Shown here: positions 1 through 64,000 of the stretch, piece after piece
How positions within the stretch are numbered: the stretch's first letter is position 1
Layout: each line of letters opens with the position of its first letter
From: Paludibacter sp.
Lineage (GTDB): Bacteria; Bacteroidota; Bacteroidia; Bacteroidales; Paludibacteraceae
Direction: 5' to 3'
DNA: 64,000 nt
NCBI GenBank assembly: GCA_024710005.1
Contig: JANJVQ010000010.1
Span: forward strand, 1-64,000
The notes under the pieces: generated by a model
Databases searched by the model: none
Seen by the model: the letters and a program-made list of their open reading frames with translations, nothing else
Told to the model about the DNA's origin: nothing
Translations under genes and position numbers: made by a program

Positions 1-114
1 CACAATGCATTCCTGTTAAATCGATTTATTGAGGCTTTCGGTATAAAACCAAAAGCCCTAAAAAGTCACCACCATGTCAAAGAACTACTGTATTTCGGCA
101 CAAAAGCCGCTTAA
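1..114 (+). CDS. 3' end of an unidentified CDS (partial)
   Basis: An open frame enters from the left edge and ends at TAA (112-114), giving 37 residues that end in HVKELLYFGTKAA. The segment is basic and looks like an ordinary protein terminus, possibly of a transposase, but I do not recognise the family. The frame assignment rests only on being open from base 1 and on lying co-oriented with the cassettes that follow. It could be spurious. Confidence 0.35.
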   Translation, partial: HNAFLLNRFIEAFGIKPKALKSHHHVKELLYFGTKAA

Positions 115-439
115 TTATTATATTTTTCTAACGGACTATTGCATTATGACTTCTTACAGGTGAATACTTGAATTCAAATCGTAGCGATGTGAAAGACAGT
201 ATTACCTGACAGAGCAACTATGACAAAGAAATGCCTTCATTAAAAATGACGACACACTAAAGCATAGACTGTTTGTCTTGCCAAAAAGATTATGGGAATT
301 TTATTTGGGGCTGTCTATCACTTAGATAGTCGTCCAAGGTCTGCTGTAATACATAATGAAAAAATCTAAATAATTGACCGCAAAATTAGTAACTTTGCTT
401 CAATTTACAATAAGAAGATGAAATAAATAAAAGCCGAAC
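115..439. other. Non-coding stretch left of the first attC
   Basis: No convincing gene on either strand. The only signal is a TAnnTTTG box (TAACTTTG, 390-397), which would start a transcript near 405 running through the first attC into the MFS gene. I see no matching -33 TTTG at the right distance, so the promoter is tentative. Confidence 0.4.
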
Positions 440-569
440 GCACAACACGCGGTATAGTTAATTGCCGGCGCAGTGCGTATTCGAGCGGCACAGCCCGTAT
501 CAAAAGTAGTTGTAACTTGACAGGAAAGTGCATCGAAATCGGCAACTAACCATACCGCCAACGTTAGGC
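440..569 (+). repeat. attC-like site A (integron recombination site)
   Basis: An imperfect palindrome of about 130 bp. The left arm starts with an R''-like GCACAAC (440-446) followed by ACGCGGTATAGTTAATTGCCG. The right arm mirrors it (CAACTAACCATACCGCC) and ends in a perfect R' core GTTAGGC (563-569, consensus GTTRRRY). Sizes, arm layout and small asymmetries fit long attC sites. The cassette that begins here carries the exact complement of the R' core at its far end (1792-1798). Confidence 0.75.
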
Positions 570-591
570 AACATTAAAAAGACACTGCGGA

Positions 592-1797
592 ATGACTAAT
601 AAAATGAATGAAAAGAAAAAAATATTTGGATTAGAGAAAAATGCTTTTTTCACCGGATTAACAAGTTTTTTCACAGACACATCTACCAAAATGGTATATA
701 GTGTGATGCCACTATTCCTATTGTCGATAGGAGCATCAAAAACAACTATCTCCTTAATTGAAGGGATTGCAGAAAGTACGGCATCATTATTAAAAGCAAT
801 TTCGGGGTACTGGAGTGATAAGATTGGTAAAAACAAGCCATTCATGATTATCGGATATGGTATTACAGCCATTATAACACCTTTATATGCATTAGCAAGA
901 ATACCAATTCAGATTTTATTTTTTCGGTTTTTTGAACGCATAGGAAAAGGTTTAAGAGCGGCACCACGAGATAGCCTTATAAGTGGCTCTATTAAAAAAA
1001 ATGAAGCTGGTAAAACTTTTGGGTTTCAGAAAGCAATGGATAATAGTGGGGCTATTGTTGGTCCTTTGATTGCTTTCTTATTGTTATCTATTTTTCCATT
1101 AAATTATTCTTACATATTTTTATTAGCAACCATTCCAGCAATTCTTGGTGTATTAACGATTATTATTTTCATAAAAGAAGCAAAGGCAGAAAAAAAAGAA
1201 ACCACCAATAAGATTTCATTAAAACTTTTACCCAAAAAGTTTTATTTCTTTCTTATTATAATTTTCGTGTTTACTCTTGGTAATTCAGCAGATGCATTAT
1301 TGCTTGTAAAAACAAGCGAAACAGGTATAGATAAATCATACATTCCTTTTGTATATATGATATTTAATACAGTATCTGTTTTGCTGGCCATACCGATTGG
1401 AAAATTATCGGATAGAATTGGTCGTGAAAAATTGATTATTCTGGGTTTTATAGTATATGCAATTGTTTATTATTTTTTCGGTAGGTTTAATAGTATAAAT
1501 GTTTTTATTTTCTTGTTTATGCTGTATGGATTTTACAGTGCATTGACTGATGGTAGCCAGAAAGCAATGATTTCTGATATTGTTAGTAAAGACTTAAAAG
1601 GGACGGGATTTGGAATTTATCATGCTGTACTTGGAATTACTTTATTACCTGCGAGTTTAATTGCAGGATTATTGTATGATAAGGTTAATTCAAATGCGCC
1701 ATTTTATTTTGGTTCTATAATGGCATTAATTGCTACTATACTAATGATAATATTTACAGTTTTAGACAAGAAAAAAGAAAAAATTAACGTTGCCTAA
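592..1797 (+). CDS. MFS transporter, integron cassette cargo
   Basis: A 401-aa major facilitator superfamily protein with about 12 hydrophobic segments in two halves separated by a basic central loop (KEAKAEKKETTNK, near residue 200). The signature after TM2 (SGYWSDKIGKNKP) recurs in the second half as GKLSDRIGREK, and RIGKGLRAAPRDSL is typical of a drug or metabolite exporter subgroup. It sits 22 bp after the R' core of attC A, and its stop codon lies inside the R'' box of attC B, the usual geometry of a one-gene cassette. ATG at 592 or 604 is possible. The substrate cannot be read from the sequence; efflux is an inference. Confidence 0.85.
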   Translation: MTNKMNEKKKIFGLEKNAFFTGLTSFFTDTSTKMVYSVMPLFLLSIGASKTTISLIEGIAESTASLLKAISGYWSDKIGKNKPFMIIGYGITAIITPLYALARIPIQILFFRFFERIGKGLRAAPRDSLISGSIKKNEAGKTFGFQKAMDNSGAIVGPLIAFLLLSIFPLNYSYIFLLATIPAILGVLTIIIFIKEAKAEKKETTNKISLKLLPKKFYFFLIIIFVFTLGNSADALLLVKTSETGIDKSYIPFVYMIFNTVSVLLAIPIGKLSDRIGREKLIILGFIVYAIVYYFFGRFNSINVFIFLFMLYGFYSALTDGSQKAMISDIVSKDLKGTGFGIYHAVLGITLLPASLIAGLLYDKVNSNAPFYFGSIMALIATILMIIFTVLDKKKEKINVA

Positions 1798-1926
1798 CAC
1801 GCGGTCATAAAACATTGGGGTTTAAGTGGTATGCCAAGTGCATCGCTCGCTGGCAAGGTTCTTATCGGTTGATAGTTTCGCAGCTCCGAAATCCCCAACG
1901 TTTCATACCGCCGACCGTTATGGGGC
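1792..1926 (+). repeat. attC-like site B
   Basis: An imperfect palindrome of about 135 bp: R'' GCCTAAC (1792-1798, perfect RYYYAAC) and arm ACGCGGTCATAAAACATTGG, mirrored by AATCCCCAACGTTTCATACC and GCCGACC, ending at GTTATGG (1917-1923). The R'' box is the exact reverse complement of the R' core at 563-569, as expected for the two ends of one cassette. The arms closely resemble those of site D. Confidence 0.8.
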
Positions 1927-2198
1927 AGTAGCAGTAAAAAAAACACGACTTTGTTTTGGTTGAAAAATCTTTGACGAACTGTCCGCTGTTTGACTCTTTG
2001 GAACGAATCTGTAACGACTGACTTCGCTCGCTTTTCATCTTTTTCTCGGCGGACAATTCCACGCAGATTTTCTAAGGAAGACAGAATATGTATTTAACAT
2101 TACGACTTCTGACACCAACGACTAACAACTGTAAAATAGCGTTTTTACGGTTTGACTTAAAAAAAAAAGAAAATAACATTGAATAAAAAATATTTGTA
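1927..2198. other. Non-coding leader of the VOC cassette
   Basis: 270 bp without a credible gene. It is AT-rich before the next start codon, with no clear promoter or hairpin. Short frames overlapping attC B are fortuitous. Confidence 0.4.
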
Positions 2199-2615
2199 AT
2201 GGAAAAAATATTTGATACATACAAACCAAAAGGATTTCACACATTGACAACTTACTTCTTTGTTGACAACCCACAAGAGTTGATTGATTTTTTGAAAAAT
2301 GCTTTTTTTGCAATAGAAATCAATCGTTCCGTTAATCCTACAAATAATGATATTGCAAATTGTATTTTAGAAATTGGTGATTCTTGTTTTATGATTAGTC
2401 AAGCACGAAAACCATTTTTAAATATGAGAACAGCCTTGTATTTATTTGTAGACAATGTTGATGAAATGCACAAAAGAGCAATTGAAAATGGAGCTAAAAG
2501 TGAATTTGAGCCCGAAAATATGCCTTACGATGACAGACAATCGGGAATAATCGACCCAAGTGGCAATTATTGGTGGATATCTAAACGACTCAAACAGAAA
2601 GGTTATCACGAATAA
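2199..2615 (+). CDS. VOC (glyoxalase/bleomycin-resistance fold) family protein
   Basis: 138 aa with the single-unit vicinal-oxygen-chelate pattern. It has a beta-alpha start (GFHTLTTYFFVDNPQELIDF), a middle strand (NCILEIGDSCFMIS), and the typical second half (ALYLFVDNVDEMHKRAIENG) ending in DRQSGIIDPSGNYWWIS, which carries the usual DPxGNxW motif. This is the PhnB/YkcA-type branch, common as integron cassette cargo. Possible roles include sequestration or modification of an antibiotic or metabolite, but no substrate can be assigned. It is co-oriented with the array, and its cassette ends match each other poorly. Confidence 0.75.
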   Translation: MEKIFDTYKPKGFHTLTTYFFVDNPQELIDFLKNAFFAIEINRSVNPTNNDIANCILEIGDSCFMISQARKPFLNMRTALYLFVDNVDEMHKRAIENGAKSEFEPENMPYDDRQSGIIDPSGNYWWISKRLKQKGYHE

Positions 2616-2967
2616 ATCTTAAAGTGGAAATTTTTGGCCTTTTTTGCTCGTATTTTGACAATTTTTGCGGTGTGACAGCGACAAGAAAAGAAATTTGCAT
2701 TTTTCGACTCTTAGACCTGAAAATATTTAAAAATTAGACACAGAATTTAAGAAACTATTTGATAATTTGTGTCGGTTTTGTGCGGTATGACAACTTGGTG
2801 CAATTTTAACGTTTATCTCGACTTTTTGGGCTGTTTGACTTTGTTTTACGCTTTACGACAACTTACCATATCACGACAAGTTAAGAAAAGAAACAAACTT
2901 TTGCGCAAACCGACAAAATTTCAGCGTTTAGCTGACGAAAAGACAAACTAAATTTAACAAGCTAATG
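2616..2967. other. Non-coding stretch after the VOC gene
   Basis: About 350 bp of AT-rich sequence with no convincing gene. A 60-codon frame at 2769-2951 starts at GTG and has a biased, basic composition that I do not trust. Fragments such as GCGGTATGACAAC (2783-2795) resemble half of an attC arm, so a decayed site may lie here. Confidence 0.35.
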
Positions 2968-3104
2968 CCACTAACACGCGCCTATTGTCACCTGCTGGCT
3001 GACGTGCATTTAGCAGGTTTTGCGCCCGCATTCACCTTGTCGCTGGGCGACAGTGAATTCGCCCGCAAACCGCAGGATGCCCATAGCCTTAGTCGTTATC
3101 GGCA
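2968..3104 (+). repeat. attC-like site C
   Basis: An imperfect palindrome of about 137 bp: GCCACTAACACGCGCCTAT on the left against ATAGCCTTAGTCGTTATCGGC on the right, with further pairing of CACCTGCTGGC with the right arm. It ends in a GTTATCGGC core at 3096-3104. That core is the exact complement of the R'' region of site D, marking it as the left end of the 5-kb three-gene cassette. Confidence 0.75.
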
Positions 3105-3143
3105 AGCGTAAAAACGACCACAAACAAATAACAACAAAGCAAT

Positions 3144-4013
3144 ATGACAGCACAAGCAGGAGAAAGACTATTATACAAAGGTGAAGAAACTTGGATGGCA
3201 GCAGAACCATTAAACCAATATTTACAAAATAGAAACGATATAAAATTTGTTTCACCTTCTACTGCTTGTTGGCGTGGATACTACGGTCAATGGGAGATTA
3301 AAGACAGAAAATTGTACTTAATTGAACTTAAAGCGTATTTAGAAGGATATAGAGAAGTTGGTTTAGATTACTTATTTCCAGGACAAAATATAGCATTTGC
3401 AAATTGGTTTAGTGGAAAGATAAGAATACCACAAGGTGAAATGCTTGACTACGTTCATATGGGATATGCTTCTCTTTACGAAAGGGATTTAATTCTTGTA
3501 TTTGAAAATGGACTATTGACAAACGAATACATAGTTGATAACGAAGAAGAATATCAAAATAGAATAGAAAAGCGAGAAAAGGAGAAAATAGAACAAATTG
3601 AAAAAGACGCTAAAAAGAAAAAAAAGGATAAAATTACCACAGCCATTGTTGCGGTATCACTTTCATTAGCATTAATTGGAATATGTGTGGGAGTTTATAA
3701 TTTACTTCAACAAAACACATCACTAACATATTTATTTTCAGTAATTATTGTTATCCCATTACTACTAATTATAAGTGGTGTAATATTTTTAATAGCAAAC
3801 AAAGGAAAAAATAGGACAAAAGAAGATAAAGCAGTTGCATTTGTTGGAATAAATTTTCTTGTACTTGTGTTTATTGGTATTTGCATTGGGTTATTCTATC
3901 TTATCAAATGGGGTACATTGTTAGCATATTTCATTTCAGCAATAGTAATAATCACTATGCTTTATTTGATATTTTTAGTGGTTAAAAATCAACTAAAAAA
4001 GAAAAAAATCTAA
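3144..4013 (+). CDS. Uncharacterised four-TM membrane protein, first gene of a three-gene cassette
   Basis: 289 aa. Residues 1-130 form a soluble domain rich in aromatic and charged residues (STACWRGYYGQWEIKDRKLY; IRIPQGEMLDYVHMGYASLY). A highly charged linker (about 133-163) follows, then four hydrophobic helices in two pairs (about 165-188, 195-219, 232-255, 260-281) and a lysine-rich tail. I recognise no named family. It starts 39 bp after the attC C core and ends 7 bp before the helicase gene, so the two are almost certainly co-transcribed. By analogy with other defence operons it could be a membrane effector or sensor, but nothing in the sequence proves that. Confidence 0.75.
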   Translation: MTAQAGERLLYKGEETWMAAEPLNQYLQNRNDIKFVSPSTACWRGYYGQWEIKDRKLYLIELKAYLEGYREVGLDYLFPGQNIAFANWFSGKIRIPQGEMLDYVHMGYASLYERDLILVFENGLLTNEYIVDNEEEYQNRIEKREKEKIEQIEKDAKKKKKDKITTAIVAVSLSLALIGICVGVYNLLQQNTSLTYLFSVIIVIPLLLIISGVIFLIANKGKNRTKEDKAVAFVGINFLVLVFIGICIGLFYLIKWGTLLAYFISAIVIITMLYLIFLVVKNQLKKKKI

Positions 4014-4020
4014 CGGTTGA

Positions 4021-7000
4021 ATGAAAAAATACACAGCAAATTACACATATACAAATCCGAATTTTGTAATTCAGAACCTTGTAACAAATCAGACGAACGC
4101 TGACTTGTTGCCTATTTTGTATGTAGCGAAAAACATTTTGCAACGTGGTTTCCCGACAACTCTTTCAAAATATCTGCAATCTCAATTAGGTGAAGTTCAC
4201 AAACTTGACAACTTTGAAGAACGTTTTTTATTTGCTACAAACCAGACACCTATTTGGAGCAACACTATAAAAGGCGACAGAGAACGCAACTACTTTCCTG
4301 CAAAAGACTTTTTTGAACAAATCATACCAAACGAGTTTGGCGAATTTTCATTTATTCAATCGTTGCTTATTCCCGAAATTGAAATCAACGAAATAACAGG
4401 CGAAGATGATAGAAACTTCATCAACCAACAAGTTGATTTTTATTTGCCACAAGCCAAACTTGTGATTGAAATTGATGGACAACAACACAAACTTGACGAA
4501 GTAACAAGAGTTTCCGACAGCACAAGAGATAATTACTTATTGGGCAAAGGAATTACAACCGTAAGAATTACAACAAGAGAACTGCAAAACGGCACTTATA
4601 CGGCAAAAGTTGAAACAATTTTAAAACATCTTGAACGCTACGAAAAACTTCTGAATTTCTATAAAACCGCTTGTGAAAAAATAGAAGAAAATCAGATGAG
4701 CGAAGAAGAAATAAAAACGAAATTATTGCCAACGGCAATAATTCGTTTTCAAGTCTTGCTCATTGAGTTGCTTACTCACAAATATTTGACATTTGACGAA
4801 GATTGGAATTTCAATATTTTATCCCACGAAAATTTACCCGATTTTGCAGAATTGGCAATAAACGATTTGCTCATTTGGATTGATAAACTTTGGCAACTCA
4901 AAAATAAACAAGAACTCAAAAAGCCGAACTTCAACATTGCAATAACGAACGATAAAACGAAATTTCAGCCAACAACAAAAGCCATAAACATTGACCTTTC
5001 GTTATTCAAACGCTACACAGATGAAAATAAAATCAGCGAAGATGTGATTTTTGTCCGCACAGATTATTTTGACATTGTAAAAGACAAAAACTATTTCAGA
5101 GTTAGCACAACCGAGCCAATTAATTACAATGTAACAGACGAAGACAAATCAATTTTAGAGTTTTTTCTTGACAACATTTTTGACAAGCCAAGTTTTCGTG
5201 AAGGTCAATTTCCAATCATTTCAAACGCACTAAACCGAAAAGATACAATCGGACTTTTGCCGACAGGTGGCGGAAAATCTTTGTGCTATCAACTTCCCTG
5301 CTTGTTACAGCCAAGCATAAATTTTGTGGTTTGTCCAATCAAATCGTTGATGTATGACCAAAACGATAATTTGGTAAAAACACTTGTAACAAATGTAAGT
5401 TTCATCACAAGCGATTTGGAAGCAGACGAAAAACGAGAAATAGAAATAAACTTTGAGCAAGGACGATATTTGTTTGTTTGGATTTCGCCAGAGAAATTTC
5501 AAATACCAAGTTTCAGAGAAAAAATAAGTGCTATTGCCGCTAACTTTTCTATTGCATATGCAGTTGTGGACGAAGTGCATTGCCTTTCAGAATGGGGACA
5601 CGATTTCAGAACTTCGTATTTGAATTTGGCAAAAACAATAGACAAGTTAAGCCCAAAAGACGAAAACAAAGAAGGCAAAATCAAATTTATCGGATTAACT
5701 GCAACCGCTTCCGTCAATGTTTTGAAAGATATTAAAATTGAGTTTTCAAGACAGAAACAGCGTTTGGAAGATGAAAACATAAAATCACTTTTGGATTACA
5801 GTCGTAAAGAATTGCAGTTTGAAGTTATAAACGACAACGGAAACAAAAAGCAACAATTAAAAGAACTTCTTCAAAAACTCAAAGACACTGATAATTTTAC
5901 AGAAAATAACGAAAGAGCAGGTTTAGTTTTTACGCCAAATGTGAACGGGGATTTTGGGTGTTTTTCATTATCTAATTCTCTCAATACACTTTATCAAAAT
6001 AAAGTTAATTGGTATTCTGGAAGTGTCCCTACAAGAAAAATATGGTTTGAAGTAAGTAATGATACAGCACAAAATCAAGACTTACTTAAAGAAGAAATTA
6101 AAAATCAAATTATAGCACTAAACTTAAAATTTGAAGAAAAGGAACTAAACGAGATATTGTTTCAAAATAGATTTACCGAAAAAAGAAATGGTAATGGTCC
6201 TAACACGACACTTGTTAGAATTAAAGAAATACCGATTTTAAGCTCAAAAGGTTTTTCTAAACACAGAGATAAAGTTCAAAGTGAATTTAAAAATAATGGA
6301 TACCAACTTTTAGTTGCTACGAAAGCCTTTGGAATGGGTATTGACAAGCAAAACATTTTTTACACATTTCATTATGGTTTACCAAGTTCGGTAGAAGCAC
6401 TTTATCAAGAAGCAGGAAGAGCAGGACGTTGGGACAAGAAAAAAGAAGAAAACAAAAGTAAAATCGGCAAATGCTACGTTTTACATTCGCCCGAAACACA
6501 CGACCAAGAAAGAGTTGAACGGCTTTTCCACAAAGACACAACTTTTTCCGAAATGAAGCAAATCAGCGATGAAGTCGGTTTTGGTGGCAGAGATATTTTT
6601 AAGCAAGTTTTTCTTTTTGTTCAAGGACAAAATGATATAAAAGATGATTTTAAAATCATTTTAGGTTTAATCAATCACTATTTCAAAGAAAATTCAAAAG
6701 TCAAAATATTTTGGAATAATGCCTTTACTACTTTGGGCATAAAAAGCGATACTTTGCAGAAAGCCATTTATCGTTTAAGTCTATTAGGAGTTGTGTCCGA
6801 TTGGACAACCAATTTTATAAATCATTTTGAAGTTCAATTTAATTCACTTGACGAAAAAAATATCATTAAAAGTATTTCGGATTATATTACGAAGTATGAG
6901 CCAAACGCAGATGTGAAAAAGGAATTGCAAAAAGTTCAGCAAAATACGGTTTTAGAAAAAGCCGTTTGGTATTTGCTGAATTGGACTTTTGAAAACATTG

Positions 7001-7605
7001 CATACAGCCGAAAACAATCATTAAAAACGCTTTCCGATTGGTGTTTAGAGTTTGAAGATAGTGAAAGTTTTAAGCAACGCATTGACAGCTATTTCATTTT
7101 TTCGGAAACAACTTTTGTTCTTCAACACATTGCGGAAAATCCAAAAGATTACGAACAATGGTTTGAAGTATTGACAACAAACAATCAATTTCCAAACAGA
7201 ACGGAATTTGAAAAACTGAAAGACAGCATTAGCCGATTTTTGGAAAGTTATCGTAATAGTATCGGGCTAAACTTTGTTAGTGGTTTTGTGCGTTTGGCTT
7301 TGAACGAATATGAAGATAGTGACGGAAAAGAGCGTTTTGAAAGTGCTTTATCAAGCGTAAAAGGAACTTTTACCAAAGAACAGCAACACGATTTTTTGAA
7401 CCGCTTAAAAGTTTTGGGCAAGCATTTGACCGAAGAACAAAAAATGGAATTGAGCCAATCCATTTCAAGATATTATCCTGAAATATTGGAAGAACTTGCG
7501 GAATACTACGATTTAGCATATTTGCTGAATGATGTTTACGCAGAAAAACTAAAAGAATTGAAAAAACTTAACAGGAAATTATATGAGCAACTTGCAGAAA
7601 TTTAA
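4021..7605 (+). CDS. PD-(D/E)xK nuclease-RecQ-like helicase fusion
   Basis: 1194 aa. Near residues 110-205 lies a DUF559/Vsr-like nuclease fold: VDFYLP (about 138) then KLVIEIDGQQH (about 148), giving the D...ExD pair. A RecQ-type helicase core follows: Walker A LLPTGGGKSLCYQLP (about 411), motif II DEVHCLSEWGHDFR (about 517, DEVH instead of DEAH), motif V AFGMGIDK and motif VI YQEAGRAGR (about 795). Residues 640-760 contain an insertion relative to compact RecQ proteins. The C-terminal 350 residues are helical, with no RQC or HRDC domain that I can identify. It is flanked by membrane-protein genes inside one integron cassette. Anti-phage or anti-plasmid DNA processing is the most likely role (inference). 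Confidence 0.85.
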   Translation: MKKYTANYTYTNPNFVIQNLVTNQTNADLLPILYVAKNILQRGFPTTLSKYLQSQLGEVHKLDNFEERFLFATNQTPIWSNTIKGDRERNYFPAKDFFEQIIPNEFGEFSFIQSLLIPEIEINEITGEDDRNFINQQVDFYLPQAKLVIEIDGQQHKLDEVTRVSDSTRDNYLLGKGITTVRITTRELQNGTYTAKVETILKHLERYEKLLNFYKTACEKIEENQMSEEEIKTKLLPTAIIRFQVLLIELLTHKYLTFDEDWNFNILSHENLPDFAELAINDLLIWIDKLWQLKNKQELKKPNFNIAITNDKTKFQPTTKAINIDLSLFKRYTDENKISEDVIFVRTDYFDIVKDKNYFRVSTTEPINYNVTDEDKSILEFFLDNIFDKPSFREGQFPIISNALNRKDTIGLLPTGGGKSLCYQLPCLLQPSINFVVCPIKSLMYDQNDNLVKTLVTNVSFITSDLEADEKREIEINFEQGRYLFVWISPEKFQIPSFREKISAIAANFSIAYAVVDEVHCLSEWGHDFRTSYLNLAKTIDKLSPKDENKEGKIKFIGLTATASVNVLKDIKIEFSRQKQRLEDENIKSLLDYSRKELQFEVINDNGNKKQQLKELLQKLKDTDNFTENNERAGLVFTPNVNGDFGCFSLSNSLNTLYQNKVNWYSGSVPTRKIWFEVSNDTAQNQDLLKEEIKNQIIALNLKFEEKELNEILFQNRFTEKRNGNGPNTTLVRIKEIPILSSKGFSKHRDKVQSEFKNNGYQLLVATKAFGMGIDKQNIFYTFHYGLPSSVEALYQEAGRAGRWDKKKEENKSKIGKCYVLHSPETHDQERVERLFHKDTTFSEMKQISDEVGFGGRDIFKQVFLFVQGQNDIKDDFKIILGLINHYFKENSKVKIFWNNAFTTLGIKSDTLQKAIYRLSLLGVVSDWTTNFINHFEVQFNSLDEKNIIKSISDYITKYEPNADVKKELQKVQQNTVLEKAVWYLLNWTFENIAYSRKQSLKTLSDWCLEFEDSESFKQRIDSYFIFSETTFVLQHIAENPKDYEQWFEVLTTNNQFPNRTEFEKLKDSISRFLESYRNSIGLNFVSGFVRLALNEYEDSDGKERFESALSSVKGTFTKEQQHDFLNRLKVLGKHLTEEQKMELSQSISRYYPEILEELAEYYDLAYLLNDVYAEKLKELKKLNRKLYEQLAEI

Positions 7606-8164
7606 TCAAACGCTTGAAGATTTCAACCAAGAAGTTGAACAACTTAAAGATGTTTCGGGTGCTTTAAAAAAGTTACAGCAACTTATCGAAACTTACAATG
7701 CAATAATCAAGCAGTTTGAAGAAAACAGTAAAACACTTGACAAAATAAATGAGCTACAAAAAGCCCAACAGGAAAAAGTTGCCAAAAGTTTAGCGGAAAT
7801 TGAAAACGCCAACAAGCAGAGCAAAACCGAGCTTGCAAAACTTGTTGAAGAAAAAACCGACCAAATACGAAAAGAAAACAAGGACTTTTACAAAGACCTT
7901 GAAAGCACAATCAAAATAAAACTTGACGACAACAAATCGGAAATCAAAAACCTAATTGAGAGTGAGAGAAACCAAACCAAACAGATTTTTGAAATTGAGT
8001 TTGCCAAAAACACAAAAGAATTAAGACAGGTAATTGAAATAGAAACCAACAAGCAGACACAGTTACTTGCTAACAACCAAAAGACAATTAAGATTTCTGT
8101 TTGGCTTATTGGCGGACTGACTTTAATTTTAAGTGCATTAGCAGTATTCAAACTATGGACATAA
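7583..8164 (+). CDS. Coiled-coil protein with C-terminal membrane anchor, third gene of the cassette
   Basis: 193 aa. Residues 1-165 are almost wholly charged heptad-type coiled coil (EEKTDQIRKENKDFYKDLES and similar). One hydrophobic helix follows (SVWLIGGLTLILSALAVFKL, about 170-190) with only a few residues after it, so it is probably tail-anchored with the coiled coil in the cytoplasm. Its start lies inside the end of the helicase gene (23-bp overlap, different frame), implying translational coupling. The stop lies 18 bp before the R'' region of attC D. No family is recognised. It may tether or oligomerise the helicase-nuclease at the membrane (inference). Confidence 0.8.
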   Translation: MSNLQKFNQTLEDFNQEVEQLKDVSGALKKLQQLIETYNAIIKQFEENSKTLDKINELQKAQQEKVAKSLAEIENANKQSKTELAKLVEEKTDQIRKENKDFYKDLESTIKIKLDDNKSEIKNLIESERNQTKQIFEIEFAKNTKELRQVIEIETNKQTQLLANNQKTIKISVWLIGGLTLILSALAVFKLWT

Positions 8165-8181
8165 CGACAGACAGAACGCCA

Positions 8182-8309
8182 GCCGATAACAAGCGGTATA
8201 AAACATTGGGGTTTAGTAGGTTATGCAAGCTTTCTGCCCCGCATCAAGTTCGATGTAACTTGACTGGAAAGTCGCCCGCAATCCCCAACGATTTCATACC
8301 GCCATCCGT
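8182..8309 (+). repeat. attC-like site D, interrupted by an IS1182-family element
   Basis: Left part GCCGATAAC (8182-8190) then AAGCGGTATAAAACATTGGG, mirrored by AATCCCCAACGATTTCATACC and GCCATCC. The terminal R' core is missing here and reappears beyond the insertion sequence as GTTAGCTCTC (10057-10066). GCCGATAAC is the exact complement of the GTTATCGGC core at 3096-3104, so this is the end of the three-gene cassette. Confidence 0.8.
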
Positions 8310-8310
8310 C

Positions 8311-10053
8311 AGACTGCGCAAAAACCACCTTCATTTCTGAAACATTATTTTTCAACCTAAGCTAAGAAAAACTTTTTTTTTACTTGGATGAATGCGCTAA
8401 AATGCTTATCTTTATTCAGTTAAAAAATCACATCCCCATGCATCACGTAAAAAGCGAACCCCGGAATCAAATTCAATTTTACTGTTTGGATCAACTGGTG
8501 GAGCCCGACAGTTTTGTGCGCATTATCGATTTTTTTGTGGATAGTATTGATTTAAAAAGCTTCGGATTTAGGCATGTTACACTCAAGAGTGAAGGTCGTC
8601 CACCGATTCATCCGGCCCAATTGCTTAAATTGTATATTTATGGTTATCGTTATGGTGTGCGTTCATCGCGTAAATTAGAGCGGGAAGCCAAACTCAATAT
8701 CGAAGCCCGTTGGCTGTTGGGGGAAATAGTACCCTCGAATAAAACCATTGCAAATTTCCGTAAAGACAATGCCGAACAGTTCAGGGCAATCTTTCGCAAG
8801 TTTGTATTTTTGCTTAAAGAGTTGGATTTGATTGAAGGGAAAACCATTGCCATTGATTCCTTTAAGGTGAGGGCGCAAAACTCGCTGAAGAACAACTACA
8901 ATCAGGGCAAGATCTATCGTCACCTGGATTATATTGATAACCGCATACGGGAATATGAGAACGCTTTAGATCAGTCGGACAGTGAAGAAGAAAAAGCGGA
9001 ATTGTCAGAGAAGATCAAGACACAAAAAGTGCGCAAAAGCAAATACGAAGCACTTGAAACACAGCTTAAAGAAACGGGCAAAGAACAAATCAGCACCACC
9101 GATAAAGATGCTCAATCAGTAGTTCTGCACCGTCACATCACCCAGGTGGGCTACAATGTGCAGGCGTCGGTAGATGCTAAAAACAAGCTGATAACGCACT
9201 TCGACACGGGTAGTGTAAACGATACCAATGCACTGGCATCAGTAGCCATTGAAACCAAAGAAATCCTTCAGGTAGAAAAAATGGATGTATTGGCCGATAA
9301 AGGTTATCATACCGGTGAACAAATACATCAATGCGAACAGAACGGGATCACGACTTATGTATCGCCCAAAGAACCGGCATCGAATAATCCGGATATATTT
9401 CCGGTGTCACAGTTCATTTACAATCCGGGGAACAACACTTATACCTGCCCGGCAGGAGAAACACTCAGAACCAATGGCACCTTGTACACGCACAGCAGCA
9501 AAGGATATAAGTCGGCATACCGGTTTGAGCGCTACAACAACGTAGCTGCCTGCAAAATCTGCCCGATGCAAAGTAATTGTACCACCAGTAAGAAAAACGG
9601 CCGCAACATCGACCGAAGCGAATATGCCTCGCTGATGGAGCAAAATGCCGACCGTATAAACCAAAATAAAGACTACTACAAACAACGCCAGCAATTAGCC
9701 GAACATCCGTGGGGAACGATAAAGCGACAGCGTGGCTTCGACCACGTGCTTACGCGTGGCAAGACAAATGTGTTGGGCGAAGTAAGTTTGGTTTTCATCG
9801 GCTATAACCTGACCCGTTGTGCCAATATCGCAAATGGATTTGAGAGGTTTAAACAGCTTATAAATAGCTATATAGACGCCTTTTGTCGTGTTTTTATGGC
9901 TCAGAAGGCTTATTTTAAGCCATACTGTGACATAGAAATCTCAATACCAGTTTTCTTTCACAATAACAGAAAGTTAAATATTCAGCCTTGTATAATGCTG
10001 TGAAATGAATATTTTACTACTTTTGGAAAAATTTGGGAGTTGTTGCGCAGACT
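8311..10053 (+). mobile_element. IS1182-family insertion sequence inserted in attC D
   Basis: About 1.74 kb bounded by imperfect terminal inverted repeats: AGACTGCGCAAAAACCACC at 8311-8329 against the complement of 10035-10053 (AGTCTGCGCAACAACTCCC), 15 of 19 matching. It carries one transposase gene. A 3-bp CGT occurs on both sides (8307-8309 and 10056-10058) and may be a target duplication, although the exact tips are uncertain by a base or two. The insertion separates the arms of attC D from its R' core. Confidence 0.75.
8438..10003 (+). CDS. IS1182-family transposase
   Basis: About 521 aa from ATG at 8438; in-frame ATG 8402 and TTG 8384 would extend it without conserved sequence. The N-terminal DUF772-type domain (FVRIIDFFVDSIDL...GRPPIHPAQLLKLYIYGY) precedes a DDE catalytic core (GKTIAIDSFKVRAQ, then VLADKGYHTGEQI). 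A cysteine cluster KICPMQSNC typical of the IS1182 group follows, then the late catalytic region WGTIKRQRGFDHVLTRG. Length and layout are complete, so the element could still be active. Confidence 0.9.
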   Translation: MHHVKSEPRNQIQFYCLDQLVEPDSFVRIIDFFVDSIDLKSFGFRHVTLKSEGRPPIHPAQLLKLYIYGYRYGVRSSRKLEREAKLNIEARWLLGEIVPSNKTIANFRKDNAEQFRAIFRKFVFLLKELDLIEGKTIAIDSFKVRAQNSLKNNYNQGKIYRHLDYIDNRIREYENALDQSDSEEEKAELSEKIKTQKVRKSKYEALETQLKETGKEQISTTDKDAQSVVLHRHITQVGYNVQASVDAKNKLITHFDTGSVNDTNALASVAIETKEILQVEKMDVLADKGYHTGEQIHQCEQNGITTYVSPKEPASNNPDIFPVSQFIYNPGNNTYTCPAGETLRTNGTLYTHSSKGYKSAYRFERYNNVAACKICPMQSNCTTSKKNGRNIDRSEYASLMEQNADRINQNKDYYKQRQQLAEHPWGTIKRQRGFDHVLTRGKTNVLGEVSLVFIGYNLTRCANIANGFERFKQLINSYIDAFCRVFMAQKAYFKPYCDIEISIPVFFHNNRKLNIQPCIML

Positions 10054-10087
10054 CTCGTTAGCTCTCATAAAAAAAATAAAAAATCAA

Positions 10088-11308
10088 TTGAAAGTAAATA
10101 AATCAAATATCAAAAAAATCAATGATGCTCTTGGTAAATTAGCTAAAAGATATGAGTTAATTGGAGAATACTTTGAAGAAGAACCAAGTAGTTACGAGGT
10201 CAAAATTGGAGATACAGAAATCCATATCCCATTTCCGAGAGATTCTGAATCAATTCATAAAATAGAAGAATTCTACCGCCTAATAGAAGAATTCGATTCA
10301 ATTGAGATTAAAGACAGAAATAAAACGGTAACAAATAGGTTCACACAAAGAGTAATTACAAGTGATTTAGGAATTATAGAATATCTATTAAGTGATTCAA
10401 GTTTTGAAGTAACGACAAATGAAGGAATAAAAATAAGATTGATTTCTTCTCCCATTCTAATTGGAATTGCAGCAATGGTATCAGGTGAATATGACAAGTT
10501 CGCACCTCCGTGTTCTTTTTATATAGCAGTTGAAGTTGAATATACACGGAAAGACAAAAGGTTAAGTGATGAAAAAGAAAACAAATTGTTACAATCTTAT
10601 TTTTTCGAATTAGCAAATAAACTTCATACAAGCATACATTTTTCCCAAGTTAGCGAAAGTGGTTTTTATGTATTTGATGAAGACGAGGAGGCAGAGTTAG
10701 AAATTCCCAAATTAAATGGAATTGAAGAGTATAACGTGGGAATGGAGATGTATTTAAAAGCAATTCAGCCTCTTGATGAAGACATTCGATTATTATACTT
10801 CTACAAGATACTTGAATACTTTGCACCAGTTGTTGTCAAGATAAAATCAAACGAAAAATTAAGAATTAAATTAGATTCTCCTAAGGCAATTAAACCTGAT
10901 GCAGATTTTTTGCAATCCATTTACAATTTGACAAGGAAATTTGATGCAGATTTGAAAGATAAGGATTTAGTGAAAGCGGTATTTAGAGAATGCTTTGACA
11001 TAATAGATTTGTTTGAATATCTTCCTGAATCTTTGAAGAAGAGAATTAGAGGACAGTTAAAAGAGAAAGATGTTTCATATGAGTTGAGTGAAGAACAAAT
11101 GACTATTGCAGCAAATATGCTTGGGAGTATTGTTTATAGTACAAGGAATTCAATAGTCCATGCAAAATCAAATTATGAAACAGATAAAAATGAATGTGTA
11201 ATTGATGACTTACCTGAACTAAACAACTTTCTCAAACATGCTTGTTACAGTACAATAAAATGGTATAACAGATTGCCAAATCATTTAAAAATAGAAAACG
11301 AGAGCTAA
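10088..11308 (+). CDS. HEPN-motif protein (ApeA-like HEPN), cassette cargo
   Basis: About 406 aa if started at TTG 10088. The open frame reaches back into the IS end at 10040, and no ATG exists near the N-terminus. The first 230 residues are an unassigned mixed domain. The C-terminal half is helical with LLYFYKILEYFAP and then STRNSIVHAKSNY (R about 353). RNSIVH fits the catalytic R-[N/H/D]-x3-H motif of HEPN ribonucleases, and the preceding helix resembles ApeA/Apea-like HEPN proteins. It lies between the displaced R' core (10057) and attC E, its stop next to the R'' box. RNA cleavage in an abortive-infection role is inferred. Loss of its original promoter or start to the IS is possible. Confidence 0.65.
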   Translation: MKVNKSNIKKINDALGKLAKRYELIGEYFEEEPSSYEVKIGDTEIHIPFPRDSESIHKIEEFYRLIEEFDSIEIKDRNKTVTNRFTQRVITSDLGIIEYLLSDSSFEVTTNEGIKIRLISSPILIGIAAMVSGEYDKFAPPCSFYIAVEVEYTRKDKRLSDEKENKLLQSYFFELANKLHTSIHFSQVSESGFYVFDEDEEAELEIPKLNGIEEYNVGMEMYLKAIQPLDEDIRLLYFYKILEYFAPVVVKIKSNEKLRIKLDSPKAIKPDADFLQSIYNLTRKFDADLKDKDLVKAVFRECFDIIDLFEYLPESLKKRIRGQLKEKDVSYELSEEQMTIAANMLGSIVYSTRNSIVHAKSNYETDKNECVIDDLPELNNFLKHACYSTIKWYNRLPNHLKIENES

Positions 11309-11369
11309 TAAAGTGTATGTGCTCATGTCGGGAAAAAGACCTCCACGCCACATACAACAACCGTTGGCG
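11300..11369 (+). repeat. attC-like site E (short)
   Basis: About 70 bp. R'' region GAGAGCTAAT (11300-11309), a short stem GTATGTG...CACATAC, and an R' core GTTGGCG (11363-11369). The R'' is a 9-of-10 complement of the cassette's own start GTTAGCTCTC at 10057-10066, now on the far side of the IS end. It is much shorter than sites A-D, as is usual for heterogeneous cassette arrays. Confidence 0.65.
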
Positions 11370-11414
11370 GCAACCATATGTGGAGACAGTGCAATATCAA
11401 CGTTTAACGGTAAA

Positions 11415-12185
11415 ATGACAATGACAGCTTATCTTGATTACAATATTTTTACAGCTATTGAGGATGGAGACTTTACGATAAATAAAATTTTTGATAAGGT
11501 TGATAAACATATAAATAATTTCCCTTTTTCGGCTGCTCACATTCAAGAAGTAGACAACATTTTTGCCGATACAGACGAACTGCGAGACAGTTTTATTGCT
11601 AAGCGACTCAACACTATTAAGCAGATAACAAATTGTTCATACATTTTTCAGGAAATTCCTTCCAACAAAATTTATTGGCTTACAGAAGAGCCGACAATTG
11701 TTTTGGAAACAATTCGACATGTTCCATTTGCAAAAACATCAATGAAAATATTTATGAATTTTATTTCAAATGAACAGAAAGAACATCTGAGACAGACACT
11801 TGGGATCAACACAAAAGAACTAAACAATTACAGCCCGAAACAAGTAATTCAACATCTCAACACTAAATTAACAAATTGGGGTACACAGGATAATTTTCTG
11901 CAACTCCTTGACAAAGCAATTTCATTTCATCCAAACAAAAAAGATTTTGGTCAACACAATAATATTGCGGGAGTTATGGAGCTATTGGACATGCTCGGAT
12001 ATTGGAAGGACAAAGTAACCGAAACATCAAATTATGCAAGACTTTGGGACTCCAATCATATTCACTTTGCATCGTATTGCGACTACCTAATTTCTGACGA
12101 CAAACGACTTCGGTACAAAGCAAAAGTAGTTTATGATATTTACAGTATCAGTACTAAAATTGTATCATCAAACGGGATTGAGTAA
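11415..12185 (+). CDS. PIN-like domain protein, last recognisable cassette
   Basis: 256 aa from ATG 11415 (a second ATG at 11421). The frame continues upstream through attC E, but that part is not protein-like. The start MTAYLDYNIF places an early aspartate as in PIN-fold nucleases. The C-terminal segment WDSNHIHFASYCDYLISDDK followed by RLRYKAKVVYDIY is the classic PIN-like end: H..YA..CDY-x-S/TDD-KRL-x-KA. Metal-dependent RNase activity is the family expectation. It follows attC E, but no R'' complementary to its start (GCCGCCAAC) is found downstream, so the array seems truncated after it. Confidence 0.65.
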   Translation: MTMTAYLDYNIFTAIEDGDFTINKIFDKVDKHINNFPFSAAHIQEVDNIFADTDELRDSFIAKRLNTIKQITNCSYIFQEIPSNKIYWLTEEPTIVLETIRHVPFAKTSMKIFMNFISNEQKEHLRQTLGINTKELNNYSPKQVIQHLNTKLTNWGTQDNFLQLLDKAISFHPNKKDFGQHNNIAGVMELLDMLGYWKDKVTETSNYARLWDSNHIHFASYCDYLISDDKRLRYKAKVVYDIYSISTKIVSSNGIE

Positions 12186-12226
12186 TTAAATGATATAAAT
12201 TAACGAATTTTTTAAATCTTATTATT

Positions 12227-12808
12227 ATGACAATCTTCATGAATATAAATTGCCTAACTGTAAGTTGGGCAGGAATTATTGGATCTATTGGTGGCATAAT
12301 TGGTATTATAGCTGGGCTTTGGGCATTGTTTGATAGATATAAAAATAGAATCCCGAGAATTATTGTATTTGCCCCATATCAATTCACTGCAATTGATGCT
12401 GTTACAGGGAAGAATATTCTTTCGATTTTCTTTCGATTTTCAAATTTATCACAAACACCAACTTTTCTTTTCATTGAAACACTCAAAGCTGAGTTGTACT
12501 ATGATGATTTACAGGAATGGAAAAAAGTAAGCATGTTGAAATTATTAACAGAAAAAATTTCAACAGATTTTTCCAAAGAAATGAATGTCCATTTTGGAAT
12601 TAATAAAGTTAAGAATATAGATGTATTTGATGAAAATATTATTAAGTATGGGTACCCTCTATGTGGTTATCTGACTTTTCAAATTGAAAACAAAAAATAC
12701 AGTAAGTTAAGAGGAGAAGTGATTGATTCTCGACAAAAAAAAATAAAATTTAATATTGATTTTAAAGATCAGAAGAAATATGATCCAGCTTCAACAATAG
12801 AGAAGTGA
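12227..12808 (+). CDS. Uncharacterised membrane-anchored protein
   Basis: 193 aa. An N-terminal glycine/isoleucine-rich helix (SIGGIIGIIAGLWALFDRY, about residues 21-40) is followed by a soluble domain of about 145 residues rich in beta-strand patterns (RIIVFAPYQFTAIDAV; YPLCGYLTFQIENKKYSKL). No family recognised. It lies 41 bp after the PIN-like gene on the same strand and may share its transcript. No attC separates them, so it may be the chromosomal flank of the array. Confidence 0.6.
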   Translation: MTIFMNINCLTVSWAGIIGSIGGIIGIIAGLWALFDRYKNRIPRIIVFAPYQFTAIDAVTGKNILSIFFRFSNLSQTPTFLFIETLKAELYYDDLQEWKKVSMLKLLTEKISTDFSKEMNVHFGINKVKNIDVFDENIIKYGYPLCGYLTFQIENKKYSKLRGEVIDSRQKKIKFNIDFKDQKKYDPASTIEK

Positions 12809-13015
12809 GGCATTATTCCAAATCAGAAGATTTATTATTTTACATTAAATTCTTTTGCCACATTTAATTTGAAAGTGTAATTGTCAGGAATAGAGATGTA
12901 TATCTTTTCAATACCTATTGAGTCCCCCTAAAAACCTGACCATTCATAAGATATAGTCTCAGGTTTAAAAGGGATTTGTTTTGTTATATATAAGAAAGGT
13001 TTCATATGAAGATTT

Positions 13016-13192
13016 TTATTTTATAACTTTTATGGCGACCTGTGCCAATTCAAAAATCATGTTTGATATATCTTCAATTTCTTTTTCTGACATTTCAGCA
13101 AATTTCTTAAATTGTCTGATTTCTTCATGTGTCAATTTTTGATGTTGATACTTCACATTATGACCATCATTCTCTTTGTAGTAATTTCCCAT
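13016..13192 (-). CDS. Small 58-aa protein at the end of the type I RM operon
   Basis: ATG at 13192 to TAA at 13016-13018, 17 bp beyond the hsdR stop and in the same direction. The product is hydrophilic, with a helical second half (LTHEEIRQFKKFAEMSEKEI, EDISNMIFELAQVAIKVIK). The 17-bp spacing and protein-like composition support a real gene. No family is recognised. It may modulate the restriction complex or simply be an accessory passenger. It is easy to miss because of its length. Confidence 0.6.
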   Translation of the reverse strand: MGNYYKENDGHNVKYQHQKLTHEEIRQFKKFAEMSEKEIEDISNMIFELAQVAIKVIK

Positions 13193-13209
13193 TATTAAAA
13201 TTGTGCTTT

Positions 13210-16200
13210 TTAATTTTCAGGCTCAGAAGCAGAAAGTAATTCTTTTGGCTCAATTTTATAAGAATTTACCTTTTTCCCTTCATTTCGCATATTGAAATAC
13301 ATGGCTTTGCCGATTTCACTCATCACATGCTTATAGAATTGGTCGTTTTCAAATAACTTGGCGAAGGCATCCATCTGTTCCATGTAGCAGGATTGGGCTA
13401 CTTTATCAAAGATTTGCGGGAATATATTGTTTTCAAACATTTGTTCGTCATTATTCTTGGCTTGCCTTTTCAATTGTTTGCCCTGTTCTTTCAATTTGTC
13501 ATAGATAGTTTCAACGATTACCCGGTCAGCTTCGGTGAATTGCCCCTGGAACATCAGATTTATTTTGTCTATGATATTTTCAAGCAAATCTTTTCTGGTT
13601 TCGGGCTTCTGACCTTCTTTTGGCTTTTCGCCCTTGATGGTTTTATCCCTGGTTGATGGATTTAGTTCAATTGTTCCGCTGAACGTTTCTTTCAATTGAT
13701 TGTATTTCAACGCTATTTTATCGTCCAGATTGACTTTTTCGTGTGGGTTCTTTGGCAAGAACTTATATAGATGCTCGGTAAATACATAAGTTTTGTATAA
13801 TTCTTTATCAAAAGTTCTGACAATTTGTGCCATGTAGGCATAAAAGCGATTGAAGTTTTTCAACAGGAAACGAACCTTGAACTGGTTTTCTTCTGTCAAA
13901 GTTGAATAAGCATTCATGGCAGGTTTCAACGCACTTGACAACTTACCCAAGTCCTTCATTTCCTGTTCTTTCTTTGCGTAAATTTGATATACTTTTTCTT
14001 CGTCATCTGTGTTCCAAAGGTGGAATACGTCCAAATCGTTTTTGAATGTATAGACATAATTCACATCCACAGGGCTATCCAACAGGGTGTCTTCGTAGAA
14101 AGTGGAAAATGATTTTTTTATATCTTCGGCAGTATTTACAAAATCAAATACATAAGTATCCGTTTTCCCTTTGGCGCTTCGGTTCAAGCGGGATAATGTT
14201 TGAACGGCTTTTACGCCTTTCAATTTTTTATCCACAAACATCGTATGTAATAGTGGCTCGTCAAACCCAGTCTGATATTTTTCAGCCACCACCAGCACAT
14301 TAAATAAATCCGAATTGAAATACACCGGCAACTGACTTTCTGAAATCTTCTGGTCGTCGGTGCTATTTAGTTTTGATTCAGTATATTCTACATTTTGAAA
14401 GTTGATAGTGCCCGAAAATGCCACCATTGGTTTTATTTCTTCATACCCATGCTTCTTACAATAATCCTTTATCAGCATGAAGTATTTCACGGCATGAAGG
14501 CGGGAAGGTGAAACTACCATTGCTTTGGCTTTGCCGTCAATCTTCGTCAGGGTAATTTCACGAAATCGTTCCACCATAATTTCAACTTTCTTTTCCATTA
14601 CCGCCACATGACTATCGTGGAAATTACGTATAGCTCTTGTTGCTGGCGGTTCTTCCAATTCTGGATTGTCAGATACCTTACGGGCTATCAGATAGCTATT
14701 TTCAAAAGTGGTATAGAACTTTAATACGTCTATGATAAAATCTTCGTCAATAGCCTGGCGCATGGAATAATGGTGAAAAGCATCATATCCTTCGCCTTTG
14801 GGCACTCCAAATGTTTGAAGGGTCTTTGGTTTGGGGGTGGCGGTAAAGGCGTAAAATGACAGATTTTTATGCTGACCCTGTGTCAGCAGGGTTTCGGTCA
14901 TCAAATCCATTTCGTCTTTTACGGCTTCTTCTGCCTTTTCTTCTATTTCGGCAAATTCTTTCAACGCCTCATCGGTATCGGCTAACGCTGCTTTTAATTT
15001 ATCTGAACTTTTACCACTTTGCGACGAATGGGCTTCATCCACAATAATAGCGAAGTTTTTGCCCGATTTGGCATCCAATTCTTTATAGATAATCGGGAAG
15101 CGGTGAAGCGTGGTGATAATGATTTTTTTGCCATCGTTAATGGCATCTTTCAGTTTGGTAGAATTATCCTTGTCGGTAATTGTTTCAATTTGCCCTTCTA
15201 TGTGTTCAAAGGATAGTATGGTTTCCTGTAATTGGCGGTTCAGCACACGTCTGTCGGTAATAACAAATACGGTTTGGAAAATGTCCTTGTCTTTTTCATC
15301 ATGTAGGGAAGCCAACCGATAGCTAATCCACGCAATGGAATTGGATTTTCCACTTCCTGCCGAATGTTGAAGCAGGTAATTATGCCCTGAACCATTTTTC
15401 CTGGTTTCGGCAACTAATTTTTCTACTACGTCTAATTGGTGATAGCGTGGAAAAATAATCTTTGTGTCGGTTTTAGTGGTCTTCTTGCCACCTACCAACA
15501 TCAGTTGCTCCGTGGTTTGCTTGGAAATGTAGCGTTGAAGGATAGACAGCAACATATCCGCTTGTAGCACATATTCCCACAGGTAAGAAGTAGCATAGCC
15601 ATTCGGATTTTCTGGATTACCGCCATCGCCAATATTGCCTGCTCCGTTGGAACCCTGATTGAAAGGCAGGAAGAATGTTTTATCGCCCCGCAGCTCGGTG
15701 GTCATTGCTACTTCATACAAATCCACGGCAAAATAAGCCAGGATACGGCTGTTGAAATTGAAAATCAATTCCTTGGGGTTGCGGTCGTACATGAATTGCT
15801 TTTTGGCATTTTCTACCGATTGACTGGTTATCTGATTTTTCAGTTCAAGGGCAACCACAGGAATACCATTCAGCGACAGTACAATATCAATGGTGTTATG
15901 ATTATCAGCCGAATAAGCAAACTGACGGGTACAGCTTAGTATATTGGCATTATAGCGCTCCACCAAATCGGGATTAAGGCTGGACGATGGCGCAAAGTAG
16001 CAGAAACGAATAGGTACGCCCCGGTCTTTAATGCCATTTCTTAATACATGTATTAAGCCATAGCGGGAAACATCAGCTTGAAAAACTTTGTAAAGTTGCT
16101 TTTCTGCCCCATCCCCATAGTTATTCACAAAGCGCTGCCAAACTTTGGGCTGGGTATTCAGGATAAACGTCATCAACACAGCCATATCAATCGCACGGCT

Positions 16201-16299
16201 TTTATCATAAGTTGCCTGATTGCCTTTGACGTATCCTCCTGCTTGGGATAAGAAGAAATCTTCTATACTATCTTCAAAGTTCTTTTCTTTTGTTTCCAT
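13210..16299 (-). CDS. hsdR: Type I restriction enzyme, R subunit
   Basis: 1029 aa. The N-terminal nuclease region has TIDIVLSLNGIPVVALELKN, giving the D...ExK catalytic set. SF2 translocase motifs follow: Walker A HSAGSGKSNSIAW, DEAH box VDEAHSSQSGKS, motif III FYAFTATPKPKTLQ, and QTLSRLNRSAKGK (motif VI). The C-terminal 250 residues are helical and probably bind the methylase core. All catalytic motifs look intact. It is transcribed after hsdM, hsdS and a membrane-protein gene, 43 bp after the latter. Confidence 0.95.
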   Translation of the reverse strand: METKEKNFEDSIEDFFLSQAGGYVKGNQATYDKSRAIDMAVLMTFILNTQPKVWQRFVNNYGDGAEKQLYKVFQADVSRYGLIHVLRNGIKDRGVPIRFCYFAPSSSLNPDLVERYNANILSCTRQFAYSADNHNTIDIVLSLNGIPVVALELKNQITSQSVENAKKQFMYDRNPKELIFNFNSRILAYFAVDLYEVAMTTELRGDKTFFLPFNQGSNGAGNIGDGGNPENPNGYATSYLWEYVLQADMLLSILQRYISKQTTEQLMLVGGKKTTKTDTKIIFPRYHQLDVVEKLVAETRKNGSGHNYLLQHSAGSGKSNSIAWISYRLASLHDEKDKDIFQTVFVITDRRVLNRQLQETILSFEHIEGQIETITDKDNSTKLKDAINDGKKIIITTLHRFPIIYKELDAKSGKNFAIIVDEAHSSQSGKSSDKLKAALADTDEALKEFAEIEEKAEEAVKDEMDLMTETLLTQGQHKNLSFYAFTATPKPKTLQTFGVPKGEGYDAFHHYSMRQAIDEDFIIDVLKFYTTFENSYLIARKVSDNPELEEPPATRAIRNFHDSHVAVMEKKVEIMVERFREITLTKIDGKAKAMVVSPSRLHAVKYFMLIKDYCKKHGYEEIKPMVAFSGTINFQNVEYTESKLNSTDDQKISESQLPVYFNSDLFNVLVVAEKYQTGFDEPLLHTMFVDKKLKGVKAVQTLSRLNRSAKGKTDTYVFDFVNTAEDIKKSFSTFYEDTLLDSPVDVNYVYTFKNDLDVFHLWNTDDEEKVYQIYAKKEQEMKDLGKLSSALKPAMNAYSTLTEENQFKVRFLLKNFNRFYAYMAQIVRTFDKELYKTYVFTEHLYKFLPKNPHEKVNLDDKIALKYNQLKETFSGTIELNPSTRDKTIKGEKPKEGQKPETRKDLLENIIDKINLMFQGQFTEADRVIVETIYDKLKEQGKQLKRQAKNNDEQMFENNIFPQIFDKVAQSCYMEQMDAFAKLFENDQFYKHVMSEIGKAMYFNMRNEGKKVNSYKIEPKELLSASEPEN

Positions 16300-16341
16300 G
16301 ATTTGATAATTTTATTCACCTTATTAGGTTCAAAGTGCTAT

Positions 16342-16914
16342 TTACTCACAATAGGTGTAATATTTAGTTGGCACAGACAACATTTTAGCTGTCTTCTTTT
16401 TCATGTAATTATTGAAATCTAAATAGAAATCAACTTGATAATCTTGTGTTTTCTTTAATTCTTCCTCCAAATAACTTGTCCATTTGTAGATAACCTCCAT
16501 GATTTGACCATATTCATACCAAATGATTTTTTCTTCAAGTTTAATTAAGGTAGGACTAATTAAATTAAACAATTCAATCATGTTGTGAATATCACCATTT
16601 CCACATCCACCTTCTGAAAACATAGTTTCAATTGTATCAATTCTACCATCTGGAAATCTAAACTCATTATATTTAACCCCACTTAATTCGTTGTTAGCGT
16701 GAAATAATTCAATAAATGTTTCGATTTGATTTTCTGTAATATGTCTTCGTATAAAATCCAAGGTTTTGTATGTATTGTCTATTTGTCTTTGTTTTGTAGC
16801 GTTGATATAAGTTCTAATTGTTATAAAAGCACCAATAATAGCAATAGTAAGAAGCAGCCAATTCCTTATCTCAGCCATGTTAAATGTTTCACTAAAAACC
16901 AAAACTTCTTTCAT
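16342..16914 (-). CDS. Membrane-anchored protein between hsdS and hsdR (DUF4760-like)
   Basis: 190 aa. One N-terminal transmembrane helix (WLLLTIAIIGAFITIRTYI, about residues 19-37) precedes a helical cytoplasmic domain that begins QRQIDNTYKTLDFIRRHITE and continues with long amphipathic helices. The architecture resembles DUF4760 proteins; the family assignment is tentative. Its start overlaps the hsdS stop by 4 bp (ATGA), so it is translationally coupled to the specificity subunit. It is not a standard component of type I RM. A membrane-linked accessory or back-up effector role is an inference from position. Confidence 0.7.
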   Translation of the reverse strand: MKEVLVFSETFNMAEIRNWLLLTIAIIGAFITIRTYINATKQRQIDNTYKTLDFIRRHITENQIETFIELFHANNELSGVKYNEFRFPDGRIDTIETMFSEGGCGNGDIHNMIELFNLISPTLIKLEEKIIWYEYGQIMEVIYKWTSYLEEELKKTQDYQVDFYLDFNNYMKKKTAKMLSVPTKYYTYCE

Positions 16915-18251
16915 AATTCAACTTGCTTCTTGCCTGTTATATATTCGTAAATCATTGACTTCTTGTATTCCTTCAATTCGTCTATCTTCTGTTGTTTGAT
17001 TGAAATAAGTGTTTCAATTTTTGCGCATTTGTTATCCAAGTAAAAAGCAATAATATTTTGAACCTCAATTGGTGGCACTAAAACTCTTAATCCTCTTAAT
17101 TGTGTTTTGTTAAATTTAGGTTGGGCTGTACTTTGACTCATGCTTTTTATGGAAACACTACCTGCATCAGATAAAAAGTAATAATAATAATACTTGTCGT
17201 TTAAAGTTGTTTTAAACATAATAGAGTTTGGCGCAAGGCTCATTTTGTCATATAATTTTGATACAATATAAACCTCACCCACACCTCCAATATTTGGTAA
17301 TATTATTTCACCACCATTTAGATTTGAATTGCTTAAAAAGTTATAAGCGTGTTCACTTATATATACACGAGAAATATTTCTGTCTTTGTTTGACAAATCT
17401 GTTGTTCGTACAAGCATAGCATAATCTGGTTCATCTAAATATTTAACATTATTGCGTAAGTTTTCAAAGCTACCACTTGCAACAAAATCTGTTATAATTG
17501 AACAAATATTGTTCATTTTCTTTATTTCCCATCCTTCCGGCACTTCCCCAATCCATTCAATCCCACTATCTTTCATCGGCACAGATTTGTCAAGCCCTTT
17601 ACACACGGCTTCGGTGATAACCGATTGCTTGTAGGCTTTCAGTTCGTCAATCATATGCTGCTGTAAGGTAATCAGTTGGTCTATGTCGGCACATTTTTCG
17701 TCAAGGAAATTGGCGATTTGCTGTTGTAATTGAAATGGGGGTAAAATGTGTGTAAAATTATAAAATTGTTCCTGATACAAATGCTGTATGGTACTTCCAC
17801 CTGTTTGATTTGAATAATACCAATTCCAAAACACATCTGACATCAAAACATAAAATATATATTTTGAATAGTATTTTATTTGTTTTGTATTTCTTATTAA
17901 AAGGACACCACTATTTAATGAAACTTCATTTGGACAATTTATAGCAACAGCAACTTTACCTATTGTGCCATCTTTTGTAATCAACAAGTCATTTTCTTTA
18001 ATATGGATTTCAGGTGCTTCATCGAATCTTTCTTTGCTAATACGAACACATTTTTCCCATGAAATAAACCCATTCTGAAAATCAGTACCTGTAATTAAAT
18101 ATGCCCCTTCGTCTAAATATTCCGAAGATTTAAGTCCTTGCCAACCAATTCTTCCTTTCAGAAGCGAAGTGTTTTTAATCCTAACGACTTGCCAATCATG
18201 TGGTATTTTCCCTATCCACTCAATCCCACTATCTTTCATTTCCACTTTCAT
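16911..18251 (-). CDS. hsdS: Type I restriction enzyme, specificity subunit
   Basis: 446 aa with the usual two-fold layout: target-recognition domain 1 (about 10-165), coiled-coil spacer (LQQQIANFLDEKCADIDQL, about 178 onward), target-recognition domain 2 (about 226-400), and a second coiled coil ending at the C-terminus. Each half begins with nearly the same peptide (MKDSGIEWIGKIPHDW and MKDSGIEWIGEVPEGW), encoded by 26-bp direct repeats with one mismatch. It starts 1 bp after the hsdM stop and overlaps the next gene by 4 bp. The recognition sequence cannot be predicted from sequence alone. Confidence 0.93.
   Translation of the reverse strand: MKVEMKDSGIEWIGKIPHDWQVVRIKNTSLLKGRIGWQGLKSSEYLDEGAYLITGTDFQNGFISWEKCVRISKERFDEAPEIHIKENDLLITKDGTIGKVAVAINCPNEVSLNSGVLLIRNTKQIKYYSKYIFYVLMSDVFWNWYYSNQTGGSTIQHLYQEQFYNFTHILPPFQLQQQIANFLDEKCADIDQLITLQQHMIDELKAYKQSVITEAVCKGLDKSVPMKDSGIEWIGEVPEGWEIKKMNNICSIITDFVASGSFENLRNNVKYLDEPDYAMLVRTTDLSNKDRNISRVYISEHAYNFLSNSNLNGGEIILPNIGGVGEVYIVSKLYDKMSLAPNSIMFKTTLNDKYYYYYFLSDAGSVSIKSMSQSTAQPKFNKTQLRGLRVLVPPIEVQNIIAFYLDNKCAKIETLISIKQQKIDELKEYKKSMIYEYITGKKQVEL
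17551..17576. repeat. Direct repeat in hsdS, copy 1
   Basis: A 26-bp segment encoding the start of the second half of HsdS. It matches 18214-18239 with one mismatch (T/C). The pair flanks the first target-recognition domain and could serve as a crossover point for domain exchange. Confidence 0.75.
18214..18239. repeat. Direct repeat in hsdS, copy 2
   Basis: Second copy of the 26-bp repeat, at the 5' end of the gene (minus strand), 25 of 26 bases identical to 17551-17576. Confidence 0.75.
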
Positions 18252-18252
18252 T

Positions 18253-20016
18253 TCACCCCAATAGTTTAGCCATTAAATCCAATTCCTGATTTTCCAAATA
18301 TTTAAGCGTAGTATATATTTCGTCGCTCTTGCGTGGGGCAACATATTTGTAAAACTCCCTTGTGAAAGGGATTTCATAACCAATCTTTGTTTTCTTTTCG
18401 TCAATCCAGGCATCCGGCGCAAATGGCAAAACATTGGCTTTCATATATTCCTGAATGTCTTCTTTGAAAGGAATGCTTTCGGTATCACGCAAGGCGCTGT
18501 CGGGTTCGGGCTTGCCTTTTTTCAGTATTGGATTACCTTTTTCATCCAACAAAGGACGTTCCACCACCACCTTGGTATATTTGAAATCTTCGTTGTCCTT
18601 TATTTTGCTTTCCACCACCTTATCACCACTTGTATAGGTGTTGTCGGTATAATTAGTATATGCTTCGGTTATCAGTCGGATACTTTCGTCGTCCAATTCA
18701 TTACGTTTGTTGCCAAGTGCTTTACGGCGTTTTACCGAACATTTGCTGGCATCTATCAGCTGAACTTTTCCTGTTCGTTCAACGGCTTTGTCTTTGGTTA
18801 TCACCCATATATATGTGGCAATTCCGGTGTTATAAAACAAATCGTTGGGTAATTGAATTATGGCTTCCAACCAATCGTTTTCCAACAGATAACCACGAAT
18901 GTTGCTCTCGCCACTTCCAGCATCGCCCTTAAATAAAGGCGAACCATTCTGAATAATTGCCATCCGTCCGGTATCTTTCAGTTTTGCAACACCATTCAAT
19001 ACAAACAATTGCTGACTATCGCCAATTGCAGGCAATCCGCAACCAAATCGCCCTGTATCGCCTTGCTTGTGTTCTTTTTCAACGGCAGTTTTTTCATTTT
19101 TCCATTCAATACCAAAGGGTGGATTGGATATAATATAGTCAAACTGATATCCGCTGAACTTATCGTCCGAAAGTGTATTGCCATGCTTCATATTGTCGGC
19201 ATTCTGCCCTTTAATTAGCATATCCGCTTTGGCAATAGCAAAAGTTTGTTCGTTCAGTTCCTGCCCGAAGCAAGTTATGTCGGCATCTGGGTCTATGGTT
19301 AGTAGGCGCTCTGTCAGGCAGTCAAGCATTTGTGAAGTCCCCATCGCCATATCATACATGGTTTTGGTAATGCCTTCTTCTTTCAATTTATCCTTTTCGT
19401 TGGCTACCAATACTTCGGTCATCAGGTAGATTATGTCCCTTGCCGTAAAGTGTGCCCCTGCCTGCTCATCATAACTTTCAGAAAATTTCCTAACCAATTC
19501 TTCAAAGATGTATCCCATATCCACAGCAGAAACAGCATCAACGCCCATATATGCCTTCTTGGTACAGAATTCCTGTATGATGTTAAACAGGATGCCGTGA
19601 TTATCCAGCTTGGTAATTTCCTTATCAAATTCAAACTTCAACAGGATGTCAATCACATTATCACTAAACTTTGATAAGTACGAACGGAAGTTGTCAGCAA
19701 TATTATCAGGGTCGGCAAGCAGTTTTTCAAGGTCAAAAGGGGATGTATTATAAAAATCATAGCCAGAAGCAGAATTAAGAAATCCTTTTTTTACTACTAA
19801 CCCTCTTTCATCCAAAGTTTTATTTATAGATAATACTTTTTCTTTTGTTGGGGCAAGCACATCGTTGAAGCGTTTAATCACGCACATAGGTAATACCACG
19901 TTGCCGTATTCGTGTGGCTTATAAACACCAACAATTTTATCGGCTATTGCCCAGATAAGGTTTGCTTTTTCCTGAATGTTTATGGTAGTTTGCTTTTGAA
20001 GTTCGTCAGAAGACAT
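18253..20016 (-). CDS. hsdM: Type I restriction enzyme, M subunit (N6-adenine methyltransferase)
   Basis: 587 aa. The N-terminal helical HsdM_N domain is followed by a gamma-class N6-adenine methyltransferase: SAM-binding motif I in the variant form MYDMAMGTSQMLDCL, an acidic loop (CFGQELNEQTFAIAKADMLI), and catalytic motif IV YIISNPPFG with the essential N-P-P-F. About 150 C-terminal residues provide the S-subunit interface. It is the first gene of the RM operon, 165 bp downstream of the preceding methyltransferase-like gene, from which a hairpin terminator separates it. HsdM's intact NPPF contrasts with that neighbour. Confidence 0.94.
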   Translation of the reverse strand: MSSDELQKQTTINIQEKANLIWAIADKIVGVYKPHEYGNVVLPMCVIKRFNDVLAPTKEKVLSINKTLDERGLVVKKGFLNSASGYDFYNTSPFDLEKLLADPDNIADNFRSYLSKFSDNVIDILLKFEFDKEITKLDNHGILFNIIQEFCTKKAYMGVDAVSAVDMGYIFEELVRKFSESYDEQAGAHFTARDIIYLMTEVLVANEKDKLKEEGITKTMYDMAMGTSQMLDCLTERLLTIDPDADITCFGQELNEQTFAIAKADMLIKGQNADNMKHGNTLSDDKFSGYQFDYIISNPPFGIEWKNEKTAVEKEHKQGDTGRFGCGLPAIGDSQQLFVLNGVAKLKDTGRMAIIQNGSPLFKGDAGSGESNIRGYLLENDWLEAIIQLPNDLFYNTGIATYIWVITKDKAVERTGKVQLIDASKCSVKRRKALGNKRNELDDESIRLITEAYTNYTDNTYTSGDKVVESKIKDNEDFKYTKVVVERPLLDEKGNPILKKGKPEPDSALRDTESIPFKEDIQEYMKANVLPFAPDAWIDEKKTKIGYEIPFTREFYKYVAPRKSDEIYTTLKYLENQELDLMAKLLG

Positions 20017-20093
20017 ATTAAGTTAATTTTACATAGATTTAATAATCACAAAAATAGGAAAAAACATCGGGAATATTCACTTTTATTAAAAAA

Positions 20094-20118
20094 ACCCTGA
20101 CGTTAAATGGGTCAGGGT
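20094..20118 (-). terminator. Rho-independent terminator
   Basis: Stem ACCCTGAC/GTCAGGGT (20094-20101 and 20111-20118) with a 9-nt loop, followed on the minus strand by a U-rich run (complement of 20087-20093). It lies 64 bp past the stop of the methyltransferase-like gene and upstream of hsdM, so hsdM should have its own promoter. Confidence 0.75.
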
Positions 20119-20181
20119 ATAACTTCTATTTCGCTTGTGTTTGTTTTTTTGCTAATACATGCTCGAAATTCTGTCTGCCCG

Positions 20182-21816
20182 TTACGGTTTAAGGAATTCA
20201 AAGGCTTTAAATAGTTCGTTGTCGGCTGGTTGTTTTAGTTCTGCTTCCTTGTCGAAATGATATGAAATCCAACGAACGTCTTTACTTTCAATGCTTGTAT
20301 AAAAGTAAATTGCGTCAGACACTTCCACGAATTTTATAAATGGCAATAATTCCAAAGGTTTAGTCTGCTCTGAATTGCACAAATATAACTTTTTTCTGTC
20401 GAGAAGAATTAGGCTTTTTATTGTTACTTCATTGAACGGGGTTCTTGCTCCGATTAATTCCTTAGTGATTGACTTATAGCTTTTCGGTTGTTTCCATAAA
20501 TTACGTTTAAGTTCATCAAGTCTAAATGTGAATTGTTGAATTTTACTATCAACTTCAATTATCTCTGCTTGGGTAGATAAGTCAGGTAAGAAGAAAACAC
20601 ACCTTGAAAGTTGAGATTTTGAAATTTGAGGTATAACTGCACCAACTTCTAAGCTCTCTCTTAATTTTTTACCAACTGGCGTATTGAAATAATTCGCTAC
20701 ATAAATCGCATTGGCTTTTGTTTCGTCAAGTTGAATTTGGTAGTAATTTTTTGGCTTGATTTTCAGTTCTGATAAACTTGCAACAACAGGACTGTTTCCA
20801 ACTCTGGGCAAATAAATGGAATTTGCTAAATGCTCAACTTCATCAGCATTCTTGGCTTTAAGTGTATTTATAGATTTAGAAATGTCAGTTAAGAAAATTG
20901 GCGGGTAGCTAATTCTCTTAACGAGATCCTGCATTTCTTTTTCAGATTTAAGTGCGTTGAAAGATTTGAACTCCATATATTCAACAAAACAGCCAAGTTG
21001 AATAGCTTTACCTTCTTTTTGGTTTTTGAAGTTTTGGAGTATTGTTTTATTCGTTGTATCGTCTTGTGAAATTTCAGCAACAAATGTTTTCTCTTTAATC
21101 TGTTTAGAGATAAGAATAAGATTTGACGTGATATTGGTCATTGGTGCAAAAGCACCAGAAGGAATAGAAAAAACGGCATCAACAAAAAGACCTTGCTTGT
21201 TCAATGCTTCTTTTCCTTGGTTGTCCATCAAAAATGAATTAGAAACAAGAAAGATTAATTTTCCATCTTGTGCTAAATGTCCACCGCATTTTAAAAGTAA
21301 TGTTGTTGCAAAATCAAAAGGACTTTTCTCTCCGCTTATGTATTGAGTTCGCATTCCGAAAGGAGGAAAGGAAAGAACTATATCAAACTTTTGTGTTGAT
21401 TTTGAAAGTTCATTTAGCGTGTTACCAAGTTTTATATTTTGACTTTTTTCCTTAAATAAGGATTTAATGGTTTCAAACTCTGTTTGGTTTATGCAAGTTC
21501 CAAAAATGTCAACAGCTTGAATATAAAAGCTTGGAGAAGATAAAGTCACCCAGGGGTCAAGGAGATATTTTTTATTTTCGGTTTTTATAAGTTCTTCAAT
21601 GAATTTGAAAACATAAGTCGGTGCGGTATTTGAATGAGTGTTTGTGAGCTTAGAAAGTAATTCACTATCTTGAAATATACTTTCAAGTCTTTCTAAACCC
21701 AAAGTTGTTCCGATAAGTTCTAATAATCTGGTGTCACGAAGTCCTGAAAAATTTTGGTCTGTCCGAAGTCGGTCAAGGTTACTCCAAATTTTATTTTTTA
21801 TGTCTATTTGTTCCAT
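20182..21816 (-). CDS. Degenerate N6-methyltransferase fused to an HsdS-like recognition domain
   Basis: 544 aa. Residues 1-300 follow the N6_Mtase (HsdM) layout. However, motif I reads LLDPWVTLSSPSF instead of a glycine-rich loop, and motif IV reads DIVLSFPPFG where active enzymes have xxxSNPPFG, so the catalytic Asn is Phe. After about residue 335 comes an HsdS-type target-recognition half: a region around YYQIQLDETKANAIYVANYF, then GAVIPQISKSQLSRCVFFLP and a coiled coil (QAEIIEVDSKIQQFTFRLDE). The last 100 residues are unassigned. It is monocistronic, with its own terminator, upstream of the RM operon in the same direction. Methylation by this protein is unlikely; DNA recognition without catalysis is my inference. 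Confidence 0.75.
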   Translation of the reverse strand: MEQIDIKNKIWSNLDRLRTDQNFSGLRDTRLLELIGTTLGLERLESIFQDSELLSKLTNTHSNTAPTYVFKFIEELIKTENKKYLLDPWVTLSSPSFYIQAVDIFGTCINQTEFETIKSLFKEKSQNIKLGNTLNELSKSTQKFDIVLSFPPFGMRTQYISGEKSPFDFATTLLLKCGGHLAQDGKLIFLVSNSFLMDNQGKEALNKQGLFVDAVFSIPSGAFAPMTNITSNLILISKQIKEKTFVAEISQDDTTNKTILQNFKNQKEGKAIQLGCFVEYMEFKSFNALKSEKEMQDLVKRISYPPIFLTDISKSINTLKAKNADEVEHLANSIYLPRVGNSPVVASLSELKIKPKNYYQIQLDETKANAIYVANYFNTPVGKKLRESLEVGAVIPQISKSQLSRCVFFLPDLSTQAEIIEVDSKIQQFTFRLDELKRNLWKQPKSYKSITKELIGARTPFNEVTIKSLILLDRKKLYLCNSEQTKPLELLPFIKFVEVSDAIYFYTSIESKDVRWISYHFDKEAELKQPADNELFKAFEFLKP

Positions 21817-22020
21817 TGATGTCGTTTTTTATGCTTGCAGTTAGCGTTTTCGGGCTTTGCGTTCAGGTAGGTTCTTCTGTAAGCTTCCCCAATTTTAGGA
21901 CATTTGTAATTTATGAGTTATAAACTTGGAATGGAATAATTGAATTTGTTATATGTTTTTTCATTTACAGGTTTGAGTATTTCAGTGAACACATCCGATT
22001 TTTTACTTCTGAAATATATT

Positions 22021-22746
22021 TTAAAAATTAACTTTCAAGGTTACACTATTTGCATTGGTTTCTAATGATGCCCTTTTAATCCACTTGTAAGAATCAATGT
22101 CAATTACAAATGAAGCCAGACTTAAACCCCCGGCAATATATCCAAATATAGTATTTTCTAATGGGTTTAGACCGAAAACTACTCCGGATATGATACCTGC
22201 ACCCATACAAATATGACTTGCTCTTTTTTGTTTGTAGAACCTTTCGAGATTGTGTTTAACCCTACCGATTTCATAATCAATTTCTGGCAAATTTTGATTT
22301 GCTTTATAATACTCCAAATCATGTTTGTTTTTATCAATTAATGAGTTAGAATAATATCCATCTACTAATTTAATATCAATACTTGACATTAAAATAGGGT
22401 CGACATTGAAAGTAATGATTTTGTCGTTAATTCTTCTAATCTTATAAACAGGATATTTCTCGCCTGTTTTAAAAAATATTGTGTCATTGTAAACAGGTTT
22501 AATTTCCCTATTCTTACTAAGAGTTATTACACCTTCTTGGGTTGAATATCTATCAACTAAAAGGGGGTCAATACCATTTCTCTTAGATGTCTCTGTTAAA
22601 TAATACCAAAATAAATCATCAATTTCTCCTAAAATTTTATATACAGGAAAAATTTGACCGTTTTTTAAGAATATTGTGTCATTTACTTGACAGTAACAAA
22701 GTTGTAAGGAAATAATAAACAGTAAAAGAATTATAGTTTTTCTCAT
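22021..22746 (-). CDS. Secreted/membrane protein with duplicated N-terminal motif
   Basis: 241 aa. A signal peptide (MRKTIILLLFIISLQLCYCQ) is followed by two copies of a short unit, NDTIFLKNGQIFPVYKI (about 22-38) and NDTIFFKTGEKYPVYKI (about 87-103). After a charged helix there are two hydrophobic segments (about 178-215). No family recognised. Similar 'N-DTIFLKNG' units occur in Bacteroidota secreted proteins of unknown function. A TAACTTTG -7 box lies 29 bp upstream. Confidence 0.6.
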   Translation of the reverse strand: MRKTIILLLFIISLQLCYCQVNDTIFLKNGQIFPVYKILGEIDDLFWYYLTETSKRNGIDPLLVDRYSTQEGVITLSKNREIKPVYNDTIFFKTGEKYPVYKIRRINDKIITFNVDPILMSSIDIKLVDGYYSNSLIDKNKHDLEYYKANQNLPEIDYEIGRVKHNLERFYKQKRASHICMGAGIISGVVFGLNPLENTIFGYIAGGLSLASFVIDIDSYKWIKRASLETNANSVTLKVNF

Positions 22747-22774
22747 AGAAAATAAAATTTAAGGAGTTAGATGC

Positions 22775-22782
22775 CAAAGTTA
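22775..22782 (-). promoter_or_regulatory. Putative -7 box (TAACTTTG)
   Basis: A TAnnTTTG match on the minus strand 29 bp before the start at 22746. No clear -33 TTTG is seen, so confidence is moderate. Confidence 0.45.
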
Positions 22783-22873
22783 CATATTATTTGTGAAAAT
22801 AAGTAAATTGAATTTGTAAAAATAAATTGTTGATATTAAATGTAATGTTATCTCACCTTAGTTCAAATATTCA

Positions 22874-22905
22874 TTTGCTTTATTGTTAAATATTATATAG
22901 ATTTG
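22874..22905 (+). promoter_or_regulatory. Bacteroidota-type promoter for the macro-like gene
   Basis: TTTG (22874-22877), a 20-bp spacer, then TAGATTTG (22898-22905), a full match to the TTTG/TAnnTTTG consensus. The start codon follows at 22967. Confidence 0.7.
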
Positions 22906-22966
22906 TAGACTTAAAAAAATCTAATCAAAAGGGGGTTCACTCTTAACTCACTTTTTAATAAACACT

Positions 22967-23365
22967 ATGAAAAATATCACTCCTGATTATATCACACAAC
23001 TCAATCCTGATGAAATATTCGTTTTCGGCTCGAATTCCGAGGGGAATCATGCCGGAGGTGCAGCAAGACAGGCAATGCAATTTGGTGCCGTCTGGGGGCA
23101 GGGAAACGGGCTGCAAGGTCAAACCTATGCCATCCCAACGATGTTTGCTCATGAAAGTAAAATTGAGCCATTTGTTGATGACTTTATAAGCTATGCAATC
23201 AGGAATCCCCAGTTGAAATTTTTTGTAACACGGATTGGATGTGGAATTGCAGGGTTTAAAGAAAAACAGATTGCACCGATGTTTGAACGGGTAAAAACAG
23301 AGAAAATTGAAAATGTATCTTTACCCAAGGAGTTTTGGGAGGTGATTGAACAGAATAATCTTTAA
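22967..23365 (+). CDS. Macro-domain-like protein (A1S_2505 phage-related type)
   Basis: 132 aa. The opening DEIFVFGSNSEGNHAGGAAR is the signature of a compact macro-like family common in phages and accessory regions; the GSN...GN-x-GGAA stretch resembles a nucleotide/ADP-ribose-binding loop. A second glycine-rich loop (VTRIGCGIAGFKEKQIAPMF) matches the later macro-domain loop. It probably binds or hydrolyses an ADP-ribose-like ligand, judging from the family. It has its own strong promoter and is 31 bp upstream of the lipoprotein gene. Confidence 0.7.
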   Translation: MKNITPDYITQLNPDEIFVFGSNSEGNHAGGAARQAMQFGAVWGQGNGLQGQTYAIPTMFAHESKIEPFVDDFISYAIRNPQLKFFVTRIGCGIAGFKEKQIAPMFERVKTEKIENVSLPKEFWEVIEQNNL

Positions 23366-23396
23366 ATACAATACTAACTAATAATTTTAATGCCTT

Positions 23397-24314
23397 ATGA
23401 GAAAAATCATCAGTATCACACTACTTATCAGTGTTTTATTTTCATTTACTGGTTGCAGTTCATACCTGCAAACTGCCAATGGTGCATACAGTGACATCAG
23501 TTTAACCAGAGATCCCGATGGATATACTGTAAAACGTTTAGCAGAAGTCAAAGAAACTGGAAAGGCTTTCTGGGGAATCCCGAAAAATAATAAAAACAAA
23601 AAACAAGGTATGATTTTTAGATTTAACGGAATTAATCTTGATCAGGCCAACGGATTTTGGCCTACGCTTAGTTTGATTGGCATGAGTACATTTGGAAGTT
23701 TAACTATTGCAGGCATAATTAATCCAGGTTGGTTTTATTACGAAGAATATGCTACCTTGTTGTTATCAACAGCAATTACACTCCCTATCACAGGGGCAAT
23801 AAACAATGCAATTTGGTCAAATTCTGCATATCAAACGGCTGCATTCAACTTAAACAGTAAGCTGTTAGTCCAGAATCCAGATGTGGATGTGTTTTTGAAT
23901 CCCAAATATGAAGTTTATAAAAATAATGGATTATGGTCACAAGAAGCAAAGATTAAGGCAAATGTGATGGGTGCCAGAATTAAAGTAGATGGTGAAGTGT
24001 TTATTGAAAGTTCTGAGTTGAAATCATCAGAAACTGAAATTACAGGCTCAATTGAATCTAATAATTCAACATCTATTGAAAATATTGCAATTAAATCTGT
24101 TGTTAAAACAGTTGCTTCCTTTGAAGTTGGTGACATTGTATCATTTTCTCAACATATAAGTGATTCTAGTGGTGTTAATGCTGAATTTAAAATTCCCGAT
24201 GGTGTAATATATAAAATAAGTGGTGATAAATTATATATTAATTATATTTTCGAAGGTGATAAATATAGAACCAGAAAGAATTCTGATGAGGTTGAATTAG
24301 TAAAAAAGCGTTGA
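23397..24314 (+). CDS. Predicted lipoprotein
   Basis: 305 aa. The N-terminus MRKIISITLLISVLFSFTGC ends in a lipobox (FTG-C) with Ser-Ser after the cysteine. The middle contains two hydrophobic stretches (FWPTLSLIGMSTFGSLTIAG; LLLSTAITLPITGAI) and the C-terminal 100 residues are Ser/Glu-rich. No known family. It is probably co-transcribed with the macro-like gene 31 bp upstream and the SLOG-like gene 68 bp downstream. Confidence 0.65.
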   Translation: MRKIISITLLISVLFSFTGCSSYLQTANGAYSDISLTRDPDGYTVKRLAEVKETGKAFWGIPKNNKNKKQGMIFRFNGINLDQANGFWPTLSLIGMSTFGSLTIAGIINPGWFYYEEYATLLLSTAITLPITGAINNAIWSNSAYQTAAFNLNSKLLVQNPDVDVFLNPKYEVYKNNGLWSQEAKIKANVMGARIKVDGEVFIESSELKSSETEITGSIESNNSTSIENIAIKSVVKTVASFEVGDIVSFSQHISDSSGVNAEFKIPDGVIYKISGDKLYINYIFEGDKYRTRKNSDEVELVKKR

Positions 24315-24382
24315 AACAAACTCACTTATTTCTTCTATCGCACAAATAACTGGGACAATAATAAAGTTAAAACCAACTGTAT

Positions 24383-24982
24383 ATGACCCTACAAGATTTC
24401 ATTTCAAAATACGACAACGAAAATTCAGTTATTCTCCTGGAAGGAAAACGGAATGTGTTGGATTCTGACAAAGAAAAGCTATTTTTATTAGGAAAATTAT
24501 TAGCATTAAAAACATCCAAAATGACTTTCAGAAGCGGAAATGCTGAGGGAGCTGATCAGTATTTCTCAGAGGGTGTTGCAGAAATTGATTATAAAAGATT
24601 ACAGGTTATAACACCCTACACTGGACACCGTCAAAAAACCAATAAATCATATTCAACCATTTCATTGGATCAGGTTGATTTACTCAGTAATCCCCAAGTT
24701 GTTTATCATTCAAAGAATAATAAGAAAACTGAAAATTTAATTGACAGATATCTTTTAGGTGAAAATAATAGATACACCATTAAGGCAGCTTATATTATTC
24801 GAGATACAATTAAAGTTCTGGGTGCTGATAATATTAAACCTGCTACGTTTGGGATTTTTTATGATGATTTGGGTGATCCAGGGAAAGGTGGTACCGGGCA
24901 TACAATGACTGTTTTTAGTCAAATGAATATTCCTTTTGTGGATCAGAAGGAGTGGTTTGGATGGGTGGAGGAGAGTGATTAG
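24383..24982 (+). CDS. SLOG/DprA-like Rossmann protein
   Basis: 199 aa. After a short N-terminal helix, LLGKLLALKTSKMTFRSGNA followed by EGADQYFSEG fits the SLOG/LOG-type Rossmann pattern, in which an SGNA-x-GAD loop contacts a nucleotide-like ligand. A later segment (GGTGHTMTVFSQMNIPFVDQ) matches the second binding region. SLOG proteins sense or process nucleotide-derived signals in several conflict systems; that role is inferred here. It is third in a row with the macro-like protein and the lipoprotein, two nucleotide-ligand folds in one putative operon. Confidence 0.6.
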   Translation: MTLQDFISKYDNENSVILLEGKRNVLDSDKEKLFLLGKLLALKTSKMTFRSGNAEGADQYFSEGVAEIDYKRLQVITPYTGHRQKTNKSYSTISLDQVDLLSNPQVVYHSKNNKKTENLIDRYLLGENNRYTIKAAYIIRDTIKVLGADNIKPATFGIFYDDLGDPGKGGTGHTMTVFSQMNIPFVDQKEWFGWVEESD

Positions 24983-24991
24983 GAGTCGAAT

Positions 24992-25741
24992 TTAAAACAA
25001 GCTCAATTGATTTTCTGATTCAAAACTTACAGGCTCCAATATCTCAGGCACATTCCGATTGTTTCTGGCATTATTTGCCATTTTCGAGATAGTATAAGCT
25101 TCCATTAATTTTTCATCGAAGGGTTTCATCTGTGATTGAATAGAATTGATTGAAGCGTTTGCAGCCAGCCAGTGTGGTACTTTTCCATGAGGAATGATTA
25201 GGGGCATTCTTTTCTTTGTATTGTGGATTTCGGCCATCAATGGATTTGCAGGAGTTGTCAGGATCGAGAACGTCTTAATTTTATGGTTGGTTTGTGAGTT
25301 GTGCCAAATATTATATATACCAGCCAACGAGAAAAATTCACTGTCAGCCGGCTTAATGAAATAGGGAATCTTTTCTTTCCCAACAGTCTTCCATTCGAAA
25401 AAACCATTTACAGGAACAATACATCTATTCCCAATGATCGAATCTTTGAAAAAGGCTTTTTCGTAAATGGTTTCGCTAACTGCATTCAGAGTGTTCGACT
25501 GATGTTGCCTGGCTTTTTCTGGATCATGAATCCAATCCGGAATTAATCCCCATTGATATAAGTCTATGCCATCACTTTTGATGATGGGAAGCTGTGGGAA
25601 GGAAAAACCACTGACAAAATAATAGGGAGTATAAACTTCATTTTCCTGAAAATTGATTTCAAGTTCTGATTTGAAAATCTCACCGTAAATTTTCCCGATT
25701 TTTTCTATCTTTTCTTCTTTTACACTTACTGTGAAGCACAT
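24992..25741 (-). CDS. yedK: SRAP (YedK/HMCES) DNA-protein crosslink protein
   Basis: 249 aa, SOS response-associated peptidase family. Cys2 follows the initiator Met (MCFTVSVKEE), as needed for the thiazolidine crosslink to abasic sites. NTLNAVSETI corresponds to the conserved N-A-R-x-E-T segment, with V in place of the usual R. VPVNGFFEWKT supplies the Glu and MAEIHNTKKRMP the His. The protein ends in ENQLSLF, a good beta-clamp binding motif (QLxLF). It converges with the SLOG-like gene and lies near umuC/umuD, consistent with a DNA-damage module. Confidence 0.88.
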   Translation of the reverse strand: MCFTVSVKEEKIEKIGKIYGEIFKSELEINFQENEVYTPYYFVSGFSFPQLPIIKSDGIDLYQWGLIPDWIHDPEKARQHQSNTLNAVSETIYEKAFFKDSIIGNRCIVPVNGFFEWKTVGKEKIPYFIKPADSEFFSLAGIYNIWHNSQTNHKIKTFSILTTPANPLMAEIHNTKKRMPLIIPHGKVPHWLAANASINSIQSQMKPFDEKLMEAYTISKMANNARNNRNVPEILEPVSFESENQLSLF

Positions 25742-25764
25742 ATTTAAAGTTTAATGTTTCTTTA

Positions 25765-26367
25765 TCATTTAACAAAGAACTCAAATTTTAGTTTGTCGTA
25801 TTTATCAAAACCAAAGTATAACTTATATGATATAATTGAAGCTGTTGTTGCTGCAATTCCGGTTGAAAATAATGCAATGCCTGCATTTTTATTTTCAAAA
25901 AAATAGATTAATGGTGACACTAACAGGCAAGACCCACCTACCAATCCTCCATAAACCCAAATATTTTCTAATAGTTTATTATGTGTTCTTTGTAGTTGTA
26001 TTTCAATGATGTCATTGTAGTTAACAAAATAATTAAAGGTTTGATTATATTCAGGTGCAAGACTGAAATATGATTTGAACATCAAACACAAACTGTCTTC
26101 TTTTATTGTATCAAATGATAATAACCCACCAATATAACCGTCCTCAAATTTGAATCTGTTTGAGTTTAATAAAATAGATGTTTCTGGTTTAATTGAGGGG
26201 AGTTTCTCTAATGGTAGACGGAAATAGGTTTCAAAGTTTTTCTTAGGAATTATATACTCTTTCTGCTTTTTTAAATCCCTAACCCACAACTCGTTATTCT
26301 GTGTATGAGCAATCAATGAGAATAATAAGAGGAAACTTATTTGAAGTAGAATTTTCATAAATTTCAT
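25765..26367 (-). CDS. Uncharacterised secreted/membrane protein
   Basis: 200 aa with a signal peptide (ILLQISFLLLFSLIAHTQ). The central domain contains a sequence like QKEYIIPKKNFETYFRLP, followed by two C-terminal hydrophobic helices (VYGGLVGGSCLLVSPLIYFF; GIALFSTGIAATTASIISY). Its shape resembles the protein at 22021-22746. It sits 13 bp after umuD in the same direction, so it is probably on the umuC-umuD transcript. No known function. Confidence 0.6.
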   Translation of the reverse strand: MKFMKILLQISFLLLFSLIAHTQNNELWVRDLKKQKEYIIPKKNFETYFRLPLEKLPSIKPETSILLNSNRFKFEDGYIGGLLSFDTIKEDSLCLMFKSYFSLAPEYNQTFNYFVNYNDIIEIQLQRTHNKLLENIWVYGGLVGGSCLLVSPLIYFFENKNAGIALFSTGIAATTASIISYKLYFGFDKYDKLKFEFFVK

Positions 26368-26380
26368 AAATTATAAAATT

Positions 26381-26803
26381 TCACACTTTCTTCACCACAT
26401 GTGAAACAACACCCCAGATTTGCAGTTCCTGCCCTTCCACAATTTCTAACACAGGAAAGCTGGCATTGGTTGGGATTAATAGACATTTATCCTTTTCGAT
26501 TTTCAACCGCTTAACCGTAAATTCTCCATCTACGTAACATACCACAATTCTACCGTCGACGTAAGGAATGCTCCTGTCGATGACAAGCAAATCTCCATTC
26601 TCGAATTCAGATGACATTGATGAGCCATCTACTTTGGCATAGTAGGTCGCATCCGGGTGGGCTGTTACATATTTATTGAGGTCGATAGTTTCCCGTAAAA
26701 AATCACTTGCAGGTGAAGGAAATCCAGCTTTTACTGCACCAACAAACTGTATCTTTATATTTGAATTTTGTTCAGTCGGATGAATTGACGTTTGTTTCTT
26801 CAT
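26381..26803 (-). CDS. umuD: UmuD-like translesion polymerase V subunit (S24 peptidase)
   Basis: 140 aa. A LexA-like fold with the cleavage site [12 protein letters not shown] (Ala-Gly), catalytic Ser in [18 protein letters not shown] and catalytic Lys in [12 protein letters not shown]. RecA-stimulated self-cleavage would activate it for mutagenic repair. The gene starts within the last 4 bp of umuC (ATGA overlap), the reverse of the usual umuD-umuC order. Confidence 0.92.
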
Positions 26804-28056
26804 GGCTTAACCTTTATAATGTCATTGATATTGGTCGTGAACTTATTCGACAATCTTTCCTGTCTCATCTTATGAGTTTTCTGATCCAATGTAGATATAC
26901 GGACCTTATCACCAAATCGGTCATTAAGTTTATCCATAGTTTCCATCAGAGCTTTATGTTTTGGGTTGCTGTTGAAAAATAGTGATTGTTGATATTCATC
27001 TTCTGGTACAAAATCCATCAGGATTACACCGGCTCTTTTATACCCTATATTTTCTTTGTAAATCGATTTTAAGCCTGCTGTGGCAAATTTTATTATCTCT
27101 ATGGATGAATTAGTTGGAAAGGGTAATTTTAAGTGTATACTCCTGCCATATTGCTCATTTTGCGCTTTAAACCGGTTCGATGCAATGAAAACTTCAATGG
27201 CATTACACATTGATTGTTGTTTCCTTAGCTTTTCAGCACATGTAGAAGCAAAAGTGCTGATTCTTTCTCTGAGTTGATCATAACTTTTGTAATCAAATTC
27301 AAAAGTCCGTGTAGTGGCAATGCTTTGCTTCTTTTCTAACACTTCCATTTCAATCACAGCTTTTCCGTTCAAATCATCTTGTAATCTTGCGCCAACAACG
27401 GTCATGTGTTTCTTCACCCAATTATTATCAAGATTACAAAAGTCATAGGCTGTGTTTACCCCCATAGCACGAAGTTTTTTTGCATATTGTCTTCCAACTC
27501 CCCAAATGTCGTCCACGGGCAACCATTTCAATGCTTTGATACGTTTTTCTTCTGTATCAATTACATAACACCCACCTGTACGTTCAGAGAATTTCTTGGC
27601 AATCTTATTTGCAACCTTTGCCAATGATTTTGTTGGTGCAACACCCACTGAAACCGGGATTCCTGTCCATTGCAACACCTGTGTTCTCATCATGATGCCA
27701 TAAGATTGCAAGTCAACCATCATTCCGGACATATCAAGAAAACATTCATCAATGCTATAAATTTCCTGATTTGGTGTATAATTCGAAAGGATGTTCATTA
27801 CCCTATTACTCATATCTCCGTAAAGGGGAAAATTTGCAGAAAATACATGTACTTGATTTTTCTCAAACAATTCCTTATGTTCGAATGCAGGGGCACCCAT
27901 CGGGATGCCAAGTGCTTTGGCTTCGTTAGATCGTGCAATCACGCATCCATCATTGTTACTCAGTACAACAATGGGTTTGGTGTTCAGCGATGGGTTAAAT
28001 ACCCTTTCGCAAGAAGCATAAAAATTATTACAATCGACAAGGGCGTACATACCCAC
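26800..28056 (-). CDS. umuC: UmuC-like Y-family DNA polymerase V
   Basis: 418 aa. Opens with [18 protein letters not shown] (first metal-binding Asp); the palm motif is [12 protein letters not shown] with the catalytic Asp-Glu. The little-finger domain follows. [10 protein letters not shown] near residue 370 is a beta-clamp binding motif (QxxLF). It is a complete enzyme for lesion bypass. Met1 or Met3 could be the start. It is upstream of and coupled to umuD. Confidence 0.93.
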
Positions 28057-28188
28057 AAAAATAAATAAACAAATTATTATTCAGGCAAGATGGTTGTTAA
28101 AGTTTTGAACAGGGAAGGGGATGAGGTTTGCAAGAGTTTAAGTTGTTGTTATTCAATGCTTTTAAAGTATAGTTAAAAGTTTAATTAT

Positions 28189-28266
28189 TTAGAGTATGTT
28201 GAATTGCTCTATATGCATCGGACGGTAGTAATCTTTTTTGGCTTCGTTTAATATAGGTTCTTCCAT
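28189..28266 (-). CDS. Possible 25-aa peptide upstream of umuC
   Basis: ATG at 28266 to TAA at 28189-28191, coding for MEEPILNEAKKDYYRPMHIE plus five residues. It lies 22 bp after a TATCTTTG box and 130 bp before umuC. The composition is protein-like, but so short an ORF can arise by chance. It could be a leader peptide, a remnant or a small protein. Confidence 0.3.
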   Translation of the reverse strand: MEEPILNEAKKDYYRPMHIEQFNIL

Positions 28267-28288
28267 AAATTTGTTTGTTGTGTTGACG

Positions 28289-28296
28289 CAAAGATA
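28289..28296 (-). promoter_or_regulatory. Putative promoter -7 box for the umuC operon (TATCTTTG)
   Basis: A full TAnnTTTG match on the minus strand. The -33 element is not obvious, which may fit a regulated (DNA-damage-inducible) promoter. Confidence 0.5.
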
Positions 28297-28380
28297 GTAA
28301 AACGAAATAAAAAAGAATATAAGAGTTGTTATATTAAACCTGAATCATACTCTTTAGCGGATTTTCATATGTTATATATT

Positions 28381-30498
28381 CTACTCCTGAGTTAACTCCA
28401 ACACGAAAATTTCTGAATATTCCCTGAATAGAGCATTCTGGAAGGTTCTCTTTCCCTTTTTGTCAATCTCCCCGTTTACTGTCCCCACGATACTAAATGT
28501 GCCTCTGTATCTGCGTGTGGATTTTTTGAAATCCGGGTTTATCCGGAGGAGTATGGTTTTCTCAGTTTCTCCTGGTGCAAAACTTACCGGATCAAGGAGG
28601 AGTTGTTTTGGTTTTTTATGCAACGCCAGTTCAACCGGCTCCGTGAATCCTGCTTTTCTGTTTATCCTGATTGGGATGGGGATGACGCTGTCGCCCGGGT
28701 TTATCATAAAGACATGTTGTGATGAACGATTTGATGATGTCCCTAACTGCAATGAAAAAGGTGCAGCTTCCGTAATGTCTGCAACAAAACCGGCAGCGGG
28801 TATGTGATGGGTGTAATAAAAAGCCTGCATCATATTATCGGCTGCGATTGCTTTTTGTGTTACTGTTTCACCTTCCTTGCCTTTTATAGTGGCAGTTGCC
28901 GAAACTTCCAAATGGAGTTGCTTTTCTTCCGCATCATCAGGTGCGGTAATGGATATTTCCCAGGTTTTGGTGCCCGGTCTGGTTTTTAAATTGCTTAACT
29001 TAAAGCCTTTTGGAAGTCCTTTTATTGAAAATTCAAGGGCTGGCGTAAATTTTTCTTTACCGAAAATATCAACACGAAAAATACCGGTTCCTCCTTTGGG
29101 AATGCTCAGATTTGCAGGTGAAACAAACACCTCAAACGCGGGAATGTTTTCTTTTCTTTTTAATAAGTAAAAATGATCCTGACCATAATTCCCGATTAAA
29201 TCCTGTATTTCGAGGGTGTAAGTCCCTTCGTTCTTTACCCTGAACTGAAGTTGTGCGTCGGCATGGTGTGTCATCAGACCCTGCTTGGCATCTTCAATGT
29301 CATCTGTAGTTTGGATGGTTTTTCCACTGGCATCTTTAATGATGATGAATGGATCCATCATCGAACCAATTCGGCGGGCTAAAACATCAATGGCAAAATT
29401 CTCATTTTTACGTGCATATAGTTCGTAGCTTTTAACTTGGTTAGGTCCATCCAAAGCATCGAAAATAACATCTCCGACTTCCAAAACGGGATGCATTTTA
29501 GGTGTAATTTGAAAGTTGTCTGTTTTACTTACACCCCAAAAAATGATTGGATTAGACAGGTAATTGTTCTTTCCCGGTGCGTTTAACATATTTCTTTCTT
29601 CCCGCAAGGGTATATATGTAAGGTTGTTTTGTTTCAGGTTTACACCTATTAAATCAACTTTTGTTTTTTTGCCAACTTTACCTGCAACGGGAGATGCGGA
29701 CACCAGAAATGGGATTTCACCCAACTCTATCCGGTAGTTGAAATCTTCTCTTCCACGGAAGATTGCATCGTGTATGGACAAGGTATAGGTGTCTGTTTCT
29801 GGTATGGTGGTGATGATTACCGGGTCAACACTGTTCCGGTAATCATCGCAAAACGCAATTTCTTTTCCTTTGCTGTTTGTGATGCGCATCACTGGCTGAA
29901 ACCAACCCGGAACGGCATCAGCGATGTACGGTACAAGTGCCCTGCCTTTTGCTGCTGCAACCAATTGCATCCCTTTGGTCGATTGAAAGGAATAATAATC
30001 TATTTCACCGGGCATAATTTGTCCACACAAAGTTACGGGTAATTGTCTGACCTGATTTGGATTCGTGGCAGTAGATTCTTTCTCCTCCAGCTGATTCGGA
30101 TACTGCCCGATTTCGAAGGGGAGTTTATTGGATATACCTCCTGCCGATTTCAAGCGCAAATCGCGCAATCCGGGACTTGCTTTTTTGTCGATTGTCACTT
30201 TAACGAAAATGCGTTCTTCGAGTTGCGGACTACTTTGATCGTTGAGCTTTCTTCTTATTGGCCTTTTGCGTTTATCGGCAGATTCATCAGGGGTGTATAT
30301 ACTCGCACTGATTATTCCATCTCCACTGATTAACACTTCCGTGGCATTTTTAATGTTGAGACCCCCTATTTCAATGTTTACAGTAGTTCCTCTTTCACCT
30401 CCTGCAGGATAGATAAATCCCATCGTCATTTTCTGGGCTGAAAGATAGGTTGTGCCAATGACTAAGAAAATGATGGATAATATTGGAGCTTTTTTCAT
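28381..30498 (-). CDS. PPC-domain (pre-peptidase C-terminal) secreted protein
   Basis: 705 aa. Signal peptide (ILSIIFLVIGTTYLSAQ). Bacterial Ig-like/IPT segments (IYPAGGERGTTVNIEIGGLN near residue 28; ASPVAGKVGKKTKVDLIGVN near 270) alternate with two PPC-type beta-sandwich domains, GEIDYYSFQSTKGMQLVAAA near 165 and YTLEIQDLIGNYGQDHFYLL near 435. This layout is typical of the planctomycete-type proteins encoded with DUF1501 and DUF1549/DUF1553 partners, as here. It is the last gene of a four-gene minus-strand operon. It probably binds polymer or protein outside the cytoplasm; no enzyme motif seen. Confidence 0.75.
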   Translation of the reverse strand: MKKAPILSIIFLVIGTTYLSAQKMTMGFIYPAGGERGTTVNIEIGGLNIKNATEVLISGDGIISASIYTPDESADKRKRPIRRKLNDQSSPQLEERIFVKVTIDKKASPGLRDLRLKSAGGISNKLPFEIGQYPNQLEEKESTATNPNQVRQLPVTLCGQIMPGEIDYYSFQSTKGMQLVAAAKGRALVPYIADAVPGWFQPVMRITNSKGKEIAFCDDYRNSVDPVIITTIPETDTYTLSIHDAIFRGREDFNYRIELGEIPFLVSASPVAGKVGKKTKVDLIGVNLKQNNLTYIPLREERNMLNAPGKNNYLSNPIIFWGVSKTDNFQITPKMHPVLEVGDVIFDALDGPNQVKSYELYARKNENFAIDVLARRIGSMMDPFIIIKDASGKTIQTTDDIEDAKQGLMTHHADAQLQFRVKNEGTYTLEIQDLIGNYGQDHFYLLKRKENIPAFEVFVSPANLSIPKGGTGIFRVDIFGKEKFTPALEFSIKGLPKGFKLSNLKTRPGTKTWEISITAPDDAEEKQLHLEVSATATIKGKEGETVTQKAIAADNMMQAFYYTHHIPAAGFVADITEAAPFSLQLGTSSNRSSQHVFMINPGDSVIPIPIRINRKAGFTEPVELALHKKPKQLLLDPVSFAPGETEKTILLRINPDFKKSTRRYRGTFSIVGTVNGEIDKKGKRTFQNALFREYSEIFVLELTQE

Positions 30499-30521
30499 GT
30501 CGATTTGATGATTAGTTTTAC

Positions 30522-31811
30522 TTAAGGTTTGATTAATTCGTATAATAAACCATTGCTTTGACCTTCTTTTCCCAGCGAAGGTAACACAGGCAATGATCCG
30601 GCTGTGATGTGTGGTAAGGTTCCGTTGGGGTCAATTCCCATGAGCAGGTAGACTGTGCCAATCAGATCAGCCGGGTAAACTTTCCGTTCTACAATTTCTT
30701 CTCCTGTTTTATCTGTTTTACCGATGACTTTTCCCGGGATAAATCCTCCTCCTGCCACCAAATAGCTGAATGCTTTTCCAAAGTGAGCTCTCCCGCCATT
30801 CCAGGGTGCTTCCCATTGTACACGGGGTGTTCGACCAAACTCTCCACCACAGAGAATGATGGTGCTTTCCAGCAATCCTCTTTCATCTAAATCAGCTATC
30901 AGGGCAGATAAGGCCTGGTCGAGTTCCGGCAGCATGTCACTCAGGCGCTGAAAACCTTTTTTATGTGTGTCCCAGCCAGTGGAGCGGACATTGATGAATG
31001 GCACCCCGGCTTCTACCAGCCTCCGGGCTGTTAAACAAGCTTGTCCGGTTCGATGCATACCATACCGTTCACGTACTTCCTTGCTTTCTTTTGATAAATC
31101 GAATGATGCGCCTGCCTCACCGAAAATAAAGCTGATGTTATGCTGACGCATGGAATCAATGGCATGTTTATAGGCTGATGTTTTAAAATAGGGATTAATA
31201 TTTTCAAACGCATTCAGTAACTGTAATCGTTGGTTGAATTTTTCAGCCGATATAAATGGATTTACAATGCCTTCAACCTCAAAAGTTGTTTTTTCAGGTG
31301 CTCCTCCGGTATCAAAGGATTTAAAACGATTACCCAAAAATCCACCTTCGTTGAAACGATTATTGGCTGCGGTTATTGAAATGTACGGTGGCAGGATGCC
31401 TTTGTAGCTGTCTTTTTTGAAATAGGAGACAACGGCTCCGTACGATGGATATACTACATCTCCACCGCTTAGATCACCCGTTATCATGGCATAATGTCCT
31501 GTTTCATGCCCATTTACACCATGCGTCATGCTGCGGATGAGGCTGTACTTGTCGGCCATTTGTGCCAACAGGGGCAATTTTGAACCGATGATGATTCCCG
31601 GTACATTGGTTACGCTAACCTCTTTGAAATTGCCATAGATATCCCTGCCGGCATCTGGTTTAGGGTCGAATGTGTCGGTTTGCGACGGACCGCCATCCAA
31701 ATAAACCAAGATAACAGACTTAGCTTGCCGGGCTGATGCGTCTTCAGCGATAAAAATCATCAGCATGCTAATCAGCAATACGGTTGTTTTAAAAAATGGG
31801 TGTATATTCAT
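30522..31811 (-). CDS. DUF1501 family protein (alkaline-phosphatase-superfamily-like)
   Basis: About 429 aa from ATG 31811, followed by a clear signal peptide (TTVLLISMLMIFIAEDASA). A TTG at 31847 would only add a non-secretory leader. Hallmarks: VILVYLDGGPSQTDTFDPKP (metal-binding Asp of the superfamily), SLIRSMTHGVNGHETGHYAM, and the C-terminal GEFGRTPRVQ with WNGGRAHFGKAFSYL. DUF1501 members are exported and resemble sulfatases; their substrates are unknown. The gene follows DUF1549/DUF1553 directly, its usual partner. Confidence 0.88.
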   Translation of the reverse strand: MNIHPFFKTTVLLISMLMIFIAEDASARQAKSVILVYLDGGPSQTDTFDPKPDAGRDIYGNFKEVSVTNVPGIIIGSKLPLLAQMADKYSLIRSMTHGVNGHETGHYAMITGDLSGGDVVYPSYGAVVSYFKKDSYKGILPPYISITAANNRFNEGGFLGNRFKSFDTGGAPEKTTFEVEGIVNPFISAEKFNQRLQLLNAFENINPYFKTSAYKHAIDSMRQHNISFIFGEAGASFDLSKESKEVRERYGMHRTGQACLTARRLVEAGVPFINVRSTGWDTHKKGFQRLSDMLPELDQALSALIADLDERGLLESTIILCGGEFGRTPRVQWEAPWNGGRAHFGKAFSYLVAGGGFIPGKVIGKTDKTGEEIVERKVYPADLIGTVYLLMGIDPNGTLPHITAGSLPVLPSLGKEGQSNGLLYELIKP

Positions 31812-31843
31812 CTTGTTTATTGTATAAAAAGTGAATTTGAATG

Positions 31844-33295
31844 TCAATGATTGTATAAAAATTCAATGCTGTTGATTTGCATCCACAATATATCAGAAGC
31901 CAATTGGCGTAAGGAGACTTTATTTTTTTGTGCATATTGTCTGTATAATAACATTTCTTCGTCAGTTGGAAAACGTGACAAGGTCATTAACGTAATGGCC
32001 CTGCATACCCCCGGAATGTCTTTTTCCTGTTTGCAGAGTTCCGTAAGTACATTGCTTTTTCTGATTCTCTCCTCTAATTCGCGGGCATTCATAAGATATA
32101 GTAACTGCCTTGCCGACAGTGTGTTGTTTCGTTGACTTTCTAATGAAACATCCCTCGATACCCTGCCAAAAAGTTCAAGAGCCGAACTCGAGACCGTTGC
32201 ATCACCTACATCAATCGCGCGGGTACCTTTGGGGTAAAAAGTAAATGGCTCCGGAACGCGACTGCGGTATTCATCTGCAATACCTGTCAGGTCGGCTAAT
32301 GCATCAATAAGTACCTCTGCCGGTAAACGTTGGGCAATATAAAATCCCGCTGGTGCATGACTGCTTTGGTATATTCCGGAGTTTAAAATTAATTTCAACA
32401 ATGCTTTGGTGTCGTAGCCCGAGGCGATAAACTGATCTGTCAGATATTCCAGCAAGGCCTTGTTGGATGGAGGGTTATGCACTCCCCAGTCATCAGGTTC
32501 ATCTACAATGCCTTTCCCGAAAACCCAATACCACAACCTGTTTGCCATCACAGCTGCAAAGCGCCGGTTTTGTTTGTCAGTCAACCACTCAGTGTACTGC
32601 TTTCTCCAGTCTTCACCCGGCTGAAGTTGAATGCTCTTGTTGTTTGAGAGTTTTACCGTTTTTTTTCGCGGTTTTTTGGAGTAGTCAAGATAAATGATTT
32701 CTTCTTTCCATTCTTTGGTTGGTTTATAACTGATTTGATCAAAGCAAGCCGCACCTTCAAACGGGGTGGTTCTTTCTCCTAAAAATAATAGCTGAATATT
32801 TTGATAGATGTTTTCGGGTGTTTTTTTGATAAAAGCCCGATAAAAATTTACGGCTGGTGAACGGAAATTGCTGCCCTGTGAAAGCAGCAGGTTCCTGACA
32901 AAAGTATCATAAGGCACATTGGTACTGATTTGTTCGTACAACCAGCGGTTATAGGCTTGTACACCGTTTGGCCAGAGATTGCTCGGAAATTCGGACTTGA
33001 TTCGCAGGATATCTCCCCATCGCATCACCATATAACGAACATATTCATCTGAGTCAAGGAGAGAATCAATCAGCAAGGTCCTTTTTTCAGGATGAACAGA
33101 TTGCAGGAATTGAACAGCTTTGTCCGACTTAGGTAAACGACCGGTTAACACCAGAAAGGTTCTTCTGAGAAATACCTCATCACCACAGGGCAGAAAATGC
33201 TGATGCGATGTGTTGCGGAAAATTTTGTCAATTTCGTTTGCTGATAAGGTATTAACTGATAATACAATCAGCAGCATGCATATGATTTTTTTCAT
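31844..33295 (-). CDS. DUF1549/DUF1553 domain protein
   Basis: 483 aa. Signal peptide (ICMLLIVLSVNTLSA). DUF1549 core FLRRTFLVLTGRLPKSDKAV with YDTFVRNLLLSQGSN, then DUF1553 with RRFAAVMANRLWYWVFGKGI and VDEPDDWG, and LTDQFIASGYDTKALLKLIL. Planctomycete relatives are usually 700-1000 aa with an N-terminal cytochrome-like segment that is absent here, so this is a compact version. It starts within the stop region of the Rid-like gene (4-bp overlap). Function unknown; obligate pairing with DUF1501 suggests a shared extracytoplasmic pathway. Confidence 0.85.
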   Translation of the reverse strand: MKKIICMLLIVLSVNTLSANEIDKIFRNTSHQHFLPCGDEVFLRRTFLVLTGRLPKSDKAVQFLQSVHPEKRTLLIDSLLDSDEYVRYMVMRWGDILRIKSEFPSNLWPNGVQAYNRWLYEQISTNVPYDTFVRNLLLSQGSNFRSPAVNFYRAFIKKTPENIYQNIQLLFLGERTTPFEGAACFDQISYKPTKEWKEEIIYLDYSKKPRKKTVKLSNNKSIQLQPGEDWRKQYTEWLTDKQNRRFAAVMANRLWYWVFGKGIVDEPDDWGVHNPPSNKALLEYLTDQFIASGYDTKALLKLILNSGIYQSSHAPAGFYIAQRLPAEVLIDALADLTGIADEYRSRVPEPFTFYPKGTRAIDVGDATVSSSALELFGRVSRDVSLESQRNNTLSARQLLYLMNARELEERIRKSNVLTELCKQEKDIPGVCRAITLMTLSRFPTDEEMLLYRQYAQKNKVSLRQLASDILWMQINSIEFLYNH

Positions 33296-34464
33296 GTATC
33301 ATGGGTATTAATGGGTACGTGTGATAATTTTACAACACCTTCAATTTCAACTAATAATTCATTCCGACAGATGTCGGCCTGAACAAAAATGGCAGGTATC
33401 TCAGGCCAATGCTTATCAACTTCAGATTTAATCAGGTTAAAATCATGCATGTGTTTGATGTAAACCCTGATGCTGATTAGCGTTGTGCTGAAATCAGTAA
33501 TGCCGTACTGTTTGAGATTGGTTTCTGAAAGGAGAAAATAGATGTTCTCCATGGTTTGTCTGGTCTGTGAATCCGCCTTCATGCAATGCATGCTTTCTTC
33601 ACCTCTGATGGCAGCTGTGCCCGAAACAAAACAAATTCCGCAAGATTTATCCAGGATGATTTTTGCCCTTTCAAATTTTGGGGTTGCATGTAAATTGTGA
33701 ATTGATTTTCCAATGAGTTTCGATTGCGAATAATGATGGGCTGCAACCTGCAAAGGATTATCTATGGGTATGATTCGGATGTTGTCTGATTTAGAAGTGA
33801 ATGCAATCAAACTGATAAGTAGTCCATTCATGCACATGCCAATTCCCGTGGCAGCAGGATAGCCCTGTTGTATCCAGTTGGTTTTATCATAGAACCGGGC
33901 ACGCATCTCGTTAAAAGCCTGATAATGTTGAATCTCATTTGTCGATGATGTGATGTGACCGATGTAATTCCACTGGCGAACGATGTCGTGTATGTTGAAT
34001 CCTTCTGTTTCAAATATTGATTCGATTAGCTGGAAAAGATCAGGGTCAAATTCCCTGGATGTCGCATCAAAATCAGCATGTAAGTTACCTTCTATAAAAA
34101 GAAAGCTACTGAATTCATTCTCAACAATTAAATAGGGTATTTCCTGGAGTTTTTTTCTTCTCAGTATTAAATTACGTTCAATATCGTTTAAGTAGATAAC
34201 TTCTGCATACACTTCATCTGCGTGCGCTGTTGGTTGAACAATGTAACTGAATAAAGGTAAATTCTCTTCTGTGTATAATGATGACAATGTCTGTCGGATG
34301 GTGCTGATTTTATCAACATAGCTTTTCTCTGTAGCAGAACCAAAGCAGGTGATTCGGATTATTTCCCTGTTCGTTTCAAATTGTGAAGCGAGCAAGAGAA
34401 TTGTTTTATCAAAATTTCTATGGCAGGCTTTATAACAGTTAATCTGGAAGTTTGTGATATTCAT
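33292..34464 (-). CDS. Rid/chorismatase (FkbO/Hyg5)-like protein
   Basis: 390 aa, no signal peptide. Two Rid-like modules: the first half is divergent. The second contains AFNEMRARFYDK, the loop GYPAATGIGM and CGICFVSGTAAIRGEESMHC, resembling the chorismatase-type (FkbO/Hyg5) active-site region. The C-terminus (EIPAIFVQADICRNELLVEI) is the typical Rid ending. Chorismate hydrolysis is one possibility; a diverged Rid enamine deaminase is another. It is the first gene of the quartet and overlaps the DUF1549 gene by 4 bp, an unexpected cytosolic partner for exported proteins. Confidence 0.6.
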   Translation of the reverse strand: MNITNFQINCYKACHRNFDKTILLLASQFETNREIIRITCFGSATEKSYVDKISTIRQTLSSLYTEENLPLFSYIVQPTAHADEVYAEVIYLNDIERNLILRRKKLQEIPYLIVENEFSSFLFIEGNLHADFDATSREFDPDLFQLIESIFETEGFNIHDIVRQWNYIGHITSSTNEIQHYQAFNEMRARFYDKTNWIQQGYPAATGIGMCMNGLLISLIAFTSKSDNIRIIPIDNPLQVAAHHYSQSKLIGKSIHNLHATPKFERAKIILDKSCGICFVSGTAAIRGEESMHCMKADSQTRQTMENIYFLLSETNLKQYGITDFSTTLISIRVYIKHMHDFNLIKSEVDKHWPEIPAIFVQADICRNELLVEIEGVVKLSHVPINTHDT

Positions 34465-34560
34465 TCAATAAAGCATTATAATAAGGTCTTTTTTTTACTA
34501 ATTGTAAAGTAGACTAATTCTTCGGTAAAAAGTTTAATGCTTGTTAAGAAATATTGAATA

Positions 34561-37362
34561 TTATTTCCCCATCGTATTAAACTTATACGAAAACGCCAGC
34601 ATCACAAAACTTTTCAGCGTGTTGAATTGCCGGTCTTCTACATAGTTGCTGGTTATAATTTGGGAAACACTCAGTTGTTGCCTGAGAATATCGTTGAACA
34701 ACAAGGTAATGGTTCCGGAATTATTTTCCAGAAAGTTTTTGCTGATTTCCGCATTCCATAATAGTTCCTGCTGATTATATTCGTCGGAAAAACCGGTCAT
34801 TGACCTGTAGTTCATTTCACTTGAAACCGACCAGGATTTGGGCAGGTTAATTTGAGTACTCAGAAACCCTCCTAAAGATGAAATGTGCTTATCCAGCATG
34901 TTTTCATTCGAATAGGTCGTATTACTGAGTTCATACTTAACTTTACCCATCATGTAGAGCCAGTTCCATTTGAATGTCAATCCCAAATCCTGATTTAAAG
35001 TTGTGGTGGTGGCAATTGTTTTTTGACTTCCTGTGCTGCTATTGACAGTTGAAAAACCGATGTTATTACGTACTCCGGATCTGGTGTAGTTGCTTAGTTG
35101 AAAATTTGCAGACAACGGACGGTTATACATGAACATACCGGTTACATTCCATGAGCCGGACTGATTGACCGGACTGGTGGTTTTAATGCCGGTTTCTCCA
35201 TCATAATCGGTAAAATTGATGATGTCATTCAGGATATAATTTCCCTCGATGTTGACCAAGACAGATTGTTGATTTGTCCGGTTGTTGTCGTTGTAGCGTA
35301 ATCTTGACCAATGGGTGAATTGGGGCAGTAAGTCGGGATTCCCAACCCGGATATTTGTCGGACTGCTTTCATCTCTCGAAGGATCAAGCTGCGCAACAGT
35401 AGGAGAGGTAGATCTGCCCCGATAATCGAATCGGAGGTTTTTCCCGTTTCCCATGTTGTAAACTAAGTATCCGACCGGTGCGAAATTATACGTCTGTAAT
35501 CCGGGGAAAAAGGTGATGGTTGAATCTGTGCCTAATGCTGAACCATGCTGTATAAATGAACGACTTTCGATTTTCGAAGGATTAAAGTCGAGACCGAAGA
35601 CATAACTGACTTTACTTAATACGCCTCTGTAGCTGATTCCCAGTTGTTGTGTCAGGGTAAGGTTTTCGAGACTTTTACTGTACGGCAAATCCAATATCGT
35701 GTACTCACCGGTTTCAGGATCAGGCTTGAAAGTGTTTTTCATGTTTTCACGGCTGTCAGCCCTGAACCAATACACGAACTGTAAGGAGTGTTTGTCAGCC
35801 AATGGTTCAATATACGAGATATACAGACGATTGTTGAATCCGGATGTGTTAGTTTGCCAATGTTGATCCCGTATGACTTCCCGGTTGTTTTTTCTTCTGT
35901 AATAAAAGTATCGGGCATTGGTTTCTCCCGAACCGGTAGATGAATTATATCGTGAATCAATATTAAAAGACAACCTGCGTCCTTTTTTCTCGAACTGATG
36001 GGAAGCTGTAAATAGACCACGGAGATTTAGCCCTGGTGAAGTAGAACTAAACGAGTAATCATTGGTGTTAACTGAATCTCTTGCTTCGTTTCCTGCTTGC
36101 AATAAAGACATTCCGTCGGTATTCCGGCTTGTGATATTATAGGAAGCAGAAGGACTAAATGAAAATACCCACTTGTCGATTGCGCGTGTTTCGATTTTCC
36201 CGCTGAAGCGAATTTCCTGCGAGTTTACAATTTGCGTGATGGTATCGGTTTGATAAGATGTGCTGTCTTGTAAATAATATTGTCGCTTGGAATTACGGTT
36301 TACAATACTTTGATTTTGTCCATAAGAAATGTCTCCGTTGATTACCCAGGGAGATTTTCTTTCTTTTCCGGATGAAAAATTGATGCCGGTTGAGAAGGAC
36401 GAATTTAAGCCGGGCTTACCGCTACCGGTTGTGCTGCCGCTTCCCCCGATTGTCATGCCGTTGATATTATTGCCATTGACGACAATTCCGAGTTGCGTGT
36501 CTTCGTATAGCCTTGCAGCAAAGGAGTTGACCGAATAACGCAACAGATTTTCTTCACTACCATCGGGCTCTTGTCCGATGCCCAGGTTATTGCTTGATAA
36601 CCAGCCCCGTTTTTTCTCTTTTTGAATTCCGATGTTAATCACGATATTTTCTTCGCCGTCATCAATACCTGTTAGTTTCGACAGTTCAGACTTATCTTCA
36701 ATAACCTGTAACTTTTCCATGATGTGTGCAGGAATATTCTTGATGGAAAGGTTGGGATTACTGCGAAAGAAATCTTGTCCATCGACCATGACTTTCTTAA
36801 CTTCTTTCCCGTTTACGAAAATTCTTCCTTCTTCGTCAATGGTAATTCCGGGTAATCTCTTCAGTAAATCCTCCACGACAGCATTTTCTCGTAACCGGTA
36901 TGCAGTGGCATCGTATTCCATGGTGTCATTTTTAACAACCATTTCACGCCGTTGGGCAACAACCGATGCTTCGGCCAATACAATCGTGTTCTCCGGTATT
37001 AGTATTTCTCCCAGATCATAGCTGTTTTTTTTTGAGGTAATCTTTACCTCCTGATAGGTGTTTTGATATCCAATGCTGGTAATCAAAATCAAATACTCAT
37101 TAACTTTCAGGTCATTAAGTTGAAATATGCCGTCATCGTTACTGGTGGTACCTTTGATAAATGAACTGTCGTTTTTCAATAATAATTGTACTGATGCGTA
37201 TGGAAGAGGGGTTGGTAAATTGTTTTCAAGTGAGATAATCTTACCGGTGATAGATTTGATATCTGATTTAATCTCAGCAAATGTGTCATCTGCAAAAAGA
37301 TTGAACAGAAGGAATGCGATAATGAAGTATTTATTTAATGACAATAAATCGTTGTTTTGCAT
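34561..37362 (-). CDS. Outer-membrane beta-barrel receptor (OMP_b-brl_3/TonB-dependent-like)
   Basis: About 933 aa from ATG 37362, giving a good signal peptide (YFIIAFLLFNLFADDTFA); upstream in-frame ATGs lack one. An N-terminal CarboxypepD_reg-like domain (GIFQLNDLKVNEYLILITSI) precedes a plug-like region with RLPGITIDEEGRIFVNGKEV and VMVDGQDFF. About 650 residues of beta-barrel follow and end in an aromatic C-terminal strand. This group transports or binds unknown ligands and has no SusD partner here. A consensus promoter lies 52 bp upstream. Confidence 0.85.
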   Translation of the reverse strand: MQNNDLLSLNKYFIIAFLLFNLFADDTFAEIKSDIKSITGKIISLENNLPTPLPYASVQLLLKNDSSFIKGTTSNDDGIFQLNDLKVNEYLILITSIGYQNTYQEVKITSKKNSYDLGEILIPENTIVLAEASVVAQRREMVVKNDTMEYDATAYRLRENAVVEDLLKRLPGITIDEEGRIFVNGKEVKKVMVDGQDFFRSNPNLSIKNIPAHIMEKLQVIEDKSELSKLTGIDDGEENIVINIGIQKEKKRGWLSSNNLGIGQEPDGSEENLLRYSVNSFAARLYEDTQLGIVVNGNNINGMTIGGSGSTTGSGKPGLNSSFSTGINFSSGKERKSPWVINGDISYGQNQSIVNRNSKRQYYLQDSTSYQTDTITQIVNSQEIRFSGKIETRAIDKWVFSFSPSASYNITSRNTDGMSLLQAGNEARDSVNTNDYSFSSTSPGLNLRGLFTASHQFEKKGRRLSFNIDSRYNSSTGSGETNARYFYYRRKNNREVIRDQHWQTNTSGFNNRLYISYIEPLADKHSLQFVYWFRADSRENMKNTFKPDPETGEYTILDLPYSKSLENLTLTQQLGISYRGVLSKVSYVFGLDFNPSKIESRSFIQHGSALGTDSTITFFPGLQTYNFAPVGYLVYNMGNGKNLRFDYRGRSTSPTVAQLDPSRDESSPTNIRVGNPDLLPQFTHWSRLRYNDNNRTNQQSVLVNIEGNYILNDIINFTDYDGETGIKTTSPVNQSGSWNVTGMFMYNRPLSANFQLSNYTRSGVRNNIGFSTVNSSTGSQKTIATTTTLNQDLGLTFKWNWLYMMGKVKYELSNTTYSNENMLDKHISSLGGFLSTQINLPKSWSVSSEMNYRSMTGFSDEYNQQELLWNAEISKNFLENNSGTITLLFNDILRQQLSVSQIITSNYVEDRQFNTLKSFVMLAFSYKFNTMGK

Positions 37363-37413
37363 GAATTTGATTTTCTGAAACGACACAGGTTTCATCTTCC
37401 TGGGTAAGAAATG

Positions 37414-37444
37414 CAAAACTAACAAAAAAAGTGCTTAATACAAA
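37414..37444 (-). promoter_or_regulatory. Bacteroidota-type promoter of the beta-barrel receptor gene
   Basis: On the minus strand TTTG (37441-37444), 19-bp spacer, TAGTTTTG (37414-37421). The perfect spacing and a start codon at 37362 make this a strong call and support the internal start over the longer frame. Confidence 0.75.
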
Positions 37445-37472
37445 GCATTAACACGTGAATTAATGGCGTTGA

Positions 37473-39503
37473 TCAGCTATTTACATATTTTAATATTGTT
37501 TTGATTAACTCATTTCGATTGATGGGTTTTGAGAGTATATCATTAAACCCTGCTTTTTGTATTTTAACTCTTTCTTCGGTAAAAGCATAAGCCGTCTGGG
37601 CAATAAGTGGTATGGTGCGATTTGATTTCCGTATTCTCTGAGCAGCTTCGATACCTGATATGCCGGGCATTCTGATGTCTAACAGTAGTAGGTCAATGTC
37701 TGGGATTGAATTTAGTTTTTCTAAGGCTTCCAAGCCATCATTGGCTCTCGTTATGTGAATATTTTTATGTAACAACAGATTTTCAAGGTAAAGAAAACTG
37801 ATCTCGTCATCTTCTGCAACAAGGATATTCAGTGGTCTTGTGAGGGAGTCGAAAGTAAGCTGATTATGCTCCGTGGTTTTTTCGACTTGCCCGATTGGTT
37901 TGAAAGGAGTTGTGAAGTAAAATGTACTCCCTTTGTCAACTTCCGATTCAACCCATATCTTTCCACCCAACATTTCAACATAAGCTTTTGAAATAGCTAA
38001 TCCGATTCCAGAACCTTCGTGCGAACGGGTAATGTCGAGATCGGACTGTACAAAACGGTCGTATATCGCGTTTTGCCTGTTTGCCGGGATGCCACATCCG
38101 GTGTCTTTTACGTAAAATTCCAACATGTCTTCTTTAATTTTATAACCAAAATTTATACTCCCGGTTGTCGTAAATTTTATAGCGTTTTTTATTAAATTGA
38201 TACATACTTTTTCCAGTAACGATTTGTCTGTTTCAATGAGCAATGAGTTATCGGTTAATTGATTATCCAGCGTGAGTGTTAAGTTCTTTTCGGTAGCCTG
38301 ATTACAAAAGAAATGCAATAATCCCGTCATAAACTGTTCAAGGTACACTTCAGACTTATGGAGGATAATCTGATTGCTTTCAATCTTTGAAATTTCTATC
38401 ACGTCATTGATGGTGTTTAGCAAGCGGTTACCACTTTTCTTAACGATGTCTAAGTATTTCTTTCGATCTGTCTCCATCAGATCATGATTGTCCAACAAAT
38501 CAATAAATCCCAGGATACCGTTCATGGGAGTACGAATTTCATGGGAAATGTTTTGCAGGAAGACTGTTTTCAGGTGATCGCTTTCTTCCGCTCTTATTTT
38601 GGCCGTCAGGAGTTCTTTTGTTTTAATCTTAACAGATTGTCTGAGAGAATAAATAAAGGCAAGGGCGAGTAACGCGACAATCGACATAACAGCCAACAAC
38701 CATTTGATAGGTAAAGGAATACCATGTTCATGTTGGTGAATGTCAAGCCAGTTGTGCAATGAAATAAAATAAGCAGATTCCGGATCATTTTTTAACCGTG
38801 CAATGTTTTGGTCAAAAACTCCTAATATATCCTGTGGAATATGTTTGTTAAATCCGAAGTATAATTCATTGGGTTGGAATACGATGCCGGTAGGGACTAT
38901 ACCCGGATCAAATTCATCAGAGAAATAGAAAAAGCGGTCAGCTACAATTAAATCAACTTCATCCTGAATCAATGCGTCTTTGGTTGATTCATAATCTTTG
39001 AACGTGATAACCTCATAATCTAAATCGAATTTCTTTTTTATTTTTATTGACAATAGTTCTTCCTGATACGAGTCTTTTAACAAACCGATTCTTTTACCTT
39101 GTAGTTCGTTAATTGATTGTATGCTGTTAGATTGTTTTGCAAAAATCTCAAGCCAGGTGCTTATTACCGAAAGGTGGTTGAAATTGAATAAAGAGTCACG
39201 TTTGGTTGTATAAGCCATATCAGGTAAGATATCAATTTCTCCCAACGAAAGCTTGTTGAGAAGGGCCGACCAATCATCGTGAACATATTCAAGAATTAAG
39301 TTTTCTTTATTCGCGATGTCTTTTAGAATATCAATAAAAATTCCATCGGGTTGTTCTTCATCGTTGATGAATATTTTAGGTTTATTTTGATAAACACCTA
39401 CTCTCAACGATTTATCAGGCATGCTTTCGTAAGCTGATGCCGGACAAAGCATTATGAGCATAAACAATAAACTGATCAGCAGGATAGGATTTGTTTTTGT
39501 CAT
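37473..39503 (-). CDS. BvgS-like hybrid sensor histidine kinase with periplasmic solute-binding domain
   Basis: 676 aa. Signal peptide; periplasmic SBP_bac_3 domain (LRVGVYQNKPKIFINDEEQP to about residue 255); one TM helix (WLLAVMSIVALLALAFIYSL, about 268-287). Then HisKA with FLQNISHEIRTPMNGILGF (His about 320), HATPase_c with DTGCGIPANRQ and GSGIGLAISK, and a C-terminal receiver with LLLLDIRMPGISG (phospho-Asp). No output domain and no Hpt, so the signal must pass to another protein. It probably senses an amino-acid-like solute (family inference). Transcribed alone between the purine permease and the receptor gene. Confidence 0.92.
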   Translation of the reverse strand: MTKTNPILLISLLFMLIMLCPASAYESMPDKSLRVGVYQNKPKIFINDEEQPDGIFIDILKDIANKENLILEYVHDDWSALLNKLSLGEIDILPDMAYTTKRDSLFNFNHLSVISTWLEIFAKQSNSIQSINELQGKRIGLLKDSYQEELLSIKIKKKFDLDYEVITFKDYESTKDALIQDEVDLIVADRFFYFSDEFDPGIVPTGIVFQPNELYFGFNKHIPQDILGVFDQNIARLKNDPESAYFISLHNWLDIHQHEHGIPLPIKWLLAVMSIVALLALAFIYSLRQSVKIKTKELLTAKIRAEESDHLKTVFLQNISHEIRTPMNGILGFIDLLDNHDLMETDRKKYLDIVKKSGNRLLNTINDVIEISKIESNQIILHKSEVYLEQFMTGLLHFFCNQATEKNLTLTLDNQLTDNSLLIETDKSLLEKVCINLIKNAIKFTTTGSINFGYKIKEDMLEFYVKDTGCGIPANRQNAIYDRFVQSDLDITRSHEGSGIGLAISKAYVEMLGGKIWVESEVDKGSTFYFTTPFKPIGQVEKTTEHNQLTFDSLTRPLNILVAEDDEISFLYLENLLLHKNIHITRANDGLEALEKLNSIPDIDLLLLDIRMPGISGIEAAQRIRKSNRTIPLIAQTAYAFTEERVKIQKAGFNDILSKPINRNELIKTILKYVNS

Positions 39504-39542
39504 TTACCAGCATATTTAGTTTGCCATTGTATAGACAACAAA

Positions 39543-39570
39543 AAAGAGCGTCTTTTGTTAGACGCTCTTT
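39543..39570 (-). terminator. Rho-independent terminator after the purine permease
   Basis: Stem AAAGAGCGTC/GACGCTCTTT (39543-39552 and 39561-39570), 8-nt loop, followed on the minus strand by a U run. It starts 9 bp after the permease stop. Confidence 0.85.
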
Positions 39571-39578
39571 CTATTTTA

Positions 39579-40868
39579 TCAGATAAATATGTATTTCAGT
39601 ATAAATAATACTGCCAGAACGTACATTCCGATGCTAAGCTTTTTGAAATTCCCTGCAATCAGGTTGATAACGACATAACTTAATACACCCAGCGTAATTC
39701 CTTCAGCGATGCTGTATGCCAGTGGCATGGCAATAATACAGATGAATGCCGGAATGGTTTCCGAGAAATCTGTAAATTCCAACTCCTTGATTGGTCCCAG
39801 CATATAAAGTCCTACCAGAATAAGAGCCGGAGCTGTTGCAGCACCCGGGATGGCTAAGAAGATTGGAGAGAAGAAAAGCGCCACAGCAAAACACAAAGCT
39901 GTAATCAGGGCAGTCATTCCGGTTCTTCCACCTTCTGAAACACCGGCAGCACTCTCAACATAAGTTGTAACGGTACTGGTACCTAACATGGCGCCTGCTG
40001 TTGTTCCAATGGCATCAGCCATAAATGCTTTTTTGGCGTTGGGTATTTTTCCGTCTTTGTCAAGCATCCCAGCTTTAGTGGAAACACCGACCAAAGTTCC
40101 CAATGTGTCGAAAATGTCAACGAATAAGAACGTAAACACAACAATCAGCATATCAAAAGTGAAGATTTCGCTGAATTCGAATTGGAAGAATATCGGCTCA
40201 ATGGATGGGGGAGCACTGATAAATCCGTTAATTTGTGTGATACCCAGTGGAATACCTATCAACGCTGTCAGGATGATACCGATCAATAAGTCGCCTTTTA
40301 CCTTTTTTACAACAAGAACGGATGTGATGATTAATCCAATCAGACCAAGCAAAGCTGTTCCCGAAGTAATGTTTCCCAATGAAACTAAGGTTGCATCGTG
40401 ATTCACGATGATACCGGCATTCTGCAAGCCAATAAAAGCGATGAATAACCCGATACCTGCACTGATAGCGGTTTTTACAGATTTTGGAATGGCGTTGGCA
40501 ATAGCTTCGCGAACATTGAACGCAGTTAACAAGATAAATATTACCCCTTCGATTAATACAGCTGTCAACGCGAATTGCCAGGTATGCCCCATACCCAATA
40601 CAACTGAAAAAGCAAAGAAAGCATTTAATCCCATACCGGGGGCGAGAGCGAAAGGCAGTTTAGCCCACAAGGCCATCACTAAGGTACCAATGATAGCTGC
40701 AATAGCTGTCGTGGTAAAGAGCGCATTGGGATCCATTCCTGCGGCCGACAAGATATTCGGGTTCACGGCCAGAATATAAGCCATGGTCAGGAAGGTGGTT
40801 ATGCCGGCTATAATCTCCGTACGTGGAGTGGTACCGTTTTCCTTTAGTTTGAAGAATTTTTCTAACAT
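39579..40868 (-). CDS. NCS2 family purine (guanine/hypoxanthine) permease, AzgA-like
   Basis: 429 aa, about 12-14 hydrophobic helices. Opens with EIIAGITTFLTMAYILAVNP, the AzgA/PbuG-type TM1 signature; LAPGMGLNAFFAFSVVLGMG is TM3, and VFTFLFVDIFDTLGTLVGVS is the TM8 nucleobase-binding segment. Proton-coupled uptake of hypoxanthine or guanine (possibly adenine) is the family role. It lies 80 bp after a DUF5020 outer-membrane protein gene, suggesting paired outer/inner membrane uptake. Confidence 0.92.
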   Translation of the reverse strand: MLEKFFKLKENGTTPRTEIIAGITTFLTMAYILAVNPNILSAAGMDPNALFTTTAIAAIIGTLVMALWAKLPFALAPGMGLNAFFAFSVVLGMGHTWQFALTAVLIEGVIFILLTAFNVREAIANAIPKSVKTAISAGIGLFIAFIGLQNAGIIVNHDATLVSLGNITSGTALLGLIGLIITSVLVVKKVKGDLLIGIILTALIGIPLGITQINGFISAPPSIEPIFFQFEFSEIFTFDMLIVVFTFLFVDIFDTLGTLVGVSTKAGMLDKDGKIPNAKKAFMADAIGTTAGAMLGTSTVTTYVESAAGVSEGGRTGMTALITALCFAVALFFSPIFLAIPGAATAPALILVGLYMLGPIKELEFTDFSETIPAFICIIAMPLAYSIAEGITLGVLSYVVINLIAGNFKKLSIGMYVLAVLFILKYIFI

Positions 40869-40948
40869 GATTATTAAATTTTAACCACAAAAGGCGAAAA
40901 TAATGGATAGTGTTCACTATTCACTATTCGCTTACATGTGGTTTATTA

Positions 40949-41614
40949 CTATAAATTGTATTTAACAGCAAGAGTTGGACAAGCTTTGAATCCGGCTACG
41001 CCTGCGAAGTTGTATCCCAATTCAATTTCGCCTCCGGCAGAAATTTTCTTGTTGAAGTTGTACCAGAGCTGTGGTTCGGATAAGAAAATATAAGATGAAC
41101 CGAAGAATGTTTTTTCGCGCCAGAAATCAGCAAAACCGGTAAAGGAAAGTTTTCCCTGTAGCATATTCATATACCAAACTGCTGTCAACTGGAAGTTGTG
41201 AGGATCAACATTTCCCTGAATCAGTTTATACATGGCTGAAAGAGAGATTCCTTTTGAGAAATCCTGACTGTTCAGACTGTAGGTTCCACCTAACAGGTAA
41301 GCATTGTTGATTTGGAAACTTGCTCCACCGTTTTCGGCATGTAACCCACCATTGTACTCAACGTGAGCCGATAAGGGTCCATCCCAGAATTTCAGTTCCC
41401 GTGCAATTTCGAAGTAAGCTTCGGTCGGACCGCCGGCATTGTAGTTCATGTCCACAAAGTAGAACAAACTACCGTTTGCATCCGGTTTGAAACGTTCGAT
41501 CGTGCTGGTGAGATAATTTCTCCCTTGCCCGAAATCGTAATGTAGCTGAAGATTAGTCTGTGCAACCAGACCTGCACCTGCAAACAGCAAGCAAGCTAAA
41601 ATCAGTTTTCTCAT
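40949..41614 (-). CDS. DUF5020 outer-membrane protein (Tsx-like nucleoside channel)
   Basis: 221 aa. Signal peptide (ILACLLFAGAGLVAQ). The rest alternates aromatic and polar residues, as in a 12-strand barrel (LQLHYDFGQGRNYLTSTIER; FYFVDMNYN; SFTGFADFWREKTFFGSSYI), and ends in a C-terminal strand (CPTLAVKYNL). DUF5020 proteins resemble Tsx nucleoside-specific channels. Upstream of the purine permease on the same strand and preceded by a perfect promoter, it probably admits nucleosides or nucleobases through the outer membrane (inference). Confidence 0.82.
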   Translation of the reverse strand: MRKLILACLLFAGAGLVAQTNLQLHYDFGQGRNYLTSTIERFKPDANGSLFYFVDMNYNAGGPTEAYFEIARELKFWDGPLSAHVEYNGGLHAENGGASFQINNAYLLGGTYSLNSQDFSKGISLSAMYKLIQGNVDPHNFQLTAVWYMNMLQGKLSFTGFADFWREKTFFGSSYIFLSEPQLWYNFNKKISAGGEIELGYNFAGVAGFKACPTLAVKYNL

Positions 41615-41664
41615 GAATGTTGAATTTAAATAATTAATAAATGTTGATATTTATGAAAATCACA

Positions 41665-41695
41665 CAAAAGTAAGAAAACGGTATAATTTAACAAA
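41665..41695 (-). promoter_or_regulatory. Bacteroidota-type promoter of the DUF5020-permease pair
   Basis: Minus strand TTTG (41692-41695), 19-bp spacer, TACTTTTG (41665-41672), 51 bp before the DUF5020 start. No purine riboswitch-like fold is evident in the 130-bp leader region. Confidence 0.75.
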
Positions 41696-41744
41696 AAATA
41701 TGGGTGCTAAAATGGGGTAATTGTTAATAAGTTTTGAATATTTA

Positions 41745-43925
41745 TCAAAACCAGAACCCAATGTTTACTGAAGTGGTCAATTTATTATACACGTCTGAGT
41801 AGCCCAGCGTAAACTCAACCGGACCAAATGGCGATTTATAGGAGTAAGTTATACCGCCACCTATGATTGACTTATATGTGTTGAAACGGTTGAATTCATC
41901 ACTGTGCAGCAGTAAATTTGCCGCGAGTGTAAGGTGATGTTTTTTGTAGATGTTGGCTCTGTACTCAACGCAACCGATAAAGGTGTTTTTTCCGGTTGAC
42001 CAAAATGAAGGTAAACCGTAGAAAGGTAGGTGGTGGTTGAATCTGACTTCATAATCCTTTGCTGCGATGAAGTTACCCAGCTGAAGAGGTACATCACTGA
42101 ATATAGTACGACCATACGCATTTAACATCAGTGTAGATTGTCTTGTTAACGCAATGCTACTTCGGTTTTTCAGCATCCAGATTGGATTTATGATATTGAA
42201 AACCAAATCCTCGGTAAGAGAAAATTCCGTGTATAATTCACTTCCTTTTGTTGGAAAGTAATAGTCATTCAGACTGTCATAATGATAATAGCTATACAGA
42301 TGATAGAAAAACTTACCGCCTCCGGCTGACGAATAATCCGGTAGCAGACCATTTACATTAAAGATTTCACCCCCATAAAACTCTTGTTTAACACCTCCAC
42401 CTACGATGGAATGTCTCAAAAAGGGTTGATAGGTAAATAATTTTAATGAAGTGGTATAAAGCTTCGTATCGAAATGGTTATTTTTAGACGTGAAAATGGT
42501 AGCCTGATTAAAGTTTCCATCTGCCTGAATGGCTATTTTAGGCAGTTTCTCCCTGTCGAGTTCTGCCAACACGCTGAATCCGGGATTGGCTGAGATATCA
42601 GCTGTAAATGACAATAAACCGAATGTTTTGGTGTAGTCTTTTCGGGTTGAGTTTAATACAACAGAAATGCCGCTTCTCGTATTCAACCGCATGCCGACAT
42701 TGATGTTCCAGGCCTTTCCTTCTTCGATATAAAAATGCAGTATTTTACCGTTTTTATCATCATCCAGTTTGAAATATACCCGTTTGAAGACACCCATACC
42801 GTACAGGGAGTTGATCGACTGTTTAATGTCGTCATAACTGTATTCTCCCGGGAATGTTTTGTTAATCATGTTGGTCAACAGATTGTCGGACATGGAGTAG
42901 TTCCCTGAAAATTTAATGCCGGTAATTCTCCATTTTTGTTGTTCGACAAGTTTAGTGGGTACGGTTTTATATAGAAGTTTGTGTTTGGTTTTCAGTTCTC
43001 TTAACTGGTCTACGACTGCCAGTGCCGAGTTTGTTCCCCTTATCATCAGGGTGTCCAGTGCTTGTCTGCTAAAACTGGAAGTATAATAACCAGTAATATC
43101 AGGTCGAATGATGACATCACATAAACTGTTGTTAATGGAATCTTTATTCAAGGAATAAAAATTGATAATCTGGTTGGTTAGTTTGTCTAAAGACCCAATT
43201 TGATCTGCCTGATAGAGGTCTTTACGCAAGTCAACACCGATAATGATATCTGCACCCATTTTTTTTGCCACATCAGTTGGAAAGTTATTAACCAAACCGC
43301 CATCGACCAATAAATAGCCATTGTGTTTTCCGGGGACAAAAACTCCCGGAATTGCCATGCTGGCGAAAATGGCTGTAGGAAGAAACCCTTCGGTCATAAC
43401 GATTTCTTTTCCCGTTTCCAGATCAGTACCCACGCAGGAAAATGGTACCGGAAATTTTGTGAAATCGGCATTTTCGGGAAGATTTGCCGTCAAGCCACAA
43501 AATAAATTCAGTACATTTTGGCCGTTAACCATGCCACTCGGTAAGGTCGGAAACTTATTTTCGGCTACCGGAAGTGTGATGACATAACGTTGCTGTTCTG
43601 TTTTGGATGTTTGATCTAACTCACGACGAGGCACATAATCGGAGAGCAGTTCCGGCCAGTTGCCTTCTTTGGCTAACTTAATGATGTCATCTGCTGTATA
43701 TCCGATGGCATATAGTCCGCCCACAATACTCCCGATACTGGTTCCAACAACAATGTCAATAGGGATTTTTTCTTCTTCCAACACTTTCAGCACACCGAGG
43801 TGCGCAAAACCCTTAGCGCCTCCACCGCTTAAAACCAAAGCAACTTTGGGTCGTTCAGAAGCCTGAGCCTGACTCCAAAACGAACAGAATAATAGTAAAA
43901 TCAGCGTTAAAAGCTTACGAAACAT
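41745..43925 (-). CDS. PlpD-like patatin phospholipase with POTRA and BamA-type barrel
   Basis: 726 aa from ATG 43925, which starts a signal peptide (KLLTLILLLFCSFWSQAQA); the longer frame to 44054 overlaps the divergent gene. The patatin domain has the oxyanion loop LVLSGGGAKGFAHLGVL, nucleophile GTSIGS and catalytic Asp DGGLVNNFP. A single POTRA-like segment follows (RITGIKFSGNYSMSDNLLTN), then a 16-strand Bac_surface_Ag barrel ending in FWF. This is the type Vd/PlpD layout, although many Bacteroidota members are simply outer-membrane lipid hydrolases. All catalytic residues are present. Confidence 0.92.
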   Translation of the reverse strand: MFRKLLTLILLLFCSFWSQAQASERPKVALVLSGGGAKGFAHLGVLKVLEEEKIPIDIVVGTSIGSIVGGLYAIGYTADDIIKLAKEGNWPELLSDYVPRRELDQTSKTEQQRYVITLPVAENKFPTLPSGMVNGQNVLNLFCGLTANLPENADFTKFPVPFSCVGTDLETGKEIVMTEGFLPTAIFASMAIPGVFVPGKHNGYLLVDGGLVNNFPTDVAKKMGADIIIGVDLRKDLYQADQIGSLDKLTNQIINFYSLNKDSINNSLCDVIIRPDITGYYTSSFSRQALDTLMIRGTNSALAVVDQLRELKTKHKLLYKTVPTKLVEQQKWRITGIKFSGNYSMSDNLLTNMINKTFPGEYSYDDIKQSINSLYGMGVFKRVYFKLDDDKNGKILHFYIEEGKAWNINVGMRLNTRSGISVVLNSTRKDYTKTFGLLSFTADISANPGFSVLAELDREKLPKIAIQADGNFNQATIFTSKNNHFDTKLYTTSLKLFTYQPFLRHSIVGGGVKQEFYGGEIFNVNGLLPDYSSAGGGKFFYHLYSYYHYDSLNDYYFPTKGSELYTEFSLTEDLVFNIINPIWMLKNRSSIALTRQSTLMLNAYGRTIFSDVPLQLGNFIAAKDYEVRFNHHLPFYGLPSFWSTGKNTFIGCVEYRANIYKKHHLTLAANLLLHSDEFNRFNTYKSIIGGGITYSYKSPFGPVEFTLGYSDVYNKLTTSVNIGFWF

Positions 43926-43978
43926 AACAGAAGTTTTATTACTTTTCAAAAATACGGATAATATTTTGATTTTTTTGA

Positions 43979-43998
43979 TATATTTGTTGCCAAAGTTA
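43979..43998. promoter_or_regulatory. Divergent -7 boxes between the patatin and sugar-dehydrogenase genes
   Basis: TATATTTG on the plus strand (43979-43986) and TAACTTTG on the minus strand (43991-43998). Both fit TAnnTTTG and lie in the 129-bp divergent spacer. -33 elements are not convincing. Confidence 0.45.
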
Positions 43999-44054
43999 TG
44001 CGATAATTGTTGTATTATATATTTCTGCGACAAATTTAATAAATATTCAAGCAA

Positions 44055-45458
44055 ATGAAAAAAATCAAATTACCGTTGCTGGTATTCTTTGCCCTGTCGA
44101 TGCTTTTTGTAAGCTTGTCGTTTGTTAAAATCAATCAACAGGGAGAACTGCCCAGAAGTGCCGGAGCACTTTATCTTCAGTACTGTGCAAGTTGCCATGG
44201 TGAAAACTTCGAGCGTTTTGCCGCACGTCAGTGGGTTTATGGAAATTCAGTTCAGGATGTAGTCTCTACGCTGAAATATGGACGACCAGCTATTGGTATG
44301 CCTGAATTCGGGAAAGCCATGTCGGATAGCGAAATAAATACTTTAGCGCAATATACGATTGAAAATGTAGCCAGGGTTCCGGCCATTATTCCTTCTTCGT
44401 TGAATGTAAAAGATACAGTTCGTTCGCTTGATTTAGATTTTGTGTTGGAGGAGGTTGCGGGCGGAAATATGAAAATACCCTGGGGAATGGCTTTTCTTCC
44501 CAATGGCGATATGTTGGTTACTGAAAAATCAGGCGTGTTATATCTTGTTTCTGGAGGTAAAATGATGGTGGTTGATGGTTTGCCTGAATTGTTTGTCAGA
44601 GGGCAGGGCGGATTGATGGAGGTGGCTGTTCATCCTCAATTTGAAAAAAACAGTTTAATTTATATAGCTTATGCTGATGGAGATGCTTCAAATGCACTGA
44701 ACACGTCAATAGGAAGAGGAGAGTTGAGAAATGGCAGACTGGTTAATTTTGAACGCATTATGCGGGGTATACCAGGTACAAACGCCGGAGTACATTTTGG
44801 TTGCCGGATTGTTTTTGATAAGGATGGTTATTTGTATTTCACCATTGGCGACAGGGGTAGAAAAGAAAATGCACAGGATTTGTCGAATCATTGCGGTAAA
44901 GTGCATCGAATCTTCGACGATGGCAGGATTCCTACTGATAATCCATTTGTTGATGTCCCAAACGCGGTGAAAAGTATTTGGAGCTATGGGCACAGAAATC
45001 CACAAGGACTGGTGTATGATCGAAAAACAAATTTGATCTGGTCGAATGAACATGGGCCAAAAGGCGGTGATGAGCTTAATATTGTAATGAAGGGAAAAAA
45101 CTATGGTTGGCCGGAAGTAACTTTCGGTATTAATTACGATGGAACCATTATTACAAATGATACGGCCAGAGTAGACGTAGAACCGCCTGTATATTACTGG
45201 ATTCCATCCATTGGGCCGAGTTCGTTGGCTAAAGTGTCCGGTTCGCGCTATCCGGGTTGGGAAAATGATTTTCTGAGTGGTTCTTTAAGCTTTGAATATT
45301 TGGAACGAACCATTATGAAAAATAACAGGGTGATTGCTACTGAAAAATTGTTACACAAAATTGGCCGTATTCGCAATGTAGTTCAGGCGCCTGATGGATA
45401 TCTTTATATTGCTGTTGAGAACCCGGGCAAGGTGTACAAAATTGTTCCTGTAAATTGA
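44055..45458 (+). CDS. PQQ-dependent soluble aldose dehydrogenase with N-terminal cytochrome c
   Basis: 467 aa. Signal peptide/anchor, then a cytochrome c domain with heme motif YCASCHGENF (residues 43-52) and distal Met in AIGMPEFGKAM. The glucose/sorbosone dehydrogenase propeller follows: IPWGMAFLPNGDMLVTEKSG, NAGVHFGCRIVFDKDGYLYF, SYGHRNPQGLVYD and NEHGPKGGDELN, matching the YliI/Asd type. It oxidises an aldose in the periplasm and passes electrons to its own heme. The next gene, a TonB receptor, starts 3 bp after the stop. No PQQ biosynthesis genes are in the window. Confidence 0.88.
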   Translation: MKKIKLPLLVFFALSMLFVSLSFVKINQQGELPRSAGALYLQYCASCHGENFERFAARQWVYGNSVQDVVSTLKYGRPAIGMPEFGKAMSDSEINTLAQYTIENVARVPAIIPSSLNVKDTVRSLDLDFVLEEVAGGNMKIPWGMAFLPNGDMLVTEKSGVLYLVSGGKMMVVDGLPELFVRGQGGLMEVAVHPQFEKNSLIYIAYADGDASNALNTSIGRGELRNGRLVNFERIMRGIPGTNAGVHFGCRIVFDKDGYLYFTIGDRGRKENAQDLSNHCGKVHRIFDDGRIPTDNPFVDVPNAVKSIWSYGHRNPQGLVYDRKTNLIWSNEHGPKGGDELNIVMKGKNYGWPEVTFGINYDGTIITNDTARVDVEPPVYYWIPSIGPSSLAKVSGSRYPGWENDFLSGSLSFEYLERTIMKNNRVIATEKLLHKIGRIRNVVQAPDGYLYIAVENPGKVYKIVPVN

Positions 45459-45460
45459 AA

Positions 45461-47509
45461 ATGCCTGTGGGTTATCGGAGACTGATTTTTGTTATATGGC
45501 AATGTGCCGCTTTTTTATTCGCTAATGCCGTTGAGCATGTAGTTAATACTGACAGCACAAGGTTAAAAAGTATTCAGTTAGATGAGTTGTTGGTATCTAC
45601 ATACCGTTATCATGCGAATATACGTCAACTTGCTGCTCCGGTACAAATCATCCGTAGTTCAAATATTGAAAGAAATGAAGCAGGTGATTTGTCTGCGACA
45701 CTGAATCAGATCCCGGGAATAAATATGCAGTCAGGCACTTTTCAGACTACTAAGTTCACAATCCGGGGGATTGGTTCCCGCAGTCCGTACAGCACCAACC
45801 GTACCCGTGCTTATCTGGATAATATTCCGCTAACAACCGGCGATGGAACTACGGTAATGGATGATGTGGAATTGGGCTATATTGAGAAAATTGAAATAAC
45901 CAAAGGTCCGCATTCAGCCTGGTATGGCTCGGGTATGGGAGGAGCAGTACGTTTCGTGACAAAGCAAATACCAGATAATAATCAAAATATTGCATCACAA
46001 TTCAGTGCAGGAACTTATGATTTCCGAAAATTCACGGTATATACACACATTCCGAATGCATCTGGTTATACTAATCTCGGACTGACAAGTTTGTCCGGGG
46101 ATGGCTATCGTCAGAATAGTAATTTTAAACGCAAATCAGGTATAGTGTCGGGTCTGTTCAGCAATAAAGGTAAACTGAATTATTTGTTGACTTTTAGTGA
46201 TGTACATGCTCAAACACCAAGTTCGATAGATGAGGAAACTTTTCGAATGTCACCTTCGAATGCAGCACCCAATTGGTTGTCGGTAGCAGGTTATAAAGCG
46301 TATGAACGCATACTTGCCGGTATCAGGTCGGATTTACCGATTAATCAGCAGTGGAAAAATTTGTTGACGGTATCCGGAAGCTGGTATGATCAGTATGAGC
46401 TACGACCCTTCAATCATCTCGACGATCGGGCAATGTCTTTTAGTTTGCAGGATAATGTAGTGTTTAATAAAAATAACATGACAATCTCGACTGGAATTGA
46501 ATGGTTGCATGAAAACTACTTCTGGCGTATTTTGGCAAATAATGACTTGTCAGAGTTGCAAAAAGCAACAGAGTTACGAAATCAGTATAATGCTTTCTTT
46601 GGTTTTGAAGGCAGGTTTCATCCCTCCCTTACATTTTCACTTGCCGGGAATCTAAATGCGACAACCTATTCGGTTCAGGATTTATTTGAAACCGATGAAA
46701 TTGATTATTCGGAAAATTATTTTAATAAGTTGATTTTTTCGCCCAAATTGGGTTTAAACTATCGTTACTCCGACCAGTATTCAATTTATACTTCCATTGG
46801 TCACGGATTTTCAAATCCTACTGTTGAGGAAAGTCTCGACTCTGAAGGATTTCTCAATCCATATCTTAAACCGGAACAGGGTTGGACAATGGATGTTGGA
46901 ATGAGAGCCAACAACATTACCAATACTTTATTTGCTGATTTCTCGGCATACTACATCTTACTGCATGATTTGCTGGTGACGAAACGACTTTCGGAGTCAG
47001 TCTTTTACGGAGCAAATGCCGGTACGGCCATTTTAAAAGGACTGGAACTTCAGTTGCGGTACAAACCTTCAGAACTTATTCAGCTTACCGGGGCATTTAA
47101 CGCATCAGAAAACAGGTTTAAAACTTTTATTTCAGAAGATATTGATTATGCCGGCAAACATTTACCCGGCATTCCTGAGATGCATGCACATGTTGATATG
47201 CAAACAAATTTATTCCGAAACTGGGAGTTCAATGCGGTATATACACTTTCAGGAAAACAATACCTGAATGATGCCAATACGGCTCAGACAGGAAGTTGGC
47301 AAACCATCAATTTACGGAGTGCATACACTATCGATCTGGGTAAAAAAATACAGGTACAATGTGTTGTTCATGTAAATAACCTGCTAAATGAGCATTATGC
47401 ATCAATGGTGCTCATCAATGCACCATCTTTTGAAGGCAGGGCTCCCCGGTATTACTATCCCGGAATGCCACGTAATTTTCTGTTTACGATCAGGTTAGGT
47501 GTAAAATAA
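45461..47509 (+). CDS. TonB-dependent receptor coupled to the sugar dehydrogenase
   Basis: About 682 aa from ATG 45461 (the frame also opens at a TTG 6 bp earlier). An N-terminal hydrophobic export signal precedes a TonB-box-like SIQLDELLVSTYR. The plug domain has APVQIIRSSNIERNEAGDLS and NQIPGINMQ, then the barrel with the FTIRGIGSRSPYS and GSGMGGAVRF motifs. It ends NFLFTIRLGVK. There is no carboxypeptidase-like N-terminal extension, so it is a classic TBDR rather than SusC. Tight coupling to a PQQ enzyme suggests that PQQ, or the enzyme's sugar, is the ligand. Confidence 0.88.
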   Translation: MPVGYRRLIFVIWQCAAFLFANAVEHVVNTDSTRLKSIQLDELLVSTYRYHANIRQLAAPVQIIRSSNIERNEAGDLSATLNQIPGINMQSGTFQTTKFTIRGIGSRSPYSTNRTRAYLDNIPLTTGDGTTVMDDVELGYIEKIEITKGPHSAWYGSGMGGAVRFVTKQIPDNNQNIASQFSAGTYDFRKFTVYTHIPNASGYTNLGLTSLSGDGYRQNSNFKRKSGIVSGLFSNKGKLNYLLTFSDVHAQTPSSIDEETFRMSPSNAAPNWLSVAGYKAYERILAGIRSDLPINQQWKNLLTVSGSWYDQYELRPFNHLDDRAMSFSLQDNVVFNKNNMTISTGIEWLHENYFWRILANNDLSELQKATELRNQYNAFFGFEGRFHPSLTFSLAGNLNATTYSVQDLFETDEIDYSENYFNKLIFSPKLGLNYRYSDQYSIYTSIGHGFSNPTVEESLDSEGFLNPYLKPEQGWTMDVGMRANNITNTLFADFSAYYILLHDLLVTKRLSESVFYGANAGTAILKGLELQLRYKPSELIQLTGAFNASENRFKTFISEDIDYAGKHLPGIPEMHAHVDMQTNLFRNWEFNAVYTLSGKQYLNDANTAQTGSWQTINLRSAYTIDLGKKIQVQCVVHVNNLLNEHYASMVLINAPSFEGRAPRYYYPGMPRNFLFTIRLGVK

Positions 47510-47512
47510 CAA

Positions 47513-47533
47513 CCCCTGATTTTTAGTCAGGGG
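47513..47533 (-). terminator. Convergent hairpin terminator
   Basis: Stem CCCCTGA/TCAGGGG (47513-47519 and 47527-47533) between the converging TonB receptor and RNA helicase genes. On the minus strand it is followed by a T-rich stretch, so it fits helicase termination best and may act both ways. Confidence 0.6.
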
Positions 47534-47544
47534 CTGCATGATTC

Positions 47545-49392
47545 TTATCTTCTGTTTCTCCAGGGTTTATCACTGCCCGAAGTTTTTCTTCTGCTTTCGC
47601 TTTTCCGTTCGTTGTTGCCTTCCGGCTTCCAACTTCCTCCGGATGATTTGCGATCATCTCCTGAAGATTTTCTTCTGTAACCGCCATCACTGTTATATGG
47701 TCTGTCAGTTCTTCGTTTTCCGCTTTCAGGTCTCCGCTTTCCGCTTGATTCAGAATATCCTTTACTTTCTCTGGCAACGCCAAGTTCGATGTCCTTCTGA
47801 TCGGCAAAGGCATTGATGATTTTATCTGATTGATCTGCGAAAATATCAAAAAATGTAAATTTATTGGTCACTTCAATATCTCCTACACTGATGGTTTTGT
47901 CACCAACAACATCATTGATAATGCCAAGTAATCTGGATGGATTAATACCGTCTTTGTTCCCGATATTCATTTTAAAACGAATTTTATCGCCACGTTTTGA
48001 ACCTCTGTCGCCTCTGTTACCCCTGTCACCTCTGTCACCACGGTCATCCCGTTTCATTCCTCTGTCACGTTCATGGTAATTCAAATCTTCAGCGTCTTTG
48101 TAATAATCAAGAAAACGGTTGAATTCCAATGAAACGAATCTTTTTAGCAGTTCAGATTTATCGAGATATTCCAGTTGTTTCATGATTTGGTCCATGTACG
48201 GACTGATCTGTTCTTCGTTCACCTCCACCTGCTGCATTTTATCAATCATGTGAAACAATTGCTTTTTGCAGACTTCCAGTCCGTTCGGAATTTGCTGTTG
48301 CTCAAAATTTTTCCTGAGCATCCGTTCGATATCCTTGATTTTGAACTTCTCTTTCGAATGAATAATCGAAACAGAAACTCCTTTTTTGTTGGCACGACCG
48401 GTACGACCGCTTCTGTGGGTGTATATTTCCACATCGTCGGGCAGGTTGTAATTGATTACATGGGTAAGATCGCTCACGTCCAATCCACGGGCAGCCACAT
48501 CGGTAGCAACCAGCAACTGGATGTTCCTGATGCGGAATTTCTGCATTACGGTATCTCGCTGAGCCTGTGACAAGTCACCATGCAGTGCATCAGCATTGTA
48601 ACCATCTTTCATTAAGTGATCGGCTACCTCCTTGGTTTCCTGACGGGTACGGCAAAATACAATCCCATAGATATCAGGATTCAAATCGACAATACGTTTT
48701 AATACCAAATAACGTTGTTTGGCCTGAGATACATAATAGATGTGAGAAACATTGTCGGAGCCGGAATTTTTACTTCCTACCGTAATTTCCTCATGATCTT
48801 TCATGTATTTTTTCGCAATGCGGGCAATTTCTGCCGGCATAGTAGCCGAGAATAACGTTGTGCGACGTGTTTCCGGTGTTTCCTTGAGAATGGTTTCGAT
48901 ATCTTCCTTGAAACCCATATTCAACATTTCATCGGCTTCATCGAGCACCAGATAGTTGATGTTTTCCAATTTGATTTTACCACGTTCAATCAGGTCGATT
49001 AACCTTCCGGGAGTTGCCACGATGATTTGCGGTGTCTGATCGAGTTGTTTTAGCTGTGTGCGAATGTCTTCGCCTCCATAAACCGGCACAACACGGGTGT
49101 GCAGGTATTTGGAGAAATTCTTCAGATCGTTGGAAATCTGGATGCACAATTCGCGGGTAGGAGCGAGGACAAGCGCTTGCACCTGTTTGCGGTTGGCATC
49201 AATCATATTCAGCAAGGGCAGACCAAAAGCTGCCGTTTTTCCCGTGCCGGTTTGCGCCAAAGCGACCAGGTCGGAGTTTTGTTCAAGCATAAAAGGAATT
49301 ACCTTTTCTTGCACAGGCATGGGGAACTCAAAACTGAGTTCTCCGATTGCTGAGAGAATTTCTTCCCTCAGGTTCAGTTCTTTAAATGTCAT
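47545..49392 (-). CDS. deaD: DEAD-box RNA helicase (DeaD/CsdA type)
   Basis: 615 aa. Q motif FELNLREEI-type start, Walker A ALAQTGTGKTAAFGLPLL, DEAD box NYLVLDEADEMLNMG, SAT motif LFSATMPAEIAR, and motif VI HRSGRTGRANKKG. A dimerisation-like helical region follows, then a basic repeat (DDRGDRGDRGNRGDRGSKRG, about 455-475), a DbpA-type RNA-binding domain (MNIGNKDGINPSRLLGIIND), and a Ser/Arg/Lys-rich disordered tail. Its likely work is ribosome assembly and RNA unwinding in the cold. The long leader has a strong stem-loop. Confidence 0.93.
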   Translation of the reverse strand: MTFKELNLREEILSAIGELSFEFPMPVQEKVIPFMLEQNSDLVALAQTGTGKTAAFGLPLLNMIDANRKQVQALVLAPTRELCIQISNDLKNFSKYLHTRVVPVYGGEDIRTQLKQLDQTPQIIVATPGRLIDLIERGKIKLENINYLVLDEADEMLNMGFKEDIETILKETPETRRTTLFSATMPAEIARIAKKYMKDHEEITVGSKNSGSDNVSHIYYVSQAKQRYLVLKRIVDLNPDIYGIVFCRTRQETKEVADHLMKDGYNADALHGDLSQAQRDTVMQKFRIRNIQLLVATDVAARGLDVSDLTHVINYNLPDDVEIYTHRSGRTGRANKKGVSVSIIHSKEKFKIKDIERMLRKNFEQQQIPNGLEVCKKQLFHMIDKMQQVEVNEEQISPYMDQIMKQLEYLDKSELLKRFVSLEFNRFLDYYKDAEDLNYHERDRGMKRDDRGDRGDRGNRGDRGSKRGDKIRFKMNIGNKDGINPSRLLGIINDVVGDKTISVGDIEVTNKFTFFDIFADQSDKIINAFADQKDIELGVARESKGYSESSGKRRPESGKRRTDRPYNSDGGYRRKSSGDDRKSSGGSWKPEGNNERKSESRRKTSGSDKPWRNRR

Positions 49393-49507
49393 AATGATGT
49401 TTTAGTACACGTTTTGAGCAGTCATCCGGCGATAATTTCATTCGTTCTGAAACGTGTACCCTCTGATTAGCATACTGCAAATGTTGATGCAGTGGATTTC
49501 GGAATTT

Positions 49508-49543
49508 CACCCGCAACGCGTGGTTGTTTTTATTTTGCGGGTG
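49508..49543 (-). promoter_or_regulatory. Stem-loop at the 5' end of the RNA helicase mRNA
   Basis: A perfect 9-bp stem CACCCGCAA/TTGCGGGTG (49508-49516 and 49535-49543) around an 18-nt loop. It lies directly downstream of a minus-strand TACCTTTG box (49544-49551) and 116 bp before the start codon. If that box is the promoter, the transcript begins with or within this hairpin. Confidence 0.55.
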
Positions 49544-49578
49544 CAAAGGTAATAAAAATTTATGAATAATATTATCTT

Positions 49579-52827
<3,249 letters not shown>

Positions 52828-52954
52828 TTACAAGTTGAAAATTATATGACAAAGTAAAGTGTTTTTGTGATAGTTTTTATGACTTATTGTATTGAAAGTT
52901 TGTTTTTATGTTCAGTTTTGATTGTTTTTTTAAGAATATCGCAAGTCAATAAAC

Positions 52955-52991
52955 AAAAAACGATCAAGACTAAACAGTCTCAATCGTTTTT
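52955..52991 (-). terminator. Terminator after the NagB-like/PIG-L gene
   Basis: Stem AAAAACGAT/ATCGTTTTT extended across a mismatch by AGACT/AGTCT, loop AAAC. It starts 20 bp after the stop at 53011 and separates that gene from the GH2 gene. Confidence 0.75.
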
Positions 52992-53010
52992 CAACTATGA
53001 TATAAATTGT

Positions 53011-54993
53011 TTAAAATTTATATTCCACAAAAGCTTCAATCGCTTCGTAGGAAGCTAATCCAAGTTGTTGATATAATGAGGCAGTTGCCCTGTTTCTATC
53101 TTCGGCACGTTGCCAGAATAGTCTTTCATCATTCCCCATAAACGGAGCGCTTTCCATTTGGGATTGGTGACGAAGAATTGACTTTCTTTTGTTGAGCAAT
53201 TGTTCCGGACTGATAGGTACAGCCATTTCAATGTGGTCAATTTCCCATTCAGCCCAGGCGCCACGATACATCCAAACACGGCATTCGTCCATGATTCCTT
53301 CTTTTTTGAGTTCATCAATGGCAGCCAGAGCGGCGTTTAAACATACCTTGTGCGTTCCGTGCGGGTCGGCGAGGTCGCCGGCCACAAAAATCTGATGGGG
53401 TTTCACTTTTCTGATTAAATCCATCACAATCAGGATGTCTTTCTCTGTCAGATTACCTTTTTTAACAGCACCTGTTTCATAAAAAGGTAAATCAAGGAAG
53501 TGTACGTGTTCAGGTTTTAATCCCACGAATCTACAGGCAGAACGGGCTTCTTCCCTGCGGATTTGTCCTTTGATGAAAAGTAAATCTTTATAAGTAGAAG
53601 ATTTAATCTCCTGCTGACTTAACAAAGCATCCAGCGCTTCATCTAATTTCGCGTCAGCCTCAACCTTACTTTTGTTATATTTGCTTGAAAGACTTTTCAT
53701 CAGGGAAACATAACGAACAACTTCCTCATCACCTACGGCGATATTGCCGGATGTTTGATAAGCTACATGCACCTCGTGATTTTGATCCACCAAACGCTGG
53801 AAGGTGCCTCCCATGGAAATTACGTCGTCATCGGGGTGCGGACTGAAAACCAATACTCTTTTAGGGTATGGCAAAGCTCGTTCGGGACGATTGGAATCAT
53901 CTGCGTTAGGTTTTCCGCCCGGCCATCCGGTAATGGTGTGTTGCAGGTCGTTAAATATCTGAATGTTTACATCGTAAGCTGAACCATATTTTACCAGCAG
54001 TTCATCCAATCCGTGTTGATTGTAATCTTTATTGGTCAGTTTCAAAATGGGTTTGCCGGTTTTTTCACATAACCAAACAATAGCCCTACGGGTCAGTTTG
54101 TTAGTCCAGTCGCACGAGCCAACCAACCAGGGGTGACTAATGCGTGTCAACATCTGAGCGGCATTAACATCCATTACTACCTTAGCATTTTTGTGCAGTT
54201 GTAATAAAGATGCAGGTACATTATCATCAGCTTTTTCTTCTACCACTTTTTTAACAATAGCAGCTTTGTGTTCTCCCCATGCACCCAGCGTGAGCTGACG
54301 GGCATCCATGAGGGTGGAAAGACCTATTGTAAAAGCATAGGATGGGATGTCAGAAGTGTTGTTGTAGAATGGTTTCAAATCTGCTCTTGACTGATCGTCG
54401 AGCAACATTAAGCGTGTTTTTGAACCAATATTTGAACCTGGTTCATTGTATGCGAGGTTGCCGATTAATCCGACACTTACCAGCACGAAATCCAAACCAC
54501 CTTTTTCAGCAATCAGCTTATCATAAGCATGACAAAAAACATGAATGTTTTTTTCATTTGTGTCCGGTATGAGTGTATGAAAATTATCCGGATTAAAATC
54601 TACTTTCTGAAGCAGGTTATCTTTAATAATTGCCGTGTTATTGTGCTGATTCAGTTGTGATAACGGATAAAATTCAGTCACATTGAAAACAATCACATTG
54701 CTGAAACTCAATCCTTCCTCTTTGTGTAAACGTACTAACTCCTCATACACACTCAGGGGAGAAGAACCGCCGGATAAACCCAATACACAGGTTTCATTTT
54801 GAGCTTGTTTGTTTTTGATGATTGAGGCAATCTCGGCTGCTATTTGTTTTGAGCCTTGTTTCTCATCGTCATAAATCTCTGTATCAATTTTTTCAAATTG
54901 AGTTTGCCTGATTTTGTCAATGGCATCTTCCGGACAATAATAGCGTTCCGGAATTCTTTCCAATGTAATTTTTGAACTTAAATCGAATTGCAT
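53011..54993 (-). CDS. NagB-like (degenerate) and PIG-L deacetylase fusion
   Basis: 660 aa. Residues 1-290 follow glucosamine-6-phosphate deaminase (LGLSGGSSPLSVYEELVRLH). At the E. coli NagB active-site positions, FNMDEY is FNVTEF here (D72 to T) and NDGHIAFNEP is LIGNLAYNEP (D141 to I, H143 to N); only the later Glu persists. Residues 380-600 are a PIG-L/LmbE zinc deacetylase with intact VFSPHPDDDVISMGGT (about 384) and DPHGTHKVCLNAA. Bacteroidota have this long form, usually annotated as NagB. Here the deaminase half looks inactive while the deacetylase half looks active. It lies 8 bp downstream of the kinase gene, same strand. Confidence 0.85.
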   Translation of the reverse strand: MQFDLSSKITLERIPERYYCPEDAIDKIRQTQFEKIDTEIYDDEKQGSKQIAAEIASIIKNKQAQNETCVLGLSGGSSPLSVYEELVRLHKEEGLSFSNVIVFNVTEFYPLSQLNQHNNTAIIKDNLLQKVDFNPDNFHTLIPDTNEKNIHVFCHAYDKLIAEKGGLDFVLVSVGLIGNLAYNEPGSNIGSKTRLMLLDDQSRADLKPFYNNTSDIPSYAFTIGLSTLMDARQLTLGAWGEHKAAIVKKVVEEKADDNVPASLLQLHKNAKVVMDVNAAQMLTRISHPWLVGSCDWTNKLTRRAIVWLCEKTGKPILKLTNKDYNQHGLDELLVKYGSAYDVNIQIFNDLQHTITGWPGGKPNADDSNRPERALPYPKRVLVFSPHPDDDVISMGGTFQRLVDQNHEVHVAYQTSGNIAVGDEEVVRYVSLMKSLSSKYNKSKVEADAKLDEALDALLSQQEIKSSTYKDLLFIKGQIRREEARSACRFVGLKPEHVHFLDLPFYETGAVKKGNLTEKDILIVMDLIRKVKPHQIFVAGDLADPHGTHKVCLNAALAAIDELKKEGIMDECRVWMYRGAWAEWEIDHIEMAVPISPEQLLNKRKSILRHQSQMESAPFMGNDERLFWQRAEDRNRATASLYQQLGLASYEAIEAFVEYKF

Positions 54994-55001
54994 AATGATT
55001 A

Positions 55002-56087
55002 TTATTTATCTTTTGAGCAGTTTTTTACAATTTCCTGCATGATATTGAATTTTTTTTCTTGTTGCTCTAACAACCTGAACTGGGCAATTGTTCGCTGCCA
55101 ATTGTGTTCCGGGTGACTGATTTTATAATAGGTATCACCATTCAGATAGTCAGCAAAAAAACGTACTGTCTGCATATAAGTCAGCATTTTTGCTCCAAGT
55201 GCCAGGTACTCAAGTTCGGTGTCGGTAAGGAAAGTTGCTTTTTCAAGATAACCTTTCGTGTATGCTTCATAAATTGCCAAATTCACGTCGATATTATCCA
55301 GGTTTGCGTCATCTTCAGCTCCTGTATTGGCTGCGGTTCGCATGAAATCACCAAAGTCGGATAAAACGGTACTGATCATCATGGTGTCGAGATCGACGAT
55401 ACAACAAGGTTCATCTTTATCGTTGAAAAGCAGGTTGTTGATTTTCGTGTCGCAATGGTTGATGCGACCCGGGAGTTTTCCCTCCCTGTATAGTCGCTGT
55501 GGCAAACACATTTCATCGGCTCTTTTCAATAGCTCATCCACCATCCATTGTGTTTTCTCCAATCTTCCTGCCGGATTTTCTTTTACGGCATCTTTCAGTT
55601 GCTGTACCCTGAATTCTACATTGTGAAAATCAGGAATACTGTCGATTAACTGATTTGCAGGAATATCGACGATCATACAATGAAAATTACCGTACGCTTT
55701 TCCTGCTTCATAAGCCAGTTCGGGTGTGATGGCTTCGTAACTGTGTGTGTTTACAATATTAACGTATATTCTCCAGTAATTACCTTCATCATCTTTGTAA
55801 AAAAGCTTATTGTCTTTTGTTTCAATAAGTTGAAGCACCTTCTGTTCGATATTAGTTGCCCCTACCTCCCTGTATTTTTTTCTCAGGTGATCGGTCACAA
55901 TGCGAATATTGTTCTGCAATCCCTCCACATCTTTAAAAATGTTGTGGTTAATTCTTTGCAGAAAATAGGATTCGTCATTGGGATTTTCTCCTGTCAGGAT
56001 GAAAGAGTCGTTGATGTGCCCGATTTTAAGTGGTTTAATGTCGGTAATTTTAGTTTTGAGCTTGAATTGAGTCAGAATTTTTTCCAT
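55002..56087 (-). CDS. N-acetylhexosamine 1-kinase-like phosphotransferase (NahK/APH fold)
   Basis: 361 aa, aminoglycoside-phosphotransferase fold. It has the catalytic loop INHCDTKINNLLFN (HxDxxxxN) and metal-binding IVDLDTMMISTVLSDFGDFM; the N-lobe has NHNIFKDVEGLQNNIRIV. Similar Bacteroidota enzymes phosphorylate GlcNAc/GalNAc at C1 in galacto-N-biose-type pathways. Head of a two-gene operon with the NagB-like/PIG-L gene. Substrate inferred from context, not proven. A TACCTTTG box lies 46 bp upstream (56134-56141). Confidence 0.78.
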   Translation of the reverse strand: MEKILTQFKLKTKITDIKPLKIGHINDSFILTGENPNDESYFLQRINHNIFKDVEGLQNNIRIVTDHLRKKYREVGATNIEQKVLQLIETKDNKLFYKDDEGNYWRIYVNIVNTHSYEAITPELAYEAGKAYGNFHCMIVDIPANQLIDSIPDFHNVEFRVQQLKDAVKENPAGRLEKTQWMVDELLKRADEMCLPQRLYREGKLPGRINHCDTKINNLLFNDKDEPCCIVDLDTMMISTVLSDFGDFMRTAANTGAEDDANLDNIDVNLAIYEAYTKGYLEKATFLTDTELEYLALGAKMLTYMQTVRFFADYLNGDTYYKISHPEHNWQRTIAQFRLLEQQEKKFNIMQEIVKNCSKDK

Positions 56088-56133
56088 TGAAAATGTGTTT
56101 TACGAATAATAAGATGGTGATTTTTTGAATCAG

Positions 56134-56141
56134 CAAAGGTA
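56134..56141 (-). promoter_or_regulatory. Putative -7 box of the kinase operon (TACCTTTG)
   Basis: A TAnnTTTG match 46 bp before the kinase start. No clear -33. Confidence 0.45.
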
Positions 56142-56392
56142 GTTCAAAATTTTTTCATGGCACACATTACTGTCTTAATAAATATAAAAATGCACGTTCC
56201 TACATTTCATTTCCAACAACAAAATGGACTAATGATAAAAATATACATACAATTTGTACGTAGCAAACCTTTATAGTCCCTGTTGATAAAATGAATACGG
56301 TTATAACAGACGAAGTTATTCCGATGGATGTGAAAATTCAACTGAAAAAGCTGAATATGAACCTGCAAATAGCACGATTAGACTAAATTATT
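56142..56392. other. Intergenic region between kinase and sulfatase genes
   Basis: 250 bp, AT-rich. It holds only a 31-codon ORF on the plus strand (56291-56386), described separately. No hairpin terminator is obvious for the sulfatase gene. Confidence 0.4.
56291..56386 (+). pseudogene. Possible remnant of an XRE-type regulator/antitoxin N-terminus
   Basis: 31 codons, ATG to TAA. The run IPMDVKIQLKKLNMNLQIAR then LD-stop resembles the first helix of HTH_XRE antitoxins (xxLKxLGxNIxxARLRRxxS), cut off exactly where the helix-turn-helix would start. The rest of the domain is not found in any frame after it. It may be chance. Confidence 0.25.
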
Positions 56393-57916
56393 TTATTTAT
56401 TGATTTCCAATAATTTATTTAGTTCGTTTGTTTTTTCTTTTCGAGTTTTTGCCAGATTGTTCCTTTCTCCTTGATCTTCTTTCAGGTTATAAAGTTGCGG
56501 GTTCAGATCATTCCCCAGTTCAGTTTTCGTCCAAAATTCAATGGGTTCATCCTGACTTGGTTCTATATATTTCCATCCATCTTTTACTATCGAAAGGGTG
56601 CTGTTGAGGTTTTGCTGGATAATAAAAGGTGCTCCTTTAGTTGTTCTGTTTTTGAGTAGCTTGCTTAAATCGCGACTGTCGGATGCGCTTCCTTCCTGTA
56701 AGCTTAGGCCTGTAATTGAAGCAAAAGAGGCAAAGAAATCAACCTGAGAAATCAGTCCGTTATTTGTTTTCCCCGGATTTTTGATCCCTTTAGGCCAGCG
56801 GACAATCAATGGTACTTTCGTGCCGGCTTCGTAGATACTGTACTTGCCGGCCCTCAGACCAGCTGCCGGTTTGTGGTTTCCCAGCAATTCTTGAGCATTA
56901 TCATGATATCCGTCGTCAACGACAGGTCCGTTGTCGCTGGTGACTATAACGATGGTGTTGTCGGCAATTCCAAGGCTATCCAGTACATGCATAATCCTTC
57001 CTACACTGAAATCAAACGATAATATGGCATCTCCGCGATCGCCCATACCCGATAAGCCTTTGAAGCGTGGATGTGGCACCCGTGGCACATGAATGTCGTG
57101 TGTGCCGAAATACAAAAAGAAGGGTTTCTGCTGATTTCTGATTATGAATTCACTTGCTTTATTGGTAATGTTATCTGCTATATCTTCATCATTCCACAGG
57201 GCTGACTTTCCTCCTTTCATATAACCAATACGCGAAATACCATTGATGATTGATTGATCGTGTCCCTGTGATGGGTGTAATTTCAGTAGTTCAGGATTCG
57301 TGAGGGCCGTTGGTTCTCCTTCAAAAGGGGTTGTGTAGCTGACTTCGATCGGATCATCGGGATCAAGATTGACCACCCTGCCGTTTTCAATATAAACACA
57401 GGGAACGCGGTCGCCGGTTGCTGCCATGATGTATGAATAATCGAAGCCGATGTCGCTCAGGTTGGGACTTACCAACCCGTTCCAGTTCTGTTTTCCACGT
57501 TCTCCTCCGAGACCTAAATGCCATTTGCCAATGGCGCCAGTCGCATACCCCGACGATTTAAACATATCGGGCATTGTAAATTGTTCCGGACTGATTAACA
57601 TGGGCGCATCGCCGGCTGCAATGCCGGTTCCTTCTTCCCTCCATGGGTACATGCCGGTGAGCATGCCGTAACGCGAAGGGGTACTGGTTGCCGAAGTGGC
57701 GTAACAGTTGACAAAGCGAATACCTTCATTGGCCAGCTTATCAGTGTTAGGCGTAGAAATGGTACTTGCACCGAGCCAGCTTAAATCTCCGTATCCTATG
57801 TCATCGGCCATGATAATGATAACATTGGGTTGATTGTTTGGCTCACGGTCAGAACTTGCACATGATGCAAATAATGCAATAGCTGGTAATACCGACAGTT
57901 TATCAGGAATTCTCAT
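56393..57916 (-). CDS. Lipoprotein sulfatase, Ser-type (family S1)
   Basis: 507 aa. The N-terminus has a lipobox (ALFASCASSDRE), so it is probably membrane- or surface-anchored. Sulfatase core: IIMADDIGYGDLSWLGAS (metal Asp-Asp), the formylglycine site SATSTPSRYGMLTGMYPW with Ser in the S-x-P-S-R motif, IGKWHLGLGG (catalytic Lys/His), and VTSDNGPVVD. Ser rather than Cys means activation by a radical-SAM maturase (anSME type), which is not in this window. Divergent from the hybrid regulator across 221 bp. Likely desulfates a glycosaminoglycan-like chain; the precise substrate is unknown. Confidence 0.92.
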   Translation of the reverse strand: MRIPDKLSVLPAIALFASCASSDREPNNQPNVIIIMADDIGYGDLSWLGASTISTPNTDKLANEGIRFVNCYATSATSTPSRYGMLTGMYPWREEGTGIAAGDAPMLISPEQFTMPDMFKSSGYATGAIGKWHLGLGGERGKQNWNGLVSPNLSDIGFDYSYIMAATGDRVPCVYIENGRVVNLDPDDPIEVSYTTPFEGEPTALTNPELLKLHPSQGHDQSIINGISRIGYMKGGKSALWNDEDIADNITNKASEFIIRNQQKPFFLYFGTHDIHVPRVPHPRFKGLSGMGDRGDAILSFDFSVGRIMHVLDSLGIADNTIVIVTSDNGPVVDDGYHDNAQELLGNHKPAAGLRAGKYSIYEAGTKVPLIVRWPKGIKNPGKTNNGLISQVDFFASFASITGLSLQEGSASDSRDLSKLLKNRTTKGAPFIIQQNLNSTLSIVKDGWKYIEPSQDEPIEFWTKTELGNDLNPQLYNLKEDQGERNNLAKTRKEKTNELNKLLEINK

Positions 57917-57963
57917 TAGTTTTCTCGAATTAGTTGTGTAACTTGTATTTTCAGGATGTCTGA

Positions 57964-57971
57964 CAAAAGTA
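57964..57971 (-). promoter_or_regulatory. Putative -7 box of the sulfatase gene (TACTTTTG)
   Basis: A TAnnTTTG match on the minus strand, 48 bp before the start; a weak -33 (TCTG, complement of 57991-57994) lies 19 bp upstream. Confidence 0.5.
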
Positions 57972-58063
57972 AATATTTCTATATTACTGTCAGAAGCTTT
58001 TTGGTTATTAGCATGTTAATCGAACGATACAGGGACTATTTACGAACAATTTTATACCTTGTG

Positions 58064-58101
58064 ATTGCGTATTGACAATGAAATATATGTATATTTGTCA
58101 A
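58064..58101 (+). promoter_or_regulatory. Promoter of the hybrid regulator with overlapping inverted repeat
   Basis: TATATTTG -7 box at 58090-58097 with ATTG 22 bp upstream (58064-58067). An inverted repeat TTGACA (58072-58077) / TGTCAA (58096-58101) brackets the -7 box and could be an operator. The start codon is at 58138. Confidence 0.55.
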
Positions 58102-58137
58102 CCTTAAAACTGTAACACGGTATTAAAAACTGACATT

Positions 58138-61100
58138 ATGCGAAGCAAATCATTATTCCTTGGATTTATTGTTTTAATCATCAGTCATACGCTGACTGCG
58201 GCTGATGATATATATTTCTCCAAAATCGGAATTGAACAGGGATTATCACAGCTTTCTGTTATGACTATCTATCAGGATGAGTTGGGTATAATGTGGTTTG
58301 GCACACGTGAAGGTATCAGCAGGTACAACGGGAATTCGATGGAACTGATTAAGCCGGTATTGAATGACAGCAACTCGTTGAACGGAAGTCTGGTCAAGAA
58401 TATTTGTGGAAACAGAAATGGCTCAGTCTTTATTCACAGTCAGAATGGTGTCAATGAATACGATATACGTACCGGAAAAATGAGCATCATCCAGCGTGAG
58501 AACGTGGATGCCATTGCTTATGGCGTCAGAAATCTGTGGATTTCAGAGGGAAACAGACTATATGCCTGGCAGGAGGGCAAAAAGACGCTGTATCTCGAAA
58601 TAAATGAAATTAAATCTCCTATCCGGGCAATTATGCAGACATCGGATCAACGTATTATTATAGGAACGTTATCTTCAGGAGTGTATATAATCGATCAGAA
58701 TAAAAAACACAGGTTGGTAATTGCGGATTGCAGTCAGGTTTCTTCTTTGTTTGAAGATGAAAAGAAAAACATTTGGGTGGGAACGTGGCAGGATGGTTTG
58801 TTCAAAATTGAAAGAAACGGCAATATTCGAAACTACAAGCATGATGAACGTAATAAAACGGCTATCTCGTCAAACTTTGTTCGTACAATTTGTCAGGATA
58901 ACAATCATTTTCTGTGGGTTGGAACCCGCAGGGGATTAGATAAAATGAATATCGATTCGGAAATATTTAGTCATTACCAGTCAGGAGGGACTCCTTCACT
59001 TGAATTATCCAATGAATCGGTATGGTCGCTTTTCAAAGATTCACAGGGTACCATTTGGGCCGGGACTTATTTCGGTGGTGTTAATTACTTCAATCCTGAT
59101 ATTGACTTTTACAATTTTCATAATTTACGTCAGGGTGTTTTTTTTAATAAGACTTTTCCTATTATAAGTGAAGTAATTGAGGATAAAAATGGTCAACTGA
59201 TTCTGTGTACGGAAGGTGACGGATTAGTCATTTATAATCCTAAAACTAAAACGTACAGAAATATCAGATCCGGAGCCAATGGCAGCGGTTTGTCATCTGA
59301 TAATATTAAAACAGCTTACTATGATGCGGATGAACATGTCGTGTGGCTGGGGACGCATCTGGGAGGTGTAACGCGTGTAAATCTTCAAAGTTTTCAAACA
59401 GAGCAGATTAAGCGTATTAGACCTGACTGGGAGCAATCAGATATTGTTCGGGCAATAGTTCCATATAAGGGTAATTTGCTGATTGCTACCTATAATGGTT
59501 TGTTTGTACTGGATAAACATACACGAAATATCAGTCTGTTTTCGGATAAGTTGCATAAAGAGGTCAGTTATTGTGTAGATTTAAAAATACTGGATGATGA
59601 TATGTGGATTGCCAGCAGGGGATTGTTTCGTTATAATCTGAAAACAGGTAGGGTTCATGCTTATTACCGACAAAGTGGTGATTCGGCTTCGTTAAGTCAT
59701 GATAATGTGATGAAATTGCTTGTCGACAGCAAAAAGAGATTGTGGATTGCAACCAATGGGGGAGGCATTAATCTGTATGACCCTAAAACAGACACATTCC
59801 GAAATTACAACAGTCGAAATGCCGGTTTAAAGAATGATTATATCAGCAACCTGATGGAATCTAAGTTTGGTTACATTTTCATTTCCACGACACACGGGTT
59901 AACCTTGCTGGATGTCGAAAATAGCAAAACCTACAATTATGCCTCTGAGAATGGTTTTCCGTTAAACTCACTTTACAATGGCGGCATGTGTACCCTGCGT
60001 TCAGGTGAAATTTATGTTGCAGGCATGAACGGGATGGTGTCATTTTACGAGGAAAACCTGTCGACCCCTCAACGGGCTTTTAACCTCAATCTGGTAAATC
60101 TCTGGATTAACAACAACCTTATTTTACCGGGAGATGAAAGTGGCGTGCTGAAAATGTCTCTACCATACACAAATACAATCAGGCTGAATCATAAACAATC
60201 CATGTTGACGGTTGAATTTGCCTCCAATAATTATATCACATTCAACAAACCCTTATATCGTTATCGCTTGGAAGGATTGTCGGATAACTGGACTGAACTC
60301 CCGATGGGGATCAATAAACTAAATTTCATGAACCTGAACCCGGGCAATTATCGTTTGCATGTGCAGGCACTTTCGCCCATTGATAAAGAGCCGGTTGCAA
60401 ATACCTATTTGCAGATGCAGGTTTTTCCTCCTTTCTACCGGGCCTGGTATGCCTATCTGTTTTATGTTTTACTGGTTCTTTTTCTGGTCTGGAGATACAT
60501 CGTTTTTACACGTTCCAAACTCTTGCTAAAAACTTCGCTTGAATATGAAAAGAAAGAAAAAGAGCATATAGAAGAGGTAAATCAGTCGAAGTTGCGTTTT
60601 TTCACCAATATCTCCCATGAATTCAGGACACCGCTGACGCTCATTGCCGGTCAGGTTGATATGCTGATGCAAATGAGTAATATCCAACCCACTGTTTTCA
60701 ACCGCATCTTAAATATTAAAAGGAATACCCTGAATATGCAGAACCTGATTAATGAACTGCTCGAATTCAGGAAAAGTGAACAGGGGCATCTTGCTGTGAA
60801 AGTGGTTCAGCGGGATATAGTCGAATTTCTGTACGAAATATACCTGTCGTTTACAGAATATGCTAATTACAGGAATGTAAAATTTGAATTTGAAAATGCT
60901 GGTTTACGCCTGAATCTGTGGTTTGATCCCGTGCAAATGCAGAAAGTATTTTATAATTTGATTTCCAATGCTTTTAAATATACGCACAAAGAAGGTCGCA
61001 TAGGTATTGGTGTCACTGAAACAGCCGGTGAAGTAATCATTGAAATTACCGACAGTGGAATCGGAATAGAGCCGGAAGCCATTGAGAAGATATTCGACAG

Positions 61101-62184
61101 ATTTTATCAGGCAGAAAATGGCCTGCAGATTAACAACATGGCACCAGGGACTGGTATCGGGCTGGCGCTTACAAAAAATATCATAGAAGCCCACAAGGCC
61201 GATATTCATGTTATCAGTACGAAGGAAGTCGGGACGAAATTTATTGTCACGCTGAAAAAGGGAAATTCGCATTTTTCGGAAGAACAAATGGGTCATGACA
61301 AAGCGAATGAAGAATCCTGTCTGGTTTGTCTGGAAGAACTTGATAGCGAATTTATGGCCGAAATGAAAGAGACTCAGGTCAGAAATAATGAACCTTTGTA
61401 TTCCATGCTCATCGTGGAGGATAATGATGAGTTGAGAGAAATGCTGAAACAGGTTTTTGAACCAATCTATAAAATTTATACAGCAGCTGACGGAGAAGAA
61501 GGCCTGACCATGACCATGGAACATCAACCGGATATTGTGCTGAGTGACTTGATGATGCCCAGGATGTCGGGAAGCGAGATGTGTTCCAAAATCAAAAACA
61601 ATTTCCTGGTTTGTCACATACCGGTGGTATTACTCACAGCGCAGACGGCTGTTGAATATAATATTGAAGGATTGCGATTGGGAGCTGATGATTATATTAC
61701 GAAGCCATTTAACATAAAGACCCTGATAACCAGGTGCAATAACTTGGTTAACAACCGGCGAATCCTGCAGGAAAAGTTTAGTCGCCAAGTCGATTCGTCG
61801 CCCCGACTGGTTGCAACCAATCAACTCGACCGGGAATTTTTGGAAAAGGCCCAGCAAGTTGTAGAAGCTCACCTTGATGACAGCGAATTCGATGTGCCGG
61901 CCTTTTCACGCGAAATGGCTCTGGGTCGCACGAAACTTTTCACGAAAATAAAAGGAATCACGGGACAAACGCCCAATGACTTTATCATCAACGTGAAACT
62001 CAAGAAGGCGGCACACTGGCTTACCAACAATCCGGAATACAATATTTCCGATATTACCTATATGCTCGGTTTCAGTTCGCCGAAGTATTTCTCCAAATGT
62101 TTCAAGGAACAGTTTGGGATTTCTCCATCAGTCTACCGGAAAGGCGATGGGAGTGAGGAAGAAATGGAGGAGGATGAGGAATGA
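58138..62184 (+). CDS. Hybrid two-component system regulator (HTCS)
   Basis: 1348 aa. Signal peptide; about 12-14 Reg_prop propeller repeats (for example GLSQLSVMTIYQDELGIMWF, then GTREGISRYNG); Y_Y_Y domain (FNKPLYRYRLEGLSDNWTEL, about 705-725); one TM helix (YAYLFYVLLVLFLVWRYIVF). Then HisKA FFTNISHEFRTPLTLIAGQV (His about 826), HATPase_c (DSGIGIEPEAIEKIFDRF; GTGIGLALT), receiver IVLSDLMMPRMSG (Asp about 1136), and an AraC-type HTH (ITYMLGFSSPKYFSKCFKEQ). HTCSs bind oligosaccharides released from a specific polysaccharide and activate the linked locus. The sulfatase and lyase on either side are the likely targets. Confidence 0.95.
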   Translation: MRSKSLFLGFIVLIISHTLTAADDIYFSKIGIEQGLSQLSVMTIYQDELGIMWFGTREGISRYNGNSMELIKPVLNDSNSLNGSLVKNICGNRNGSVFIHSQNGVNEYDIRTGKMSIIQRENVDAIAYGVRNLWISEGNRLYAWQEGKKTLYLEINEIKSPIRAIMQTSDQRIIIGTLSSGVYIIDQNKKHRLVIADCSQVSSLFEDEKKNIWVGTWQDGLFKIERNGNIRNYKHDERNKTAISSNFVRTICQDNNHFLWVGTRRGLDKMNIDSEIFSHYQSGGTPSLELSNESVWSLFKDSQGTIWAGTYFGGVNYFNPDIDFYNFHNLRQGVFFNKTFPIISEVIEDKNGQLILCTEGDGLVIYNPKTKTYRNIRSGANGSGLSSDNIKTAYYDADEHVVWLGTHLGGVTRVNLQSFQTEQIKRIRPDWEQSDIVRAIVPYKGNLLIATYNGLFVLDKHTRNISLFSDKLHKEVSYCVDLKILDDDMWIASRGLFRYNLKTGRVHAYYRQSGDSASLSHDNVMKLLVDSKKRLWIATNGGGINLYDPKTDTFRNYNSRNAGLKNDYISNLMESKFGYIFISTTHGLTLLDVENSKTYNYASENGFPLNSLYNGGMCTLRSGEIYVAGMNGMVSFYEENLSTPQRAFNLNLVNLWINNNLILPGDESGVLKMSLPYTNTIRLNHKQSMLTVEFASNNYITFNKPLYRYRLEGLSDNWTELPMGINKLNFMNLNPGNYRLHVQALSPIDKEPVANTYLQMQVFPPFYRAWYAYLFYVLLVLFLVWRYIVFTRSKLLLKTSLEYEKKEKEHIEEVNQSKLRFFTNISHEFRTPLTLIAGQVDMLMQMSNIQPTVFNRILNIKRNTLNMQNLINELLEFRKSEQGHLAVKVVQRDIVEFLYEIYLSFTEYANYRNVKFEFENAGLRLNLWFDPVQMQKVFYNLISNAFKYTHKEGRIGIGVTETAGEVIIEITDSGIGIEPEAIEKIFDRFYQAENGLQINNMAPGTGIGLALTKNIIEAHKADIHVISTKEVGTKFIVTLKKGNSHFSEEQMGHDKANEESCLVCLEELDSEFMAEMKETQVRNNEPLYSMLIVEDNDELREMLKQVFEPIYKIYTAADGEEGLTMTMEHQPDIVLSDLMMPRMSGSEMCSKIKNNFLVCHIPVVLLTAQTAVEYNIEGLRLGADDYITKPFNIKTLITRCNNLVNNRRILQEKFSRQVDSSPRLVATNQLDREFLEKAQQVVEAHLDDSEFDVPAFSREMALGRTKLFTKIKGITGQTPNDFIINVKLKKAAHWLTNNPEYNISDITYMLGFSSPKYFSKCFKEQFGISPSVYRKGDGSEEEMEEDEE

Positions 62185-62194
62185 TTTGAAGTAG

Positions 62195-62215
62195 GGGCAG
62201 GGTTTATCCCTGCCC
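62195..62215 (+). terminator. Hairpin after the hybrid regulator gene
   Basis: Perfect stem GGGCAGGG/CCCTGCCC (62195-62202 and 62208-62215) with a 5-nt loop, 11 bp past the stop. It lacks a U-tract, so it may be an intercistronic repeat or an mRNA-stabilising hairpin instead of an intrinsic terminator. Confidence 0.5.
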
Positions 62216-62362
62216 ATCGATAATTCCAATTTGGCAATTGTGTCGTTGGTATGGGATGTTTTCTGTACAATTTTACCCCCTTTTCTGATGATAATTTATC
62301 CATAAGCTGAATTATTTACCTTAATTTTACATTCGAAAATTATTAAGTATAAATAATATCGC

Positions 62363-64000
62363 ATGAAAAACTTCTTATTCGTTATCACTTTTCTCTGCAT
62401 AAGCCTTTTCGCACATGCTTCTGCCGAACGCAATTTGCTGGCACAAAACAATAGTTCCGCAAAACTGGCCGGCATGCTGGTGATGGATCGCGCATGGGTG
62501 CCGTATCCTGCTTATAACGACCGTGCGGGTTGGGATAAATTACTTGGTGACAACAAGGATGTTTTAATTAAAAGAGGTGAAAAACAACTTGCCTATCAGT
62601 GGCAGGTAATCAAAGCAACTGATTACTTAGAGTATGAACGTTCGGGTGACCGGAATATCATGCAAAACCCCAATTCTGATAACAACAATGCCTTGTCGGA
62701 TTTGGTATTGGCCGAGTTGGCGGAAGGAAAGGGGCGTTTTTTGGATCAAATCATCAACGGGGTATATTATAATTGTGAGCGGACTTCCTGGGTATTGTCG
62801 GCCCACCTTACTGCACAATTGTCGAAACGCACCTTGCCCGATCATACCGAACAGGTGATTGACCTGGGTTCCGGGGAGCTTGGCTCATTTCTGAGTTGGG
62901 TATATTATTTCTTTCATGCAGAGTTTGATAAAGTCAATCCGATTATATCCCAACGACTATATGATGAAATCAAACATAAAATCATCGATCCTTACCGGAA
63001 TGTCGACCGTTTCTGGTGGATGGGCTTTATTCCCCGCTCCGATGGCATGGTGAATAACTGGAATCCCTGGACTAACTTCAATTGTTTGCAATCCATTGCT
63101 TTGCTCGAAGATGATCGTGAACAACTCAGCAAGGATTTGTATCGCAGCATGTTGTCGGTCGATAAGTTTATTAATTATGTAAACGAAGATGGCGCCTGCG
63201 AAGAGGGACCATCTTACTGGGGACATGCCGCCGGAAAGCTTTACGACTATCTGCAGCTGGTTCATTATATGACTGCCGGAGGTGTAACGCTGTTTGATCA
63301 TCCGATGATTAAAGATATGGGAGAATATATTTCCCGTAGTTATGTTGGTAACAGTTGGGTGGTTAATTTCGCAGATGCATCCGCGAAGTTTTCTGCACCT
63401 GAAAGCCTGATTTATCGTTACGGTAAAGCGGTTAAAAGTAAGGAAATGATGGGATTTGCTTCGTATCTTGCACAACAGAAAAGTTCGACTATCGATTACG
63501 GGATTGATTTTTTCAGGGTGTTGGAATCTCTTACCTACAATCAGGAATTAAAAGGCTATACTGCATCCCACATTACACCTGATGTTACCGTATATCCTGA
63601 AACACAGTTTTATTATTTCAAAAACAACAACGATTTCTTTCTGGCAACTAAAGGCGGTTATAATGCCGAAAGTCACAACCACAACGATGCCGGGACTTTT
63701 TCTCTCTGGATTGATAAAACTCCCATATTCATTGATGCCGGTGTGGGAACCTATACCCGTCAGACTTTTGGACCAGAACGCTACAGCATCTGGACCATGC
63801 GCAGCAATTACCACAATTTACCTTCGGTAAACGGTGTTGAGCAAAAATTTGGAAAGCAGTATAAAGCAAATGATATACTTGTAGATGAGAAAAAGAAAAC
63901 ACTGTCACTCAATATAGCTTCAGCATATACTGAAGAAGCTACCGTAAAACAATGGATTCGTTCTTATCAGTTAAAAGCCAATGAATTGATTGTAAAAGAT
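62363..64000 (+). CDS. Heparinase II/III-like polysaccharide lyase (partial, runs off the right edge)
   Basis: 546 codons visible. Signal peptide (NFLFVITFLCISLFAHASA). The helical (alpha/alpha)5-6 toroid domain includes RFWWMGFIPRSDGMVNNWNP, FNCLQSIALLEDD and NEDGACEEGPSYWGHAAGKL, with candidate catalytic Asn and Tyr. The Hepar_II_III beta-sandwich begins with GGYNAESHNHNDAGTFSLWI (metal/catalytic His) and IFIDAGVGTYTRQTFGPERY. Family members eliminate uronic-acid linkages in heparin/heparan sulfate, alginate or related chains. The sulfatase and amino-sugar genes nearby favour a glycosaminoglycan-like substrate (inference). The C-terminus is outside the window. Confidence 0.9.
   Translation, partial: MKNFLFVITFLCISLFAHASAERNLLAQNNSSAKLAGMLVMDRAWVPYPAYNDRAGWDKLLGDNKDVLIKRGEKQLAYQWQVIKATDYLEYERSGDRNIMQNPNSDNNNALSDLVLAELAEGKGRFLDQIINGVYYNCERTSWVLSAHLTAQLSKRTLPDHTEQVIDLGSGELGSFLSWVYYFFHAEFDKVNPIISQRLYDEIKHKIIDPYRNVDRFWWMGFIPRSDGMVNNWNPWTNFNCLQSIALLEDDREQLSKDLYRSMLSVDKFINYVNEDGACEEGPSYWGHAAGKLYDYLQLVHYMTAGGVTLFDHPMIKDMGEYISRSYVGNSWVVNFADASAKFSAPESLIYRYGKAVKSKEMMGFASYLAQQKSSTIDYGIDFFRVLESLTYNQELKGYTASHITPDVTVYPETQFYYFKNNNDFFLATKGGYNAESHNHNDAGTFSLWIDKTPIFIDAGVGTYTRQTFGPERYSIWTMRSNYHNLPSVNGVEQKFGKQYKANDILVDEKKKTLSLNIASAYTEEATVKQWIRSYQLKANELIVKD

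Follow-up and report, generated by a model that had tools for sequence, protein, structure and literature searches.

Fusions of a methylase with a target-recognition domain (TRD) occur in restriction-modification (R-M) enzymes of the type IIG kind. The nearest precedent known to us for an eroded methylase acting as a reader is DndH (DndFGH), presented in the passages cited as an inactive adenine methyltransferase with TRDs, REase and HerA/FtsK ATPase; its SAM loop and its motif IV, which that source writes [SDN]PP[FYW], are both eroded, a nuclease stands alongside, and its authors suggest that invader methylases are blocked by site occupation (PMC10853773). Ribonucleases are likewise coupled to R-M. 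In the sections concerned with PrrC and EcoprrI, a HEPN anticodon nuclease is silenced by a type IC R-M enzyme and serves as second-line suicide when restriction fails (PMC3710099, PMC3874165), and HEPN and Schlafen RNases, stand-alone or fused, are mentioned as backup effectors of BREX-like systems in the relevant part of a further source (PMC12839542). The census of Anantharaman et al. 2013 reports, in the passage cited, R-M-linked HEPN domains joined to nucleases, to helicases and to further ATPases "but not to the methylases" (PMC3710099). Searches of open-licence PubMed Central papers turned up no account in which a dead N6-methylase bears a HEPN or Schlafen domain.

The window analysed here, a stretch of 64,000 nucleotides from a Paludibacter sp. 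contig (JANJVQ010000010.1), carries on its minus strand, as do all features located below, a gene for a pseudo-methyltransferase/TRD/C-terminal-domain protein from which a HEPN-like segment has been deleted (20182..21816; 544 aa, ATG start, zero internal stops). Its methylase-like half (residues 124-257, 21046..21447) is recognised by the PADLOC model MTase_I (E 3e-9), and a Pfam scan of the protein returned methylase matches only (MTS, Eco57I), under curated cut-offs. Gamma-class motif IV is defined in the cited passage as NPP[FYW] (PMC3874165); at residues 150-153 (21358..21369) sequence and alignment give FPPF, in the context SFPPFG. The SAM loop, expected to be of the DPxxGxG type (motif I), reads LLDPWVTLSSPSF at residues 85-97 (21526..21564). 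A single target-recognition, or specificity-like, domain follows at residues 322-452 (20461..20853; PADLOC Specificity_I E 6.6e-7; Pfam Methylase_S not reported for this protein), and the C-terminal domain at residues 455-544 (20185..20454), which alignment identifies as the companion of the HEPN-like segment in relatives, is 90% identical to residues 660-753 of the protein P0002. Where HsdS has two TRDs, the window protein and its Chryseobacterium relative show one specificity-like stretch per model. With 15.7 bits against an NCBIfam equivalog cut-off of 400, the window protein does not belong to MADS (MAD5), and an AlphaFold model of the whole protein (three rows) was unusable at pLDDT 33.6. 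The initial annotation, which had contrasted FPPF with the NPPF of the neighbouring HsdM (18253..20016) and described a destroyed SAM loop beside a preserved TRD, is borne out on these three points.

One pattern-seeded scan of a species-genome collection, which detects close relatives only, yielded four loci. Chryseobacterium sp. SC28 (L001; 78% identical) and Perlabentimonas gracilis (L003; 67%) carry intact genes of 753 and 751 aa, a Limnothrix MAG (L002; 77%) has an in-frame stop, and the fourth locus (L004) is a fragment running off a contig end, 95% identical across its last 94 residues. The ORF of P. gracilis might start 21 codons further upstream. Close loci besides the window's number five only, two of them intact. 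In L001, L002 and L003, motif I is lost in the same way, the SAM loop reading DPWVTLSSP or similar in all three and in the window protein, and motif IV is FPPF in L001 and L003 and SPPF in L002. The eroded motifs, common to relatives 67-78% identical to the window protein, are thus beyond chance, and FPPF, FPPF and SPPF in the three readable close relatives mean that the loss of the motif is no recent mutation. A recent point mutant is ruled out, as L001 and L003 also carry FPPF. The F substitution, whose conservation the initial annotation had proposed to check, is therefore part of a conserved erosion, with intact NPPF absent from L001, L002 and L003.

The same comparison contradicts the description of the gene as full length. 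The intact relatives have 753 and 751 aa; compared with them the window copy is short of 209 codons, missing in frame between KSI and KELIGARTP, and the protein is complete on both flanks of this single 209-residue gap (reference L001). At the borders of the missing stretch the relatives have two 9-nt repeats, AARGAAYTA, differing at one or two bases, and DNA comparison places the junction AAGGAATTA (K452-E453-L454, 20455..20463) at the gap of the window copy, an arrangement that fits deletion between short direct repeats. Since distant relatives also carry the segment, its absence is the derived state; a search for it elsewhere in the genome found none. Comparison thus shows that the window copy lost a HEPN-like domain through an in-frame deletion, apparently between short direct repeats, and without a HEPN domain the protein is left, at best, with binding to DNA or to partner subunits. 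An ordinary full-length pseudo-enzyme is ruled out by the 209-codon gap. The idea of a DNA-reading pseudo-enzyme was right in so far as the erosion of both motifs is conserved and the TRD-like domain kept; its premise of a full-length protein was not.

The layout which emerges for the family, namely a dead N6-methyltransferase, one TRD, a probable HEPN domain and a C-terminal domain, resembles each of the described systems in part. As in type I M/S subunits and type IIG enzymes, a gamma-class methylase precedes a TRD, here in one chain; in contrast to them, the catalytic motifs are lost, no REase was found, there is one TRD, and an effector-like domain is added. DndH, as far as the cited description goes, has one TRD N-terminal to the methylase and one nested, whereas the single TRD here is C-terminal, and it works with a DNase and a translocase, whereas the effector here is of RNase type with no ATPase; neither an REase nor a HerA/FtsK ATPase appeared in Pfam scans of P0001, P0002 and P0003. 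PrrC is a separate subunit with an N-terminal ABC-type ATPase, as in the PrrC/RloC anticodon nucleases, whereas here one chain unites the HEPN-like domain with a dead methylase and TRD, and Pfam scans of P0002 and P0003 show no ATPase family.

Downstream of the window gene, on the same strand, follow hsdM (18253..20016, NPPF intact), hsdS (16911..18251; Pfam Methylase_S E 2.4e-27), a 190-aa ORF and hsdR (13210..16299; Pfam HSDR_N, SWI2_SNF2 and T1R_D3-like). That the neighbouring HsdM might be dead too, with DMAMGTSQML at motif I, was rejected, as GTSQM-type loops occur in two plasmid relatives about 59% identical; NPPF is retained in all three HsdM relatives read. Between the gene and hsdM lies a terminator-like hairpin with a T-run on the minus strand (20087..20118), formed by an 8-bp stem (20094-20101 with 20111-20118) and a 9-nt loop, which folds at -12.3 kcal/mol (z -3.43; 2 of 200 shuffles as good). 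The terminator which the initial annotation ascribed to the gene is therefore present as a candidate, unlisted by the consensus terminator scan, whose loop limit is 8. A promoter scan gave 7 sites where 8.0 were expected and so carries no information. The G+C content of the gene is 33.1%, against 40.2% in hsdM and 38.0% in the whole window, and 199 other genomes of the window's taxonomic family gave 7 short, weak matches, none better than E 2.5e-7 and all at the level of methylase or TRD. The low G+C and the few weak matches suggest that the gene arrived separately, by horizontal transfer.

Four of the seven assessable family copies are damaged: the window copy with its deleted segment, L002 with its in-frame stop, a copy in genome G269 of which some 135 residues remain, with a stop, and a Gordonia copy with an in-frame stop between P0005 and P0006. 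Intact are L001, L003 and a Streptomyces copy found in three identical records. Searches reported no viral or phage relatives, and plasmid DNA gave no near match; among the best 10 of 70 matches of a looser plasmid search with P0002, four are HEPN-type records and the rest are at chance or methylase level. The dN/dS ratios, which are rough since dS is large and exceeds 1 in many comparisons, are 0.178 for the dead methylase, 0.128 for the TRD, 0.033 for the HEPN segment and 0.030 for the C-terminal domain in the intact pair L001/L003, so that the lost domain ranks among the most conserved parts. That four of seven copies bear lesions, the window strain having lost the predicted effector, hints at a cost of carrying the gene, and we consider it reasonably probable that the window copy is the remnant of a costly suicide gene heading to decay. 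The earlier view that this is not simple decay sits badly with the loss of a 209-residue HEPN-like domain and with the frequency of lesions.

It is unlikely, though deserving of weight, that the window copy has instead been kept as a working DNA-binding protein, whether as a decoy, as a site blocker or as a dominant-negative partner protecting the host, for instance by pairing with an incoming intact homologue into inactive dimers or by modulating the adjacent type I enzyme. The effector-like segment alone was lost, in frame, with the TRD and C-terminal domain retained; the gene has its own terminator-like hairpin and adjoins hsdMSR in the same orientation; and apart from the deletion there are zero lesions in its 544 codons. 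The changes private to it are 14 synonymous and 10 non-synonymous, by rule of thumb fewer non-synonymous than drift alone should give, so any free drift of the remaining sequence has probably been brief. Yet a deletion has a one-in-three chance of staying in frame, the damage in L002, G269 and Gordonia has the pattern of ordinary loss, and the branch bearing the private changes may mostly predate the deletion. Furthermore, the window and L002 give the highest dN/dS of six pairs in the methylase (0.298) and the TRD (0.284; C-terminal part 0.079). Both are damaged, and they are also the closest pair; the ratios are consistent with relaxed constraint but also with this closeness. The dS values above 1 allowed no date for the deletion. 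If the disarmed copy does retain a function, site occupation against invader methylases, on the analogy of what is suggested for DndH, would be the best surviving idea. The blocking or decoy role raised by the initial annotation is accordingly narrowed: a decoy is possible for the window copy, while the missing HEPN-like piece suggests that the output of the family is a predicted RNase rather than site blocking or decoy activity.

The missing segment is very probably a HEPN ribonuclease domain, with RNase activity predicted. In alignments of the segment and C-terminal domain (hereafter the module), made with nine and then eleven diverged sequences, R-N is invariant across all 11 rows, and each row has an H, judged by eye, with four or five residues between it and the R; the HEPN Rx4-6H motif with a polar residue after the R is thus found in every row. 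The segment as modelled by AlphaFold (three rows; pLDDT 61.4, pTM 0.61, medium confidence) is all-helical, with R147-N148 ending one helix and H153 starting the loop before the last, and this is where the cited passage places the HEPN motif, where helix 3 ends and the loop to helix 4 begins (PMC3710099). Two stand-alone members, L068 and L067, match Pfam HEPN_RiboL-PSP (E 4.8e-5 and 0.016, both under the cut-off). L093, which is over that cut-off with 71.5 bits, aligns its RN..H in register with an 18-sequence module profile (scoring 25.6, where 30 shuffles reached 14.5 at most), at an hhalign probability of only 9.5%; L096, below the cut-off, exceeds 29 of 30 shuffles, a marginal result. These two belong to the 9 single HEPN-type proteins, out of 16 such loci, taken for the profile-profile test, the other seven giving no signal.

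An alternative, which we regard as improbable, is that the domain is another helical effector or a dimerisation or regulatory bundle bearing RNxxxxH by chance. The motif is absent from three wider members (L078, L082 and L084), and database matches are weak or nil for most members: no Pfam HEPN match was obtained among nine module rows or among nine wider members, a first PDB profile search gave three chance-level matches (E 0.49-1.2, one of them a Cas13a at E 1.2), a second gave zero, and Foldseek of the segment model (pLDDT 61.4) against PDB gave 0 matches at E <=0.001. VIA-align of this model retrieved HepT (6m6w Z 5.8, 6m6u 5.7), SO_3166 (5yep 5.6), a HEPN toxin (7ae6 Z 5.1) and Csm6 (6tug Z 5.1), standing among unrelated helical bundles whose Z is as high or higher (best 8.0). 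Against a chance motif speak the invariance of R-N across eleven highly diverged sequences, its placement at the helix-3 end and loop described for HEPN, the ties of L068 and L093 to HEPN_RiboL-PSP, and the joining of the module to HsdR and to NACHT/STAND-type ATPases, HEPN partner types according to the cited passage of PMC3710099.

The company kept by the module is varied. It is joined to a dead methylase and TRD in the window lineage, Streptomyces and Gordonia, the catalytic N being lost in all three. In L058 its only partner, judging by eye, is a TRD-like part, and L057 bears it at the C-terminal end of a complete HsdR (T1RH-like_C, SWI2_SNF2, HSDR_N). Further partners are a squalene-cyclase-like domain in L065, NACHT/STAND-type ATPases (assigned by Pfam in L085 and L090, and by eye of similar kind in L081 and L086) and a CHAT domain in L082, where the motif is lost. 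Stand-alone copies adjoin nSTAND1 NTPases twice (L067, L068). By eye, an HsdS-like ORF lies near the HsdR fusion of L057. The module is sparse: with the source or window piece counted once in each case, it occurs in 4 of 244 genomes of the phylum of G595, in 2 of 390 of the window's phylum (one being the window's own C-terminal piece), in 4 of 148 relatives of G596 and, with a wider profile, in 17 of 395 genomes of the class of G594. Flanks were read at 11 loci, Schlafen-type ones included, several of these flanks being short or assessed by eye. Four loci (window, L046, L057, L066) have a type I R-M gene adjacent or fused, and none was recognised in the flanks read at the other seven (L001, L002, L003, L045, L061, L062, L063). 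The surroundings of L001, with GmrSD_N and AbiJ_NTD5 proteins, and of L003, with HNH, RhuM and Eco57I-type methylase genes, are defence-like.

The loss of the motif IV N extends to methylases with other additions. A survey of methylases covered 39 loci besides the window gene's own, or 38 ORFs once a truncated relative with no ORF (L016) had been dropped; it left out 10 further matches without a locus, besides the window's own second piece. NPP[FY] is kept in 31 of 31 plain methylase-sized ORFs (348-604 aa, some possibly cut by locus ends; the extra-domain scan was not applied to them), the window's HsdM among them. In all seven ORFs with extra C-terminal domains by Pfam the N of motif IV is lost: three carry SLFN_AlbA_2 (L017-L019, E 1.6e-15 to 2.8e-21) and four a HATPase_c stretch (L007, L020, L029, L041; E 0.0022 to 2e-5, under the curated cut-off). 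Outside this set, motif IV reads EIPY in the Streptomyces plasmid protein, DAPW in Gordonia and FPPI in a Pseudoalteromonas plasmid protein of 783 aa, which combines N6_Mtase (E 3.7e-55) with SLFN_AlbA_2 (E 1e-15) and whose gene lies 46 bp ahead of hsdM-hsdS-Schlafen-hsdR. SAM loops are better kept in Streptomyces, L029 and L041, so that inability to bind SAM need not be universal.

Continued methyltransferase activity at a non-canonical active site that tolerates F for N, with or without the extra domain, is very hard to credit. PPF is retained, and some methyltransferases outside the gamma class have D or S at the first position of motif IV. However, F is unable to form the hydrogen bonds that N provides, the SAM loop has been lost too, and the first position varies freely across members (F, S, I, A, T, L), as expected if it is non-catalytic. 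Still less credible is an assembly artefact in which a 627-bp segment was skipped, since, even with a compared collection of one genome per species, 9-nt repeats are very short to confuse an assembler, the assembly (36 contigs) has 99.85% completeness and 0.26% contamination, and no orphan copy of the segment exists anywhere in the genome.

On balance, we favour the reading that the family consists of DNA-sensing abortive-infection proteins, of which the window gene is a disarmed member. In an intact protein, the TRD and dead methylase would bind a DNA site, perhaps judging the methylation of its adenine, and HEPN would be held inactive as long as no foreign or unmodified DNA is present. At a triggering site two subunits might meet, the HEPN pair would cut RNA, and growth would stop. 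Having one TRD, the protein would presumably have to dimerise on a two-part site, and as HEPN domains are typically dimeric RNases in the account cited (PMC13092281), pairing driven by DNA could turn on the RNase. Where an R-M enzyme adjoins, suicide would form a second line behind restriction, on the model of PrrC and other HEPN RNases linked to R-M.

The HEPN-like module on an R-M component, as in the HsdR fusion of L057, agrees with the HEPN-R-M fusions in the cited part of Anantharaman et al. 2013, from which the family departs in that its partner is a methylase, and a catalytically dead one (PMC3710099). It thereby breaks the letter of the "not to the methylases" rule and may explain its spirit, the methylase partner having lost the catalytic N in each of the three lineages read. 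More tentatively, and with somewhat less than even confidence, a dead N6-methylase with a TRD may represent a general bacterial immune-receptor scaffold with swappable outputs (HEPN, Schlafen AlbA_2, GHKL ATPase), R-M proteins having repeatedly lost catalysis, kept sequence reading and gained output domains. If so, DNA sequence or methylation state would directly gate RNA cleavage or signalling, and the window gene would be one such receptor, disarmed naturally. Such a receptor would be a simple system, with one protein, one DNA site and one RNase output, and a model for the coupling of self/non-self DNA discrimination to abortive infection. The main value of the window gene lies in the intact family to which it points.

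In the type I restriction-modification operon adjoining the main gene, HsdM (18253-20016, minus strand) carries DMAMGTSQML at motif I in place of DPACGTGGML. Since a GTSQM-type loop recurs in two of the three plasmid HsdM relatives read (L109 and L111) and NPPF is kept in all three, this form of motif I looks, from sequence comparison, like a subfamily trait. Between hsdS and hsdR of the same operon lies a 190-aa ORF (16342-16914, minus strand), possibly an accessory membrane effector of the operon, which weakly matches the two-TM effector of retron Ec48 (E 0.01; 15.4 bits against a cut-off of 65). In the Pseudoalteromonas plasmid operon (L066, 5155-13497), which encodes a dead methylase/TRD/Schlafen protein, hsdM, hsdS and hsdR, a second Schlafen protein, with HATPase_c_4, is found between hsdS and hsdR.

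A close relative of the main gene (L002, 7980-10313), whose contig carries a Limnothrix MAG label, contains an in-frame stop and has 34% G+C against 50% for its locus; its presence there may be due either to gene transfer between phyla or to the binning of the MAG. Upstream of the Perlabentimonas gracilis relative (L003) are long direct repeats (5252-7143), near-identical by eye and visible as duplicated spurious ORFs.

Methylase/TRD proteins whose C-terminal part includes a HATPase-like stretch are encoded at L007 (40-2547, minus strand), L020, L029 and L041, with TPPF, DLPI or DLPS as motif IV, and could represent a DNA-reading, histidine-kinase-like family. A WYL gene lies upstream of the L007 gene, and upstream of the L020 gene is an ORF that resembles this WYL gene by eye.

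The HEPN module also occurs as a C-terminal extension of a complete HsdR (L057, 6228-10364, minus strand) and in fusion with a squalene-hopene-cyclase-like domain (Pfam E 2.8e-9), an unusual sensor partner, in L065 (1384-3381, minus strand), which is one and the same protein as L072. At L067 and L068, stand-alone HEPN-module proteins are encoded beside nSTAND1 NTPase genes, the module gene and its NTPase neighbour being likely to form a two-gene defence pair.
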